Shown: positions 1 to 64,000, numbered from the stretch's first letter. The stretch: DNA of 64,000 bases from Candidatus Altimarinota bacterium (GCA_028713325.1 JAQTON010000003.1:1-64000), one strand, 5' to 3'. The notes: generated from the letters alone by a model not told the origin. Numbers and translations are program-made.

Positions 1-73
1 AGTAAAATCACTAACTGGGCTAAAGTCGTAACAAGGTATCCGTACGAGAACGTGCGGATGGACTATCTCCTTA
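1..73 (+). rRNA. rrs: 16S ribosomal RNA, 3' end (partial)
   Basis: The segment GTCGTAACAAGGTATCCGTA is the conserved decoding-site flank of 16S rRNA and is followed by helix 45 (GTACG-AGAA-CGTGC) and the 3' tail, so the gene enters from the left and ends at about 73. The helix 45 loop reads AGAA rather than the usual GGAA. The tail reads GGACTATCTCCTTA against the usual GGATCACCTCCTTA, which turns the anti-Shine-Dalgarno core CCUCC into UCUCC. No tRNA or 23S gene follows; a terminator comes about 80 bases later and then an unrelated protein gene. The end point is inferred from alignment by eye. Confidence 0.95.
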
Positions 74-150
74 TCGAACGGTTTATTTACTTCTCCATTG
101 TTTTGTCTTCTGGTGGGTTGGATTTTAAAAAGCTCTCAAAAATAATCAAC

Positions 151-186
151 AAAAATCCCTTCTAGTGAAAACTAGGGGGGATTTTT
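151..186 (+). terminator. Rho-independent terminator after 16S
   Basis: Inverted repeat AAAAATCCC / GGGATTTTT with an inner CTAG/CTAG pairing, ending in a T run. It lies about 80 bases past the 16S 3' end and suggests that the 16S gene is transcribed without 23S. Confidence 0.7.
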
Positions 187-413
187 ACATGAAAAAATAC
201 ACAATCGTTGTTATGGGGAACTTCCTGTAGGTATGAGGAAAAACCACGGTTAAAACTGGATTTTTTCAAACATTTTTTCATTTTCTTCACTTTTTCTTGC
301 TTCATTTTTTGCATTTATTTTAAAAATAGGATAAACTGAAGGGTGTTGAGTCGGGAGAGCTTAAAAACTTCCATAAGACCATACATTTATTTATATTTTT
401 AATAAAAACACAT

Positions 414-1427
414 ATGGAAAAAATGACCATGGAGAAGTTTAATGAATCCAAAAAGATGGCCGAGTCAGCAAAAATGACTCAAGCAATTCTCGGGCAGTCT
501 CAGGAAAAAGGAAATACAACATCCGTATTTAAGACGGAAGTTGAGAGAGAATCCTATCTCTATACTCTTTCTCTTTCAGAAAGTACTCTGGATGCTCTTA
601 AAATGCCGAAAGAACAGGTTGAGGCAGCAAAAGCAAACATTCGAGCAGAGATGAAAGAGGCACTTGCCATTCTTAAAGAAACGGCTGTTGGAGGTACCGC
701 CGCTAATTATAAGAAAAGAGAAGCTGCACTTAAAGTAATCGACGAGATTGAACGACCGGAAAGAATGAAGTTGCAAGCAGCGGCATTTGAGGCACTTAAA
801 AAGAGTTCTCGAACAGAGAAGGCTGCTTCCGCAGTGGCACCACTTTCTCCAGATCAAATCAACACTCAGGCTCGACTCGCAGAGTTGAAAGGGGCAGCAG
901 CAAGTGCAACTGTTCAGAACAATACTCCTGAAGATCTAGCTCGAATAGCAAAGGAAAATGAGGCAACGAAAGAAGCACGACTCGCTGCATCAGCAAAGAA
1001 AACTGAAGAACTTAAAGCAACTCTTGTTGGAGCAAAGAAAGCTGGAGCTCCTGGGGAAACAACTCCAAAAACACTTTCTCGTAATCAGCTCGATACTCAG
1101 GCTCGAATGGCTGAACTTCAAGAAGCTAATAAGTTGCATGACAAGGAAATTGCTAGAATAAATACTTATACTACAAAAGACATTGGGGAACTTACACAAG
1201 AAAATGATAATAAATATAAGACTGCCATAACAGCTCTTACGACAGAACGAGCGGCGACAGAGCCTGGATCAAAAGAACGAGCGGCCATCGAGGGGCTTTT
1301 GAGTCAATATGGAAGCCTTCTTAATAGTAAAAATGAACTCCAGAAACACGCAAAGTCTGATACTCAGAAGCTCAACACTGAGAAAGCATTCGCACTAGAA
1401 CTTTTTAAACTCGAAGCACGAAAATAA
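414..1427 (+). CDS. Lys/Glu/Ala-rich coiled-coil protein with internal duplication
   Basis: This 337-residue protein belongs to no family I recognise. It is highly charged and alanine-rich, has no signal peptide or membrane segment, and most of its length looks helical or coiled-coil. Two related segments occur: LSPDQINTQARLAEL near residue 143 and LSRNQLDTQARMAEL near residue 222, so the middle looks like a duplicated unit of about 80 residues. It stands alone between the 16S terminator and its own terminator. Start choice is between the ATG at 414 and one three codons later; no Shine-Dalgarno motif separates them. A structural or nucleoid-associated role is possible but unsupported. Confidence 0.75.
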   Translation: MEKMTMEKFNESKKMAESAKMTQAILGQSQEKGNTTSVFKTEVERESYLYTLSLSESTLDALKMPKEQVEAAKANIRAEMKEALAILKETAVGGTAANYKKREAALKVIDEIERPERMKLQAAAFEALKKSSRTEKAASAVAPLSPDQINTQARLAELKGAAASATVQNNTPEDLARIAKENEATKEARLAASAKKTEELKATLVGAKKAGAPGETTPKTLSRNQLDTQARMAELQEANKLHDKEIARINTYTTKDIGELTQENDNKYKTAITALTTERAATEPGSKERAAIEGLLSQYGSLLNSKNELQKHAKSDTQKLNTEKAFALELFKLEARK

Positions 1428-1444
1428 TTTCTCATTCTCTCTAT

Positions 1445-1480
1445 AAATCCATCACCTTGCATCGAGGTGATGGATTTTTT
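1445..1480 (+). terminator. Rho-independent terminator
   Basis: AAATCCATCACCT and AGGTGATGGATTT pair around a 7-base loop, followed by a T run. It ends the coiled-coil gene upstream. Confidence 0.85.
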
Positions 1481-1510
1481 AGAGAAGTTTCACTTTCTTG
1501 AAATATTTTT

Positions 1511-2966
<1,456 letters not shown>

Positions 2967-2986
2967 TCCTATTATAATATCCTTCT

Positions 2987-3496
2987 ATGAACGCACCTAC
3001 CTTTACGAATAACAGAGAAACTCTCCTTGATACAAAAGAAGATCTAAACAGTTATCTTGAACTTGTTAAAAGCCTTTTTCAACAAGCAATAGATGAAGGT
3101 ATATTTTCCTGGACTGGGGCATATATGAATTTGAGTTTCGATATAAAACATATTTTCGATACTTTCAAAAAACATAACAAATCAGAAGATTGGCTCAGGG
3201 ATGAATTACGATGAACATATGTCTGGATCGATGAAATTCAGTCGCATCATAGGCGAGCATTGGAACAGAAGACCTATGAGACGAGTGTGGAAGAACTGAT
3301 TTTCTGAAAGGAGGAGCTTCTAAAGAGACAAGAACTAAAAAAGAAACGACAAGAAGAGGCAGAGACATTTTTCACGACTATAAAAATGATAATGGACCTT
3401 ATATCCCCCACCATGGATAGTAATTCCATGACAAAAAAAGCAGAGGCTGTGGAAATGGCTGTGACCGCAATTCTCTTAAAAAAATTCGCAATATAA
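2987..3496 (+). CDS. Hypothetical protein with two UGA-glycine codons, between atpD and atpC
   Basis: Reading TGA at 3212 and 3305 as glycine gives one 169-residue frame ending in TAA at 3494; with the standard code only 75 residues remain. The N-terminal half is mixed helical (DLNSYLELVKSLFQQAIDEG), the middle carries WIDEIQSHHRRALEQ, and the C-terminal part after the second TGA is a lysine/glutamate-rich helix. I see no signal peptide or known motif. It starts 20 bases after atpD and ends 22 bases before atpC, so it is probably co-transcribed with them. A link to the ATP synthase is only positional. Confidence 0.7.
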
Positions 3497-3518
3497 ACCT
3501 TAATAATACTCCCGAATT

Positions 3519-3929
3519 ATGCAATTCACTCTCGTTTCCATAACACGCAAAGTTCTCGATCTTCCCGCTATCGAATGGGCAACCATCCCAACGCGCGACG
3601 GAGAGATTACCGTTCTCCCGAATCACGAACCGCTCATTACCGCACTCGTTCCCGGGATTCTCATCGTTCGTGTCGATGGGAAAGAGAATTCCTATGCTAT
3701 CGGTGGGGGCATCGCGGAAATAACGGCCGAAAGCGTAATCATCACGGCCGATATGGTAGAAGATGGCAAGAATCTGGACATCGATGCCGTCCGTGCAAAA
3801 AAAGAAGAAGCACGGAGGCTTCTTGAAGAGTATAAAAGTAGGAGCGATGCTATGGATATGGATTCCTATGTCGAACTCGAACAGCAATTTTTGAAAGAAA
3901 GTGCTCTCGAACAGCTCGCGACACGATAG
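3519..3929 (+). CDS. atpC: F-type ATP synthase subunit epsilon
   Basis: This 136-residue protein is the epsilon subunit of the central stalk of F1. The N-terminal beta-barrel signature is clear (WATIPTRDGEITVLPNHEPL, residues 21-40, and IGGGIAEI near residue 68), followed by the C-terminal helical hairpin (AKKEEARRLLEEYKSR). Length is normal for the family. The start sits about 10 bases after a TAATAAT-like -10 sequence, so the message may be nearly leaderless if the gene is also transcribed on its own. Confidence 0.93.
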   Translation: MQFTLVSITRKVLDLPAIEWATIPTRDGEITVLPNHEPLITALVPGILIVRVDGKENSYAIGGGIAEITAESVIITADMVEDGKNLDIDAVRAKKEEARRLLEEYKSRSDAMDMDSYVELEQQFLKESALEQLATR

Positions 3930-3984
3930 CTATCAATAGAAAGCCGTTCGCAAAAAGGACGGGGTTTTTATTTTACATTTTCAC

Positions 3985-4011
3985 TTGACTTTTTCGAAAA
4001 AAAGCGATAAT
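3985..4011 (+). promoter_or_regulatory. Putative promoter of secreted-protein gene
   Basis: TTGACT (3985-3990) and GATAAT (4006-4011) lie upstream of the 4147 gene with a leader of about 130 bases, unusually long for this window. Confidence 0.5.
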
Positions 4012-4146
4012 ACAAACCATCAAACAAATAATAATCAAAAACAAATATTCCCTTGATGACTGGTAAATGAGTCACATATACTTTGAAGGTCGTGTGTTTA
4101 AGTAACATACAAAATAGAGTTTTTATTTATTTTTCTTTTTTTCTTT

Positions 4147-4800
4147 ATGAATATGTCTTTTAAGAAGATTATGGCAAGTGTAACGCTTGTTACTATCGTT
4201 GCTATGAATGCTGCATATGCTGCACCAATCGGTACAGGATCTGTTACAGGATCTGGTGCATTTGATAGTACTATTAACTGGGATGGTGCTTTTCCTGGGA
4301 CTGCTTCCGGTAGTGTAACTGGAATTATCGTTTCAGCATCCGTTGCTCCAACTCTTACTATGGAGATCAGCACTGGTAGTCTTGCTCTTGGAGTACTTTC
4401 TGCTACGACTGCTACTGCTTCCCTCAGTATTGAGGTAGGAACCAATGCAAATAACGGAGTGGTTATTACTGCTCAGTCTTTCAATGGTGGACTTAAAAGC
4501 ACTACTGCTTCCGGTATTATTAACAGTCTTGCTGCTGATGGAGTAGCTGAGAGCTATAAATTCCTTTCTGCTACTGGAGCAGCAAGTGATTCTACTGTTG
4601 CGGGTTACGCTATTACTGGACTTCAGAATACAGAAGTAACTGATGGTACTGCTCACACTATCTACCAGACAAATAAACCAGAAAATTCTACTGGGGTAAA
4701 CGATATTACATTCGATGTAACGTCTTCTATTGATCTTATGACTCCTGCCGCTTCCAATTATACTGATACTGTTACCTTTACCGTTACTGGTAACTTCTAA
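4147..4800 (+). CDS. Secreted Ser/Thr/Ala-rich surface protein
   Basis: The 217-residue product has a clear Sec signal peptide (KKIMASVTLVTIVAMNAAYA, cleavage after about residue 25) and a mature part that is almost entirely small and hydroxylated residues with alternating beta-type patterns. The ending TDTVTFTVTGNF resembles the terminal strand of secreted beta-sandwich domains of the WxL or spore-coat type, but I cannot assign a family. It has its own promoter and strong terminator and a codon use suggestive of high expression (GCT, ACT, GGT rich). A structural cell-surface or S-layer-like role is my inference. An alternative start is the ATG at 4153. Confidence 0.8.
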   Translation: MNMSFKKIMASVTLVTIVAMNAAYAAPIGTGSVTGSGAFDSTINWDGAFPGTASGSVTGIIVSASVAPTLTMEISTGSLALGVLSATTATASLSIEVGTNANNGVVITAQSFNGGLKSTTASGIINSLAADGVAESYKFLSATGAASDSTVAGYAITGLQNTEVTDGTAHTIYQTNKPENSTGVNDITFDVTSSIDLMTPAASNYTDTVTFTVTGNF

Positions 4801-4822
4801 TCTCTCTCAAAAGAGATTTCAT

Positions 4823-4855
4823 AAAATCCCCTCCGATCGGAGGGGATTTTATTTT
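4823..4855 (+). terminator. Rho-independent terminator
   Basis: AAAATCCCCTCC/GGAGGGGATTTT form a long stem with a GATC loop and a T-rich tail directly after the secreted-protein gene. Confidence 0.9.
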
Positions 4856-4865
4856 GTACCATTTG

Positions 4866-4955
4866 TCATCCCCGCGAACGCGGGGATCCAATCAATCATT
4901 CCGATTTTATCGGCTGGATTCCCGGGCCTTCGTTTCACTTGCCCGAGAATGACAT
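4866..4955. repeat. REP-like palindromic repeats (GTCATCCCCGCG type)
   Basis: The stretch holds CCCCGCGAACGCGGGG followed by GGATCC-type sequence and a second part with CCCGGGC and GAATGACA in the opposite sense, as in the REP-type repeats common in many bacteria. A related pair of elements lies at 9889-10036. Confidence 0.7.
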
Positions 4956-5033
4956 GGTACGGGGATTTTATTTTGCATTTTTCGGTCTCTTCCCTATACT
5001 CTGGACATTCATTATTCTCTCTTCAGTATTATC

Positions 5034-5594
5034 ATGGACATCCAACAATTTCTCGTCGATCTCCGTCAGTACGGACTCGCGAACACCATCCCGAATATCT
5101 CCGATAAGAACGCTCAGTTTCTCCGAGATATGATTCATATCGGCAGGGTGAAAAATCTCCTCGAAATAGGAACCGCCAACGGATATTCGACCATCCACCT
5201 CTGTATGGCACTTCGTGAAAACGGGGGCAAGCTCACCTCGATTGATTATTCTCTCCCCTCGTACAACGAAGCGGTGGAGAATATAGAGAAAACGGGGATG
5301 GACGATATCGCCACGCTTATTTTCGGGAATGCACTCGTGGAACTTCCGAAACTTACGGAAGCATCCTTCGATATGATATTTATCGACGGACAGAAGAAAC
5401 GAACTCTCGATTTTTTCCAGCTCGCTTATCCGCTCCTCCGAGACGGAGGATTTTTCATCGTCGACGACGTCATCAAATTCTCGGAAAAAATGTCCGGTTT
5501 CTACGAGTTTCTCGAACAAGAAAAAATCACTCACTCGATTCTGAAAATCGATGAAGACGACGGGGTGATGCTCATCGTGAAACCAAAAAAATAA
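5034..5594 (+). CDS. SAM-dependent O-methyltransferase family protein
   Basis: The 186-residue protein carries a class I methyltransferase fold: motif I LLEIGTANGYST (about residues 43-54), an acidic residue after strand 2 (LTSIDYS), DMIFIDGQ (near 118) and FFIVDDV (near 144). This layout matches the O-methyltransferase 3 group that includes tRNA-modifying TrmR/YrrM and catechol O-methyltransferase-like enzymes. Substrate cannot be told from sequence; tRNA is one option. It is a single plus-strand gene facing the end of mfd, with only four bases between them. Confidence 0.85.
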   Translation: MDIQQFLVDLRQYGLANTIPNISDKNAQFLRDMIHIGRVKNLLEIGTANGYSTIHLCMALRENGGKLTSIDYSLPSYNEAVENIEKTGMDDIATLIFGNALVELPKLTEASFDMIFIDGQKKRTLDFFQLAYPLLRDGGFFIVDDVIKFSEKMSGFYEFLEQEKITHSILKIDEDDGVMLIVKPKK

Positions 5595-5598
5595 CTTT

Positions 5599-8500
5599 CT
5601 ATACGCTTCTTCTTAAAATCGTTTCCAAAAAATCTTTATCTCCCTTGAAGACATGAGTGGGAACTTTTATCTTGTGAATATTTATGAGCACGAAATCGCC
5701 CGTGGTATCGAGTTCGAGGAACTTCCGCACCATCGGTACCTCTGTGGAGGAATCCAGCTCAAAAACGTAGCTGGAACCGGTTTTTTTAAGCGATAGTATT
5801 TTAAGTTTGCGAAAAACGATTCTGGCTCGAAGGAGGAGGAAGAGATTTTCGAAAGATTCCGGGAGCTTCTCGTTTGCTTCCTCAAAGGTTTTATGTGTGT
5901 ATTCGAGATCTTCGAGAGTCTCCACCGATTCGATATTTCGGAAAAAACGGATCTTGTCGAGCTCCGAATCGAAGAAATCACTGTCGATGAAATAGGAGAT
6001 ATCGAGCTCGATCTTGCAATCGTTTTTCTCCGGCATTTTCCCACTTCGAAGTTCCTCGATCTTCTCTTCGAGAAGGGTGAAATAGAGCGAAAGTCCCGTA
6101 TCGTGAGTTTTCCCGGACTGTTTGATTCCGAGGACATCTCCCGCTCCGCGAATCTCGAGGTCTCGGAGAGCTATCTCGAATCCCGCTCCGAGCTCGGAAT
6201 TGTTGACGATGGTCAGGAGTCGTTTCTTCCCGTCGGAGTCCAGCTTGTCGTTATGATAGAGGAGATAACAGGTGGCATCTCGGTCTTTTCGTCCCACGCG
6301 TCCGCGAAGCTGGTGGAGTTGCGCCAAACCGAACTTTTCCGCGTCGTCGATGAAAATCGTATTGGCATTGAGGAAGTTGACCCCGTTTTCTATGACAGTG
6401 GTGGACAGGAGAATGTCATATTTTCCGTTTTTGAAGTCGATGATAATATCCTCAAGTTGCATCCCATCAAGCCTCCCGTGGGCAACAGCGACCCTGACAT
6501 GTTTGCCAAGAATCCCTGAGAGTTGCTTCCTTACCGATTCGATCGAAGCAACCCGATTATGAAGAAATAAGATTTGTCCGCCACGATCAAGTTCTTTTTT
6601 TACCGCTTCTTCTATAACCGCTTCGTTCCATTTTGCGACGATGGTCGTCACCGCTTTCTTCATGGGTGGCGGTGTCGCAAGCACGGAAATCTTCTTGACC
6701 CCCGAAAGCGCTAAGTTCAAACTTCGCGGGATGGGGGTGGCGGAGAGGGAAAGAATGTCGATATTGGATTTCAGCGAGTTGATTTTCTCCTTGTCGAGGA
6801 CTCAGAACTTGTGTTCCTCGTCGATAATAAGGAGTCCAAGATTTTTGAAAACCACTCCTTCCGAGAGGATTCGGTGCGTCGCCACCACACAATCGACGGT
6901 TCCTTCGGCGAGACGCGAAAGAATTTCTCTCGCCTCTTTTTGGGTACTGAATCGCGTCAAAACGGCGAGTCGGACTCAGAAATGAGCCAAGCGTTTTTGG
7001 AGTGATTCCATATGTTCGTACGCCAATACTACGAGCGGAGATATGAGGATGGATTGTTTTCCATTGAGGAATGCTCGATATATCGCATTCATCGCCACCT
7101 CGGTTTTTCCGAACCCGACATCTCCGGAAAGAAGCCGATCCATGGGATTGCTCGACTCCATATCAGCGAGTATTTCTGCGATAGCCGTCTGTTGGTCAAT
7201 GGTGTGTTCGTACGGGAAATCTTTCCGAAACAATTCCTCTTGTTCCGGGAATCTCGTGAACGAAAACCCTTCGGAAATACAGCGTTTCGCGTAGATTTCG
7301 AGGAGTTCGCGGGCGATCTTCTCCACATCCGCATCGGTTTTCTCGAGAGTTTTTTTCCATTCATTCGAGGAAAGCCTCGTGAGAATCGGCTCTTCGTTTC
7401 CGATATATTTACTCACGCGATGAATCTCCGTCAGCGGAACGAAGAGCTTATCGTCCGCTCGATATTCGATGAGCATATATTCCCGTCTGTTTCCTCCGAC
7501 ATCCTTTTCGACAATCTCCCGAAAAATGCCCACCCCGTGATCCCGATGAACCACATAGTCGTTCTGTCGTATCTCCAAGAGCAAATCGAGGTTTTTCGCG
7601 ATGCTTTTTTTCGTACGGTTTCGGATGAAGATATCTCCGAGTATGTCGTCTGCGATAAAGTACTCGTCTCCTTTGGCGAAACTGTCCAATCCTCCAACAT
7701 TCACCTCTTCAACCCCTCCGGATGACAGATTATTATACTCGAGAAAATTTCGGAGAGCCTTGATATGTTTCGTATAAAAGTGGACATTATTGCCAAAGTT
7801 TTTGACAAGAGTCTCCAACTCCTGAAGAGAGGTTATTTTTATACTTCTGATGCCGATATCGATGGATTTTCACGGGGTGCTTCCAGCGAAAATTATCGAT
7901 TTTTGACACATTTTCGACACTTCCTGAAGCGGTTCCCAAAAATCGAGATCCATGAAAACAATCTGGATGTTTTTGAGAAAAAAAGAAAGTTCGGAATTGA
8001 GGGAAATTTCCCGAGTTTCGACTTCTTCGAACGCTCTTTTGTCTATGATGGACGAAAGCTGTATCGTATCCTTTTTGAAGAGAAACTGCCCATGAATATC
8101 GAAAACAAGTATCTCGTCGATAACCGTATCAAAGAAGCTCAATACCACAACTTTTTCCTCAAACGGAAGCCGAATAGAAAGAGCGTCTCCGTCTTTTTTG
8201 TAGCTTCCCGCCTTGGAAAGATGGAGAGAATGAATATACCCCGAATCAATGAGATCGATAATGCATTTTTCCGGTGAAATTTCCATATTTCTTTCAAACA
8301 CAATCGTGTTTTTTTGTGCATGGTATCTCCAGTTGATCGCTACCTCGAAGAGTTCTTTGGTCGTTATAAACCACCCGTTCTCCCGATGGAAAAAATCGAT
8401 CGTACGAGCGAGGTCAAAAACAGAAGATACGGGCTCTTTAATGACAAAAGAGAGAATCTTGGCGAATGCTTCCGCTTCTTTTTTGGTATCAAACACGAGG

Positions 8501-8601
8501 AGATTTTTGCCGTTTTTGAAGTTCTCCTCCAGCAAAAAAGCTCGGGAAAAAGAATTTCCCGAGTTGATGTACGTGGCATGCGAAGAGAATGGAAAGAGCA
8601 T
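5599..8601 (-). CDS. mfd: Transcription-repair coupling factor Mfd
   Basis: The 1000-residue frame is continuous only if TGA at 7870, 6976 and 6802 is glycine. Mfd removes stalled RNA polymerase from damaged DNA and recruits the excision repair enzymes. The RNA-polymerase-interaction region (NDYVVHRDHGVGIF) precedes the helicase motor: Walker A GDVGFGKT near residue 495, DEEH box followed by KFG (the glycine is a TGA codon, codon 600), SATPIPR, and TRG-type HQLRGRVGR near residue 760. It is shorter than the 1150 or so residues usual in proteobacteria, mostly in the N-terminal UvrB-like part. It starts 11 bases after trxA ends and is likely co-transcribed with it. Confidence 0.95.
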
Positions 8602-8612
8602 TAAGAGGATTT

Positions 8613-8933
8613 CTAAAGGTATTTCTTGAGAGTTGCCGATAAATCGTCCACGCTCTTCACTCCGACAAGCTGTTCCACCGCTTTTCCGTCCTTGAAAACA
8701 ATCATAGTGGGGATACTCATGATACGGAATTTCTGTGGAGTCACAGGATTTTCGTCGACATTCATTTTCATGATTTTTGCCGTTTCGCCCATTTTCGTTG
8801 CAAGTTCTCAGAGCCGTGGAATCATCATCTGACAAGGTCCGCACCATTCTGCCCAGAAATCCACGAGAACCACCCCAGCGGAAGTGTCTTGTTCGAAACT
8901 TGCGTCGCTACTGATAAAAACATTTGTTGCCAT
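8613..8933 (-). CDS. trxA: Thioredoxin
   Basis: The 106-residue frame contains the active site WCGPCQM near residue 31 and the cis-proline segment MSIPTM near residue 73, the full layout of thioredoxin, which reduces disulfides in cytoplasmic proteins. A TGA at 8808 (codon 42) supplies a glycine in PRLGEL, so a standard-code gene finder breaks the gene and misses it. A TATAAT sequence abuts the start codon on the minus strand, pointing to a leaderless or near-leaderless message. mfd follows directly; peroxiredoxin and superoxide reductase elsewhere in the window may draw on it. Confidence 0.95.
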
Positions 8934-9060
8934 ATTATAAAAGGTTTAAGAAAATAATAGAAATTATTGTACGGAAATTCGAAAAAAATCAACAACAAAA
9001 CTTGGTATTTATGAAAAAATCCATACTATACAGGCGTTTTATCCGATTACAAAAGAACCG

Positions 9061-9885
9061 ATGCTTATTGACGGTCGCTCCATTGCAAATACTCTCCTTA
9101 CAAACCTTCAAGAAGAAATACAAAAACTTTCGGTAAAACCGAAGCTTTCAGTGCTTCTCGTGGGAGAAAATCCCGCGAGCCTCTCTTATATTACGCAAAA
9201 AAAGAAGTCAGCAAACATTGCCGGGGTTGATTTCGAACTTCGTCAATTTTCTATCGATATGACAGAAACCGAGCTTGTTGCTATTATTCACGAGATCAAT
9301 AAAGATGTCGGAATTCATGGGATGATAGTGCAACTTCCCCTTCCGCGTCATATCGACACCGATAAGATTATCGAGGCGATAGACCCGAGAAAAGATGTCG
9401 ACGGTTTCACGAGTCACAATATCGGGAAGCTCTTTCTCGGAACCGCCAACCTTGTTTCCTGTACCCCAAAAGGAATTATGAAGCTTCTAGAGGTAAGCAA
9501 CGTGAAAATTCGCGGAGAAAATATCGTCATCGTCGGGAAAAGCAATATCGTCGGGAAACCCCTTTCTCTCCTCCTTATGAATGCCGGAGGAACCGTCACA
9601 GTGTGCAATAAAGACACGAAAAGTCTGAAAGAATTCACGGAAAATGCCGATATCATCGTCATGGCAGCAGGAAGTCCGAAACTCCTCAAAAAAGATATGG
9701 TTCGCCCGGGAATTACCATTATCGATGTCGGATTCACGCTCATAGACGGGAAAATACAGGGAGATGCGGATTTCGAAGCACTCGAACCCATCTCTCTCAT
9801 TACTCCCGTTCCCGGCGGAGTCGGCCCCATGACGGTGGCGATGCTTATGGAAAATACGTATTTGGCAGCAAAGGGTCAGATGTAA
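9061..9885 (+). CDS. folD: Bifunctional methylenetetrahydrofolate dehydrogenase/cyclohydrolase
   Basis: FolD interconverts 5,10-methylene- and 10-formyl-tetrahydrofolate. The 274-residue sequence has the family signatures: the catalytic lysine segment SYITQKKKSA (about residues 41-50), IVQLPLPRHI, DPRKDVDGF (about 117-125), the NAD(P)-binding GKSNIVGKPLSLLL (about 159-172) and the C-terminal TPVPGGVGPMTVAML. No in-frame TGA. A TATAC box lies about 30 bases before the start and no Shine-Dalgarno motif is present. glyA follows about 640 bases downstream, placing two one-carbon genes close together. Confidence 0.97.
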   Translation: MLIDGRSIANTLLTNLQEEIQKLSVKPKLSVLLVGENPASLSYITQKKKSANIAGVDFELRQFSIDMTETELVAIIHEINKDVGIHGMIVQLPLPRHIDTDKIIEAIDPRKDVDGFTSHNIGKLFLGTANLVSCTPKGIMKLLEVSNVKIRGENIVIVGKSNIVGKPLSLLLMNAGGTVTVCNKDTKSLKEFTENADIIVMAAGSPKLLKKDMVRPGITIIDVGFTLIDGKIQGDADFEALEPISLITPVPGGVGPMTVAMLMENTYLAAKGQM

Positions 9886-9888
9886 TCA

Positions 9889-10036
9889 TCATTCCCGTGA
9901 AAACGGGAATCCAGCCGAAAACTTTTACTTACCACAAAACTGCCCCCTAATACTGGATCCCCGCGTTCGCGAGGATGACAGATTATCTCCTCGTCATCCT
10001 CGGGCGAAGTACAACGAAGACCCGGGGATCCAATCA
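9889..10036. repeat. REP-like palindromic repeats
   Basis: Three short palindromes follow each other: CCCGTGAAAACGGG, CCCCGCGTTCGCG and a GTCATCCTCGGGCG/CCCGGGGATCC pair. They belong to the same family as 4866-4955 and fill the gap between folD and the next gene. Confidence 0.7.
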
Positions 10037-10059
10037 AATAATACCATTTCTTAAAAACC

Positions 10060-10299
10060 ATGAACAAAACCACTCTTCTTCTCGTCACGCTCTTCTGCAT
10101 AACTTCCAGTTTCTTTGTCGGGTACTATTTCGGAAAGAGTCTCTCGTTACAAGAAATCGAGGACATGAAGCAATCTCTCCAGGTTTCGCTCCATCTCCAC
10201 GGTAATACCCTCGATGTCGAAAAATCTCATTCGGATATTCGCGTGATTATCGATGGGAAAGAACTTGCGGAGACGGGGAGTATCGAGCTCAAGAAATAA
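10060..10299 (+). CDS. Small membrane-anchored hypothetical protein
   Basis: The 79-residue product starts with an uncleaved signal or single membrane segment (LLLVTLFCITSSFFVGYYFG, residues 6-25) followed by a short polar domain with DIRVIIDGKELAETGSIELK at the C-terminus. I do not recognise the family. It lies between REP-like repeats and a structured repeat, so it is probably transcribed alone. The start is the first ATG after the repeat. Confidence 0.65.
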   Translation: MNKTTLLLVTLFCITSSFFVGYYFGKSLSLQEIEDMKQSLQVSLHLHGNTLDVEKSHSDIRVIIDGKELAETGSIELKK

Positions 10300-10303
10300 G
10301 AGT

Positions 10304-10446
10304 AAGACTTCTGAAAAACTCGTCCTTCGAGCTTAAATCTCCGCTTCCTCGTTCTCCGTACAGCCGTACGGTTCACTCCAGTAACCCACGAGGGGAGCTA
10401 AATAGCTTCGATTTGTACTCGAATTACTTCATTTTTGAGAAGTCTT
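10304..10446. repeat. Dispersed structured repeat, copy A
   Basis: The element is bounded by AAGACTTCTGAAAAA and its near-perfect inverted copy (10432-10446) and contains CTCCGTACAGCCGTACGG plus GGTTCACTCC. Copies at about 15193-15300, 59126-59242 and 61397-61518 share the core. The outer stem differs between copies but pairs within each. Copy A has an extra segment with GAGGGGAGCTAAATAGCTTCG-like sequence that resembles the element at 34568-34689. Confidence 0.8.
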
Positions 10447-10522
10447 TGTATTTTTATTTGTAAAAATACTGACTTTTCCTATACTTTAGCAATATCTATA
10501 TTTTAACGTTTTTACACCGTCT

Positions 10523-11773
10523 ATGTCCCCTTCATCACTCAGAGACCAAGACCCGGAGATTTTCGCTTCCATCCAAGCAGAAACCACCCGCCAAGAATAT
10601 GAACTCGAGCTCATCGCTTCCGAGAACTACGCCTCGAAAGCGGTTATGGAAGCGGCGGGTAGTGTCCTTATGAACAAGTACTCGGAAGGATATCCGGGAA
10701 AACGCTACTATGCGGGGCAAACGAATATCGACGTGGTGGAGAATCTCGCCATTGATCGAGCTCGAGAACTCTTCGGTGCGGAGTACGTGAATGCTCAACC
10801 CCTTTCCGGTTCTCCCGCGAATCTCGCTGTGTATCTCGGACTCTTGCAGCCCGGAGACACGGTTCTCGGAATGAGTCTCGACCAAGGTGGACACCTGTCT
10901 CACGGACATCCTCTCAATTTCTCCGGTTTGCTCTATAAGATCGTATCATACGGAGTGGACAGAGAGACGGAAATGATCGACATGGACGAGGTCGAAAGAA
11001 TCGCGATTGCGTCGAAACCTCGTATGATCATCGCCGGATTCTCCGCATATTCAAGGGATCTCGACTGGAAACGATTCCGAGACATCGCAGACAAAGTCGG
11101 TGCGTACCTCATGGCGGACATCTCTCATATTGCGGGACTCGTTGCCGGAAAGGTTCTCGAAAATCCGGTTCCGTACTGTGATGTCGTTACGACAACCACA
11201 CACAAAACCCTTCGTTGACCACGAGGGGCAATCATTATGTCGAAAGAGAATCTCGGTCCTGCCCTTGCTCGTGCCGTATTCCCCGGAGTTCAGGGTGGTC
11301 CTCATGAGAACCTCATCGCCGCAAAAGCGGTTGCCTTCCGAGAAGCCCTTCTCCCATCTTTCGGAGTGTATGCGAAACAGGTGGTTGCGAATGCACAAAC
11401 ACTCGCAAGAAATCTCAACTCACAAGGACTTCGGGTTGTTTCTGGTGGAACCGACAACCACTTGATGCTCCTCGATGTCTTCGGAAGTTTCGGAATTACC
11501 GGAAAAGAAGCAGAAAAGGCCCTCGAAGAAGTGGGAATCAGTACCAATAAGAATATGATCCCGTTCGATCCGCGTAAACCCATGGATCCATCGGGAATCC
11601 GCATCGGAACTCCCGCCATCACGACTCGCGGAATGGGGGCAAAAGAAATGGAAATCCTCGGAGAAATCATTGTCCGAACCCTCAAAAATCGAGAAAATGC
11701 AGGTGAACTCGAGAAGATTAAGCAGGAAGTAAAGACGCTTTGTGTGAAGTTTCCACTCTATTCTAAAAACTAA
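10523..11773 (+). CDS. glyA: Serine hydroxymethyltransferase (UGA read as Gly)
   Basis: GlyA converts serine and tetrahydrofolate to glycine and methylene-tetrahydrofolate with pyridoxal phosphate. The frame is interrupted by TGA at 11216 (codon 232), exactly at the glycine of the invariant THKTLRGPRG motif, three residues after the PLP-binding lysine; read as glycine the protein is 416 residues, the normal length. Other family blocks are intact: [43 protein letters not shown]. This is the clearest single proof of code 25 here. The enzyme works with FolD just upstream, and its product glycine is the amino acid that the reassigned codon carries. Confidence 0.98.
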
Positions 11774-11777
11774 ACTT

Positions 11778-12131
11778 ATGGGCATCCAAATAGAATTCAA
11801 TCCCGACCTTGCACTCAGAAATATTTCCGAGTTTGCGAATAACAAGAGAAAAATAGAGGAATGTATCCCTGAGAATCTTGAAGTTGGGAGGATGTATCCT
11901 TTCTTGAAGCGAGATCAACGGAACTATTGGCTTCTTGGAGAGATACCACTCATTGAAACTCAGGGAAATGGGAATCTCTCCCGACCAAAGGCAAGTATTA
12001 TTATCCTGGAAGCAACTCACTTTGTGGATAATAATACTTTGTATACCCGGGGGTTTTACAAAGTTATCGAGGTATTCAAGGATGATGCAGTACACTTCGA
12101 ATGTTTCGACCGTGTTGGAACAAGAAAATAA
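11778..12131 (+). CDS. Hypothetical protein
   Basis: The 117-residue product has no signal peptide, membrane segment or motif I recognise. It is a mixed alpha/beta sequence with many charged residues, including EVGRMYPFLKRDQRNYWLLG and RGFYKVIEVFKDDAVHFECF, which look like strands of a small beta-barrel domain. It begins four bases after the glyA stop and is probably co-transcribed with glyA. No role can be assigned. Confidence 0.75.
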   Translation: MGIQIEFNPDLALRNISEFANNKRKIEECIPENLEVGRMYPFLKRDQRNYWLLGEIPLIETQGNGNLSRPKASIIILEATHFVDNNTLYTRGFYKVIEVFKDDAVHFECFDRVGTRK

Positions 12132-12162
12132 AATCTTTTAAACGTATAACCTATAATATTTT

Positions 12163-12876
12163 ATGTGACTCGACGGTCTCGATAATCTTGACGGTGATGA
12201 AGGCGGAGTGGAGGGTGGTTCGGAGCAACAGTCCGAAGCCTCCAAGGCGAAAGCCGCGAAATCCCTTGCGGGGATTAAGCGGATACAAAAGGATGAAGGG
12301 AAAGCGAAACGCGACAACGACCACCTTCACGAGTGTCTTCGTGAGATTATCGTATCGGAAAAGTACGATGTCCTCATCCCGTATATTTTCCCTCTTTTTG
12401 GGGCGGGAATCCCTTCTCACATCATCATCGGAGCTTTTTCTCTTGTGTACCAACGTGCATCGGATATTATTCGAGATCACTATATCTCGGATACCAACAG
12501 TCTCGCCCTTACCAATCAGACGTCTGCAGATAAAAAGTACTCTCACAGAACTTTTGCACTCACGCCATTCGCGAGTCCGGTGGAATTTGACGACCAGACC
12601 ATCGACCCCGCTATCAGGAAGCGTATCAATGAATGGGTGGAGGATATATTCACCGTCGTAAGCCATGATCCTTCCGTGGTTATGACCGAGCGTTTTCTCT
12701 CGATCCTCAGTTCCAAAGAGAAACACGATGTCGTGAAACTCCTCTCCGGAGTCCTTATATTCTTCCTCCTCCGGGTCAATGTCCATATTTCCGGGGATAA
12801 AGCCTCGCTCTATACAGAGTTTATATTGAAAGAGGTGGAGAAGAAGTTGAAGGGGTTGAAATTGGAGGGGATTTAA
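12163..12876 (+). CDS. Hypothetical protein with UGA as second codon
   Basis: The start ATG at 12163 is followed at once by TGA (glycine in code 25), giving 237 residues beginning MGLDGLDNLDGDEGG; a standard-code reading would begin later at a GTG. TATAAT at 12152-12157 ends only five bases before the ATG, which suggests a near-leaderless message. The N-terminus is acidic and glycine-rich, then a lysine-rich helix (KAKAAKSLAGIKRIQKDEGK), then a helical domain with one hydrophobic stretch (VVKLLSGVLIFFLLRVNV) near residue 200. The end overlaps the comEC stop by four bases on the other strand. I do not recognise the family. Confidence 0.75.
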
Positions 12877-14366
12877 TTTTCTTCCTCCCTCAAATACACC
12901 ACCAAAAAAGTCACCATCATCAGATACCCGATTTCAAAAACATATGTATATACCCCGAGATCAATAGGAAGTGTCGCGTAGGAAAAGCTTCCGAACCAGG
13001 CAACCGCCTGGAGGATGTACGAGAGTCCGAGCCAAGTGGGAAACCCGAGCCATATTCCGAGAGTCGAGGAAAAGAAGGCTCCAACCATACTCAGAAACCC
13101 TCCGAGCATCACGAGGGGAATGAGTGGAACGGTGGCGACATTCGCAAGCGGAGAGACGAGGGAAATCTGTCCGAAATTCACCATAAGGATGGGGAGAGTA
13201 AATACCATGGCAGCGAGACACATCGCGAGCGATTCCCGAAGTCCGAACCACTTCGGAAGGAAAGAAAACATTCGGGTGAAAAAATCTCCGAAAAAAAGAA
13301 GTCCGAACACGGCGAGAAATGAGAGATGGAAACTTATGTCATGGTTGAGAACCAACGGATCGAGCACGACAAATCCGACTGCAACCGCGAGGAGGATGGA
13401 GAAAGATCGCATCTTTTTCCCGGAAAGGAGGATGGTATAGGCGATGAGTCCGAACACGCTCGCCCGAAGAACCGATACCTGCGGGCCGACTATGAGCGTG
13501 AAAAATCCTATACAGACAAGTGCGAGTAAAAGTCGGAGAACTATGGGGAACGACCGAAAGAGAAACGAGAGGAATATGAGGATGATCGTAATATTGAATC
13601 CGCTCACGGCGATGATATGCGTAAGTCCCGCACTATTGAAGTGGGTCTTCGTTTCCACGGAGAGATTCGCCCGCTCGCCGATGAGGATTCCTTCGAGGAG
13701 TTTCGCCGTCTCTCCCGGATAGATGTATTCTATGGTGGAGAGGAATTTCTCTCGGGTTTCTCGGATAAATATTCTCCAGGACGGTGACGGGTTTTTCCCG
13801 ACTATTTCAGGAAAAGATACCGACGTTGTGACATAGATGTCACCTAAAAGAAGATAGGTGCGATAGTCGAAAGTTTCATTACTTTTCGGGAGCATGAGCT
13901 TCCCGGTAAACGAGATAATATCGTCGATATTTTTCTTGCGACTGTCAGGAAATATTACAAGAACTCAGACCTTTGAAGGAAAAACCCGTGTTCCTATGGT
14001 AAGGTTTCGGAGGATATACCGAGCATTTTTGTCGTTCTCGGAGATTTTTTCCGTAAGGGTTCCTCTTATGGAAACCTTTTGTGTGAAAAATACGGTCTCT
14101 TTTTCAAAAATATTCGTTATCGTTTCGATATTTTGAAGCCTTTCTATACTTAAATATCCGCCAAAACAGAAAAAGAATATAAAAATAAGAACATAAAGGA
14201 ATTTTGAACGGAAAAAGAAAAGAACCTGAATAGATACGATACAGACAAAAAGAAGAAGAAAAAGAGTATTTTCCCGAAAAATATTCGTTAAAAAAATCCC
14301 CGACATAACACCAGTTGCACCGAGAAAAAAGAGCGTTTGATCGTGGATGCGAAGATTTTTCATCAT
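12873..14366 (-). CDS. comEC: ComEC/Rec2-family DNA uptake channel, short form
   Basis: ComEC forms the inner-membrane channel through which single-stranded DNA enters during natural transformation. The 497-residue protein (one TGA-glycine at 13965) has two N-terminal membrane segments, a soluble region, and then the competence domain with the marker GLTHIIAVSGFNITII (about residue 255) and about eight further membrane helices. It ends after the channel domain and lacks the C-terminal metallo-beta-lactamase-like nuclease domain of the long ComEC form. It starts 37 bases after lgt ends, in the same direction. The pilin-like genes at 61.5-63.5 kb and ComF at 50.4 kb fit a transformation system. 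Confidence 0.9.
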
Positions 14367-14402
14367 GGAAAGTTTTTAAACTTCTTTATATATCCTATGC
14401 AG

Positions 14403-15143
14403 TCAGTGTGCTCCCAAAAAGAAAAGAAAAACGGAACCTATTTGATTGAGATTAAAAAAAACATATGCCTTGAAGATATCGGTTCCTCCGCTATAGAACT
14501 CGGCACTGAAGAGGATGATAGAGAAAAGGAGAATCCCTATATACCCGACCAATCCTTCAATCTTGGTGAATTTACGAATCAGATAGAGACAGAAAAAGAG
14601 AAAAAATGAAACGAAAGAGTACAGGAGAGCGAGAGGAAACATGGGGGACGTATAGGGAGTGTTGCTTCCATCGCTCGTTGCAGCTATTCCCATAAAAGAA
14701 TCGGTCGGTCGCCCATAAATCTGTCCACCGAAAAATGCTCCGATAAACCCGATAATGGAAGCGAAAAGAAAGGCGAGAACGATGGCATCTATATATTTGC
14801 GTGAAGAAATCATAAATCGTTTGAGTTGGAAAAGAAGCACGACCATGAACCCGAGTATTCCCCCCATAAGGGAGAAATTGTAGTCGGACATGAGAAGAAA
14901 CTTCAATATACCCTGACTCCAGAGAAATTGAAAATCACGCCATTCGGCGACGATATAGAAAAGTCTCGAGAAGACGAACATGGAAAGAAAAAACCAAAGA
15001 ACATTCCCGAGGAAAAAATTCGCATTGATTCCAAATTTTTCAGAAAGCTTGTACAGCATGAAAAAAAAGAGAATAAATGAAATGGAAAGTGCCAGTCCAA
15101 ATGTGTAGATCGTTATTCCAAGTATTTCTATTTGTGGATACAT
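14403..15143 (-). CDS. lgt: Prolipoprotein diacylglyceryl transferase-like membrane protein
   Basis: Lgt attaches diacylglycerol to the lipobox cysteine of lipoproteins. The 246-residue protein has about seven hydrophobic segments and the family pattern: N-terminal ITIYTFGLALSISFI, FSRLFYIVAEW, and the most diagnostic stretch GGQIYGRPTDSFMG (about residues 138-151), matching the Lgt GR-P-T-D signature. The usual R-H-P-x-Q-L-Y-E box is only weakly seen (TSPMFPLALLYSF), so the sequence is divergent. A candidate substrate is the lipoprotein at 48380-48808. comEC follows in the same transcription unit. Confidence 0.75.
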   Translation of the reverse strand: MYPQIEILGITIYTFGLALSISFILFFFMLYKLSEKFGINANFFLGNVLWFFLSMFVFSRLFYIVAEWRDFQFLWSQGILKFLLMSDYNFSLMGGILGFMVVLLFQLKRFMISSRKYIDAIVLAFLFASIIGFIGAFFGGQIYGRPTDSFMGIAATSDGSNTPYTSPMFPLALLYSFVSFFLFFCLYLIRKFTKIEGLVGYIGILLFSIILFSAEFYSGGTDIFKAYVFFNLNQIGSVFLFFLGAH

Positions 15144-15192
15144 AATCTTTTACTTAAAAATAAAACCTTGTATGTATTCTCAAGAAAATTTC

Positions 15193-15300
15193 CTGAAAAA
15201 TGATGAAATTTATGCGAAAAGTAAGGACCGGAGTGAACCGTACGACTGTACGGAGAACGAGGAAGCGAAACTTTGAACGTAAAGTTCGCATTTTACAGAG
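15193..15300. repeat. Dispersed structured repeat, copy C (inverted orientation)
   Basis: Contains GGAGTGAACCGTACG ACTG TACGGAGAACGAGGAAGCG, the reverse complement of the core of copies A and B. Outer arms near TATGCGAAAAGT and AAAGTTCGCATT pair imperfectly. It separates lgt from rny. Confidence 0.75.
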
Positions 15301-15305
15301 ATTTT

Positions 15306-16838
15306 TTATCTTGCATATTCTATTACCCGCTTCTCTCGAATCAAATTCACCTTCACTTCGCCCGGATAAGAGAGGTTCGCCTCGATAGATCCGGCTATTT
15401 GTTGAGCGAGTTGCTCCGCTTCATAATCGGAAACCGTTGCCGCATCGACAAATACCCGAACCTCACGTCCGGCGGAAAGTGCGTATGCTTTGGAAACTCC
15501 CGAGAAACTCATAGCAACGTTTTCCATCTCCTGGATACGCTTGATGTACTCTTCCGCGTTCATACGACGAGCACCTGGGCGTACTGCACTGATTGCATCT
15601 GCAATCTGTATGATTTTTGTTTCGATACAAATTTGTGGAACCGCATCATGGTGTCCTTCTATGATATTGATAAGATTTTCGGAAAGTCCGTACTTACGGG
15701 CGATCTTCCCTCCGATCTCCGGGTGTGTTCCCTCGATATCATGATCGAGAGCCTTCCCGATATCATGGAGAAGTCCTCCCTTGAGAGCCAGTTGCGAATC
15801 TGCTCCGATCTGCTTGGCGATCGCCTCGGCGATATAGGCAACCTCTTTTGAGTGGATAAGGATATTCTGTCCGTAACTCGTTCGGAACCGAAGTTTCCCG
15901 ATAAGCGGAATGATTTCGTCCGGAATTCCGGTAATCCCCATTTCGTTGAGAGCCTTTTCTCCGAGTTCATAGATAACCTTATCCGCATCCTGCTGATTCT
16001 GCTCGACAATCTCCTCGATACGGGCCGGTTGAATACGCTTGTCTTCGATGAGTTGTTCAAGGGATTTCTTGGCGATATAACGCCTGAAAAGGTCGAAACT
16101 GGAGATAAACACCGTATCTGGACTGTCGTCAATAATGAGAGAAACTCCCGTTGCTCGCTCAAATGCGATGATATTTCGCCCTTCTTTTCCGATAAGCTTT
16201 CCTTTTATATCATCATTTTCAAGATGAATAAGGGTTTGGGTCATTTCGGCCGTCACATCTCCGGAGTATTGTTGAATGGATTTGATAAGAATTTCACGAG
16301 AAAGTTCTTTCTCTCTCACGCGGAGTTCCACTTTTTTCTTCTCAATAACAGCAAGTATGTCTTTTTCGTACAGCTCTTCGGTTCTTTTCAATAGCATTGT
16401 TTTTGCTTCTTCTACGCTGAGTTTAGAAATTTCTGACAATTTTCATTGAAGCTCTCTTTTTGCTTCTTCCATGCCTGTTCGGGCTTTTTCAAGCTCGTCT
16501 TCTTTTTCTCTGAGTCCCGTTTGTTTTCTATCAATCTCTTCAAGTTTTTGTTCTATTCTCTCTTCTTTTTGAATAATCTTCGCTTCGATTTCTTCTGCTT
16601 TTTTTGTTTTCTCGCGAATTTCTGTTTTTTCTTCTTCGATACGCTTTCGTTCTTCCGATGCTTGATTCTTTGCTTCTGCTATAAGGGTTTTTACCTCTTC
16701 TTGTCCGGACTGAAGAAGTTTATTAAGGCTTTCTTGGTCTCTTGAATCCTGTTTCTTTGTAAAAAAAGCAAGGAGAAAATACACAAGAATACCAGATACG
16801 ATAGCACCGGAAAAGATGCCCATTAAAAGGGTTTGCAT
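15306..16838 (-). CDS. rny: Ribonuclease Y (UGA read as Gly)
   Basis: RNase Y is a membrane-anchored endoribonuclease that starts mRNA decay. The 510-residue frame is continuous with TGA at 16443 (codon 132) as glycine. Domain order is standard: one N-terminal membrane helix (residues 5-27), a long Glu/Lys coiled coil (about 35-170), a KH domain with GKEGRN (about residue 215), and an HD domain with LLHDIGKALDHD (about residue 358) and the downstream ADAISAVRPGARR block. Without the recoding, the coiled coil and catalytic part appear as two proteins. A structured repeat lies just after the gene. Confidence 0.96.
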
Positions 16839-17054
16839 AAATGATTGTTGATAGGAAAGATAAAATGTACCATTGCATAAAATAAGTTTTTCTCTATACT
16901 CTTATAGAGATCTACTCTTCTTATAAAGGAATATGTAAAAAGATTTGGATCAAATTTTGAAGGAAAAATACTCTTCTCCTTTACAGTACTATAAGAAAAA
17001 ATATAAAAAGTCAATTTTCGCACGGGAAGCCCCGTTAATATCCCCCTCATTATT

Positions 17055-17513
17055 ATGCAAAAATTCACCTGTACCGCTTGTTCATATATATATAATCCCT
17101 TTGTTTGAGAAGAAGATATCCCTTCTGGGACGGCTTTTGAATATCTGGATGAGTCTTGGATATGTCCTCATTGCGGAGAAGATAAAGATAGTTTTATAGA
17201 AACTCCCATAAATATTCAAGATATCTCTCGCTCGGGAATAATAACCGAGCAGGAATCCAGTCATATTCCTTTTTATAAAGAACAGGGGGATTCCATAGTA
17301 ATTCAAATAGGAACCGATGACACTCCCCATGAAATAGAAGAAAATCACTTTATTGAATATGTTGGACTTTTTGAGACAGATGGTGAAATTATCGAACTGA
17401 AGCTTCAGCCGGAAGAGGATACTCTTATTTTTGAAAATCCTGGGTTCGACGAATATGAAGTTCGATTGAGTTGTAATATTCACGGGGTTTATAGAGGCAT
17501 AAAGATAGAGTAA
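17055..17513 (+). CDS. Rubredoxin-like domain fused to superoxide reductase (UGA read as Gly)
   Basis: Reading TGA at 17106 (codon 18) as glycine gives a 152-residue protein absent from a standard-code annotation. Residues 1-48 resemble rubredoxin, with CTAC and CPHCGED iron-binding pairs. Residues 66-152 match superoxide reductase (neelaredoxin/desulfoferrodoxin C-terminal domain): HIPFY, HEIEENHFIEYV and CNIHGVY supply the four histidines and one cysteine of the iron centre. The enzyme reduces superoxide to peroxide without releasing oxygen, with the rubredoxin part as electron donor. It precedes a 2Fe-2S protein and complements the peroxiredoxin at 40.3 kb. Confidence 0.9.
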
Positions 17514-17662
17514 TAGATAGATATATTCAACTCACCGGTAGTATTTTCATTTTGATGTTCATATGGCCTTGGTATATTTGAGGATTTCCACGGCTTCATA
17601 TGGACGAGAAATGAAAAACTATCGGAGAAATAACTCATATAATTATTAACTCACTTATTTTT

Positions 17663-17902
17663 ATGATAGTAAAAGTTTGTACCGGTGCATCTTGCAAGGG
17701 GCGATTCTCTCCCTATATTTTCAAACGACTCCTCGCAGAAAAAGCAAAGTATGATACCACTCACAAAAGTACCATCGAGGAGTGTGGTTGTCAGGGGAGT
17801 TGTAAAACATGACCCGTCATCGTCATAGATACTGTTCTTTTTGATAGAATGGATCCAATTAAAGCAAGTGTTCTCTATCTCGAAAACCTGTTGAAAAAAT
17901 AA
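17663..17902 (+). CDS. Thioredoxin-like [2Fe-2S] ferredoxin (UGA read as Gly)
   Basis: The 79-residue frame is continuous with TGA at 17810 (codon 50) as glycine. It has the thioredoxin-like ferredoxin pattern of the NuoE C-terminal domain: CTGASC near residue 6 and CGCQGSCKTGPVIVI near residue 41, with the recoded glycine in the conserved GP-V-V segment. These cysteines would bind a [2Fe-2S] cluster and carry electrons in the cytoplasm. It lies 150 bases after the superoxide reductase gene in the same direction, so it may supply that enzyme; this link is inferred from position. A terminator follows. Confidence 0.85.
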
Positions 17903-17928
17903 TCCCGTTTGGGATTATTTTTTTTATT
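17898..17928. terminator. Rho-independent terminator
   Basis: AATAATCCC/GGGATTATT stem with a four-base loop and T run; it overlaps the stop codon of the 2Fe-2S gene and separates it from the convergent protease gene. Confidence 0.85.
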
Positions 17929-17944
17929 TTGAACTGAGGATTCT

Positions 17945-19291
17945 CTATTTCTTTCCATTATTTGTTTCCAGTGCTTTTTTTTCGAGAATTTCTTTATTTT
18001 TTATATATTCCTCGATAGTTTGTTGTTTGTCTCCTGTTGTAATAAATCGTAGAAGTACTTTCTTAGCTTCCTCAAGTTGTCTATCATATTTTTTCTCATA
18101 ATCTTCGCTTAAAAATTTTATTTCAATATCTGGTTTTATCCCTATTTTATCAATTCCGTAATCTTTTGGGGTGTACCATTTTGCCACTGTTATTTTCATC
18201 TCGCTTCCGTCGCTCAAATTGAACGGTTGTTGTACGGAGCCTTTTCCGTAACTTTTTTGTCAGACAAGAATGGCGAGATTATAATCTTTCAGTGCTCCCG
18301 CGGTAATCTCAGATGCGGATGCGGAATTTTCATTTATTAAAATGATTATAGGAAGTGATTTTCTTGTGTTCCCATAAGAGAAATATGATTTATTAAGAAA
18401 CGGATTTTTTTCCTTCGTAGTCACGAGAATTTTATCCTTCTCTACAAAATTTGAGAGAATAGAAACGGCTGTTTCGAGATATCCACCACCATTGTCCCGA
18501 AGATCTATAATAAATCCTGTGGCTTTTTGATTTTCTAAATCAATCAAAGTTTTAGAAAAATCATCTGCGGTTTTTTCTCCAAAAATAGAAAGAGCAATGT
18601 ATCCGATTTTTGTACCCTCTATAATTTTACCATCCACGGAAGGAATATCTATTTTCCTTCTTGTAATAGTTTTTATCATAATTTCTTTCTGTCCTGCCCG
18701 AATAATTTCGAGAGTAACGGTAGTATTTTCTTTTCACCGTATTTTTGAAACTGCTTCTATAAGAGTGAGATCTTTTAACTCTTCATTATTCGCTTTTATG
18801 ATAATATCTCCCGAGAGAAGTCCCTCCTCTTTCGCCGGGGATCCGGCTATGAGTCGTTCGATAATAACTCAAAAATCATTTTTTTCTATCACTGCACCTA
18901 TTCCTTCAAAATCTCCGGAAAGTACTTCGTTGAATTTTTTTGTTTCATCTAGATTAAAATATTCACTATGTTTATCTCCGAAAGCACCGATAAACCCTTT
19001 TATCATCCCGGAAATAAGATCCTTTTCAGAAAGAGTATCAAATCCATAATAATTTTCTGCAGAAAATTTATACGCTTCATAAAATAAATCAAGATTTACA
19101 GGGGTTTTTTCTTTTGTCGGGACATTGTTTTGGGAAACAAAAATGTCTTCTATTCAAAATTTTCATAGAATGAAAGATTGTGCCTTTTGTTCAAAAGCCC
19201 TAAGGGGAAATAGACTGTTTACCACTATTCAGAATAAAAAGGAGAGGAGTCAAATTAAAACTATAAATGTATTCTTTCAGAAAAATGACAT
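17945..19291 (-). CDS. ctpA: S41-family C-terminal processing protease with PDZ domain (eight UGA-Gly codons)
   Basis: The 448-residue frame needs eight TGA codons read as glycine; the standard code cuts it into fragments. An N-terminal membrane anchor (FIVLIGLLSFLFGIVV, about residues 8-23) is followed by a PDZ domain (GDFEGIGAVIEKNDFGVII, then GLLSGDIIIKANN) and the S41 catalytic domain with GFIIDLRDNGGGYLETAV, the nucleophile segment NENSASASEI (about residue 322) and the lysine in VGQKSYGKGSVQ (about 348). Such proteases trim or degrade proteins outside the membrane. TGA-encoded glycines include the conserved one before QKSYGKG. Its start faces the AT-rich gene group across a 400-base gap. 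Confidence 0.93.
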
Positions 19292-19689
19292 AATATTAGA
19301 AACAAATGATAAAAATAGAAGAAAATTTCTTTACAGGTTTCATAGTACGAATTTCTTTTAAAAAACAAGTCAAATGATTTATTTCTTTCAAATAAAAAGA
19401 ATGTGTGAAAGTATTTTTTTTCTCTTAAAGAAGATACTAGGGTTATTATAGATAATAAAAAATGTTAAAAACTTTTTTGAATAAAACTATAACTAGATTC
19501 AGAATATTTTTTTCTCAGTCGTATTATTATATATTACTATCTATTAAATATTAAATTAATAATATAATAAACAAGTATGTTAAATATTAATTAAAAATCA
19601 GTAAGTATTTGATGTAAGAAATATTTTGTTATTTTCTATAAAAGTGATATACTCAGTATGAATATTTTATATTAAAAATAAAATAATAA
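19292..19689. other. AT-rich intergenic region with divergent promoters
   Basis: This 398-base gap separates ctpA (minus) from the 19690 gene (plus). It is very AT-rich. GATATACT near 19647, preceded by TTGTTA, is a plausible promoter for the plus-strand genes. I see no gene or repeat in it. Confidence 0.5.
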
Positions 19690-20001
19690 ATGTTTCTCTG
19701 AAGTCTCCTTAAAAAATTCTCAAAAAATAATGAAAAACGTCAGATTATTCGTGAGGTTATTTTTCGTCTTTCATTAGATAAAAAACAAGAACAACTCTAT
19801 ATGGAATCTCTTGATATACTCGATGATGAATATCTGGATCTTTTTTATAAAAAACTCACGGCTCTCATCGATATTCTCGAGGAGAAAGATATAATAAATT
19901 CACAGGAAAAACAAAATGAGAAAATATTGGAAATACAAGGAAAAGAAGAGAAAGAAGAGAAATATACTACAAATTTTAACATATTATTTGATAATATTTA
20001 G
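19690..20001 (+). CDS. Small charged hypothetical protein, first of an AT-rich gene group
   Basis: With TGA at 19699 (codon 4) as glycine the frame runs 103 residues from the ATG at 19690. The sequence is helical and charged (KRQIIREVIFRLSLDKKQEQ, then DDEYLDLFYKKLTALIDILE), ending in a glutamate/lysine tail. No known motif. It is the first of four tightly packed genes of low GC, all of which need UGA-glycine. A cytoplasmic accessory protein of the membrane proteins that follow is possible. Confidence 0.65.
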
Positions 20002-20004
20002 ATT

Positions 20005-20223
20005 ATGAGTAATGAAATATATTCTGAAATCAACAACAATTTATCTTCATCAATTCAACAAGTAAAAGAAAAAATGGATATTTTTTTTCTTGATCCAAAC
20101 AATAAAAAAATAGTTTTGGGATTATTTGGATGAATTCAATGATTTGCTTACGAACAGGAAATACAAAGAACTAAAAAGAATGCAACTAGAGAATTAAAAA
20201 AATTTAAAACCACTATTGTTTAA
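20005..20223 (+). CDS. Small hypothetical protein with hydrophobic glycine motif
   Basis: A 72-residue frame starting three bases after the previous gene, with TGA at 20131 and 20140 read as glycine in the segment VLGLFGGIQGFAYEQE. That segment could be a short amphipathic or membrane-touching helix; the rest is polar. It is too short for the standard code to show. Spacing to the next gene is six bases, so co-translation is likely. No family recognised. Confidence 0.6.
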
Positions 20224-20229
20224 AAAAAT

Positions 20230-21576
20230 ATGCAAAGTTTTAAGGCTATCTGTGCTAAAAATAATCAGAAAGTAGAACTGGTTGTTCAATATAATTCCTT
20301 GGAAGAAGCCCGACAGGCACTTCATAAACAGGGATATTCCATTGTTGAGATAAAAGCTATAGAAGAAAGAGAAAATCAAGGAAAAATATTTTATTTTGAT
20401 ATTATATTGGATGGAAATAAAAAGAGCGGGCAAATACAATCCACCGATCTTTTTAAAGCATATATAAAACTTGTGAGTGATCTTCATTATCAAGTTATAT
20501 CCATTTATGATAATATATCCGCCACAGAAGAAGAAAAAAGATTCACCACATCAAAAATTCATTCCTGATATCTTCTCTATCTCGAACAAAATACAAAAAA
20601 AGAGGAAAAAAAAGAGGAAAAAATAGAACAAACAACCCAAATACAAGCAGCATATTCTGATATTTCCAATACTTTTATTGGAAAAGAGATACAAAGATAT
20701 TATCTTCTTATTGATAGAATTCTCCAAAAAATTGAAACTATTCTTAGTACTTATGGGCAATATATAGAGTCTGAGAGAAGAGGAAAACTTCAGAATTTTC
20801 TTACAACTCTCAAACAATTAAAAAATACTACCAATATTGATAAACTTCGTATTGTTTCAGAAAATGCTCTCATAAAAATCGGAGAATTAGAATTGGAACT
20901 TATTCAATCGAATAAAGTGATAGAAAAACAGGAATTTTTAAAAGAAACAAACGAACTTTTAAAAAAATTTGGATCATGAACAAAGATTCGTAATCCAGAA
21001 ACAGATATATCTTTAAAAATACAACGTATTATAAAAGATTTCTTTCTTCAAATTTCTATAAAAAAAAGAATTCCTTCAAAAGAAAAAAAAATAGATACAC
21101 AATCATATGTTTTTTATAAAAATCTCAGAGAATTGAATATTTATAAAGAAAAACTTCATGCTGTTCAAAAAAACCTTTTTATTGCGACTGTCTTTTTTCA
21201 AAAAGAGAAAATTATACGTCTTTCCATAAGAAAAAAACTTATTATTCAAAATATAAAACTTATAGAAAAACGTATTAAAAATACGCAATTTTCATATACG
21301 AGCGTAGTAAAATGATTGGTATATTATACAGATATAAGTATTTTTCTTTTAAAAATAATAGGAGACTATCTTATCTATATTATTTTTATATATTCTTTAT
21401 TTTTTATATATTTTTCTCTGGGATGAATATATTCTTTTAATTATTCCATACTTTTTTTTCTTGTTATTTTTTTATTTTTTTCCTTTCTCACAAGGCTTAT
21501 AAAAAACAATTCTTTTCTTATCGGATATATCGGTATTTTTATCTTTTTTTATCTTTTTTTACAATTTAACTTTTAA
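20230..21576 (+). CDS. Coiled-coil membrane protein with GspF/PilC-like N-terminus
   Basis: Four TGA codons (20566, 20977, 21313, 21424) read as glycine give a 448-residue protein. The first 45 residues (SFKAICAKNNQKVELVVQ, then SLEEARQALHKQGYSIVEIK) resemble the N-terminal segment of GspF/PilC platform proteins of type II secretion and type IV pili. The middle is a long charged helical region with coiled-coil character (about residues 115-350), and the C-terminal 80 residues hold two or three hydrophobic membrane segments. This order differs from real PilC, so I call only the N-terminal resemblance. It overlaps the operon context of two small genes and a polytopic partner. Confidence 0.7.
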
Positions 21577-21579
21577 GAG

Positions 21580-22815
21580 ATGGTTTTCTTATTTTCTCTT
21601 ATCAATATAAGCTTTACACTCTTTTTTTTCTTGTTTTGACAGTATATAGAGAGTATTTTATTTTGAATAATATCGGTATTATTTATTATTTTCTTTAGTA
21701 AGATACTCTCTTTTTTTATAGAAAAAAAAGAAAATGATCATAAGGAAATAGATACTCACAGTAAAAAAATAAAAAAATTTCCTATAAAAAATATAATAGA
21801 ATATTTCAAAAAATGATCTTATTATATAGCTTTCCTCTTTTTTTATACTTCTCTTTACGGGTTTATTTATAGTATAAATCTTCTTTATAATTTCTCTCAT
21901 TTTACTGAAATATTTCACTATATAACCTTTACTCTCTCTTTGCTTATTACGAGCATCTTTTTCTTTTTTCTCCAAAAAAAACAAGAAACCATTTTTCTTA
22001 TTTTTCGATCGAACTGCATTATATTCACTCTTATTTATAGTTTTTTCCTTCTCTTTTTTCTCGGTAAAAATATTTCCCCGAGTATATTTTTTATTATAAA
22101 TAGCATATTTCCTATTATCACGCTCCTGAGTGTTTTGATTTTTGATACCTTTTTCAAAGAAAAAAAGAAATATATCTATCCTCTTTTCCTTTTTTATATA
22201 TTTCTTGCGGGGATATATTATATGGCTACCATTTTCTGAACAACGCCGCTTTGGTATATATTTCTCACAGTAGCATCGTTTTTTATGATTATCTCTACAT
22301 TTGTATTTCCTTCTCTGCTTCTTTTTAATCAATTTAAGAATATATCACAAAGCGTCGGTATATATCTGGGGTATATAGTATCTCTCTCTGTCGTCTCTTC
22401 TATTTTATTGGAATCTTTCTCCTTTTTTTATGTTTGTATTGTAAGTAGCTCTCTCATCTATCATTACATGATATATAGGTTTTTTAAAAACTATATCTCC
22501 TATATTATTTTTCTTTTTACTTTTGTATTTCTTTACATAAAAATATTTTTCATATTCTGAGTTATTTCGTTCGTCTCGCATCTTATTTTTATCTTTCTTC
22601 TTCCTTTTATATGCATCGGAATAAGTTATTTTATTCATAATACACGTCAGAGAGAGATTTATATTCTGCATTTCATGGGAATAGGAGTCAATATCCTGGC
22701 TCTCGTTTATTATTTTATTCGAACAGGTTCTCTGAACGATATATTATCCCTCTCTATTATTTTGTTTTTTGAGTCCATTCTCTTGTTTGTAAGTTATTTA
22801 CGGTTCAAAAAATAA
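21580..22815 (+). CDS. Polytopic membrane protein of unknown function
   Basis: Reading TGA at 21637, 21664, 21814, 22237 and 22558 as glycine gives 411 residues with about ten or more very hydrophobic Phe/Ile/Leu-rich segments and one polar loop near residues 50-77 (KKENDHKEIDTHSKKIKKF). No catalytic motif is visible. It follows the coiled-coil membrane protein by three bases and is likely its partner. The extreme AT content and Phe/Ile/Tyr bias stand out from the rest of the window. A transporter or lipid-linked carrier is possible, but nothing points to one. Confidence 0.65.
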
Positions 22816-22842
22816 TTCCCGAGTACTCGGGAATTATTTTTT
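22807..22842. terminator. Bidirectional Rho-independent terminator
   Basis: A perfect palindrome AATAATTCCCGAGT/ACTCGGGAATTATT flanked by A and T runs serves the plus-strand membrane gene and the minus-strand HD gene, whose stop codons lie inside it. Confidence 0.9.
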
Positions 22843-23430
22843 GAATGTGATTTTTTCTTCAAGTTTTTTAGTATTAAGAGTCTTTATATTATCCCGTTCT
22901 CATTTTGCCGTAAGCGTTCGGTATTGATACGTCCGTATCAAATTATAACTTATCTCCAGCCATTTTCTCTTGGAGATGTTCATATGGGCAATAGTATTGA
23001 GTTCTTTTCTCACAAGAAGGGTTTTGATAAAACAGTCCTTTCTTCCGAGATTATCCAAATCAGCATCCTGAATAATCTCCTCGAGAATATCATGCGTTTC
23101 TGAAAAAAGAACGGTGGCAAGGATAAGACGCTCTATTTTTTGTATACGCGTTTCCTTATATCAAATCCTCTCAAGATAGGTGCGGGCTATTTGAGCACCA
23201 ACGGTTTCATTGTTCATATATTGAACAGTGAAACCGGCATCGTGAAAAAGAGCCGCAAGGAGAAGATCGGTCTTATCTTCCCCAAATATTCACTCTTTAT
23301 CGGTTAAATACCCCACTCGTGCATAGACATCAAGGGTATGATTGATATTGTGGTAAGGATAATGATTAATAGGATCAAGAAGATCAAGAATATAACGCAG
23401 GGTATTATTGATTGTTTTTTGTTCCGTCAT
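22834..23430 (-). CDS. HD-domain metal-dependent phosphohydrolase-like protein
   Basis: The 198-residue frame uses three TGA-glycine codons. The HD signature is visible as HNINHTLDV (about residues 26-34) and LLLAALFHDAGF (about 58-69), with further downstream ETHDILEEIIQDADLDNLGR supplying the last metal-binding aspartate. This is the layout of small cytoplasmic HD proteins acting on nucleotides or signalling nucleotides; the substrate is unknown. A longer start at 23487 is possible, but the ATG at 23430 starts the conserved part. Confidence 0.82.
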
Positions 23431-23608
23431 TGTTTTTATGGTAAATAATACTGTATATATAGTACCATTACTCTGTAAAGAAAGCAAAAATATTTTGCAT
23501 AATTATACATTTTTTTGACATTTTTAAATAAAACATATAATACACGGGCTAAAAATAGGAAACGCTACAGAAATATACTGGTTTATTCTCTTTGGAGACC
23601 CTATACCT

Positions 23609-23683
23609 TGGGGATTCGCCAAGTGGTAAGGCAGCGGACTTTGACTCCGCCATTCGGGGGTTCGAATCCCTCATCCCCAACCA
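23609..23683 (+). tRNA. tRNA-Gln (anticodon UUG)
   Basis: A complete cloverleaf: acceptor TGGGGAT pairing with ATCCCCA, anticodon stem GCGGA/TCCGC with loop CTTTGAC (anticodon TTG), T arm GGGGGTTCGAATCCC, and encoded CCA. The 5' T at position 1 and the A at 72 are typical for tRNA-Gln. Confidence 0.96.
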
Positions 23684-23778
23684 TAAATATAGCTATCAAT
23701 AGGTAAATAAAATTGATTTTTCTCGGGAATTTCATATAGTTACACAAAATTAATAATTATTTTTTCATTTTTCATTTC

Positions 23779-24090
23779 ATGTTTGCGATCGTAGAAATCG
23801 GAGGAAACCAATTTACTGTAAAAGTAGGAGATATTATCGAAGTAGATAATCAAAATACGGAGGTAGGATCTATTATGGAGGTACAACCACTTCTTGTATC
23901 CAGTGAAGATGGAGCTACTGTAAAGGTAGGAACTCCCGTAGTTGAGGGTGCAAAGGTATCTCTTAAGGTTATTCAGGACTTTCGAGGAGAAAAAATTCGT
24001 GTTTTCAAAATGAAATCAAAGAAACGCTACGCACGAACTTTCGGATTCCGACCGGAACAAACAAAGCTCGAAGTTACCGCTATTGCATAA
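23779..24090 (+). CDS. rplU: Large-subunit ribosomal protein bL21
   Basis: The 103-residue protein matches bL21: MFAIVEIGGNQFTVKVGD at the start, the central VGTPVVEGAKVSLKVI, and the C-terminal KMKSKKRYARTFGFRPEQT, which binds 23S rRNA. The usual downstream rpmA (bL27) is absent; a hairpin and a LysM protein gene follow. There is no Shine-Dalgarno motif, only a T-rich leader (TTTTTCATTTTTCATTTC). Confidence 0.95.
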   Translation: MFAIVEIGGNQFTVKVGDIIEVDNQNTEVGSIMEVQPLLVSSEDGATVKVGTPVVEGAKVSLKVIQDFRGEKIRVFKMKSKKRYARTFGFRPEQTKLEVTAIA

Positions 24091-24099
24091 GGAGGATTT

Positions 24100-24148
24100 C
24101 TTCTTTCATAAGAGATACGTATATTCTTTTATGAAGGAGGAGTTTTTA
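24100..24148 (+). terminator. Probable terminator after rplU
   Basis: CTTTCATAAGAG pairs with CTTTTATGAAG around a short loop, followed by GGAGTTTTTA. The stem is long but imperfect. Confidence 0.6.
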
Positions 24149-24164
24149 TTCCTAAAACACCTGA

Positions 24165-25211
24165 ATGAAACTTAAAATCAACATTCAATCCCGTCTCAAA
24201 AGACATGCTCGTAACAGTCCTTCTTTAAATAAGAAACGAGTTTTCTCTCTCTTAAAAAAATTCAAATTTTTTTCACTTTTTATTGTACTTATCCTTCCTA
24301 TATACCCTTCTTTTTGAGCCTTTGGGCTCAATGAAGAGACGGCAGTAGGTAACTATGATGAGACAACCATTATCACTGCCTACGAAGGAGACAGTGAAGA
24401 TTCCTCCATATTTTCAAAAGAATCAGGATTTATAAAATCCAACAGCACACTCGATGATACCCGTGATGTAAGCGGGATCAATAAACTTCTTTCTTATACG
24501 ATCCAGGAGGGAGATTCTCTCGGAGATATCGCTTCGAAATTCAACGTGAGCGTAAACTCCATTATCTGGGCTAATAATTTCAATGCAGATACGATACTCC
24601 ATCCAAACAGTATTATTAAAATACCCCCGGTAACGGGACTTACTTATTTGGTTGTCAAAGGCGATACGGTAGAAAGTCTAGCTCAAAAATATAAGGTTTC
24701 AGTCAGTAAGATTGTTGAACAGAACAAGCTTGCGGCAAAACAAGAGCTTCTTATCGGTCAGCAAATTTTGATTCCGGGAGCGATAAAAATAACACCGCCA
24801 AAACCCGTCATTATCAAGAAGGCCATTGTACAAAAACCGACATCAAAAACTACGGAATATAAAACCTATGCGACAACATACACAGGAAAAGGAAACAGAT
24901 TCGCTTGGGGAAATTGTACGTATTTTGTAGCAAATCATAAGAATGTAACATGGCGAGGAAATGCCAATGCTTGGCTTCGAAATGCTGCCGCCGCAGGAGT
25001 TCCGACCGGGAAAAACCCAACACCGGGTGCTATTATAACATTTCAGGGATCGGGATATAATCCCTATTATGGGCATGTGGGACTCGTGGTGGATGTAGAT
25101 GGGAATGATGTCGTGATAAAAGATATGAACTATCGAAGATTGAATGAAATAACCATTCGAAGAGTAGCAAAGAGTGATCCGTCGATTCGAGGATATATCT
25201 ACAGTAATTAA
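24165..25211 (+). CDS. Secreted LysM-LysM-CHAP peptidoglycan hydrolase
   Basis: The 348-residue protein (TGA at 24315, codon 51, glycine at the end of the signal peptide) has a hydrophobic export signal (FFSLFIVLILPIYPSFG, about residues 35-51), two LysM domains (YTIQEGDSLGDIASKFNVS about 110-155 and YLVVKGDTVESLAQKYKVS about 160-205) that bind glycan chains, and a C-terminal CHAP amidase/endopeptidase domain with the catalytic cysteine in WGNCTYFV (about 247) and histidine in GHVGLVVDVD (about 305). It would cut peptidoglycan during growth or division. A strong terminator follows. Confidence 0.92.
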
Positions 25212-25213
25212 AC

Positions 25214-25249
25214 AAAAAATACCCGTTGCCTTAGCAACGGGTATTTTTT
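25214..25249. terminator. Bidirectional Rho-independent terminator
   Basis: AAAAAATACCCGTTGC/GCAACGGGTATTTTTT palindrome between the convergent CHAP and glyS genes. Confidence 0.9.
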
Positions 25250-25253
25250 GTTT

Positions 25254-26858
25254 CTAACATCCTTTGTTTCGGAAGTACTCGATTAAGTTTTTAATCTTTA
25301 CTATCTCTTGAATCCCGGTATCGCGATCCCGAATCGTGAGTTGCCCTTGATCATAGTTCTCACTGTCCACACAGATGGAGAACGGAACTCCGATTTCATC
25401 CATACGGTAGTACCGCTTCCCAATCGCTCCCGTCTCGTCGTACTCGCACATAAAGTGCGGAGAGAGAAGCTTGTATATCTCCATCGCCTCCGTCCCGAGT
25501 TTTTTCACGAGAGGAAGAACGGCAATCTTGATCGGAGCGATGGACGGCTTGAACTTCATAATGACTCGGGAACCCTCTTCTGTTTCCATTCGAGTATAGG
25601 CGTCCGAGAGGGCTGCGAGAGTGAGTCGGGAAAGTCCTATGGAAGGCTCTATAACGTATGGTATGTACTTTTCATTGGTAAATGGGTCGAAGTAACTCAG
25701 GTCCGCCTTGGAGAGAGTCATATGAGCCTTCAAATCGTAATCGGTACGATTCGCAAGCGTGGAGATTTCTCCCCATCCGAACGGGAAAAGGTACTCAAAG
25801 TCTCCGGCACGGCGAGAATAGTGAGGAAGTCCTTCTTTCGGAATCTCGACGAATCGCACTTTGTCGGCACTAAATCCGAGCACTTCCGTGAAGAATCTCT
25901 GTTCTTCCCGGAGCCACTCTTCGAAGAACGCCTCATCGGTTCCCGGTTTACAAAAGAATTCAATCTCAATCTGTTCGAATTCACGAGTACGGAAGATAAA
26001 GTTCTTCGGAGTGATTTCATTTCGGAAGGCTTTTCCACACTGTGCTACTCCGAATGGTACCTTCTTTCGGCTCGTTCGGGCAATATTCGCAAAGTTTACG
26101 AATATCCCCTGAGCGGTCTCAGGACGAAGGTATACAAGACTCGTAGAATCCTCTGTCACCCCCTGATGCGTTTGAAGCATGAGGTTGAATCGTCTAATTT
26201 CAGTCCAGTCACATTTTCCACAAGTTGGACATTTAATTTTTTCAAAAATTAGGAAATGTGATAAAAAAAGATTTATATCTTTATCTAATGCAATAAGTTG
26301 ACGTCCCCATAATCCGTAAGCTGAATTAAAATCTCATACTGCGTGAAATAGAGACTCCATTTGATTAGAATCTCATTGTGAAAGCTTATGAATAAAAGTT
26401 ACTTCTTCTATAGTTGGATCATTGTTTGTAATATATTTTTTTTGTTCAATCGCAGATAGGGATTCCCAGTGTTTGACCCATAACTTTGCACTGGCACGAA
26501 TCCAATTCTGCTTAATATTTATAACCTCTTCTTTATATATTTCTTCAAGAATTTTATCAGCACGTTCTCTATTATTACAAGCCCTACAGTCTACAAGAGG
26601 ATCAGAAAAACCTCCAACATGTCCGGAAGCCACCCAGACATTCGGGTTCATGAGAATCGCCGCATCGAGCAGAGTCATATCGGGACGCTTCTGCACGAAC
26701 TCCCGTATCCAGGCGTTCTTGATGTTTTCCTTGAGCATTGATCCGTACGGTCCATAATCCCAACTATTTGCGAGTCCTCCATATATTTCGGATCCTTGGT
26801 ATACAAATCCTCGAACTTTCGAGAGTTCCACGAGGTCTTTCATTTCGACGTTTGACAT
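25254..26858 (-). CDS. glyS: Glycyl-tRNA synthetase, class II alpha2 type (UGA read as Gly)
   Basis: This 534-residue enzyme charges tRNA-Gly. Two TGA codons (26373 and 26334) encode glycine. The class II motifs are clear: [21 protein letters not shown] near the N-terminus, the zinc-binding cysteines CRAC and [21 protein letters not shown] (motif 2 region), and the C-terminal anticodon-binding domain starting at [12 protein letters not shown]. In a UGA-glycine organism the same enzyme must also charge the extra tRNA-Gly(UCA). The ATG at 26858 is chosen because the upstream part of the open frame lies in the T-box leader. Confidence 0.95.
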
Positions 26859-27045
26859 ATATTTTAAAAGTAAACGAATAAAAAATCCCAAAACCTCTGT
26901 TGAAAGAGATTTCGGGACCAGTTTGATTTTTCGACCGGCGGTTCCACCCAAATTCCGTGATTGCATCACGACGCTTTTTATAGAGAAATGCGAGAGAAGA
27001 AGGTTTCCAACCCTTCCTGTAAAACTCCCTATTTTTCTATGTATG
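26859..27045 (-). promoter_or_regulatory. T-box leader controlling glyS
   Basis: On the minus strand the leader contains the T-box sequence GGGTGGAACCGC (26938-26949), and a terminator hairpin (26881-26917) that ends in a T run 22 bases before the glyS ATG. The UGGA of the T-box bulge fits pairing with the UCCA end of tRNA-Gly, whose discriminator base is U. A promoter with TATAAT (27051-27056) and TTGCAT (27073-27078) lies just upstream. Uncharged tRNA-Gly is expected to switch glyS on. I could not fix the specifier codon by eye. Confidence 0.8.
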
Positions 27046-27148
27046 TGGGTATTATAGAGAAGAGATGAGGAAATGCAAATTCTTTTGCATTCTTCCCGGT
27101 TCCTGCTATAATCTTTGCACTACATCCTCATTTTCCCGAAAAATGCCC

Positions 27149-27175
27149 TTGACAACGATAATGCCGACATATAAT
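27149..27175 (+). promoter_or_regulatory. Putative promoter upstream of the DGR locus
   Basis: TTGACA (27149-27154) and TATAAT (27170-27175), 15 bases apart, point toward the DGR target gene about 330 bases downstream. The repeats in between would form a long leader. Confidence 0.5.
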
Positions 27176-27179
27176 TTAT

Positions 27180-27224
27180 CAGCCGTCAGCCGTCAGCCGT
27201 CAGCCGTCAGCCGTCAGCCGTCAG
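27180..27224. repeat. Tandem 7-bp repeat (CAGCCGT)n
   Basis: Six uninterrupted copies of CAGCCGT plus a partial one. Such simple repeats can change in number by slippage. It lies immediately after the putative promoter. Confidence 0.9.
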
Positions 27225-27450
27225 AACCGTAGGGGCGAACCTCTGTGTTCGTCTTTCATTCCCGAAAATCCCAAGCACCGTTTTTTCCGTGTTTCGGGAT
27301 TTTTTTGTGTTTCGGTCGGGACCGTAACGAAACCGTAGGGGCGAACCCTTGTGTTCGCCATGTCCGTGAGACAAACCGTAGGGGCAATCCTCCGTGATTG
27401 CCATATCGCGAATCAGAATCATCAGGGCAGACACAGAGGTCTGCCCCTAC
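27225..27450. repeat. GTAGGGGC-type dispersed repeat cluster
   Basis: Three direct copies of the pattern ACCGTAGGGGC followed by GAAC or AATC and a palindromic GTGTTCG or GTGATTGCC end (starting near 27225, 27329 and 27375) plus one inverted copy (GTCTGCCCCTACGA, near 27438). It belongs to a palindromic repeat type seen in many bacterial genomes and separates glyS from the DGR locus. I see no gene in it. Confidence 0.75.
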
Positions 27451-27504
27451 GATCCGAATAATTTCATTTTAAAATATTTTTTATTTCTTTTATTCTTACA
27501 TTAT

Positions 27505-29688
27505 ATGAAAACATTAAAAAACACTTCTTCTGTCATTGCGAGCGAAGCGAAGCAATCCAGATCAAATATATCTTCTTTTTCACGAAAACTCTCTGGTTTC
27601 ACCCTCGTCGAGCTCATCGTGGTTATCACTATCCTCGTCATCCTCGGAACCATCGCTTTCACGAGCCTCACGGGATTCTCATGAAATGCCCGCGATTCCG
27701 ACCGGGTTACTACTCTTAAGAATATAGAGAGTGGACTCGATCTCTTCCAGATAAAATCTTGACAGTATCCGACTCCCGAGAACATCACAGGAACCGGAAC
27801 TGTCAACGGAAACATCCTTGCTTCCGTCTGAGAGATCGGAGACACTATTTCCCGCATCATCAAGATCAACAAGATTCCCACAGATCCCCTCTCCAAATCC
27901 AACTATGTCTACGGAACCAACACAAGCAAAACTCAATATCAAATCGCCACCACCCTCGAGAATGCCGTAGCACATAATTCTCCTTTTATTTCTCAAACCT
28001 ACGCAGCAAACTCTTCCCTCCAAGCCCGAGTCAATGGAAATTATTCCGGATATATCAAATTCAGTAGCGGTTCAGAAACTTGGATAGCCAACATCCCTTC
28101 CCTCATATTCAATAACACAGGAAGTACCAATCTCCTCTCCACAGGAACCTATTTCGTCGTGAACAAACAACAGAATCTTCCCTACAAGTTGGATGATAAA
28201 ACCGAGACACGAAACAAGAACGCAACGGAAATCATCCAAGCCATCGCCAACACCACAACCGCTACGCTTACGGGAGCAAGAATCGATAACATAACTACCA
28301 GTACCGGAGTATCCGCTTTCTTCACCTGAGCTCTCCTTGCAAGCTTCTGAGGAAACATCACCTTCATAGAAACCGCGGTTCTCGGGAAAACCGCCACTAT
28401 TACTCCTCCCGCACCGAATGACTGTACTTTCAATTCCAGTCCCGTTACGCACGCCACAGCGGTTACCGCCTACCTCGCATCCTCCGTATCATTCGGGAAT
28501 ACCTGTACGAGCGAACAGAGAACCTGTACGAACGGAACTCTCAGTGGAACCTACACCTTCGCAGCATGTACCGTAGCAGGAGCAACCGGTACTTTCACTC
28601 TCTCTCAAACATCCGTCACACAGTGAACCAATCCTACTATTTCCAATAACTGTAGTACCGCTCCAACCGGTTATACCAGTTCCGATACGGCAGTTGCCAC
28701 CATTGCCGGAACTACCATCACCACTCTCTCTGCAGGAACCACCGATATTACCCCAGTCTGAGGAGCTTGTGCCGACAATATTGCGAAGACTTTGACGGTG
28801 ATAGCACCGGTAATTAACGGAACCTGCGGAACCGCGAACAATCTCCTCACCAGTACTTCGCCGACTGCCACTCGTTGTTCAACATGAGATCCGACCATTG
28901 TCACCGATACCGGAACGGGATGGACATGGAGCTGTAACGGATCGAACGGAGGAACGACCGCAAGTTGCAATGCTCCCCAATCCTATCCGAACTGCAATAT
29001 CGCCAACATCAAACTCGCAAACAATCAGGTCTGGTCCGCTTGTAATGTCGGAGCCACCACTGCCTATGTCGGAGAATCAATCGCGAATTGCGCAGGATCC
29101 GCAAATGACTGCGATCTCGCTCTTCGGTCCACCCTCGGAGGGTACTATCAGTGGGGACGCAATAATAATGTCGCATCTCAGGGAACTCCGACCGCTACCC
29201 AAGCGATCGCCGGAACTCTCGCCGGAGGAGTCGGACATTCGAACTTCATCACGAACGCAACCTCTCCGTACGACTGGATAGCGACACAAAACGACAATCT
29301 CTGGGGAGGTGCTGGGACGACCAGCACTGCTGGAACCTTCGCTTCTCAGGGTTCGCCTGCCACGATGCAAGGACCGTGTCCTACCAGCTACCATGTGCCG
29401 ACTCAGTTCGAATGGTGCTCGGCAGCCCAATCCATCAACCCGGCACTTACCTGCACTTCCGCCTGGCAGAACGACACTTCGATTGCTACTACTCTCAAAC
29501 TCCCTCTTTCGGGCAGCCGCTATTACTCCCCTGCCGGCTACTTCAATCAGGGCGTGTACGGGTACTACTGGTCTTCGTCCCCGTCTGGCATCTATGGCTA
29601 CTATGTGACCATTAGCGGTACGCAGGTGTACCCGTTGGATATCAATTATCGGGCGTACGGGTTCTCTGTGCGTTGTCTCAAGAACTAG
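27505..29688 (+). CDS. DGR target: type IV prepilin-like surface protein with diversified C-terminus
   Basis: Reading eight TGA codons (27682, 27760, 27829, 28327, 28348, 28624, 28759, 28885) as glycine gives one 727-residue frame ending in TAG. Residues 31-50 are a class III prepilin signal (G31|FTLVELIVVITILVI, with Glu at mature position 5), followed by pilin-like sequence (IESGLDLFQIKSGQYPTPE). The middle is Thr/Ser-rich with Ig-like Big-type stretches and repeated Cys pairs. The last 190 residues resemble the FISUMP (Fib_succ_major) C-type-lectin-like domain (GGYYQWGRNN, CPTSYHVPTQFEWC, YYWSSSPSG, FSVRCLKN), whose end is the variable region. Prepilin peptidase processing would place it on a pilus or in the envelope with the variable surface outward. 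Codons 9-21 of the leader lie in a dispersed repeat. Confidence 0.93.
29507..29685 (+). repeat. DGR variable region (VR)
   Basis: The final 179 bases of the target gene align without gaps to the template at 30284-30462. All 15 differences fall on template adenines: 11 A-to-T, 2 A-to-G, 2 A-to-C. They change 14 codons, 13 of them template AAY (Asn), eight of which now read Tyr. The last 30 bases are identical, as expected of the initiation-of-homing end. The T of the TAG stop right after VR is a C at the same place past TR. Confidence 0.97.
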
Positions 29689-29786
29689 GAAAGTAAGCAA
29701 TGAGGCAGTTTCTCGAGATGAGGTTTCGTCATTCGACTCTTCGTTCTCTTTGTCTCTTTAAATATCTCTCAAAACTCACAAATACT

Positions 29787-30128
29787 ATGGCTACATATGA
29801 TAACTTGCCGGTTTACAAGGCAAGTTACGATTTATTGGTGGAGATTTTCCGGTTCGTCAAAACCTTCTCAAGAGAATATAAACACACACTCGGGGAGAGT
29901 ATCAAAAAAGAAATGATCATATTGATCAGTCATATTTATCGGGCGAATTCGGATTTCTCCAAGCGAAAAGAACACCTGTCGGGTGCTCGTGAGAGCCTCG
30001 AGCTTATCAGACTCTATCTCCGACTCACGAAGGATCTGAATCAAATCAATCTCAAAAGTTTCGTGTTTCTAAACACGATTATCGAATCGGTATCGAAACA
30101 GCTTTTCTCTTGGCAGAAGAGCATGTAA
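29787..30128 (+). CDS. avd: Accessory variability determinant (Avd-like four-helix protein)
   Basis: The 113-residue protein is all helical and matches the bAvd/23S rRNA-intervening-sequence four-helix-bundle family: DNLPVYKASYDLLVEIFRFV, then REYKHTLGESIKKEMIILIS, RKEHLSGARESLELIRLYLR, and a last helix ending SKQLFSWQ. Avd binds the DGR reverse transcriptase and is needed for mutagenic homing. Its place between the target gene and the template repeat is the classic DGR order. No in-frame TGA. The ATG at 29787 begins the conserved part; an upstream in-frame ATG at 29700 would add 29 unlikely residues. Confidence 0.92.
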   Translation: MATYDNLPVYKASYDLLVEIFRFVKTFSREYKHTLGESIKKEMIILISHIYRANSDFSKRKEHLSGARESLELIRLYLRLTKDLNQINLKSFVFLNTIIESVSKQLFSWQKSM

Positions 30129-30283
30129 ACGAATCATATCTTTCTCGAAAAACGGTCAGAGTCGGCACTTCCAAGGAAATGCCGAGAGAACCGCATCCTA
30201 GTTGATGGTACACTTCCGAAAGGGAGTAATAAAAGATACGTGCGTCCTTATTTTGGGCACACCTACAAATTTAGTTGCCATTT

Positions 30284-30462
30284 TTTCGGGCAACCGCAAT
30301 AACTCCACTGCCGGCTACAACAATCAGGGCGTGAACGGGAACTACTGGTCTTCGTCCCCGTCTGGCATCTATGGCTACAATGTGAACATTAGCGGTACGC
30401 AGGTGAACCCGTTGAATAACAATAATCGGGCGAACGGGTTCTCTGTGCGTTGTCTCAAGAAC
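30284..30462 (+). repeat. DGR template region (TR)
   Basis: A 179-base non-coding copy of VR, rich in AAY codons when read in the target frame (16 of them), which is the hallmark of DGR templates because adenine mutation of AAY cannot create a stop. It lies between avd and the reverse transcriptase. Similarity to VR ends abruptly at both edges. An open frame runs through it only because it copies coding sequence. Confidence 0.97.
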
Positions 30463-30544
30463 CAGGATTTGATTTCACCTCACCTAACTTCTCCTTAACA
30501 AGAGGAGGCTGGGTGGGGTTATATTGTTTAACACATGTTTTTTT

Positions 30545-31723
30545 ATGGAAATTCATGAACTTTTCGAAGCCTATTACGAGTGCCGTCGAAATAAGCGTGG
30601 CACCGCAAATGCGCTCGCATTTGAGCTTGACTACGAGTCGAGTCTTCTTGCTCTTTACACGGAAGTGCAGAATGGAACCTACCGTGTAGGGAAATCCATC
30701 GCTTTTATCGTGGATAAACCCGTCAAACGCGAGATATTCGCAGGCGATTTTCGCGACCGAGTCATTCATCATTACATTATTCGCAAGCTCAATCCCGTTT
30801 TCGAGAAGCTTTTCATTCATGACTCGTACAGCTGTCGAGTATGAAAAGGGACGCTTTTCGGAATACGGAGAATCGACCGATTCATACGACAGGCGACCGC
30901 TAACTACACGAAGGATGCGCATGTACTGAAGCTCGATATACAGGGCTTCTTCATGAATATCGACCGCACTATCCTTCTCTCCCAGATTCGAAACATCATC
31001 GACACGAAGTATTCGTCAGACGATGCCGAAGAGCTTTTCTGGCTCTGCACGAAGGTTGTGCAAAACGACCCGACGAAAAACTGTACGATTAAGGGCAGGA
31101 GAGAGGGTTGGGTCGGACTTCCGAGGTCTAAAAGCCTCTTTTTCTCGGCTCCTTGAGTCGGTCTTCCGATCGGCAATCTGACGAGCCAGATTTTCGCGAA
31201 CCTGTACCTTCATGAGCTCGATATATTCGTGAAAAAAGAGCTCAAGATTCGATACTACGGGAGGTATGTAGACGACTTCGTTCTCGTTCACGAGGATTCG
31301 GAATACCTCAAGGAATCCATCGTCTTGATCCGGACATTTTTGTCAGAGCACCTGAGGCTCGAACTCCACCCGAAAAAAATACATTTCCAGCATGCAAGCA
31401 AAGGCGTCGCTTTTCTCGGTGCGTACATCAAACCATGGAGGATCTATGTCGGAAAACGAATGAAGGGAAGTTTCTTCGAGACGATCGAGGAGATAAACCG
31501 TATGATTGTTGGAGATACGGGTATTTTACAGGACAGAAAAACACAAAAACTCTTTCTCTCCAATATCAACTCGTACCTTGGACTTATGCGACACTACGAC
31601 AGCTTTACTATTCGCAAAAAACTCCTCTTTTCTCTCCATGCCTCTTTCTGGAACCATTTCTATATCTCCGAGCAGTATCGGCTGGTCGTTGCGAAGACGA
31701 GAGAATGTTTCCGGGATACATAG
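30545..31723 (+). CDS. DGR reverse transcriptase (two UGA-Gly codons)
   Basis: With TGA at 30842 and 31154 read as glycine the frame is 392 residues. Reverse transcriptase blocks are in order: KLDIQGFFMNID with the first catalytic aspartate (about residue 131), GLPIGNLTSQIFANLYL (about 206-222) carrying the DGR-specific IGxxxSQ motif, and YVDD (241-244) with the other two catalytic aspartates. It would copy TR RNA with adenine-specific errors into cDNA that replaces VR. The glycine before VGLPIGN is a TGA codon, so the enzyme only works in a code-25 host. The ATG at 30545 is preferred over 30524 by homology. Confidence 0.96.
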
Positions 31724-31758
31724 AAGCGGGAATAACAAGGAAAGAGAAAAATATATTT

Positions 31759-32778
31759 TTACAACCCACACCCTTCCCCCTCCCACACTTCCACCATCGC
31801 TTCTTTCCCACGTTCGAGTTTCATATTTAAAAGCCCCGTATGCTCGCTTCGGATACACGAGAGCACATTATCTATATCTTCGAGACTCTCGACGGATACG
31901 AGCGATTTTCGGTATTCTTTGACTCCCGCAAATCCGTGAAGGTACTGGACGAGGTGTTTACGGCTCTCGAGAATCCCTTTTCGGCCTTTGTTTTCCACGA
32001 GAAGCTGTCCGTGTTCGTGCATGATGGCGAGGATTTCCCCAAGAGTGGGAATATATCCGCCCGGGAGAAAACACCAAGGATTGCCGAAGCTACTTCTCCC
32101 AATCATAAATCCGTCGAGATTTGCGAGTTTTTTTATTCCATCGTCATAATCGAGCACATCCCCGTTCCCGATGACCGGAATGGAGAGGTGTTTTTTGAGC
32201 TCATAGATTCCCGTCCAGTCAGCTGTTCCATCGAATGCCTGCTGGTAGGTTCGCCCGTGCACGGAGAGGAGGTTCGCCCCGGCATTCTGGAGTCAGAGTG
32301 CGAATGGGATGAGGTGTTCTTCCCAGTTGTTCCACCCGAGACGGGTTTTGACCGAGATGGGAATACTCACCGCTTTGCTCATCTCTTCGATGATCCGAAA
32401 GGCGGTGTCGGTATTAATCATGAGACTCGATCCATGTCCGCTCTTGACGACTTTTTTTGCGGGGCATCCCATATTGACATCCACTCCGGCAGCTCCCGCT
32501 TGTTCGATCAAAATAGCCGCTTTACGAAACATCTCCGGGTCTTTTCCAAATATCTGGATAATGAGCGGCTTTTCGCTTGCATCGTGCTTGAAAGCAGATT
32601 GTTGGAGTTGTTTCGAGTGGACAAGTCCGTCCGCACTGTAGAACTCGGAAAAGCATACGGTACGCGGAGCTATTTTTTTTACTATCTGCCGATAGGGACT
32701 GTCGGTGTATCCGTCCATGGGTGCAAGAGCAGAGATGGGGCCTTGTTTTGCAAGATCGGACCAGAAGGATTTTGACAT
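31759..32778 (-). CDS. dus: tRNA-dihydrouridine synthase (UGA read as Gly)
   Basis: The 339-residue flavoenzyme reduces uridines in the tRNA D-loop. Family features are APMDGYTDSPYRQI (residues 18-31), EFYSADGLV, DVNMGCPAKKVVKSGHGSSL with the catalytic cysteine (about residue 100), KTRLGW, SVHGRTYQQAF and GNGDV, then MIGRSSFGNPW. One TGA (32293) is glycine in PFALGLQNAGAN. It converges on the DGR reverse transcriptase with only 35 bases between stops, which marks the right edge of the DGR locus. Confidence 0.94.
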
Positions 32779-32933
32779 AGGAGAAGGGTTCGGGAACTTA
32801 GAATTTAAAATGAGAGACTCTTTTCGTCAAGTGAAAATAAATGGAAATATTTGGAGAATCCTTCATAGGTGTGGTAGTATATGGATATCGGGGAAAAACT
32901 CAACCCTTCTTATCAAATAAATACAGCTATCTC

Positions 32934-33455
32934 ATGGAAATGAATAAAGAGAAAACCTCTATCCGGGAAATCAAACAAATGGCGAAGAAAAATCTCCAGT
33001 CCATATACTCTTTCCCAAAAACGATTAATTCCCTCGGAATCATCGCTATTAAGGATCCGGAGAAGCGAAAGTTTGTTCTCGAAGGAATTGCCGCCATCGG
33101 ACTTGGGGCTCTTGTTATCGGTGGGGGGAGCTCAGACATCATGAATATTATCTCCGTTGAAAAGGTTTCTCAAAACGAACTTGTCGGGTTTGATTTTTTT
33201 ATCTTTGATAACGAGCACGAAGGAATCGATGTTATTCAGTATATGAAGGCGGGAATCACTCCTATTATGCCCGAAAAGAATGTATTCTCCGGGATGCTTC
33301 GGGAATTTAATCCGATGAAGTTTGAGGGAAACGGTTTTTTCTGGAATTCTGACAGCCCGTATTGCATCTTTCAAAAAGTAGTTGCTTATACCGAAAACAT
33401 CAAATTTCCAGAAGACAGAAGGGTGCTTCTGAAAAATATCACTGCAACGTTTTAA
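32934..33455 (+). CDS. Hypothetical protein
   Basis: The 173-residue frame beginning MEMNKEKTSIREIKQMAK has an alpha/beta pattern with KFVLEGIAAIGLGALVIGGG (about 40-60), FDFFIFDNEHEGID and KAGITPIMP, which loosely recalls the C-terminal half of a GT-B glycosyltransferase or a Rossmann-like domain, but no catalytic residues stand out. An alternative start at 32841 would add 31 residues; the ATG at 32934 or 32940 gives a more natural N-terminus. A strong terminator follows. No function assigned. Confidence 0.7.
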   Translation: MEMNKEKTSIREIKQMAKKNLQSIYSFPKTINSLGIIAIKDPEKRKFVLEGIAAIGLGALVIGGGSSDIMNIISVEKVSQNELVGFDFFIFDNEHEGIDVIQYMKAGITPIMPEKNVFSGMLREFNPMKFEGNGFFWNSDSPYCIFQKVVAYTENIKFPEDRRVLLKNITATF

Positions 33456-33492
33456 AAAAATACCATCCCGAGTCCTCGGGATGGTATTTTTT
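33454..33492. terminator. Bidirectional Rho-independent terminator
   Basis: AAAAAATACCATCCCGAG/CTCGGGATGGTATTTTTT palindrome between convergent genes. Confidence 0.9.
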
Positions 33493-34108
33493 AGGATTCT
33501 TTTTCTTTGAGGAGAGCTTTTTTATCATCAATATTTTCCTGTTCTTCTTTATTTCCTTTTTCTGCAACCTTTTCTATGGGTATCTTTTTTTCTTTTGTTA
33601 TTGGCTTCTCTCGGATAATCTTTTTTTCTCCGCAATACGGACAGAGGGCCCAATCGGTGTGGATTTTTTTCTTGCAGGAGGGACACGAGATGGTGAGCTC
33701 GAACGCACATTTTGGACAGAATTTGAAATCTCGAGACACTGTATGCTTACACGCAGGACAGTGGTAGAACTCTTCTAGGTCATCCGTTTCGGTGGATTCT
33801 TCCAACTCCTCTTCCTCGTAATATTGTTCAAAAATAGTCGTTCGGGGACGAATGAGAAGATAGATGGGAAGTCCAAAGATAGGCGTAAAAAAGAGGATAA
33901 TAAAAATAGAGAAGGCCTGAACGAGAATATTGGTTGTACGGTTCGTGATATCCTTGATAACCCAAATGATGAAAGCCCCCCAGATGATGAAAAAATATCC
34001 GAGCACGAGCTTGATTCCGAGATCGAGACTCATGTTGGAAGATATGACAGAGAATGTTCCGACGAAAAACGTACGAATTGTTTCCATGAGAGAGAAAAGA
34101 GTATCCAT
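33491..34108 (-). CDS. Two-helix membrane protein with double zinc ribbon
   Basis: The 205-residue protein has two membrane segments (GIKLVLGYFFIIWGAFIIWV and VQAFSIFIILFFTPIFGLPI), an acidic linker, and a C-terminal double zinc ribbon: CPAC-x12-CPKC and CPSC-x12-CPYC, then a lysine/glutamate tail. Such proteins are common in Gram-positive-type and CPR genomes but their role is not known; zinc ribbons often mediate protein or nucleic acid contacts in the cytoplasm. The start could also be the ATG at 34147, 13 codons upstream. Confidence 0.8.
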   Translation of the reverse strand: MDTLFSLMETIRTFFVGTFSVISSNMSLDLGIKLVLGYFFIIWGAFIIWVIKDITNRTTNILVQAFSIFIILFFTPIFGLPIYLLIRPRTTIFEQYYEEEELEESTETDDLEEFYHCPACKHTVSRDFKFCPKCAFELTISCPSCKKKIHTDWALCPYCGEKKIIREKPITKEKKIPIEKVAEKGNKEEQENIDDKKALLKEKES

Positions 34109-34160
34109 AAAAAGAGAAAGGTAAGGGGAATTATTTACTGAATTCAAATAAATAAAATTT

Positions 34161-34538
34161 TTAATTTTCGCTGATACTCTGTATCATGAACTCGAAGAGT
34201 ACGGTTATAATAAAAAGCAGTCCTCCGGTTTTGAGATTCAATACTCAAAGAGAATAAAAAATCACAAGTCAGAGAATTCCCAGAGCAAGAAGTACTCACT
34301 GTCTCAGAGACGAATGGATAGTGGATATATAGACATTTCCCCGATAATAGAGCTTCTTGAAAAGATAGAGAGCAAGGGTAAAAAAGGAACTCCCTGCCAG
34401 AAAGCAGGCGATGCCCATGATGGTAATCCCCACCAACATGTTGTTTTCCAGGTTCATATAGAAAAAGAGGAGCAGCACTGAGGTTATGCTGGAGAGGAAA
34501 ATGATGAAAATCGTGAGCAGGTAGATGTTTTTTTTCAT
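34161..34538 (-). CDS. Small four-helix membrane protein (three UGA-Gly codons)
   Basis: Reading TGA at 34296, 34269 and 34245 as glycine extends the frame from 80 to 125 residues and adds two more hydrophobic segments (GVLLALGILGLVIFYSLGVL and GGLLFIITVLFEFMI). With the first two (YLLTIFIIFLSSITSVLLLF, VGITIMGIACFLAGSSFF) this gives four membrane helices. The N-terminus MKKN and the absence of polar motifs give no hint of function. It lies just upstream of the zinc-ribbon gene on the same strand. Confidence 0.7.
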
Positions 34539-34567
34539 AATAACAATACGGTTTTTATGTGTATAAT

Positions 34568-34689
34568 ATTTTCAGAATATATCTTTTCTCCGACCCCACA
34601 AGGGGGAGCTTTAGCTTTCCTGCGGAACTCGTCTCTTATTGATGACTCAAACAGTCCTCGGTCGTGCTCGAAAAATATATTCTGAAAAT
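34568..34689. repeat. MITE-like element or structured RNA with perfect 15-bp inverted ends
   Basis: ATTTTCAGAATATAT (34568-34582) is repeated exactly in inverse at 34675-34689. The 92 bases inside hold further short pairings (CCCCACAAGGGGG, GAGCTTTAGCTTTC). It fills the gap between a membrane protein gene and rluB and resembles the extra module in repeat copy A. Confidence 0.65.
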
Positions 34690-34708
34690 TATAGATGTTT
34701 TTTCTGGT

Positions 34709-35434
34709 TTAAATCCCCAACTTCTTAAAAAGACCGTCCAATTCTGCCTTGTTCAATGGTTTATATTCCCCTTCTTCCAGATCTCCGAGCAGGATATTCT
34801 CTATGCGGATTCGTTTCAGTTTCTTCACCGTATGTCCCACCGATTCGACCATACGGCGGATTTGGCGATTCCGTCCTTCGGTGAGGACGATGGCAAATTT
34901 CCCGGAGCTGAGCCGTGTAATTTCTGCCGGTTTTGTCATCTTCCCGAGTACCATAACCCCCCGCCTCATGTCTTCGAGAGCCTCATCCTCGATGCGACCG
35001 TAAACTTCCACGGCATACTCTTTTTCGTGTTCATATCGCGGATGCATGAGATAGTTGGAGAGTCGTCCATCGTTCGTGAGAAGAATAAGCCCAGTCGTTT
35101 CCTTGTCCAATCGTCCGATGGGGAAAACACGCTCGGGAATATCCACAACGTCGAGGATGGAAGACTCTCCGTCCTGCTTACAGGTCGTAATAATGTCGCG
35201 GGGCTTATTGAGTTTATAATATACGAGCTCGCTTCGCTCCTCAATAATCTTATCATTGATGATGATCTCATCCACCTCCGGATTCACAGATTGCCCAAGA
35301 GTAGCCTTTTCTCCGTTCACCAAAACAAGCCCGCGAGTGATGTATTCCTCGGCTTTTCTTCGGGAACATACTCCCGCTTGACTCATATATTTTTGGAGAC
35401 GCATAATCTCTCCTGTTTCATTTGATTGACTCAT
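34709..35434 (-). CDS. rluB: RluB/RsuA-family rRNA pseudouridine synthase
   Basis: The 241-residue protein carries an N-terminal S4 RNA-binding domain (RLQKYMSQAGVCSRRKAEEYI) and the RsuA-type catalytic domain with the aspartate in FPIGRLDKETTGLILLTNDG (about residue 111) and the C-terminal EGRNRQIRRMVESVGHTVKKL. It converts uridine to pseudouridine in ribosomal RNA; RluB (23S) is the nearest type, though RluE/F/RsuA share these motifs. Starts at 35434 or 35404 are both possible. The tRNA genes begin about 135 bases upstream in the opposite sense. Confidence 0.9.
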   Translation of the reverse strand: MSQSNETGEIMRLQKYMSQAGVCSRRKAEEYITRGLVLVNGEKATLGQSVNPEVDEIIINDKIIEERSELVYYKLNKPRDIITTCKQDGESSILDVVDIPERVFPIGRLDKETTGLILLTNDGRLSNYLMHPRYEHEKEYAVEVYGRIEDEALEDMRRGVMVLGKMTKPAEITRLSSGKFAIVLTEGRNRQIRRMVESVGHTVKKLKRIRIENILLGDLEEGEYKPLNKAELDGLFKKLGI

Positions 35435-35568
35435 TGTTTGTGATGTTTGAAAATATATGAGAGATAATATGAAAAAAGAACTTAAAAGCAAGTGCCTTCT
35501 TTCCAAAAATTTTTTGACAATGGAGGCTTTTTCCATACAATGCTCCCGCTTCGATAAGAAAGCTTTGC

Positions 35569-35656
35569 GGAGGGATGGCAGAGTGGTCGATTGCACCGGT
35601 CTTGAAAACCGGCAGGATGAAAGTCCTCCAGAGTTCGAATCTCTGTTCCTCCGCCA
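35569..35656 (+). tRNA. tRNA-Ser (anticodon UGA)
   Basis: Acceptor GGAGGGA pairs with TTCCTCC, discriminator G, CCA encoded. Anticodon stem CCGGT/ACCGG has loop CTTGAAA with anticodon TGA. The long variable arm typical of serine tRNAs is present. It reads UCA serine codons and is distinct from the tRNA-Gly(UCA) that code 25 requires. Confidence 0.94.
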
Positions 35657-35752
35657 TTATAAATATGTTTTTTACAAACTTAGAACTTAGAACTTAGTGC
35701 TTAGAAATAATCCTAAGAACTAATGATAGGGGCTAAGTTTTTCTTTTTTTCT

Positions 35753-35845
35753 GGTGGGTTACTCAAGTGGCTGAAGAGGCGGGTTTGCTAAACCTGTAGG
35801 ACGCCGTAAGGTGTCGCGAGAGTTCGAATCTCTCACCCACCACCA
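35753..35845 (+). tRNA. tRNA-Ser (anticodon GCU)
   Basis: Acceptor GGTGGGT pairs with ACCCACC, CCA encoded; anticodon loop TTGCTAA gives GCT; the long variable arm (GGACGCCGTAAGGTGTCG) fits serine. The discriminator is A, whereas most bacterial serine tRNAs have G. Confidence 0.93.
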
Positions 35846-35865
35846 TTTTTTCAATAAATCCCTTT

Positions 35866-35941
35866 GGGCCTATAGCTCAGTGGTTAGAGCAGTCGGCTCA
35901 TAACCGATTGGTCCCTGGTTCAATCCCAGGTGGGCCCACCA
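35866..35941 (+). tRNA. tRNA-Met (anticodon CAU; elongator or lysidine-modified Ile)
   Basis: Acceptor GGGCCTA/TGGGCCC, D arm GCTCAGTGGTTAGAGC, anticodon loop CTCATAA, T arm CCTGGTTCAATCCCAGG, CCA encoded. The first pair is matched, so it is not the initiator. Elongator Met and Ile2(CAU) cannot be told apart with certainty by eye. Confidence 0.93.
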
Positions 35942-35957
35942 TTAAGGTATAATCAAT

Positions 35958-35991
35958 AAAAAAATCCTCTCCGGTTGGAGAGGATTTTTTT
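35958..35991 (+). terminator. Rho-independent terminator after the tRNA group
   Basis: AAAATCCTCTCC/GGAGAGGATTTT stem with T run, 17 bases past the last tRNA. Confidence 0.88.
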
Positions 35992-36017
35992 ATTGGGCTA
36001 GCTTTAGTGCCGATAAG

Positions 36018-36057
36018 AAAAAAAGAGCTTCCCGAATACTTGGGGTGCTCTTTTTTT
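36018..36057. terminator. Terminator of typA (minus) region
   Basis: AAAAAAAGAGC ... GCTCTTTTTTT stem with inner TCCC/GGGG pairing directly after the typA stop on the minus strand. Confidence 0.8.
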
Positions 36058-36062
36058 GTAAA

Positions 36063-37862
36063 CTATGCTTTTCCTCCTCGTTTTCGTTCTGTTTCTGTCA
36101 AGAATTTCTTTCGGATTCGGAGAGTAGAAGGAGTTACTTCTACATACTCGTCTGACCCGATATAATCGAGACAATCTTCGAGAGTCATCTTTCGGATGGG
36201 AGTGAGACGAACTGCCTCATCCGTTCCGGAAGCACGCATATTGGTGAGTTGTTTGTTCTTGGTTGGGTTGACGATCAAGTCACCTCCCTTGAGGTGCTCT
36301 CCGATAACCATACCTTCGTATACTTCTGTTGTCGGTTCGATGAGGATTGGTCCTCGTTCTTCGAGCTTCCAGAGAGAATATGCCATAGCAGTTCCAGGAA
36401 ATCCAGAGATCATAGATCCCACTTCACGTTTCTCGATAGCTCCCTTGTATTCATCGTACTTGGAGAATGAGCTGTACATGATACCTTCTCCCTTTGTATC
36501 AACCGTGAATATGGATCGGAATCCAAGGAGTCCACGAGTTGGAACTTCAAATTCCATAGAAGTGATTCCGTTCTCTGTCTTCATATCAGTCATAAGTCCT
36601 TTTCGTTTTCCGAGGTGCTCGATGATAGTTCCGGAACATTCTTCCGGTACCCAGATTACCACGTTCTCCATAGGTTCCATCTTCTTTCCTGCTACTTCAT
36701 GGAAGATTACCTGCGGAGCTCCTACTTGGAGTTCGAATCCTTCACGACGCATCGTTTCGATAAGAACCGAGAGATGGAGTTCTCCACGTCCGGATACGAT
36801 GTATCCATTTCCTTCAGAATCGAGGTCTACTTTGAGACCTACATTCATCTCGAGTTCTTTCTCAAGACGATCTCGGATATTTCGAGATGTAACGTATTTT
36901 CCTTCTCTTCCAGCAAATGGAGAACTATTTACCATGAACTCCATCTTCAAAGTCGGTTCATCGATGGTGATAGGTGCCATAGGCTCCGCATCTGGTACAG
37001 AAGAAACTGTTTCTCCTACGTAGATGTCTGGGATACCAGCAAGAGTGATGATATCACCTGCCTCCGCTTCTGCAACTTCTACCTTTCGAAGACCGAGAGT
37101 GGTGAATACTTTACTTACTTTTCCAGTTCGTCGTACTCCATCGTTTCCTATAATAGTAACGGTTTGTCCTACTTTCGCTTTTCCTTCATATACACGTCCG
37201 ATACCCATACGTCCGAGGTAATTATCGTACGCGAGGTTGGCAATCTGCATCTTGAATGGTTTTTCTGTGTCATTCGCTGCTGCTGGAACCTTGTCGAGGA
37301 CGAGGTCGAAGAGAGGAGTGATGTCTTTCTTCTCATCCTTGAGGTCGAGAATGGCAACTCCATCACGGGCGATAGCATAGATAACATTGAAATCGAGTTG
37401 TTCGTCTGTTGCTCCGAGTTGTACGAAGAGGTCGAAAAGCATATCGATAACTTCTGCCGGACGAGAAGTCGGTTTGTCGATCTTGTTGATAACAACAATA
37501 GGCTTGAGTCCGTGTTCAAGAGCTTTCTTGAGTACGAATTTCGTCTGAGGCATCGGACCTTCGTACGCATCAACGACAAGGAGAACACTATCTACCATTC
37601 GGAGAACACGCTCTACTTCAGAACCGAAATCGGCATGCCCTGGGGTATCCACGATATTAATCTTCGTTCCCTTGTATTCAATGGCGGTATTTTTCGCGTA
37701 GATGGTAATTCCACGCTCTCTTTCCTGATCATTTGAATCCATGACGCAAGTAGCTACCTGCTCGTGGCTGTTAAATGCACCACCCTGTTTCAAAAGAGCA
37801 TCTACAAGGGTAGTCTTCCCGTGATCTACATGGGCGATAATGGCTATATTTCTGTATTGCAT
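36063..37862 (-). CDS. typA: Ribosome-associated GTPase TypA/BipA
   Basis: The 599-residue translational GTPase has G1 AHVDHGKTT (residues 10-18), the switch GITIYAKN, G3 DTPGHADFG (about 72-80) and G4 NKID (about 126), then the EF-G-like domains and the BipA-specific C-terminal domain ([19 protein letters not shown] and [15 protein letters not shown]). It binds ribosomes and helps assembly of the 50S subunit under stress. There is no in-frame TGA at all in its 1800 bases, in contrast to many neighbours. A T-rich leader without Shine-Dalgarno precedes the ATG. Confidence 0.97.
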
Positions 37863-38005
37863 AAAAAAAGAAAAATTATAAATATGATAAGACTCCGTAC
37901 CAAAAAAGGAACCGAAAAATCGGTTTTACTTAAAAAGTTGACCGCAGTATATAGAGAAATGAGAAAAAGTAAAAAGATTTTAACTCTTTTATTCTTCTAA
38001 TTTTC

Positions 38006-40258
38006 TCAAATAATAAGTTTTATTATATCTTCATTTGAGACAATGGAGTATGTTCCAACTTTGCTTGAACGAAGTTTTTCAAATTCCGGAAATTTTTTGG
38101 AAAGGGGAGAGAAAACATCTTCAGAAATAAAAGCATTGGCCAATATAAAAGATGTATTTTTTTCATCAATAACGCTACGAGCAAAAGGAATGCGTAAATC
38201 CGTTTTTTTGAAAGATGCTTGAAAAAACAAATCTATCCAATCTTTTACTTTTCAGATTTCTTGAACGGCAATATCCTCGCAAGTTTCATTATAAGAATGG
38301 GTATTGTTTCCTTGATGATAATCATTTGCATAAGCAATGTTTGTTCTTCGGCCGATTTCTTCTTTTGCTTTTGATACAAATCTCTGAAGAACATTTATGT
38401 CAGAACAGAGCATACTGGATTGGAGTCCACCATAAATATGTGAATCATTCATTCCCCCGAGGATTTTTGAAAAGAAAAATGTCCCCTCCATAATAGTCGT
38501 ATTATTGAGACTGTTGGGATAAACAACGGATTTATTTGCCGCTCCATCCAAAAAAATAGAGCTACTGGCACCTCAAATAAATTCCGCTTTTCTGAGGGTG
38601 TTTCCATAAAACCTTCTTTTGCTCAATGCGTTATTGATACACATCGCCTTGTGGAGGGAATCCTGTTGATTGAGATAGACTCTTTGTTGACGATCAACAG
38701 TGAGTGTATGAGAAAAACAATGAGGTCCAAAAAACAGTCATTCCGCAAGACTCTGTCCCTCCCAGGTAGCATTTTCACCAATTTTTCTATGAGCGTCCGC
38801 TATAAATACGGAAGCATAACCAGCATCTTTAAAATGAGCATTTTGGAGTCCGGAAAGGACAAAAGCTCTGCCAAACCCTTCGTCAAAAGAAGCTTTTTCT
38901 AAACCGCGAAATACAAATGCTCCGTTGAAACTATTTTTGGACTGAGTGCCATAAAGTACAGCATCGTCTTTTTGTGTTGAGTGAGCCGATCCAACTATCA
39001 AACTTAGTCCTGAATCATTCCAGTGGGAATATCTTCCTCCGATTGTAAATTCTCCACGAAAAAATGAATTTTTTTCAATGGTAGAACATCAAAGTGCTCC
39101 CGGTGTAGATTTTTTCAGTGCTCCCGGCATGAAAGCATCCATATCATCCGGATGATGATAAGAATAGGAAGTGGTCGGTCTTTTTAAAACTCGCCCATAG
39201 GCACATGAATTTTCTATCCAGGCATATGCTCCAGAGTTATCGTGAAAAGTGACAGAGAGCCTTTCCTTGTTTCTGGAATACCAATTCATCTCCTCTTTTG
39301 CATTGAGTGTATTGCGAAAGTGTCAGAACTGCCCAGCTTTGTGGTGAAAATGTAAATTGGACATCCCGATATCCCCTTCGATTCTGGAAAACCAGAGTTG
39401 TGATTTCATGATATTTTTTCCAGAAAAAAGAATGGCTGCATTTTTCGCAGTAATACGCAAACCAAAGCCAGAAAAAATATCTCACTCCAATCAAAGTCTT
39501 ACAAATTCCGGACGTGGATTATTCTCTAATTCCGAGATGCTGTATATCAATGTTCCGATAAAACCTTTTGCCGGATTGTTTCATGAAATAACAGAGGATT
39601 CCCCGTCGATATTGCCATATGTCTTAACAAGAACACCCATTGCTTTCTTTTGATCCTCTTGTTTTAGAGACTGATAACGGGAGAGAAGAGAGAAATAAAA
39701 CACGTCGAACCGTTCTGTGCGTATTTTTACACCACTTTTTTCGCTCTGGATATTCGCTCTGTTCGAACCCGTAATGAGTTCTAAAAAAAAGTATAGTGCT
39801 GCTTTTATCTCTGTCGGATCAGAAAAAAGCATCGTGAAAAAATGATCTGAAATATGGGTCGCGTGAAAATCCATTCTTTCAGAAAAATTTTCCCTGTCGT
39901 TTTGTATTTTTGAAAGATTTTCTGTGAATTTCGGTGATTCTATGAATGCACGATAATCCTCCGTAAATCAACGGACTCCTCCTCCCGCAATAACCGACTG
40001 TACATTGTGGGCGGTTTTTATCTGTACCTTCTCCATCTGTCCCCTTTCGCTCGATGGAGTCTCTGAATCAGCCCTCTTTATAAAAAGAGGCTGAGTTATG
40101 AGGGTGTGGAGCTTGCGGAACATATATATCGCATGAATACCAAATAATGGCTTCCATTCTATCTCATTTGTGCGAGAAAAGCAAAGAATCTCAGATGGAA
40201 TGTTTCGTCATCAAATGAAAAACCCCGAATTACGTAGATAATTTGGGAATTTTATCAT
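38006..40258 (-). CDS. Large unknown protein with at least eleven UGA-Gly codons
   Basis: Reading TGA as glycine joins several fragments into one 750-residue frame beginning MIKFPNYLRNSGFFIGG. No signal peptide or membrane segment is visible. The N-terminal 250 residues are mostly helical; residues about 300-600 are rich in short strands with repeated patterns such as FNGAFVFRGLEKASF and GFGRAFVLSGLQNAHF, about 20 residues apart, which suggest a beta-solenoid; the C-terminus is mixed. The gene starts four bases after the peroxiredoxin stop on the same strand, so both are likely co-transcribed. I do not recognise the family. A standard-code annotation would call it a degraded pseudogene, but the frame is intact. 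Confidence 0.75.
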
Positions 40259-40262
40259 TTTT

Positions 40263-40880
40263 TTACTGTAATGCTTCAAATACTTCCCCAGAAATCTTCA
40301 TAGACGGAGTGAGGGTCTTTGCTCCGACTGCCCACTTTGCCGGACAAGCGGTTCCCGGATGCTCGCGCATAAACTGGAGTGCCTCGATCTTTCGGATAAG
40401 CTCGGCACTGTTTCGTCCGAGCGGACCCGAAGTAACCTCGATGGCCCGAACGATTCCATCCGGATCGATGACGAAAGTCCCGCGTCCCGCAAGTCCCGTG
40501 TTGAAGTCGAGGATATTGTATATGGAAGCCACTTCTCCGTTATGGTCGGAGAGCATGGTATAGGGGAAGTTCTCCATGAGCTTCTCGTGCTTCACCCATG
40601 CTCGGTGAGAAAAATGCGTATCGGTCGAAGCGGTGAGAATCGTGACTCCGAGTTCGTCAAAACGTTTTTTCATATCCGCCATGTCCTTGAGTTCCGTCGG
40701 ACAGACGAAAGTGAAGTCGGCGGGGTAATAAAAAAGTACTACCCACTCGTCGGAAAGAGATTCGAGAGAAATCTGTGTTTGGTCGTCTTTCCTCGGATCA
40801 TATGCCGGAAGATCAAAACCAGGAGCCGGTTCGTCGATTTTCACAAATGAAATTTCTTCGAAATCATAAGAATGAGACAT
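40263..40880 (-). CDS. Peroxiredoxin, AhpC/typical 2-Cys type
   Basis: The 205-residue enzyme reduces hydrogen and alkyl peroxides. The peroxidatic cysteine lies in YYPADFTFVCPTE (about residues 51-63) and the resolving cysteine in HPGTACPAKW (about 175-184), the AhpC/Prx1 layout. No in-frame TGA. It probably receives electrons from thioredoxin (trxA at 8.6 kb) and disposes of peroxide made by the superoxide reductase at 17 kb. The open frame extends upstream to 41030 across repeats, but the ATG at 40880 starts the conserved sequence. Confidence 0.95.
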   Translation of the reverse strand: MSHSYDFEEISFVKIDEPAPGFDLPAYDPRKDDQTQISLESLSDEWVVLFYYPADFTFVCPTELKDMADMKKRFDELGVTILTASTDTHFSHRAWVKHEKLMENFPYTMLSDHNGEVASIYNILDFNTGLAGRGTFVIDPDGIVRAIEVTSGPLGRNSAELIRKIEALQFMREHPGTACPAKWAVGAKTLTPSMKISGEVFEALQ

Positions 40881-40971
40881 AATTTGAAAAGATGAAAAAA
40901 TAGAAAGTCCTGAAACATGATGGACTGAATTGTAAAGATAGCTCGTATTTTGGATTGAGTGTGAGGAATTT

Positions 40972-41135
40972 GTCATTTCGACCGAAGCGTAGTGTAGTGG
41001 AGAAATCCCTTTAGATCGAATCATTGACACTGGGCAATAACGATATTACTAAATATGGATGATACGAGAGATTTTATATTCTTGCTTCATATGACTTGAT
41101 AAAAAGGGATTCCTCGACTTCGCTCGGAAGGACAC
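40972..41135. repeat. Inverted pair of dispersed repeats (TTTCGACCGAAGCG type)
   Basis: GTCATTTCGACCGAAGCGTAGTG...GAGAAATCCCTTT near 40972 and AAAAGGGATTCCTCGACTTCGCTCGGAAGGAC near 41100 are two arms of a known kind of palindromic intergenic repeat in opposite orientation. With flanking AT-rich sequence they fill the 360-base gap between the peroxiredoxin and ABC genes; I see no gene here. Confidence 0.6.
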
Positions 41136-41275
41136 AAGCTTTTCTTTACAGTACAATTTCTACCACAACAGGAACATATAATGATATGAATTGTTCCAAA
41201 TTTTGCAAGAAATTTTGAAAAACGGAATATTTTTCTATAATGAGAGAAATATTTTTTTACGGAACTATCTATTTT

Positions 41276-42025
41276 ATGAGTACCTTAGAAATAAAAACTC
41301 CAGCAGTCCTTATAGAAAACCTCGATAAATACCTCGATGGAAAACAGGTGCTTTTCGGTATCAATCTCTCCATTGGTACCGGTTCGGTGTTCGGATTCCT
41401 CGGACCGAACGGAGCGGGGAAAACGACGACCATGAAGGCAATTCTCGGACTTATCCTCCCGGACGCAGGAACGGTAAGTATTCTCGGCGATTCGACTCTC
41501 TCTAACGAAACCAAGGAAAAAATCGGGTTTATGCCGGAGAATACATATCTTTATAAGTACCTCACCGGACGAGAGTTTCTCCGATTCAACGGGAAATTTT
41601 TTCAGATCTCCGATATTGATTTGGAGGCAAAAATCGAGGAAATCCTCCATAAAGTCGGGCTCGATACTGTGGGAGACAAGCTCCTCGGAAAGTATTCGAA
41701 AGGGATGCTCCAGAGAATCGGACTCGGACAGGCGATTATCAACAATCCTTCCGTCGTATTTCTCGACGAACCGATGAGCGGACTTGATCCCATCGGTCGC
41801 AAGATGGTAAAGGACCTCATTCTCGAACTCAAAAAAAATGGAACAACCGTATTTTTCAATACCCACATCCTCTCCGATGTGGAATCCATCTGCGATTCTT
41901 TCGCCATCATCCATCAAGGGCACCTTGTGGCCAATGATCTCGTAAAAAATCTCGATAAACCCTTGGAAGAATATTTCATCGAAAAGATTCATGAAAATAC
42001 GGAAGGGAACTTGGAAGTGAGGTAA
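41276..42025 (+). CDS. ABC transporter ATP-binding protein
   Basis: The 249-residue ATPase has Walker A GPNGAGKTTT (about residues 44-53), Q-loop region GFMPENTYLY, signature YSKGMLQRIGLGQ (about 139-151; SKGM in place of SGGQ), Walker B VVFLDEPMSGLDP and the switch histidine in NTHILSD. The type resembles the DrrA/NatA-like exporters and ABC-2 permease partners. No permease gene is next to it; the following genes are unrelated, so its membrane partner must be elsewhere. TATAAT at 41236 may be the promoter; an upstream ATG at 41240 would add 12 residues. Confidence 0.93.
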   Translation: MSTLEIKTPAVLIENLDKYLDGKQVLFGINLSIGTGSVFGFLGPNGAGKTTTMKAILGLILPDAGTVSILGDSTLSNETKEKIGFMPENTYLYKYLTGREFLRFNGKFFQISDIDLEAKIEEILHKVGLDTVGDKLLGKYSKGMLQRIGLGQAIINNPSVVFLDEPMSGLDPIGRKMVKDLILELKKNGTTVFFNTHILSDVESICDSFAIIHQGHLVANDLVKNLDKPLEEYFIEKIHENTEGNLEVR

Positions 42026-42043
42026 TTGATAAAAAACTTTTAT

Positions 42044-42823
42044 ATGAACATGCAGCAGATTATCGGGATTTCGGATCATGAAAATATTCATGAACAGGAT
42101 TTTGCCGTTAAAAAATGGACTGGGAAAAACAGGCTCTATGTGGAGAATAACGGAGAGTCCCTCGATGTTCGATGCCAATCGGGATCTCATCCCAGTATGT
42201 GGACACATATCGGACAGTACAGTCAGGTTGGAAGTTGGATCGGGTATTATTATGAAGCCTGGGTTCGATCGATTCTCACTGAGCATTCGGATATCAAGGT
42301 TGTGCGAAAAATCACTGCCATTCAGTGGAAAGTGGCGAAAATACTCGAAGAACAAAAATCCGAAGACTTTAGACGATCTCTCCCGGATCTGCTTGTAGAA
42401 AAAGAGGATGGATCGCTCGCTTTTCTTGAAATTAAGGCATTTGCCCCGTGAAACGGCCCCGTTATTTATGAGGATGCATTTTCCGGATACAATAAATACT
42501 CCGAACTCTGAATCCCCACCTACTATGTTTTTGTAGGACATCCCGCGGAAAATTCGCAATACCGTTTCAACAAATCCTGAACCGAAAAACGGAAACTCTT
42601 CAAAGAGCTTGAAACCCCGAGAAACGTTTCCGTTGTCCCTTCATCGATTATCGAACGACTCTATTATTCGGTACCGGCAAATAGGATCAATGATGGAAGA
42701 AAAGATCGTTATTTCAAGCGACTCAGAGAACGGGTTATTCTTGAAACATGCGAACAATACAAGGCGTTTGCCCCGGAAGACGTTCGTATGATTGAACAAG
42801 AGATGCAAAAACGAATCAATTAA
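42044..42823 (+). CDS. PD-(D/E)XK nuclease-like protein (three UGA-Gly codons)
   Basis: The 259-residue frame uses TGA at 42449, 42509 and 42578 as glycine. SLPDLLVEKEDGSLAFLEIK (about residues 110-129) fits the PD-x(n)-(D/E)-x-K active site of the restriction-endonuclease-like fold, with flanking strands. The rest is mixed, with WTHIGQYSQVGSWIGYYYEAWV before it and a charged helical C-terminus. It starts 18 bases after the ABC gene and ends 12 bases before a HAD phosphatase gene. No methyltransferase partner is present, so a repair or RNA-processing role is as likely as restriction. Confidence 0.7.
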
Positions 42824-42835
42824 ACCTCCAATAGT

Positions 42836-43459
42836 ATGTTCCCAGAAAATAAAAAAATCGGTATCGATCTCGATGAAACCATTGCTTGCGTATTTGAAGC
42901 GGTTCTTGAGTATACGAAAATACTCCGTCCCCATCTTTCACACTTGAAATTTAATGATCTCACCAATCATGATTGGTGGAATATAGATGTTCTGAACTTT
43001 TCGAAAGAAGAAGCAATCGAGTGCTGGAGACAATTCGGTGATACAAATCCGTTAGACACGAAAATATCACCCGTTCCCTTGAGTCAAGAATGACTCCGTC
43101 TTTTGAAGGCACATGGATATAATCTTTATGCTATTACCGGTCGAACAGAGTCTTCACGAAGACAATCCACGGAAACATGGATTGCTCGTCACTTTCCGGA
43201 CACTTTTGAGAGCATTACTTTTACAAACCATATACAAGCCGAATGAAAGATTCACAAGTCTGAGGTCTGTAAACGTTTATGAATCAGTCTTATGATTGAG
43301 GATAATCTCGATTTTGCCTTGGAGCTTGCAGAAAACGGCATCAAAAGTTATGTGCTCACTCAACCGTGGAATCGGGAGAGAGCCGAACAACACAAGAATA
43401 TAAAAAGAGTGACTAACTGGCAAGAAATCATAGATGATATTCAAAAAACACATGGCTAA
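42836..43459 (+). CDS. HAD-superfamily 5'-nucleotidase-like protein (three UGA-Gly codons)
   Basis: TGA at 43091, 43244 and 43280 as glycine gives a 207-residue protein. HAD motif I is GIDLDETIACV (residues 9-19), motif II AITGRTES (about 102), and motif III MIEDNLDFALELAENG (about 152), followed by VLTQPWNRE, a pattern of the NT5C/YqfW group of putative nucleotidases. It overlaps the mnmA start by eight bases, so translation of the two is coupled. The substrate is not visible from sequence. Confidence 0.85.
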
Positions 43460-44495
43460 AATCCTCGTAGGACTCTCGGGCGGAGTGGATTCCGCCGTGG
43501 TTGCCTACCTCCTGCGTGAGGAGGGGCATGAGGTGTCGTGCGGATTTATGATCAACTACATCTCCGAGACCGAAGACTGCCCGACGCTTGCCGATATGGA
43601 AGAGGCGCGAAAAGTCGCCGAGTACCTCAGACTCCCGTTTCATACATTCGATTTCCGGGAGGAGTACGAGAAGCGCATCGTGAACTACATCTACGAGGGG
43701 TATCAAAAGGGACTTACGCCGAATCCGGACATCCTCTGCAACAATCTCGTGAAGTTCGACTGTTTCCTGGAAGAAGCACTCGAATACGGGTTCGACAAGA
43801 TTGCGACCGGACATTATGCGAGAATAGAAAAGGAAAATGGAATATTCCATCTCCTCAAGTGAATCGATCATAATAAGGATCAGTCGTATTTTCTCTCTCG
43901 GCTCAATCAATTTCAGCTCTCGCACGCACTTTTCCCCATCGGACACCTCCAGAAGTCCGATGTGCGGGAGATTGCCCGCAAGGCGGGACTCCCGAACGCA
44001 GAACGCAGGGACAGTCAGGGGCTTTGTTTTATCGGGAAAGTGAGTATGAAAGAATTTCTCGAAAAACGACTCCCGAAGAAGCCCGGGAATATCATCGACA
44101 CCCGCGGAAAAGTCCTTGGACAACACGAAGGGGCCTTCAGTTACACCATCGGTCAGAGAAAGGGGATTCAGGTCGGAGGAGGTCCGGCACTTTTCGTGAT
44201 TGCCAAAGACATCGCGAAGAATACGATTACGGTTGGAACGGAAGCGGAGTTGGAACTCTATTCGAGTGAACTCACGGCAATCGATTGGCATTGGGTTGCA
44301 GAACCTCGGGAATTTCCATTCCGTGCTCGAGCCAAGATCCGTTACCGCCAGGACGACCAAGACATCGAATGTGTCTCTGATGGCGAAAATCGCGTCAGAG
44401 TCCGGTTCAGTGCTCCGCAGAGAGCCATAACGAGCGGACAAACGATTGTCGCGTACGACGGGGAAGAACTTATCGCGAGCGGAGTGATAGAGTAA
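43452..44495 (+). CDS. mnmA: tRNA-specific 2-thiouridylase MnmA (UGA read as Gly)
   Basis: MnmA puts sulfur at position 2 of the wobble uridine in Gln, Glu and Lys tRNAs. The 347-residue protein shows the PP-loop GLSGGVDSAVVAYLL (residues 7-21), the catalytic cysteines in NPDILCNNLVKF (about 97) and GLCFIGKV (about 195), TGHYARI and SYTIGQRKG. The TGA at 43860 (codon 137) supplies glycine in LLKGIDHNKDQSYFL. The tRNA-Gln(UUG) at 23.6 kb is an expected substrate. It overlaps the nucleotidase gene upstream. Confidence 0.96.
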
Positions 44496-44498
44496 TTC

Positions 44499-45668
44499 CT
44501 ATCCGAAAATCATTCGCATCTTCGCATAAATTTCTTGTTTTTTCAGAGATTTCCCTACGTAATTCCACCGCATAATTTCGAGATAGGTGGGATTTTTCAT
44601 GTTCTCCCGAAAAGGGTTTTGTTGGATTTCGAAATGAAGATGCACATCTCTATAGTTTTTGTCGGGAACTCCGCTTATTCCGATATTTCCCAAGGAACTT
44701 CCCTTGTCCACATACGATCCGATTGCAATGTTCGGGGATATGCGGGAAAGATGGGAATAGAACGTCACATTTCCATCCAAAGTCTGAAGCCAGACTTGAT
44801 TTCCTCGGAAGATGTCGAGGTTTTGAAGTCGGTCGTCTTCCGTAAGACTTCATTTTTTTATTGCGTTGAATTTACCCCAATTCCAATCATTCACCACTCG
44901 AATGACTTTCCCTTTGGAGATGGCTTGCACGGGCGTTCCCGTCGGTGCCATAACATCCCATCCGTGGTGAATTCCATCGGTTGTGTCTTTTCTGTAGGAG
45001 CGAGAGGCTCAGGGAATGAGTTTATCCTTGCTCGGGAGTTCATATCCCGCAACGGGAGAAAAATATCTGATATTTTCTCGATTCTGGAGAATATCTCGGG
45101 CGATATCGCTCCGCATAATTATGTCTAGATTTTTATACAGCGTTTGTAAAGACTGGAGTTTCTTCATGAGAGTAGCTCCGACTTCTTTCGATGGTGCTAT
45201 CGATTGCTTCCTCATTATAGAAAGAAGCTCGTTACTATTGGTATTGACGAGACTATTTTCCATCTTCCCGAAAGCTTCCATGGGGAGCGAGAAAAGAGTA
45301 TCGGTAAAGACATTCTCCTGATCTCCTATACGAATATTTGGAATCTCACAGGAATCGGGGAACGATACCTGTATAACGTATATCGTTTTTTTATCTTCCT
45401 TTGATTCTTTATAGAGGATTGATTCTTTATGTTCACAGGAGGTGATAATTCGAATGTTTTTCTGTTTCTTCGGAGCATTGACAATCAGGATAGTGTTCCC
45501 GAGCTTTGGATTCCCCGGGATAATATGAGGATTGAGGCTTGCAAGAATTTTCACCTCTCCCTGGGACGATACGAAAATATCGGTGGAATGGAGGGTGAGA
45601 GGGAAAACAAGTGCTACGAAGAGAAGGGTGGTACGGTATGATACGTTCACGGGGCAGAAATGATGCAA
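44499..45668 (-). CDS. Secreted M23-family peptidoglycan endopeptidase (two UGA-Gly codons)
   Basis: The 389-residue frame joins two fragments through TGA at 45009 and 44850. It has an N-terminal export signal (TLLFVALVFPLTLHS), a helical middle domain, and a C-terminal M23 (lysostaphin-like) zinc peptidase with HHGWDVMAPTGTPVQAI (first His and Asp of the zinc site), GNVTFYSHLSR and the HLHFEI motif. The recoded glycine falls just before ASRSYRKDTTDGIHHGWD. Together with the CHAP protein at 24 kb it would remodel the cell wall. The argS stop lies 75 bases upstream on the same strand. Confidence 0.9.
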
Positions 45669-45743
45669 ATATAAACAGGGCTATTTGTACGATTTTCTCC
45701 AGAAAAAGCAAGAAGAAAAATAATGAGGTTCATATATATTTTC

Positions 45744-47573
45744 CTACATTCTCTCCGGCATCTCGATCGCGAGGAGTTCGAACCCCTTTTTCAGAGTCTC
45801 GCTTACTTTTTCGATGAGTGCGAGACGGAAGTTTCGGAGGTCTTCATCCTGTTCCTCGAGGATTTTTGGAGTGTGTACATAGAATGCGTTGAACTCGGAG
45901 GCGAGTTCATAGCAATACGTTGCGAGAATGTGGGGTTTATATTTCGTCGCACTGTCAGTGACTGCCTTGTCGAAGAAGGAAAGACGTCGGAGGCAGGCTC
46001 GGTCGTATTCGGACAGGTTCAATTTCTCTGATTCAAATTTCTTGATTTCCCTGGCTTTGTCGATGATATTTTTCGCGCGGACATACGAGTACTGGATGTA
46101 TGGACCGGAGTTTCCTTCAAATGAAAGGGCCTTGTCCCAGTCGAACACTACGTCTTTTTCGCGGTCCTGGGCGAGGTAGGAGTATTTGATGGCTCCGATG
46201 GAGATGGCTTGAATGTCCGTATCGGAAAGGGACTGTCCTTTATCTTCAAGTATCTTCTTTGTCAGTTCAAATCCTTTATCGATGAGGTCGGAGAGGAAAA
46301 TGACCGTTCCTTTTCTCGTGGACATCGCCCCTTCCTTGAGTTTGATGAATCCGTTGAATGCATGGAAGAGTTCTGTTTTCTCCAGTTCTTTTGGCCACGC
46401 CATCCGGGCAATTGTGAACGCTTGCTTCAGGTGGAGTTGCTGTCGGGAATCCACGCAGTAGATGATTTTCGATGGGTTCCACCCGTTCGTCATCCGGTAC
46501 TTGATGGCAGCGAGATCCGAAGTGAGGTAGAGTCCTGTTCCGTCCTTTTTTTGGAGAATACACGAAGGGATTTTGGTTTCCTCGGGAAATACCACTCCGA
46601 CGGAACCATCGTCATTTTGTGTTGCCACTTTTAAATCAATAAGTTCTTTCACGATATCCTTCATATTCCACTGGAGATTCGGATATTTTTCGGCGTTCGG
46701 GCGAGGGAGATTGAGTCCTTCATAGAAAGATTCTCCGATGTTGTACTTTGGTTGAACATTAATAAGCTCGAGCTTTTTATTAACCTCTGCGATGGAGATG
46801 GAAGTGAATTTTTTCCAGAGTGCGACGTTTTCTTCGTGGTGCTTCTTTTCTTCAGGATTGGTCAAATCAATACCAATTCATGAGAGGTATTGAAACTCTT
46901 TTCTGGAATCCTCATCAACACTCATATGATCTTTATCTGCAATTATTTTAAATCCTAATTGATATAACTCCATTAAGTAGGATACTCATTTTTCAAGCAA
47001 TCTATTTTCCTTTTCGAGACTATATTCTTCTTCTGAAAGTGGCTTGCTGTCACTAAGATATTCGTGAGGATATTTCCATCAGTAAATCAACTTCCCGAAA
47101 ATCCCTCCCCAGTCTCCGAAGTGGGAATCTCCGATGACGGTGTAACCGAGGTATTCGTGGGTATTGATGATGGATTGACCGATGGATGGGGTGCAGAGGT
47201 GTCCGATGTGGAGGGGTTTTCCGGCATTGGCACCGATATAGTCGACCACCACGGTTTCATTATTGGCGGGTTTCGATTGGGTAGAAAGAGATCCGAACAA
47301 GTCCATCCATGATGTATTGGTTAGGAAGAAATTCACATACCCGCCCATAATCGATACATCTTTGAAGTGTTTGGGATGGTTTTGGAGTGCCTTCGCGATT
47401 TTCTCGGCGATCACCGGTGGGGCAAGTCTCGTAACTTTCGCGTACGGAAATACATTAAAAGCGAAGTCCCCGAGCTCTTTTTTGGGAGGTGTATCCAGGG
47501 TGATAGTAGGACTCAATACTTCCGGAAACGAGGAAACCACAACATCTAGTAGTATTTGTTCGATAACAGACAT
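45744..47573 (-). CDS. argS: Arginyl-tRNA synthetase (three UGA-Gly codons)
   Basis: The 609-residue class I synthetase charges tRNA-Arg. The N-terminal Add-1-like domain is followed by the HIGH-type motif GKPLHIGHL (about residue 118), DWGGIFGKLIY, the KMSK-equivalent GAMSTRKG (about residue 374), and the DALR anticodon-binding domain ending LLAIEMPERM. TGA at 47079, 46986 and 46878 are glycines; the standard code shows two unlinked pieces with a 200-base gap. Members of this family often lack a perfect KMSKS, as here. Confidence 0.95.
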
Positions 47574-48323
47574 ATGTTAAATATTTTTTAGGCGTAAATA
47601 TACGATTTAATATATGGATTTCCTCTATTTAATCAAGTCAAAATAGAATTATTTATTTGTTCATCGATGTGCGAAACTTGTGCAAAAGAGCAGAATTCAG
47701 AAAAATGAGAATTTTTTATAGAGAAAAAAGTTTTGGCTTAAAGTAGAGATTTCTCATAAAAGATATTATTCAACACCATAAATGTGAATAATGGCAATAT
47801 CTCTTCTTTCGCAATATATTTCATTTTCGGATATGATAGTTAGGTATTCAGGGCAGAGAACAAATACTTCCCCCTGATAAAGCTCATTAACAAATCTTAC
47901 TCTCCTAGAACGGCAACGAACCTAATCACTTCGCTCGCCTCCAATAAAAATTTTTTCAAATAAAAATACAAACGTTTCGAAGACCTTGTGTCGAGAAGCT
48001 TGCAAAAACTCTGGGAGAGGACTACTATCATGATCCAAAAGTTTTTTGTATTATGCTTGTACTCCTCTCTCTTATACCAATAAAAAACAAAGAGAAAAGG
48101 CGAAAATGTCTCTCTAATAAATCTCCCCAAGGAGGGTAAGTCGTATTCACGACAAATACTCGTGAATATGTCGCCTGCGATTACGGCACCCTTCTACCAT
48201 GATCCTTCCACATTGAACGCCTTTAGAGCCTTCACGGAATGGACTCACTGGAGACCAAACACCCAAATGACCCCACTACCAAGTGTGGGTCATTTAACTT
48301 TGTGTTTTTTTGAGAAGAAATTC
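47574..48323. other. Long AT-rich intergenic region, no firm gene
   Basis: I find no convincing gene in these 750 bases. On the minus strand around 47920-48040 a short frame without a start codon (PLPEFLQASRHKVFETFVF, then FEKIF) ends in TAG and could be the remnant of a decayed gene. Around 48254-48288 AAATGACCC/GGGTCATTT pair over a short loop before T-rich sequence, as a terminator would. Confidence 0.4.
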
Positions 48324-48366
48324 AAAAAAACTCCCCTCTCGGAACATGTTCCGAGAGGGGAGTTAA
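48324..48366 (-). terminator. Strong Rho-independent terminator
   Basis: A perfect 17-bp palindrome arm (ACTCCCCTCTCGGAACA and its inverse) followed on the minus strand by a T run, just after the FMN-binding lipoprotein gene. Confidence 0.9.
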
Positions 48367-48379
48367 TAAGATTGGTTAA

Positions 48380-48808
48380 TTAGTTTTTTGCCTGAGAAAG
48401 TGCGTCATTTATAGCATCCTGTATGGCAACGGAAGTACCGGTTGCTCCGGTAACCGTATCGATGGTTCTGTTCGAAGTGCCAACGAGCTTCTGAAGTGTC
48501 GCATCTCCTTGAGCACGAGCGTAGAGTCCATTTCCCGAATCGGTGAAGTTTACGAACGATGCTTTGGAGATTTTTCCGGAAGCAATCGTAAGAGATACGG
48601 TATAATCTACAGTAAATTTTCCGAATATATATTTCCCGGTTCCGAGATAGGTCCCGTCTTTATACTCTGAAGCCACCGGAAGGGGAGCGGGAGTTTCTGT
48701 TGCGGGAGTTGTTGCGTTTTGTGTAGTATTGTCAACTTTAGTACAAGCAGAGAGAAGCACGACGATAGAGAGAAGTGTCAGTGCTGAGATTTGGTTTTTC
48801 ACTTTCAT
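48380..48808 (-). CDS. FMN-binding-domain lipoprotein
   Basis: The 142-residue precursor has a lipoprotein signal with lipobox LLSAC (cysteine at residue 22), a Thr/Pro-rich linker, and an FMN-binding domain ending DTVTGATGTSVAIQDAINDAL, the segment in which a threonine takes up FMN covalently in related proteins (RnfG/NqrC, PplA). It would sit on the outer face of the membrane and move electrons, or take part in extracellular electron transfer. Lgt at 14.4 kb would lipidate it. No flavin transferase (ApbE) gene is visible in the window. Confidence 0.88.
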   Translation of the reverse strand: MKVKNQISALTLLSIVVLLSACTKVDNTTQNATTPATETPAPLPVASEYKDGTYLGTGKYIFGKFTVDYTVSLTIASGKISKASFVNFTDSGNGLYARAQGDATLQKLVGTSNRTIDTVTGATGTSVAIQDAINDALSQAKN

Positions 48809-48993
48809 AAAAAAGAAAAGTTAAAAGATAGATGTCAGTAGGATATATAAGTGTGGTATAAAGTCAATAAAATTTGATTTTATTATAAATTTTTCTGTCC
48901 CCAGATTACTTTTAGACAATACGAAACAATTCCATTTGTAAAATCTCTATTTTTTTCTATAATCACTCTACTTATTTCTTCGCATATCATCTT

Positions 48994-50433
48994 ATGTCCA
49001 TTGCTTCTTTTGTGCTTGATATTCTCGATAATCCGGAAAGCAATACCCTTGAAAACTTCGTCATCGAGGCGGAAGAGCTCAGTAATCTGGATTTTTTTAA
49101 ACGCATCCACTTGCCCGAGAATATCACGGCGGAGATAGCATCGAAGAGTCAAGAGACGGAGAAAACGAGCTTCGTCATCTCGACCTATCACCCGTTTTTT
49201 CATGCGAAGAAACTCCACATCCTCTATATTCATGATAAGAAAGCGTATACCAAAGAGCTTTCCGATATGCTCGGAAAACTCAAAGGAGATATCGCCTTCT
49301 ATACGAGCAAGAAAGAACAAGTCATCTCGATTCTCGACAGCCTTGTTCTCACGACGTATTCATTCGAGCAATTCCTTACCAAGAAAACTCCGCGAAAGCT
49401 CGCTCTTATCGTCGAGAATCCAAGCGAAGCGATTCGGGAAGAAATGACGGATCGTATAGAGCTCCTCTCCTGCGTCTGTCTCGTTCGGGACATGGTCAAT
49501 ACTCCCGCTTCGCTCAAGTATCCGAAGAAGCTTGCGGATCAGATTATGAAACTTCCATTCCGCAATACGAAAGTGACGCTCATGGAGAAAAAAGAACTCG
49601 AAACCAAAGGTTTTAATCTCCTTCTCGGGGTCGGTGCCGGAAGCGACAAAGATCCATGTGTTTTGGTCTTCGAACGTATGATTGATAAAAGTCTCCCGAC
49701 TCTCGCTCTCGCGGGGAAAGGAGTGACGTTTGATGCCGGAGGGCTCCAGATAAAACCCGATGATAGTATGCTCGATATGAAGTCCGATATGGCGGGGGCT
49801 GCGACCGTGGTCGGAGCTCTCCTCGCACTCGATAGCAAGACGAATCTTCGAGCCAATGTTGTGGCCGCTATTGGACTCACCGAGAACCTCCTTGGCGGAA
49901 GTGCTATGAAACCGCTCGATATTATCCGAGGGTACAACGGAAAAACAGTGGAAATCTGTCATACGGACGCCGAAGGACGACTCGTTCTCGCCGATCTTCT
50001 CGGATATCTTGAAGCGACCTATGCTCCGGGTACTATTATCTCCGTTGCAACGCTTACCGGTGCGGTTCTCCATGCTCTCGGACAGAACTATGCCGGTATC
50101 ATGGGAAATAACCAGGAGATGATTGCCGAGATTCTCGCAAATCCTGTCGGTGAAGAGCGATTCTGGCAACTTCCCCTCGATGCGGATATGATTGACAAAA
50201 CTAAGGGGGAGATTTCCGACGTGAAAAACGTCACTTCCGGGTACAAAGCCGGTTCCAGTATGGGAGTCGCATTCTTGACTCACTTCATCAAGGACTCGAA
50301 ACTCGTGCATCTTGATATCGCCGGAACCGCCTATCGGACCGGTTCTTATTCATATTTTCCGAAAGGAGCGACCGGATTCGGAGTGATGACGCTCGTGGAG
50401 TTTTTAAAAACCCCCGTATGATTGCACGAATAA
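48994..50433 (+). CDS. pepA: Leucyl aminopeptidase (M17)
   Basis: This 479-residue cytosolic metallopeptidase removes N-terminal amino acids. The two-metal site is seen in GKGVTFDAGGLQIKPDDSML and MKSDMAGAATVVGAL, with NTDAEGR replaced by HTDAEGRLVLADLL (about residue 326), plus NTPASLKYP. A TGA at 50419 looks like a stop, but in code 25 it is glycine and the protein ends four residues later at TAA 50431-50433. The comF start codon overlaps this TGA, so the two reading frames overlap by 16 bases. Confidence 0.94.
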
Positions 50434-51059
50434 GACAATTTCTTTTTCACGTCTTTCTCTCGCCTGAAGAGCCCATCATCTTCCGGGAGCTTTTTATCGA
50501 CAAAAATCCTCATTACAAAGAAAATCTGTGAGAACATTGGCACTTGGATGGGACTTTCGTGGCACTCGAATATACGGACGAGCTGAAAACGGAATTGGAG
50601 GCGTACAAGTACTATTCCAAAAGGGAGAAAAAGGAGCTCTTTCTCCCGAAACTCATCGAATGTTTCGAACTTTTTTGTCTGGAAAATACCGACAGGGATG
50701 CTATTATCACGACGGTGCCACTTCATTTTCTCTCGCATCTGAAACGTGGGTACAATCACTCGGAGCTTCTCGCGAAAGGGGTGGCGAAACAGGAAGGGAA
50801 TACCTTTCGTAACCTTCTTCGAAAGTCTCGCTTAACCAAACATCAAGCGAAACTGGACAGATCGAATCGTCTCCGAAATGTCCGCAACAGTTTTTCTTTT
50901 CGGAAAAAATATTTGGAGATCATTCGGTGAAAAGACATCATCCTCGTGGATGATGTTATCTCCACGGGATCCACTGCCAATGAGTGTGCGGGACTTCTCA
51001 AAAAAAACGGTGCCAAGCGGGTGTTCGGACTCTTTCTCGCAACCACAAACAATGACTAA
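50418..51059 (+). CDS. comF: ComF-family phosphoribosyltransferase-like protein (two UGA-Gly codons)
   Basis: TGA at 50529 and 50928 as glycine give a 213-residue protein. The C-terminal part has the PRPP-binding loop IILVDDVISTGSTANECA (about residues 174-191), preceded by VPLHFLSHLKRGYNHSELLAKG, the typical ComF arrangement. ComF works in the cytoplasm during DNA uptake and has been linked to the transfer of incoming DNA to recombination. The usual N-terminal zinc-binding cysteines are absent. It overlaps pepA and fits with ComEC at 12.9 kb. Confidence 0.88.
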
Positions 51060-51150
51060 CTCCCGGAAGCCTTTTTCTTTTGACTAATGACCACTTTTTC
51101 ATATAATCCCCCGCATACGCGCGTCGTATCCTATATTGTAACGTGTCTCT

Positions 51151-51429
51151 ATGTCTTTTATAAAAGAATCCATGAAGGAATTTGACCACATCGTTTGGCC
51201 AACTCCTGCTGAAACCCAGAAATATTTTATCACGGTAGTCTCCATGATTACTGTTTTGACGGTATTTCTTTTTGTCGTCGGAAGTCTTTTTTCTCAAGGA
51301 CTCTTCGCCGCAAAGAAGCAACTTGTTCCGGTTACTTCAAATACTTCCACCACTACCTCAGCTCCGGTAGGAGACTTGAAATTGGACAATGTACAAACAA
51401 CCGCCACTCCAGTTGCTCCGACAAAATAA
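51151..51429 (+). CDS. secE: Preprotein translocase subunit SecE
   Basis: The 92-residue protein matches SecE: the amphipathic helix KESMKEFDHIVWPTPAETQKY followed by one membrane helix (FITVVSMITVLTVFLFVVGSLF). SecE clamps SecY in the translocon. The C-terminal Thr/Ser/Pro-rich tail of about 35 residues is longer than usual and would face outward. nusG follows in the same direction, as in most bacteria. TATAAT at about 51103 is a plausible promoter. Confidence 0.93.
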   Translation: MSFIKESMKEFDHIVWPTPAETQKYFITVVSMITVLTVFLFVVGSLFSQGLFAAKKQLVPVTSNTSTTTSAPVGDLKLDNVQTTATPVAPTK

Positions 51430-51456
51430 TTTTATTCTCTCTTGTATCTTTCACAT

Positions 51457-52014
51457 ATGCTTTTTGATAGTATGAACACTGCCCCGAAGGGCGAATGGTA
51501 TGTTATCCGTGTTATTTCCGGAACAGAAGAGAACGTTCGGTCGTCGCTCATGCAACGTCGAGAAGCATTCAATCTCGAAAATCATATCTTGGAAGTCTTT
51601 GTTCCGACTCACGATACGATTACCGTTCGTGCGAACGGGGAAAGGGTAACGAAACAAAAGAATATATTTCCCGGATATATTCTCGTAAAAATGGTGGTAA
51701 GCAACGAGAGTTGGTATATTGTTCGAAATACTCCGAATGTTACCGGATTTCTCGGTGCGGGTACCATTCCTGTTCCTGTGAGCGGGGCGGAACTTGATCA
51801 ACTGAAAGGAGCGCTTACCGAAAAGAATACCGCATTTAGCATCAAGTTTCAAATCGGAGAATTCGTCGTTATTAAAAGCGGTGCTTTTGAGGGAAGCGAG
51901 GGGAAGATCACGGAGATCAATGAAGGAAAAGGTTTCGTGAAAGTGGAAATCAATATCCTCGGTCGGGACACTCCCGTGGAGATTGATTTTACCAATGTGA
52001 AATTGAAAAAATAA
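51457..52014 (+). CDS. nusG: Transcription termination/antitermination protein NusG
   Basis: NusG binds RNA polymerase and couples it to the ribosome or Rho. The product has the NGN domain (EWYVIRVISGTEENVRSSL at the start; FPGYILVKMV about residue 70; VRNTPNVTGFLG) and the KOW domain (FQIGEFVVIKSGAFEGSEGKI). Length is 185 residues from 51457 or 180 from the ATG at 51472; the latter puts the conserved region closer to the N-terminus. The ribosomal genes rplK/rplA that often follow are not present. Confidence 0.95.
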   Translation: MLFDSMNTAPKGEWYVIRVISGTEENVRSSLMQRREAFNLENHILEVFVPTHDTITVRANGERVTKQKNIFPGYILVKMVVSNESWYIVRNTPNVTGFLGAGTIPVPVSGAELDQLKGALTEKNTAFSIKFQIGEFVVIKSGAFEGSEGKITEINEGKGFVKVEINILGRDTPVEIDFTNVKLKK

Positions 52015-52079
52015 AAATCTTTTAGTCTTTGGTTCGTATTCCCTAAACGTCTACGAACAGTAACTTGTTCTGCCCTCAT

Positions 52080-52817
52080 ATGCGTATTTTTTCGTATATC
52101 TTCACTGCCCTCGTTACGATTTTTGTTCTTAATATCGCCCTTTCCTTTTCACTGCCTGCATATAGAGGCTTTCTCATAAACGTACGAACGGGTATTTTCT
52201 CTTCCGAGAGGACATCAGGTCAAGAAGAAGGAGATGAGAAAATAAAGGAAACGACCCGTTTGGTGGAATCACTCGATCGCATCGATCGCCACATAGAATC
52301 TCTGAGCAAGATACAGAAGGCGGATACCGGTTCGATTACTGTGAGCGGGGCGGTGAGCACAGAAACCGGCATCGTGAATATTGCCTCGGGAGCTCTTCTT
52401 CCAGAGGAAGAGAGTATTCCAAAAGAATCCGATATTCCTCTCTCTGGCATATTCCTCTCGAAGATTATGCCGGAAATCACCCTCAAAAAAGTTGAAAATA
52501 ATGGATTTTTCGGTATACAGGTCATGGGAAAGATACGCTACAACACCTATTCTGACGAAAAAAAGAAAATAAAAATTTATGCGTTCGACGATACTTATGA
52601 CGCACTGCTTCTGAATATGAAACTTACGAGCAGGGTATATTCTCTCAATGAAACAGATCAGTTTTTCGGATATACCTTCTTCCTGAATCCTCTAAAAAAA
52701 GACCCAAAAGACACGACGATACGATTTATAACAGCTCTGGAAGGTCGGGCAATTGGCGTTGAGGTACCAAAAGAATACTATGCAACCCTCAAAAAGATGC
52801 TTCTTAAAAATAAATAG
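52080..52817 (+). CDS. Exported or membrane-anchored hypothetical protein
   Basis: The 245-residue product begins with a signal or anchor segment (IFSYIFTALVTIFVLNIALSF), followed by a charged helix (KIKETTRLVESLDRIDRHIESL) and a C-terminal region with a strand-rich pattern (FFGIQVMGKIRYNTY, KIKIYAFDD). No known motif. It lies between nusG and greA with its own leader. No function can be assigned. Confidence 0.75.
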   Translation: MRIFSYIFTALVTIFVLNIALSFSLPAYRGFLINVRTGIFSSERTSGQEEGDEKIKETTRLVESLDRIDRHIESLSKIQKADTGSITVSGAVSTETGIVNIASGALLPEEESIPKESDIPLSGIFLSKIMPEITLKKVENNGFFGIQVMGKIRYNTYSDEKKKIKIYAFDDTYDALLLNMKLTSRVYSLNETDQFFGYTFFLNPLKKDPKDTTIRFITALEGRAIGVEVPKEYYATLKKMLLKNK

Positions 52818-52879
52818 CACCGTCATCGCGACGACAAAAACTTTACTCTACATTTTTTATCACTTTTACCTTTACTGCT

Positions 52880-53356
52880 ATGTCAAAAGTAACAATCCTT
52901 ACTAAAGAAGGACTTCTCGAATTTCAAAAAGAACTTCAACACCTCAAAGAGGTTCGTCGTGTAGAAGTTGCCGCAAAACTCAAAGAAGCCATCTCTTACG
53001 GAGATCTTTCTGAGAACTCTGAGTATGAAGACGCTCGTAGTGAGCAGGCACAACTCGAGATTCGTATCGCGGAACTCGAAGAGATTATGAAGAATCATGA
53101 AATTGTCGATACGAAGAAAACAAGCAAAAAACAAACGGGAGTGAATGTCGGAAGTCTCGTAACTATCGTTTCTGCGGAAGATGGAAAGAAGGATACTTTT
53201 CGAATCGTCGGTTCCACCGAATCCGATATTTTTGAAAACAAACTTTCGAATGAGTCTCCCATAGGAAGAGCTCTTATCGGGAAAGAGGTGGGTGATACCG
53301 TGAAAGGACAGGCTGGTTCCGGTGCTTTCGAATATAAAATTATGGAGATAAAATAA
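52880..53356 (+). CDS. greA: Transcription elongation factor GreA
   Basis: GreA enters the RNA polymerase secondary channel and triggers cleavage of backtracked RNA. The 158-residue protein has the N-terminal coiled coil (LTKEGLLEFQKELQHLKEVRR) with the catalytic tip acidic residues in SYGDLSENSEYEDARSEQ (about residues 39-56) and the C-terminal FKBP-like domain (ESPIGRALIGKEVGD). Length and motifs are complete; no in-frame TGA. A T-rich leader lacks a Shine-Dalgarno motif. Confidence 0.96.
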   Translation: MSKVTILTKEGLLEFQKELQHLKEVRRVEVAAKLKEAISYGDLSENSEYEDARSEQAQLEIRIAELEEIMKNHEIVDTKKTSKKQTGVNVGSLVTIVSAEDGKKDTFRIVGSTESDIFENKLSNESPIGRALIGKEVGDTVKGQAGSGAFEYKIMEIK

Positions 53357-53369
53357 TCTTTTGCAGTTT

Positions 53370-53828
53370 ATGAATCTTTTCGCTCAGTATATCATACTTG
53401 TTCCTATAATCGCATGGTTTACTGCAGTGATTATCAAGGGATTTTATGGACTTCATATAAAAAAATTCTCTGTCGGACAGACGCTCGGTTCCGGAGGAAT
53501 GCCGAGTGTGCACAGTGCACTTGTTACCAGTGTTACTACGGCCCTCGGGATTAAATACGGAGTGTTTTCCGATATCTTCAGTCTCGCTCTCGTATTTTCG
53601 ATGATCATTATCTACGATGCCATCAATGTCCGATTTGAGGCGGGTCTTCATGCGAAAGCACTCAATGAGATTAATTTTCACGGAGTGGAGCGTCGAGAAA
53701 GGCAAATCCCCCATAAATTGGAACGGAGAAAAAATACTTTCAACGAGTCCATCGGACATCTTCCCGAAGAGGCGTTTGCCGGAAGTGTTATCGGAATCAT
53801 CGTGGCGATGGTACTCATGAATGTTTAG
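53370..53828 (+). CDS. Divergent PAP2-family (DUF212) membrane protein
   Basis: The 152-residue protein has four hydrophobic segments and the motif GSGGMPSVHSALV (about residues 47-59), as in the DUF212/acid phosphatase-vanadium-dependent haloperoxidase-related family (B. subtilis YuiD type). The PSVHSA histidine corresponds to the PSGH motif of PAP2 phosphatases. It may act on lipid phosphates at the membrane. It starts 13 bases after greA and could be co-transcribed. Confidence 0.85.
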   Translation: MNLFAQYIILVPIIAWFTAVIIKGFYGLHIKKFSVGQTLGSGGMPSVHSALVTSVTTALGIKYGVFSDIFSLALVFSMIIIYDAINVRFEAGLHAKALNEINFHGVERRERQIPHKLERRKNTFNESIGHLPEEAFAGSVIGIIVAMVLMNV

Positions 53829-53847
53829 TTTCTCACCCTAAAACAAT

Positions 53848-54300
53848 ATGTCAGTGCAAGCTTTATCATCTTTCGATGACCTCAGCACCCGAGAAGGGGC
53901 CAATGCTCATATTTCGGTCACTCTTTCGGAAAGGAGTATCGATATCCCCATGAGTGTTCTCAAAGAATTTAAACAACTTTTTTTATACGGTTGGCAAACC
54001 GAAGAACAGTTTCTTTTCTCTAGAAAAACAAGAGATTATTTTCAGTCTATTCAGCCACTCTCTTCGGAAGAGATTAAAAGAATAGCTGTAAGTATTTGTG
54101 GAGTAACTTTCCGAGAGAGAACATTTATAGAAAGAGGACATAATTGGGAACGAATGGAGATGGATGCAAAAGAAGAAAATGGGTGGATTTTTTGCATAGA
54201 AGATTCACTGAGAAACAGGATGTATCCTACCGCAAGCGAAAAGGTGGCAGCATTCTTTTCCCTCCAGTTTGAAAGGCTTTTGAAGACTTACGAGGCATAA
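53848..54300 (+). CDS. Hypothetical protein
   Basis: The 150-residue protein has no signal peptide or membrane segment. It is mixed alpha/beta with FKQLFLYGWQTEEQFLF, EIKRIAVSICGVTFRERTF and a C-terminal amphipathic helix (SEKVAAFFSLQFERLLKTYE). I do not recognise the family. It follows the PAP2-like gene by 19 bases and ends before a clear terminator, so it closes the greA transcription unit. Confidence 0.7.
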   Translation: MSVQALSSFDDLSTREGANAHISVTLSERSIDIPMSVLKEFKQLFLYGWQTEEQFLFSRKTRDYFQSIQPLSSEEIKRIAVSICGVTFRERTFIERGHNWERMEMDAKEENGWIFCIEDSLRNRMYPTASEKVAAFFSLQFERLLKTYEA

Positions 54301-54311
54301 TGAAACATCAC

Positions 54312-54338
54312 TTAAAAAGTCGGGTAGTACCGACTTTT
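54312..54338 (+). terminator. Rho-independent terminator
   Basis: AAAAAGTCGG/CCGACTTTTC hairpin with a six-base loop between the hypothetical gene and rlmN. Confidence 0.8.
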
Positions 54339-54370
54339 CTTTTCCCGGAAAAATAACCAATAAATTTTTT

Positions 54371-55417
54371 ATGTTCTCCCTCTACGACGAAACCAAACTC
54401 AAGGCATTCCTTCTGGAGCACGGGCACAAGAACTTCCGGTATGCCCAGATAGAACACGCGATTTATAAGGATCTCGCGTGCGATTTCGATGCTATGACGA
54501 CGATTCCGAAAGAGCTTCGCGAACTCCTGAAAACCGCTTGCTATTTCACTTCTTTGAAGATAAAATCCAGCGTGACTTCGGACGATGGACAGACGACCAA
54601 GTTCCTCCTCGAAACACATGACGGGAGATTCCTCGAATCGGTGATTATGCGGCATCTCTCGGGACGAAACACTCTCTGTGTTTCCTGTCAGGTCGGGTGT
54701 CCCATGGCGTGCAGTTTTTGTGCGACGGGGAAACTCGGACTCACGAGAAACCTCGATTTTACCGAGATCGTGGAACAGATGATGATTGCGGTACACCACC
54801 TCGCAAAAGAGGATAAAAAACTTCGGAATGTGGTATATATGGGCATGGGAGAGCCGTTCCTAAACTACGAGAATGTGAAACGATCGATAGAAATCGCCTG
54901 CGGTCAGAAAAAACTCGATCTCTCGAGTCGACGGATTACGGTTTCCACCTGCGGAATCGTTCCTGGGATACAGAAGATTGCCGAAGACTTTCCTCAGGTT
55001 TCGCTCGCCATCTCTCTCCATGCACCGACCGACGAAGCCCGTCGTGCTATTATGCCCGTCGAGCAGACTTATCCGCTCGATCGCCTCATGGAAGCACTCG
55101 ATGAATATGTCGCGAAGACGAATAAACGAATATTCTATGAGTACATCATGATTAACGGTCTCACCGACCGTCCGGAGTATGCGAAAGCCCTTGCGGACCT
55201 GCTTCATGGACGACTCGCTCATGTGAACTTTATTCCCTATAATCCGGGAGAAGGAAGCTCCGACAGTCCGATGCAACCAACATCGAAGATTATGATCAAA
55301 AAGTTTCAGGATGCCCTGGAAGCAGCGGGAGTTCCCTCCACCATCCGTCACACCATGGGAGACGATATCGATGCGGCGTGCGGACAGCTCGCTCTCAAAG
55401 AACAGGAAGGGAAATAA
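54371..55417 (+). CDS. rlmN: Dual-specificity RNA methyltransferase RlmN
   Basis: RlmN is a radical-SAM enzyme that methylates C2 of A2503 in 23S rRNA and A37 in some tRNAs. The 348-residue sequence has the iron-sulfur motif CPMACSFC (about residues 110-117), the first methyl-carrying/resolving cysteine near the C-terminus in DIDAACGQL (about residue 338), GMGEPFLNYENV, STCGIVPGI and FIPYNPGEG. Length and motifs are complete with no in-frame TGA. It has a separate leader after a terminator. Confidence 0.96.
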   Translation: MFSLYDETKLKAFLLEHGHKNFRYAQIEHAIYKDLACDFDAMTTIPKELRELLKTACYFTSLKIKSSVTSDDGQTTKFLLETHDGRFLESVIMRHLSGRNTLCVSCQVGCPMACSFCATGKLGLTRNLDFTEIVEQMMIAVHHLAKEDKKLRNVVYMGMGEPFLNYENVKRSIEIACGQKKLDLSSRRITVSTCGIVPGIQKIAEDFPQVSLAISLHAPTDEARRAIMPVEQTYPLDRLMEALDEYVAKTNKRIFYEYIMINGLTDRPEYAKALADLLHGRLAHVNFIPYNPGEGSSDSPMQPTSKIMIKKFQDALEAAGVPSTIRHTMGDDIDAACGQLALKEQEGK

Positions 55418-55574
55418 AATACTGTCATTCCGAAATTTTTTGAAAAAAGAATATCACGAAGAGAAAAATGTCCCGAGAAAAATATTCGGAATCTACCTTG
55501 TATAAAGAAATTCCAGAAGTTGGAAGATCCTGAAACGAGTTCAGGATGACGATAATTATTAAAATAATAAATAT

Positions 55575-55841
55575 ATGGAATCTGCTCTTTTGAATATGGA
55601 AATATTAAAGAAAGAACCCAAGAAAACCAGGAGAGAAATCCAAGATGCTATTCGGAGAAAAAAAGCAGTCGCAAAAGCCACAAAAAAAGCCTGATTTCGC
55701 CGAAAAACGGAGAAAAAACTCGCCGAAAAAGCGGAGAGAAAAGTGATGCATAAAGTGAATAATGCGAAACGAAAACTGGAGAAGAAAATAGAGGAAAAAA
55801 CTCGTGGATGAAAAACAAAACAGGAAATGATTAAAAAATAA
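55575..55841 (+). CDS. Small lysine-rich basic protein (two UGA-Gly codons)
   Basis: An 88-residue frame opens at ATG 55575 and ends in TAA when TGA at 55692 and 55809 are read as glycine. About 40 percent of the residues are lysine or arginine, and the whole chain looks like one or two positively charged helices (KKAVAKATKKAGFRRK, then VNNAKRKLEKKIEEK). It resembles histone-H1-like or ribosome-associated tails in composition only. A terminator overlaps its stop. A nucleoid or RNA-binding role is an inference. Confidence 0.65.
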
Positions 55842-55864
55842 TCCCGAGCCGGGATTATTTTTTA
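55836..55864. terminator. Bidirectional Rho-independent terminator
   Basis: AATAATCCCG/CGGGATTATT with a T run separates the convergent basic-protein and glycosyltransferase genes. Confidence 0.85.
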
Positions 55865-56604
55865 ATCAAAAACTGTAATAATCGTAAACTCACGAGCGTC
55901 TTTCGGAAATTTTTCTTTGGATGAGAAAGTGCCCGGTAGAGCCACTCTATTTTCAATTTTCGTATCCATTCGGGAGCACGTTTCTCAGCTCCGGACCAGA
56001 AGTCCAGAAGTCCACCGACCGTGAACACCAGACACCCCATTTCTTCTATTTTTTTCCTGTTTTTCTCCACCCAGATTTCTTGAAGAGGACTTCCGCGTCC
56101 GATGAGAAGTATTCGGATTATTCCTTTTTGTTTTGGTTGCATCTCATCCCAATTGAATTCCCCGAATCCATTTTGGGCGGAGAGAATCAGATAATCAAAA
56201 ATTTCTGTTATATATGTTGCCGATTTTTGAACCACTTCATCAGTAGCTCCGTAGAGAAATATTTCCACTTTTTTATCCTTTGGGAGATTTGAGAGGAAAT
56301 AGGGAAGAAAATCCGTTCCATTGAGATTCGGAAGTTCTTTTCCGAAGTATTTTTTGTAGAGCAGTTTCAGTGCGATTCCGTCAGGCAAGAGGAAATCTCA
56401 CTCCAAAAGTGCTTTCGAAAGAGTTTCCTTTTTCGGAGAAACAGCGTTTTCCCTGTCGAGTTTCCCGAGGATTATATTCGCAAAATACAGAAAATGGACG
56501 ATACAATTCCCCTTTTCTTCATAGAGCTTCAAGATATCTTTTGTTATGTTTTCCGCATCTGAAAGTGCAAGTTTTTTAAGGATTTTCGTGAGAATATTGT
56601 TCAT
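55855..56604 (-). CDS. WecG/TagA/CpsF-family (GT26) glycosyltransferase (UGA read as Gly)
   Basis: The 249-residue frame uses TGA at 56398 as glycine in ALLEGDFLLPDGIALKL. The GT26 pattern is clear: LPDGIALKLLYKKYFGKELPNLNGTD (in two parts, about residues 73-98), VEIFLYGA, LIGRGSPLQEIWVEKN, and the C-terminal signature VGGLLDFWSGAEKRAPEWIRK followed by IEWLYRALSHPKK. These enzymes add a sugar (ManNAc or ManNAcA type) to a lipid-linked acceptor at the inner membrane face in wall polymer or capsule synthesis. No other polymer gene is adjacent. Confidence 0.9.
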
Positions 56605-56723
56605 TTTCCATGATTATTTTTAGAAACTTTTCTTTAGTATAAGATAAAACACAAAAAATCAACTGCTTCTTTTTGAATTTTTCCACTTTTCTGATACAAT
56701 AAAAGAAATTCTTACCTAAGCCC

Positions 56724-59126
56724 ATGACTCCAAGCGAACTCATCATTATTCTTATCGTCAGTATTATCATCCTTTCCGGAGCGTTTCTCTACGCGAAAAG
56801 ACGGATAGATTTTCGGCGTTCCATCGATATGGTATTCCTCCGTGTTTTGATCCCGAAAAAGGAGAGCGAACAGGATGATCGAAAGGAAACGACTCGAGAT
56901 TTCAAGGAGGCGATAAGCCTGATGGAGCAACTTCTCGCTTCTCTCAAGTCCCTCCATTCCGGGGGTTTGAAATCGAAGTTTTTCGGTCAGGATTATCTCT
57001 CTCTGGAGTATGTGGCACATAAACAGGAGATATATTTCTACGTCGTGGTTCCGAAAAAAGCCAAGAACTTGATCGAAAAACAGATCAGTGCTTTTTATAG
57101 CGATGCGGTTATCGATGAAACCGAAGAGATTGATATCTTTCAGGATAAAAAGGTGGTAAAAGGGGTGGAACTCGTTCTCTCCAAATCTTTTCATTACCCG
57201 ATTAAGACCTATCAAAAATTGGAAAGCGATCCGATGAACACACTGCTCAGTACTCTTGGGAAACTCGGAGAAACGGAAGCGGCTTCTATCCAGATCCTTC
57301 TCTCACCCATATCGGATACTTGGCAGAAATCCGTGAAGAAAACAGAAAAGCATAAGGGATGAAAATTCTCTCTGAATCCGCTTTCTTGGATAGCGAGTCT
57401 TTTGAGTGTTCTTTTTTCTTCATCAGATGAGGGAAAGAAGGACGATTCTCATGAGGGGGAGGATGAGGATGGGGTTATGAAGGAAAAACGCAAAAAGACG
57501 GGATACGAGGTCGTGATTCGCATCATCACAACGGGGAACGATCCCTATATGGTAGAGTCGGAGATAAAAAACATCACGTCTTCTTTTTCCCAGTATTCCA
57601 TCGCCATGGGAAACGGTTTTAAAAGCGAGAAGAAAACCAATCTTGACGGTTTTATGCGCGAATATATTTTTCGGCATTTCCCTTTTTCTTTTGGTTCCAA
57701 GTCAGTTCTCAATATCGAGGAAATAGCCTCCATATTCCACTTCCCTCATTCCAAATACAACAAAACTCCCGAGATCCGTTGGCAGAACTTCAAGATCGTG
57801 AAAGCACCGGTCAATCTTCCAAAGGAAGGAATACTTCTCGGATACAATACCTATAAAGGCATCACGAAAGAGGTTCGCGTTCAGAATGAAGACCGTTTTC
57901 GACATTTTTACATCATCGGACAGACGGGTACGGGTAAATCGACCGAACTCCAGGTAATGGCGAGACAGGATTTCAAACTCGGAAACGGGGCGTGTATCAT
58001 GGATCCGCACGGAGAACTCGCTCTCGACCTCCTTCCTTTCGTTCCCCGCGATCGGGCGGACGATGTCATCTACTTCGATCCGGCGGATATGTCTCGTCCC
58101 ATGGGGATTAATATTCTCGAAGCGACCACCGACGATGAGAAACAAATGGTGACGCAAGATGCGATGAATATTATGATCAAGCTTTTCGGGGCGGAGATTT
58201 TCGGACCCCGTATTCAGGATTACTTCCGAAACGGAGTTCTGACGCTTATGGATTATCCGGGAGGATGCGCTCTCACGGATATTATGCGACTCTTTACGGA
58301 CGAGGATTTCCAAAAAGAACGTCGTCGTACGCTCAAAAACCCAATCGTGAAGGCTTGGTGGGATTTTACGTATGCCAAAATGGGGGATCGGGAGAAAGGC
58401 GAGATTATCCCCTATTTTGCGGCGAAATTCGGAGGATTCATCACCAATACGATGATGCGAAATATCATCGGACAAACCAAAAGTTCCTTCGACGTATTCG
58501 ATGTCATGCAACAGAAAAAACTCCTCTTCATCAACCTTTCCAAGGGAACGCTCGGAGATATCAATTCGACGCTTCTCGGACTCATTATGGTTTCCAAGAT
58601 TCAGATGGCGGCGATGCGTCGCCAAAACGTCGCTAAAGAGGATCGAAGCGATTTCTTCCTCTATATCGACGAGTTCCAGAATTACGTTACCGATTCCATC
58701 GAATCCATTCTATCGGAAGCCCGCAAATACCGTCTCGGACTCGTCATCGCTCACCAGTACCTCGGACAGCTCCAAAAGTCCGATGCTCTCACGAAATCGA
58801 ACCTGAATCTGAAGGACGCCATCTTCGGTAACGTCGCGAACAAGATCTGTTACCGAATCGGACCGGAGGATGCGGAGTTCATCTCCAAGGATTTCGCCCC
58901 GGTATTTAGTAATCAGGACCTCGTGAATATCGATAATCGCAAGGCGGTTATGCGACTCTGTATCGATGGACAGGCAAGTTCCGCGTTCAGTTTGACTCCC
59001 GTGAACCCGTATCTCGAAAAGGGCGACCCGATGCTTGCCCGAGCCTACAAGGAGCTTTCTCGTCTCAAGTACGGACGGGATCGGGAGTTTATCGAGAAAG
59101 AAATCATTTTTCGAATCGGTGCTTAG
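56724..59126 (+). CDS. VirD4/TraG-like ATPase with N-terminal membrane anchor (UGA read as Gly)
   Basis: The 800-residue frame passes through TGA at 57360. An N-terminal membrane helix (LIIILIVSIIILSGAFLYAK) precedes about 360 residues of unknown fold with an acidic insert, then a HerA/VirD4-type ATPase: Walker A GQTGTGKST (about residue 400), CIMDPHGELALDLL, Walker B DFFLYIDEFQNY (about residue 650) and the sensor segment VIAHQYLGQL. Such genes are widespread in CPR bacteria and are often called type IV secretion coupling proteins, but no other secretion genes lie nearby; DNA or protein transfer across the envelope is the likely job. Confidence 0.9.
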
Positions 59127-59242
59127 AACCTCTGAAAAACTTGTTTTTCGAGATTAAATCTCCGTGCCTCGTTCTCCGTACATTAGTACGGTTCACTCCG
59201 GTACTCGATTTGCACTCGAATTACTTCGTTTTTGAGAGGTTC
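59126..59242. repeat. Dispersed structured repeat, copy B
   Basis: Bounded by GAACCTCTGAAAAAC and its inverse (59228-59242, one mismatch), with the core CTCCGTACATTAGTACGG and GGTTCACTCCGG. It begins at the stop codon of the ATPase gene and could act as its terminator. A second, unrelated repeat (TGTCATTGCGAG...GAAGCAATCC) follows at 59268-59302. Confidence 0.8.
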
Positions 59243-59315
59243 CGGAAAATCAAACATTTTGCATAATTGTCATTGCGAGGCACGAAGCAATCCAGATCAA
59301 ATAATTCCTTTTTTT

Positions 59316-60263
59316 ATGAAATTCACTCTCACTATCATCCTTTTTCTCCTCTCATTTGCGGGAGTTTTTGCTGCGGATGAAATTCCTGTTGCTGACCTCA
59401 TGAGCTATGAAGGTTATAAAAACAATGTAGAAAAATACTGCAAACTGGACAAAACTGTTCCAAATAGAAATCAGCTATGGCGAGACTGGGAAAAAGAGAG
59501 TCTCATAAAAAAAGAGCAGGTGATATATGCTGATATTACGAAAAAAGAGCAGGGAGATACAGAGTATAAAAGATATCTCGGAGAGATTAAAGCCGATCCT
59601 TTCAGGATAGATACTATAGAGAATTTTTCCCTTGGACCAACCTTTCTTGAAAAAGCGTCCTATGTGTATAAGGAAACTATGGGGGCTGTCTATGCTTGTG
59701 CGGTTATGAATGCAAAAGTTCGAATCATCGGCACTCTTATGGCGAAAATCCCCATGACGCAATCCAATACGAAAGAACGGTACCAGAAACAGCTTGTTTA
59801 TATACAGAAAATTGCAGGAGAAAAGTGTCGAATAACGGGAGATACCTCGGAGCTTTCCGTCAAAAAAACACTCCTCGACAATACTGCCTATCAGTACTGT
59901 AACTATCGCCAATATCTCTACTATCTTGACAGTGCCTCAAAAAAATCCCTCGACATCTATTATAAGATACATACGGAGGGAAATACAACAGAGAATGCAA
60001 ACCTCCTCAAAAATACCGATTCTGCTGCCATGGAAATCTTCCAATCTGCGGGAAAAATCACATCGGAAATCGCCCATACGAGAGAGGTTTTCCCTCAGGC
60101 AATGGTGGCTTTTGCGGAATTTGAAAAAACCTATGCTTCTCATATAATTCTGGAATTCATCCTCCAGGATTATCTCGATTTGAGAGATACTCTGAAGAAA
60201 CTTTTGAATCCTATCGGACAGGTCATATACAAGGCTTCCAACGCACAAAGTCCGGGGAAGTAG
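59316..60263 (+). CDS. Secreted hypothetical protein
   Basis: The 315-residue product has a Sec signal peptide (FTLTIILFLLSFAGVFAADE, cleavage near residue 18) and a helical mature part with five cysteines (YCKLD, YACAV, GEKCRIT, YQYCNYR). The pattern of tyrosine-rich helices does not match a family I know. It follows two repeats and is likely transcribed alone. The ATG at 59316 is chosen because it begins the signal peptide; the frame runs further upstream through the repeat. Confidence 0.78.
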   Translation: MKFTLTIILFLLSFAGVFAADEIPVADLMSYEGYKNNVEKYCKLDKTVPNRNQLWRDWEKESLIKKEQVIYADITKKEQGDTEYKRYLGEIKADPFRIDTIENFSLGPTFLEKASYVYKETMGAVYACAVMNAKVRIIGTLMAKIPMTQSNTKERYQKQLVYIQKIAGEKCRITGDTSELSVKKTLLDNTAYQYCNYRQYLYYLDSASKKSLDIYYKIHTEGNTTENANLLKNTDSAAMEIFQSAGKITSEIAHTREVFPQAMVAFAEFEKTYASHIILEFILQDYLDLRDTLKKLLNPIGQVIYKASNAQSPGK

Positions 60264-60389
60264 AGATTTCCCAAAATGCGAATATCTTCGTCATCCGCGT
60301 TAAAATTTCTTCGTTGTAGCGGTACCACGAATCATTGGAGTTTTAACTGGATTCCTTGAACTTCAGCGTTTTTGAAAAATCTCTGTAAA

Positions 60390-61358
60390 TTACTGGTTTC
60401 TCCCAAGTAACCCTGCCATATCTTTCTTCAGTTTCGCCGTGTAGGTTACCGGTACTTTCTTGCTCGGATGTACGAAACCGATTCGGCTCGCATGGAGGAG
60501 TTGTCGTCCAATCTCATACGCTCGTTTTGCAAAGGCATTTTCCTGTTTATCTCCGTAGGCATTGTCCCCGAGGACTGGACATCCAATCGAGGCAAGATGG
60601 ACACGGATCTGGTGCATCCGTCCCGTTTCGAGAGTACACTCGATGAGACTGTATTTCCCGTGAATTCCCGTTTCAAGAACCTGATAATGCGTGACGGCGG
60701 TTTGTCCATTTTCGTCATCCACGACGATTTTATTCTCCCGTTCTGCGTGTTCGAGCCGTCGGAGCTTCCTTCGGATGACCCCGCGTGTTTCCGGAGGAGT
60801 TCCGAGACAAACCGCCAGATATACTTTCTCTATTTTATTCGATTGGAGTGCTCAGAGCATCACGTCAAGGGAGGGTTTGGTCTTGGCGATCATGACAATT
60901 CCGGAAGTGTCCTTGTCGATGCGATGGATGAGAGACGGCTTGAAGGTGAGCGATGAGAGCTTCTCTCCGAGGTAGTCCTGAGCCTGAGCGATGAGCGAGA
61001 GCTCGGTCGTTTTAAAATCCCCGGGATGCACGATGGTCCCCGGATTTTTGTTGACGATGAGGAGATCACCATCCTCGTAGACAATGTCTTTTATGTCCAG
61101 TCGTTCTTTGTCCGTTCTTTGTGAAACGGATTTTGTTACAGCCGTGAGCATCGCATATTCTTCATCTTTGACAAAGAGCTCGATACTGTCCCCCTCCTGT
61201 ATTTTATACTCGTTGTCCTCGCGTTTTCTGTTTACTTTTACACTGTTTTTTCTATTGAGTTTGTATATGAGGCTCAGTGCCGCATTAGGAAGGAGCTTCT
61301 TCAAGAATTTATCGAGTCGCTGATTCGCATCGTTCGAAGTGATGGTGAATTGTTTCAT
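60390..61358 (-). CDS. rluD: RluA-family 23S rRNA pseudouridine synthase (UGA read as Gly)
   Basis: The 322-residue enzyme has an N-terminal S4 domain (NQRLDKFLKKLLPNAALSLI) and the RluA-type catalytic core with the aspartate in LIHRIDKDTSGIVMIAKT (about residues 144-161), LETGRMHQIRVHLASIGCPV and GDNAYGD. The TGA at 60852 (codon 169) joins the two halves. RluC and RluD both have S4 domains, so the exact uridines modified are uncertain. The next feature upstream is repeat copy D. Confidence 0.93.
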
Positions 61359-61396
61359 GAAAAGATGGAAATTTATAGAAGTATAGAAGAAATCTC

Positions 61397-61518
61397 AGAA
61401 CTTTCGCAAAAACGAAGTAATTCGAGTGCAAATCGAGACCCGGAGCGAACCGTACGAATGTACGGAAAGTGAGGAAGCGGAGATTTAAACTTGAAGAACA
61501 AGTTTTTCCGAGAGTTCT
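61397..61518. repeat. Dispersed structured repeat, copy D
   Basis: AGAACTTTCGCAAAAAC (61397-61413) pairs with GTTTTTCCGAGAGTTCT (61502-61518) with two mismatches; the core holds GAACCGTACGAATGTACGG in the reverse sense to copies A and B. It overlaps the stop codon of the pilus-assembly gene on the minus strand. Confidence 0.78.
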
Positions 61519-62410
61519 ATTGGAAGACGGTGAAGTCAAGGGCTTCATTCGTTGTCATCTGTTGGATGAATCGGGTGATGTTTTTTCGGAATCCTCCCGC
61601 ATACCCCTGTGCCTCGATGACGGCAGTCTGAAGGGGGACTGGTACGTTGAAGTGAGCTTGGTACTCGAGATAGGGAGCTTTTTCACCGCTTGTGAGAACA
61701 AGTGGATTGATGAGCGAAAATTTGATGGTGCACTTTTGAGTACCTTTACAGTAGTTAATGTTATTGTAAAATCCATAAAAAGTAGTGGAACTTCCGGAAA
61801 GTGTTTTCCCAAATCTGTTGAGAGATCCTGGATGGAAGAGTATTTTTGTCGCTAGATTGTTTATTTGATCCGCATTAATCTGACTCCCGCTTGCTTGGAG
61901 GGTGTCTCCACTTGCCGTAAGATTCCAATTAATAATGGGCATTGCTATTCACCCGGTAAGAGTCTGATCCCATGCATTATTTCCATCAAGATCAGGGACT
62001 CGAAATCTAAGAAAAGTATAGTTAGTAGCATTCCATTCAATATTGGTTGGTAGTACGAGTTGGATTGGTTTTCCCGGAGCAAGAACCGCCCAATTAGGGT
62101 CATATTCGCTATTCCCTTGCCCGGGTTGCGGAAGGGTGAGTCCATTGGCAGTTATTTGATAGGTGAATCCGGATCCATTTATGAGAGCTCCGCTTGATGT
62201 TTCTATACTCGGATCATCTCCTGACATCGAGAGAAGAGCTTCGTCCAGAGCGGTGTTTGCTCGGTAATAGGAGATATTTCCATTCTCCACCCCTTTGATA
62301 TCCCGAGAAAACGGGAGAATCTTTTCAAGGAGATAGATGGCAATGACGATGATAATCATCGTCACAAATATCCCGATAATGAGAGCGGATCATGATTGAT
62401 TCTTTTTCAT
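61517..62410 (-). CDS. PilX-like minor pilin/pseudopilin (two UGA-Gly codons)
   Basis: The 297-residue protein begins MKKNQSGSALIIGIFVTMII, where the glycine at position 7 is a TGA codon. A short basic leader, a glycine and a long hydrophobic helix resemble PilX-type minor pilins, which lack the usual Glu5. The remainder is a soluble domain rich in Asn, Thr and Gly with few charged residues, as in pilus tip components. A second TGA (61949) is also glycine. It starts 24 bases after the pseudopilin upstream, so the two form an operon. Confidence 0.8.
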
Positions 62411-62434
62411 GGTACTGGTATAAAATAATAACAT

Positions 62435-63550
62435 TTATCTCGATAGATTCACCGTTGTTGTGATGGTCATATCACTCGCGGGCCCCTTGATTTTTTTGCG
62501 TTTTTCCCATGCAAGACCCAAAGTAAGGCGTATTCGGATGTAAGAATTCAGGATGATCGAATCACTCGATTCCTTCCAGGCATAACGGAAATCCTTTTCC
62601 GGATACAGATAAAAATCCACATTTTTTACATGTATCCACTCGGGAAATACATTTACCCACTCGGCATCCTCCCCCGCAGGAAGGTTGTTCGTTCCGGTAC
62701 AATTATAGTCTGGATGACACTCCCAGGTGTCTATAATACCATCATATCTTCCGGTGGAAGTAATCGATGTGTTTCCGGTGTGGCTGAGTCCAAGATCCTT
62801 TCAGACAAGTTTCAGTATCTGGATATTTCCGAGACAACCAGTTCCCGTTCCGGTAGCATCACAGGTCGCACCGGACGGTCTATTCTCATCGAGTTTAAAG
62901 ACCCAGCGAAAATAGGTACGTTCGGATTTCAATCATTTTTTTATCAAATAGAGCTCTTTTGTGCTCACTCCACCGGTAAAGACGCTCGGACCCATACCGA
63001 GATCTTCATCGTCATCATCTCATCGAACGTTGTCATTATTGTCCTCGTCTCAGAGGTCATTATTTGCATTGGAATTGTAATCGATGAATTGCTGACGATA
63101 TTGCCCGTATCTTTGAGCGGCTCCCGAAGCGTTCATGCAACCTCCGGTTCCCATCGATATTCCCATTCCACTCACACAGGAGTAAAGTCCGTCCCCATAA
63201 TTTGAGAGAGAACCACCGCTTCCATAGTTTCCAAAACCGGAAAACAGAGCGTAGTGTCCAGAAGAAGTGTTCGTTCCGACCACTCGTCTATTCCAATACT
63301 CCTCGTAATCGATATCCCCCCCGGTTTTTATAAGATCGACGAATTTTTCCGTGGCACTGTAGAGTTCGTTATTGAGATCAAGACGACTGGATACCATAGT
63401 TCTCAGTATCCCGATATTGCTCATCGAATCGAATGCCATTATGATGATAATAGCAAAGATGGTAATCGAGACAAGCATCTCTATGAGAGTAAATCATTTC
63501 ACCTGAGATCGGTCTCAACTCGAGATCGGTCCCAGTCTATTAAATTTCAT
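62435..63550 (-). CDS. PilW-like type IV prepilin with UGA-encoded cleavage-site glycine
   Basis: Six TGA codons as glycine join fragments into 371 residues. The class III signal KG|FTLIEMLVSITIFAIIIIMAF starts near residue 18; the glycine before the cleavage site (codon 19) is itself a TGA codon, so correct export depends on the code. The Glu at mature position 5 is present. The rest is a Tyr/Gly/Asn-rich extracellular domain (GFGNYGSGGSLSNYGDG) with Cys pairs. It would be cut by prepilin peptidase and added to a pilus or pseudopilus together with the PilX-like protein downstream. Confidence 0.87.
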
Positions 63551-63576
63551 ATTTTCCAAAAACTAAAAACTAAAAA

Positions 63577-63867
63577 CTACTTCTTCTTTTCTGTAAAAGT
63601 TTTTTCCTTTTCAAAAATATAATGAAGAAATGTTCCGATGCTTCTCCCGATTTTTAATCCGGACGGTGCCTTCCAAAAGGACTTTGGACCGATATGAAAA
63701 AAGAAATTCATTATATCGAGAAAGGCATTTTCTTTGAGTGCTTTTTCGCTTTTTCCAGCCAAGCTTTTGGTTAAGAGACTGAGACTCTGTATAAGGGATA
63801 TGAAAAAATCTTTTATCAGGTTCATGAGGATAAAAATAGTGTTTTTCTCCAATTTTTTCTCTCGCAT
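63577..63867 (-). CDS. Small basic hypothetical protein
   Basis: The 96-residue frame is lysine- and phenylalanine-rich with two moderately hydrophobic stretches (FILMNLIKDFFISLIQSLSLL and FLDIMNFFFHIG). It lies 26 bases upstream of the prepilin gene on the same strand and may be part of that unit. No family recognised; a membrane-associated helper is possible. Confidence 0.5.
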   Translation of the reverse strand: MREKKLEKNTIFILMNLIKDFFISLIQSLSLLTKSLAGKSEKALKENAFLDIMNFFFHIGPKSFWKAPSGLKIGRSIGTFLHYIFEKEKTFTEKKK

Positions 63868-63981
63868 ACGGTTTTGATGAATGAAACAAATAAATGATTT
63901 AACATCTTTCCTCTTTACAAAAAACTTATTTTCCTATAATCGAATCCATACCACACTAAACTATCATCCACTTTTTAATAT

Positions 63982-64000
63982 ATGAATTATATCGCAAATT
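63982..64000 (+). CDS. Possible start of a gene cut by the window end
   Basis: An ATG at 63982 opens MNYIAN and runs off the window. TATAAT near 63931 and a T-rich leader resemble other gene starts here. Too short to identify. Confidence 0.3.

Follow-up and report, generated by a model that had tools for sequence, protein, structure and literature searches.

The 64,000-nucleotide stretch of DNA analysed here (the window; Candidatus Altimarinota bacterium, GCA_028713325.1 JAQTON010000003.1:1-64000) encodes a complete diversity-generating retroelement (DGR) at positions 27505-31723, + strand. Very probably, this chromosomal DGR of a Gracilibacterium that reads UGA as glycine diversifies the FISUMP C-terminus of a surface protein with a prepilin leader, in the manner proposed below. 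The kind of DGR is already known; the design of the target is a new variation on it. The parts stand in the canonical order target, VR, avd, template repeat (TR) and reverse transcriptase (RT):

27505..29688, + strand: DGR target gene, 727 aa under code 25, with 8 UGA read as Gly (from the ORF and the VR position)
27583..27660, + strand: type IV prepilin signal SRKLSG/FTLVELIVVITILVILGTIAF, residues 27-52, predicted cleavage G31/F32, Glu at +5 (PF07963 and TIGR02532 over cut-off)
29020..29682, + strand: Fib_succ_major (FISUMP) domain, C-terminal, residues 506-726 (PF09603 over cut-off)
29507..29690, + strand: VR, over the 3' end of the target gene (repeat alignment)
29724..29759, + strand: tandem ~8-nt T-rich repeats TTTCGTCATTCGACTCTTCGTTCTCTTTGTCTCTTT, a candidate target-recognition element (8-nt autocorrelation after the VR)
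29787..30128, + strand: avd, accessory protein, 113 aa, within a longer ORF from 29700 (PF22296, phrog_3206, NF033474)
30150..30285, + strand: conserved structured RNA domain, directly 5' of the TR (covariation, covariance model)
30284..30467, + strand: TR (repeat alignment)
30545..31723, + strand: DGR RT, 392 aa, 2 UGA, motifs GLPIGNLTSQ and YVDD (phrog_1423, motif alignment, tree)

VR and TR form a gap-free direct repeat of 184 nt at an offset of 777. Within a 179-nt core (29507-29685) all 15 mismatches lie at adenines of the TR (11 A>T, 2 A>G and 2 A>C); the chance of this outcome for randomly placed mismatches is ~3e-10. A 16th mismatch, at 29686, is not at an adenine: the TR has C and the VR has T, such that CAG of the TR corresponds to the stop codon TAG of the target. 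It lies at the 3' edge of the repeat, the place of the initiation-of-homing site in known DGRs. The original prediction had given the same gene order, with coordinates and repeats that agree with ours, and a gap-free VR/TR pair of 179 bp with 15 of 15 differences at adenines; the similarity in fact extends 5 nt further and includes the one non-A mismatch. The TR contains no adenines at third codon positions. It has 16 AAY codons, 13 of which are altered in the VR (8 to Tyr), and a stop can be reached by mutation from a single codon, an AAG in the unmutated 3' end. A lack of third-position adenines, many AAY codons and near protection from stops are typical of DGR templates. A genome-wide search of the 1.05-Mb genome identified no second TR, VR or RT.

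The RT matches phrog_1423 (3e-96) and includes the GxxxSQ motif. Among solved structures, the closest is chain 8ub7 (E 1.9e-35), the RT of the BPP-1 DGR. In a tree for which non-CPR RTs were sampled by similarity to the query, the protein falls into a 21-row clade (97/85) with RTs of Bacteroidota and Bacteroides phages, apart from most of the CPR RTs sampled. The accessory protein matches bAvd (PF22296, 1e-13, over cut-off) and phrog_3206 (8e-20), as well as NF033474, the last at a score under its curated cut-off. A start at 29787 rather than 29700 is most likely, since in the longer ORF the Avd profiles match only from about residue 36 onward. With adenine-specific TR/VR changes, an RT of the DGR class and an Avd, the DGR is complete, as had been predicted.

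The target has a class III signal (G/F..E followed by a hydrophobic helix), as recognized by TIGR02532 and by N_methyl PF07963 (E 9e-6, over the Pfam cut-off). The leader ahead of the cleavage site is long (31 aa). The first ~150 residues resemble GspG and type IV pilins: a GspG-like match, below the cut-off of the model, reaches residue 148, and phmmer returned matches to geopilin and GspG chains. At the other end, PF09603 is matched at E 6.1e-9 (36.8 bits versus a cut-off of 33.9), and TIGR02145 at 28.6 bits, under its cut-off of 41.65. The VR sits inside this C-terminal FISUMP domain. Thus, the HMM search proposed along with the original prediction of a prepilin signal and a FISUMP C-terminus found both N_methyl and Fib_succ_major in the 727-residue protein, each curated profile over cut-off. 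By family, the FISUMP domain is likely of the C-type-lectin fold. Structure models of the domain are weak (mean pLDDT 49 and 56); there is no Foldseek match below 0.08, and the non-significant matches include C-type-lectin-fold proteins such as Mtd and TaqVP. A comparison of the domain profile with solved lectins gave no sequence match. A length of 727 aa is much for a pilus subunit; the protein may be anchored in the membrane or be a minor or tip subunit.

The DGR layout and the adenine bias recur in relatives. A prepilin signal at the start and FISUMP at the end occur in all seven targets of the order with an intact N-terminus (this DGR, L032, L033, L034, L035, L065 and L076; L033 and L034 derive from a single 2.4-Mb bin with 6% contamination). 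Pfam identified both domains in L032, L034, L035, L065 and L076; in L034 and L065 the FISUMP match stays under the cut-off. The prepilin signal is absent from the targets recovered from class family f13 and from other genomes of the CPR phylum. Thus, the combination is a trait of the lineage, being found in all seven targets of the order and not in the other targets recovered from the phylum. The pilin-like N-terminal part is also kept among the targets. The pilin-anchored target in a UGA-glycine host had been singled out as unusual, which applies only in part: such targets are the rule for DGRs of this order, and the genome uses prepilin leaders widely. A class relative (L075:4831-9501) encodes a surface-like protein of >1500 aa with two tandem FISUMP domains and, on the same stretch, a DGR RT; no TR/VR pair was detected on that stretch.

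An orthologous DGR, with an RT 84% identical, is present in 'Candidatus Gracilibacteria bacterium CG2_30_37_12' (genome G020, locus L017). The TRs of the two species differ at 17 sites, and each VR has the base of its own TR at 15 of these; the remaining two are an adenine-mutated site and a stop-codon site. Among the sites shared by the two TRs, 19 of 47 adenines but only 1 of 120 non-adenine positions differ between the VRs (Fisher p 2e-11). Each VR copies the TR of its own species, and therefore retrohoming has run since the species split. This is strong, if indirect, sequence evidence that the VR was rewritten from the TR after the species separated, which is recent on an evolutionary scale. 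The original prediction of an actively varied binding surface thus holds on the evolutionary time scale, from the concerted evolution of TR and VR in two species; in the present population, the DGR may still be active. Genome G020 has further RT loci (L031, L036 and L037), of which L036 is very divergent and has its own adenine-biased repeat pair.

The genome (1.05 Mb, 5 contigs, 94.9% complete) is that of a Gracilibacterium in which UGA encodes Gly, an ultra-small organism with a probably symbiotic or host-dependent lifestyle. It encodes 24 N_methyl proteins over cut-off, several of them long. One prepilin peptidase and eight matches to T2SSE-type (PilB/PilT-type) ATPases were identified, thus machinery for processing and assembly exists. 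Also in the window (61517-63559, - strand) are two genes that look like minor-pilin genes of the type IV class; an N_methyl signal is present in one of them. The DGR is flanked by glyS and dus, within a spot (25254-32916) between lysM and dus. In the congener G021, only 52 bp separate dus from lysM, and both glyS and the DGR are missing; G024 has dus, glyS and lysM in this order, again with no DGR (glyS is 52% identical and dus ~90%); in G020 the DGR adjoins dus. From these arrangements, we conclude that the DGR occupies a variable spot in an otherwise conserved gene order. Its distribution in the family is patchy (7 of 27 genomes). An origin of the locus from a phage or prophage was considered and set aside, given flanking glyS and dus and phage RTs at most 41.5% identical.

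An alignment of the sequences 5' of the TR from 11 DGRs (families of Gracilibacteria and one of the Bacteroidia) yielded an RNA of ~135 nt with a 34-pair consensus, 31 pairs of which show compensatory double changes. The covariation score is 0.80, versus 0.28 for shuffles and ~0.15 for slid controls, and 91% versus 65% of the cells are paired. The covariance model gives 115 bits for this DGR, which was a member of the training set. Because the structure was derived from the alignment itself, weight is carried by the held-out matches (L070, L076, L021, L064, L072, L018, L033, L023 and L075; 34-86 bits). The held-out matches also include viral ones (L143, L139 and L166; 36-44 bits). The RNA lies just upstream of the TR wherever a TR was located. 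A search of Rfam 15 over 27000-32500 returned no match up to E 1. In published work on BPP-1, RNA on both sides of the TR is reportedly needed. Terminator-like hairpins occur directly 3' of the TR in 17 of 44 DGRs (L018, L032, L065, L066, L069, L070, L076, L110 and L121-L125 among the loci), compared with 7 after the VR, which suggests that the TR RNA is a discrete transcript in many DGRs. No intrinsic terminator was found after the TR of this DGR.

Downstream of 43 distinct VRs, autocorrelation at lag 8 has z 8.5, versus 0.8 after the TR. For 62 viral VRs, obtained in a separate search, the values are 11.1 (with a second peak at lag 16) and -2.3. The repeats were first spotted by eye. A fixed motif of [CT]T[TC]G pairs had been defined from the first 45 VRs. 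It did not hold in the held-out viral set, whose units have A, not G, as their last base. Only then was the autocorrelation test designed, so its viral result alone is something of an independent test. No hairpin of the BPP-1 type is evident after the VR here; the predicted fold of 29660-29780 is no more stable than that of shuffled sequences (z +0.66). A GRNA-loop hairpin follows the VR in the system described by Guo et al. (2011; PMC3240598), and the BPP-1-type site is GC-rich and located 4-34 bp after the VR. Some viral loci have both a hairpin and the ~8-nt repeats. Base pairing between the repeats and the conserved RNA was dropped as an idea, given a short by-eye match here and none in L035.

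Based on these features, we propose the following mode of working. The structured 5' domain (30150-30285) and the TR would form one RNA, bound by RT and Avd. The RT would copy the TR with errors at adenines, and the cDNA would replace the VR (retrohoming), with the DNA just 3' of the VR, here the ~8-nt T-rich repeats, marking the target. The altered AAY codons, 8 of them to Tyr, would change ~14 residues of a lectin-type binding face. The prepilin peptidase would mature the target leader, and the protein would either enter a type IV pilus or pseudopilus or remain in the membrane. Its variable face would point outward, where it may bind partner cells or evade phage. Pilus incorporation, the ligand and the roles of the RNA and the repeats are predictions from sequence. 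More tentatively, and with some doubt, we suggest that the 5' RNA, which occurs from Gracilibacteria to Bacteroidota and some phages, organizes RT and Avd, perhaps with a part in priming, and that the ~8-nt repeats, seen after the VR but not after the TR in DGRs of CPR, Bacteroidota and phages, distinguish the target from the template. In that case, the majority of DGRs within this RT range would have a target signal in common that is distinct from the BPP-1 hairpin or supplements it. The repeats at the VR and the RNA before the TR are simple candidates for target/template discrimination and for the start of the cDNA in a DGR.

It is possible, although less likely, that the same DGR acts on a membrane adhesin with no pilus involved, the prepilin leader serving only as an anchor through a pseudopilin-like helix in the membrane. 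Such an arrangement fits the size of the protein, its single hydrophobic helix and its long linkers, and the large number of prepilin-leader ORFs in the genome, including several long ones, points to a general surface anchor. However, the pilin-like N-terminal part conserved among the targets is beyond the needs of a bare anchor, and assembly ATPases are encoded.

Decay of the DGR into a non-working relic is improbable. Only a single VR allele was seen, the family distribution is patchy and a DGR-free congener has lysM and dus 52 bp apart, as might be expected of such a remnant, but all ORFs and the RT motifs are intact, the VR core has no non-A mismatch and the VR tracks the TR in two species. 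An ordinary duplication of the gene end, with later divergence or gene conversion and no retroelement, could leave two similar repeats 777 bp apart. It is scarcely credible, however, given substitutions confined to the adenines of one copy, the adjoining RT and Avd, the conserved RNA before the TR and the recurrence of the pattern in relatives.

The BPP-1 DGR (mtd-avd-TR-brt) shares with this one the order of parts, adenine-specific changes in the VR, the RT and Avd families and a VR at the 3' end of the target. Its target is a phage tail fibre, whereas the target here is cellular, prepilin-anchored and encoded by a host with UGA read as Gly. No GRNA hairpin is evident after the VR here, but there are tandem ~8-nt repeats, and the strongly structured RNA of this DGR lies 5' of the TR. 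The Fib_succ_major DGRs of gut Bacteroidales and Bacteroides phages share the RT clade, FISUMP at the VR and, in some cases, display on a pilus or fimbria (PMC4159848, PMC8143477). Their anchor is a lipoprotein or type V (Mfa/FimA) pilin, in contrast to the type IV prepilin leader identified here; DGRs of Bacteroides type V pilin tips are cited in PMC12632263. The DGR of Flavobacterium sp. CYK-55 (L018) has an RT 57% identical, a FISUMP target with 30 of 30 changes at adenines and the conserved RNA (49.8 bits), but its target is a 227-aa lipoprotein-like protein that lacks a prepilin signal. The clade 2 DGRs of CPR (Patescibacteria) share host group and adenine bias (Roux et al., 2021; PMC8144416). 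Their targets typically lack recognizable membrane or other domains, whereas this target has both, and the RT does not group with most CPR RTs of our sample.

Fib_succ_major targets of DGRs were thus already known (PMC4159848, PMC8143477), and pilin-like DGR targets have been noted earlier (PMC6642488, citing earlier work; PMC6199706). In the literature searched, no paper was found that names both 'diversity-generating retroelement' and 'prepilin'. Neither the ~8-nt repeats nor the 5' RNA is described in the accessible literature, key subscription papers excepted. Roux et al. (2021; PMC8144416) left open whether the DGR targets of CPR are surface proteins; by contrast, targets of this order clearly bear a surface signal. 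The DGR provides a concrete example, across the order, of a way in which ultra-small, probably host-dependent bacteria could diversify a binding protein on display through the type IV pilus pathway.

Also encoded in the genome (L040:2789-3745, C1:486788 region, - strand) is a 319-aa protein that lacks a prepilin signal, has a C-terminus like the VR domain and matches PF09603 weakly. The gene lies near an ftsH-like gene. It was rejected as a second DGR target, as the genome contains no matching TR or RT; lacking a TR, it is regarded as an orphan (or relic) target. Upstream of the target gene, at 27179-27227, a tandem 7-nt repeat (TCAGCCG) was found together with copies of a GTAGGGGC element. 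Other targets of the family also have short tandem arrays upstream, but different ones. Within the target, a short repeat at 27534-27557, CATTGCGAGCGAAGCGAAGCAATC, codes for the leader sequence VIASEAKQSRSN ahead of the prepilin cleavage site; the repeat has one further genomic copy with 2 mismatches. It appears that a small repeat element became coding in the leader of the target.
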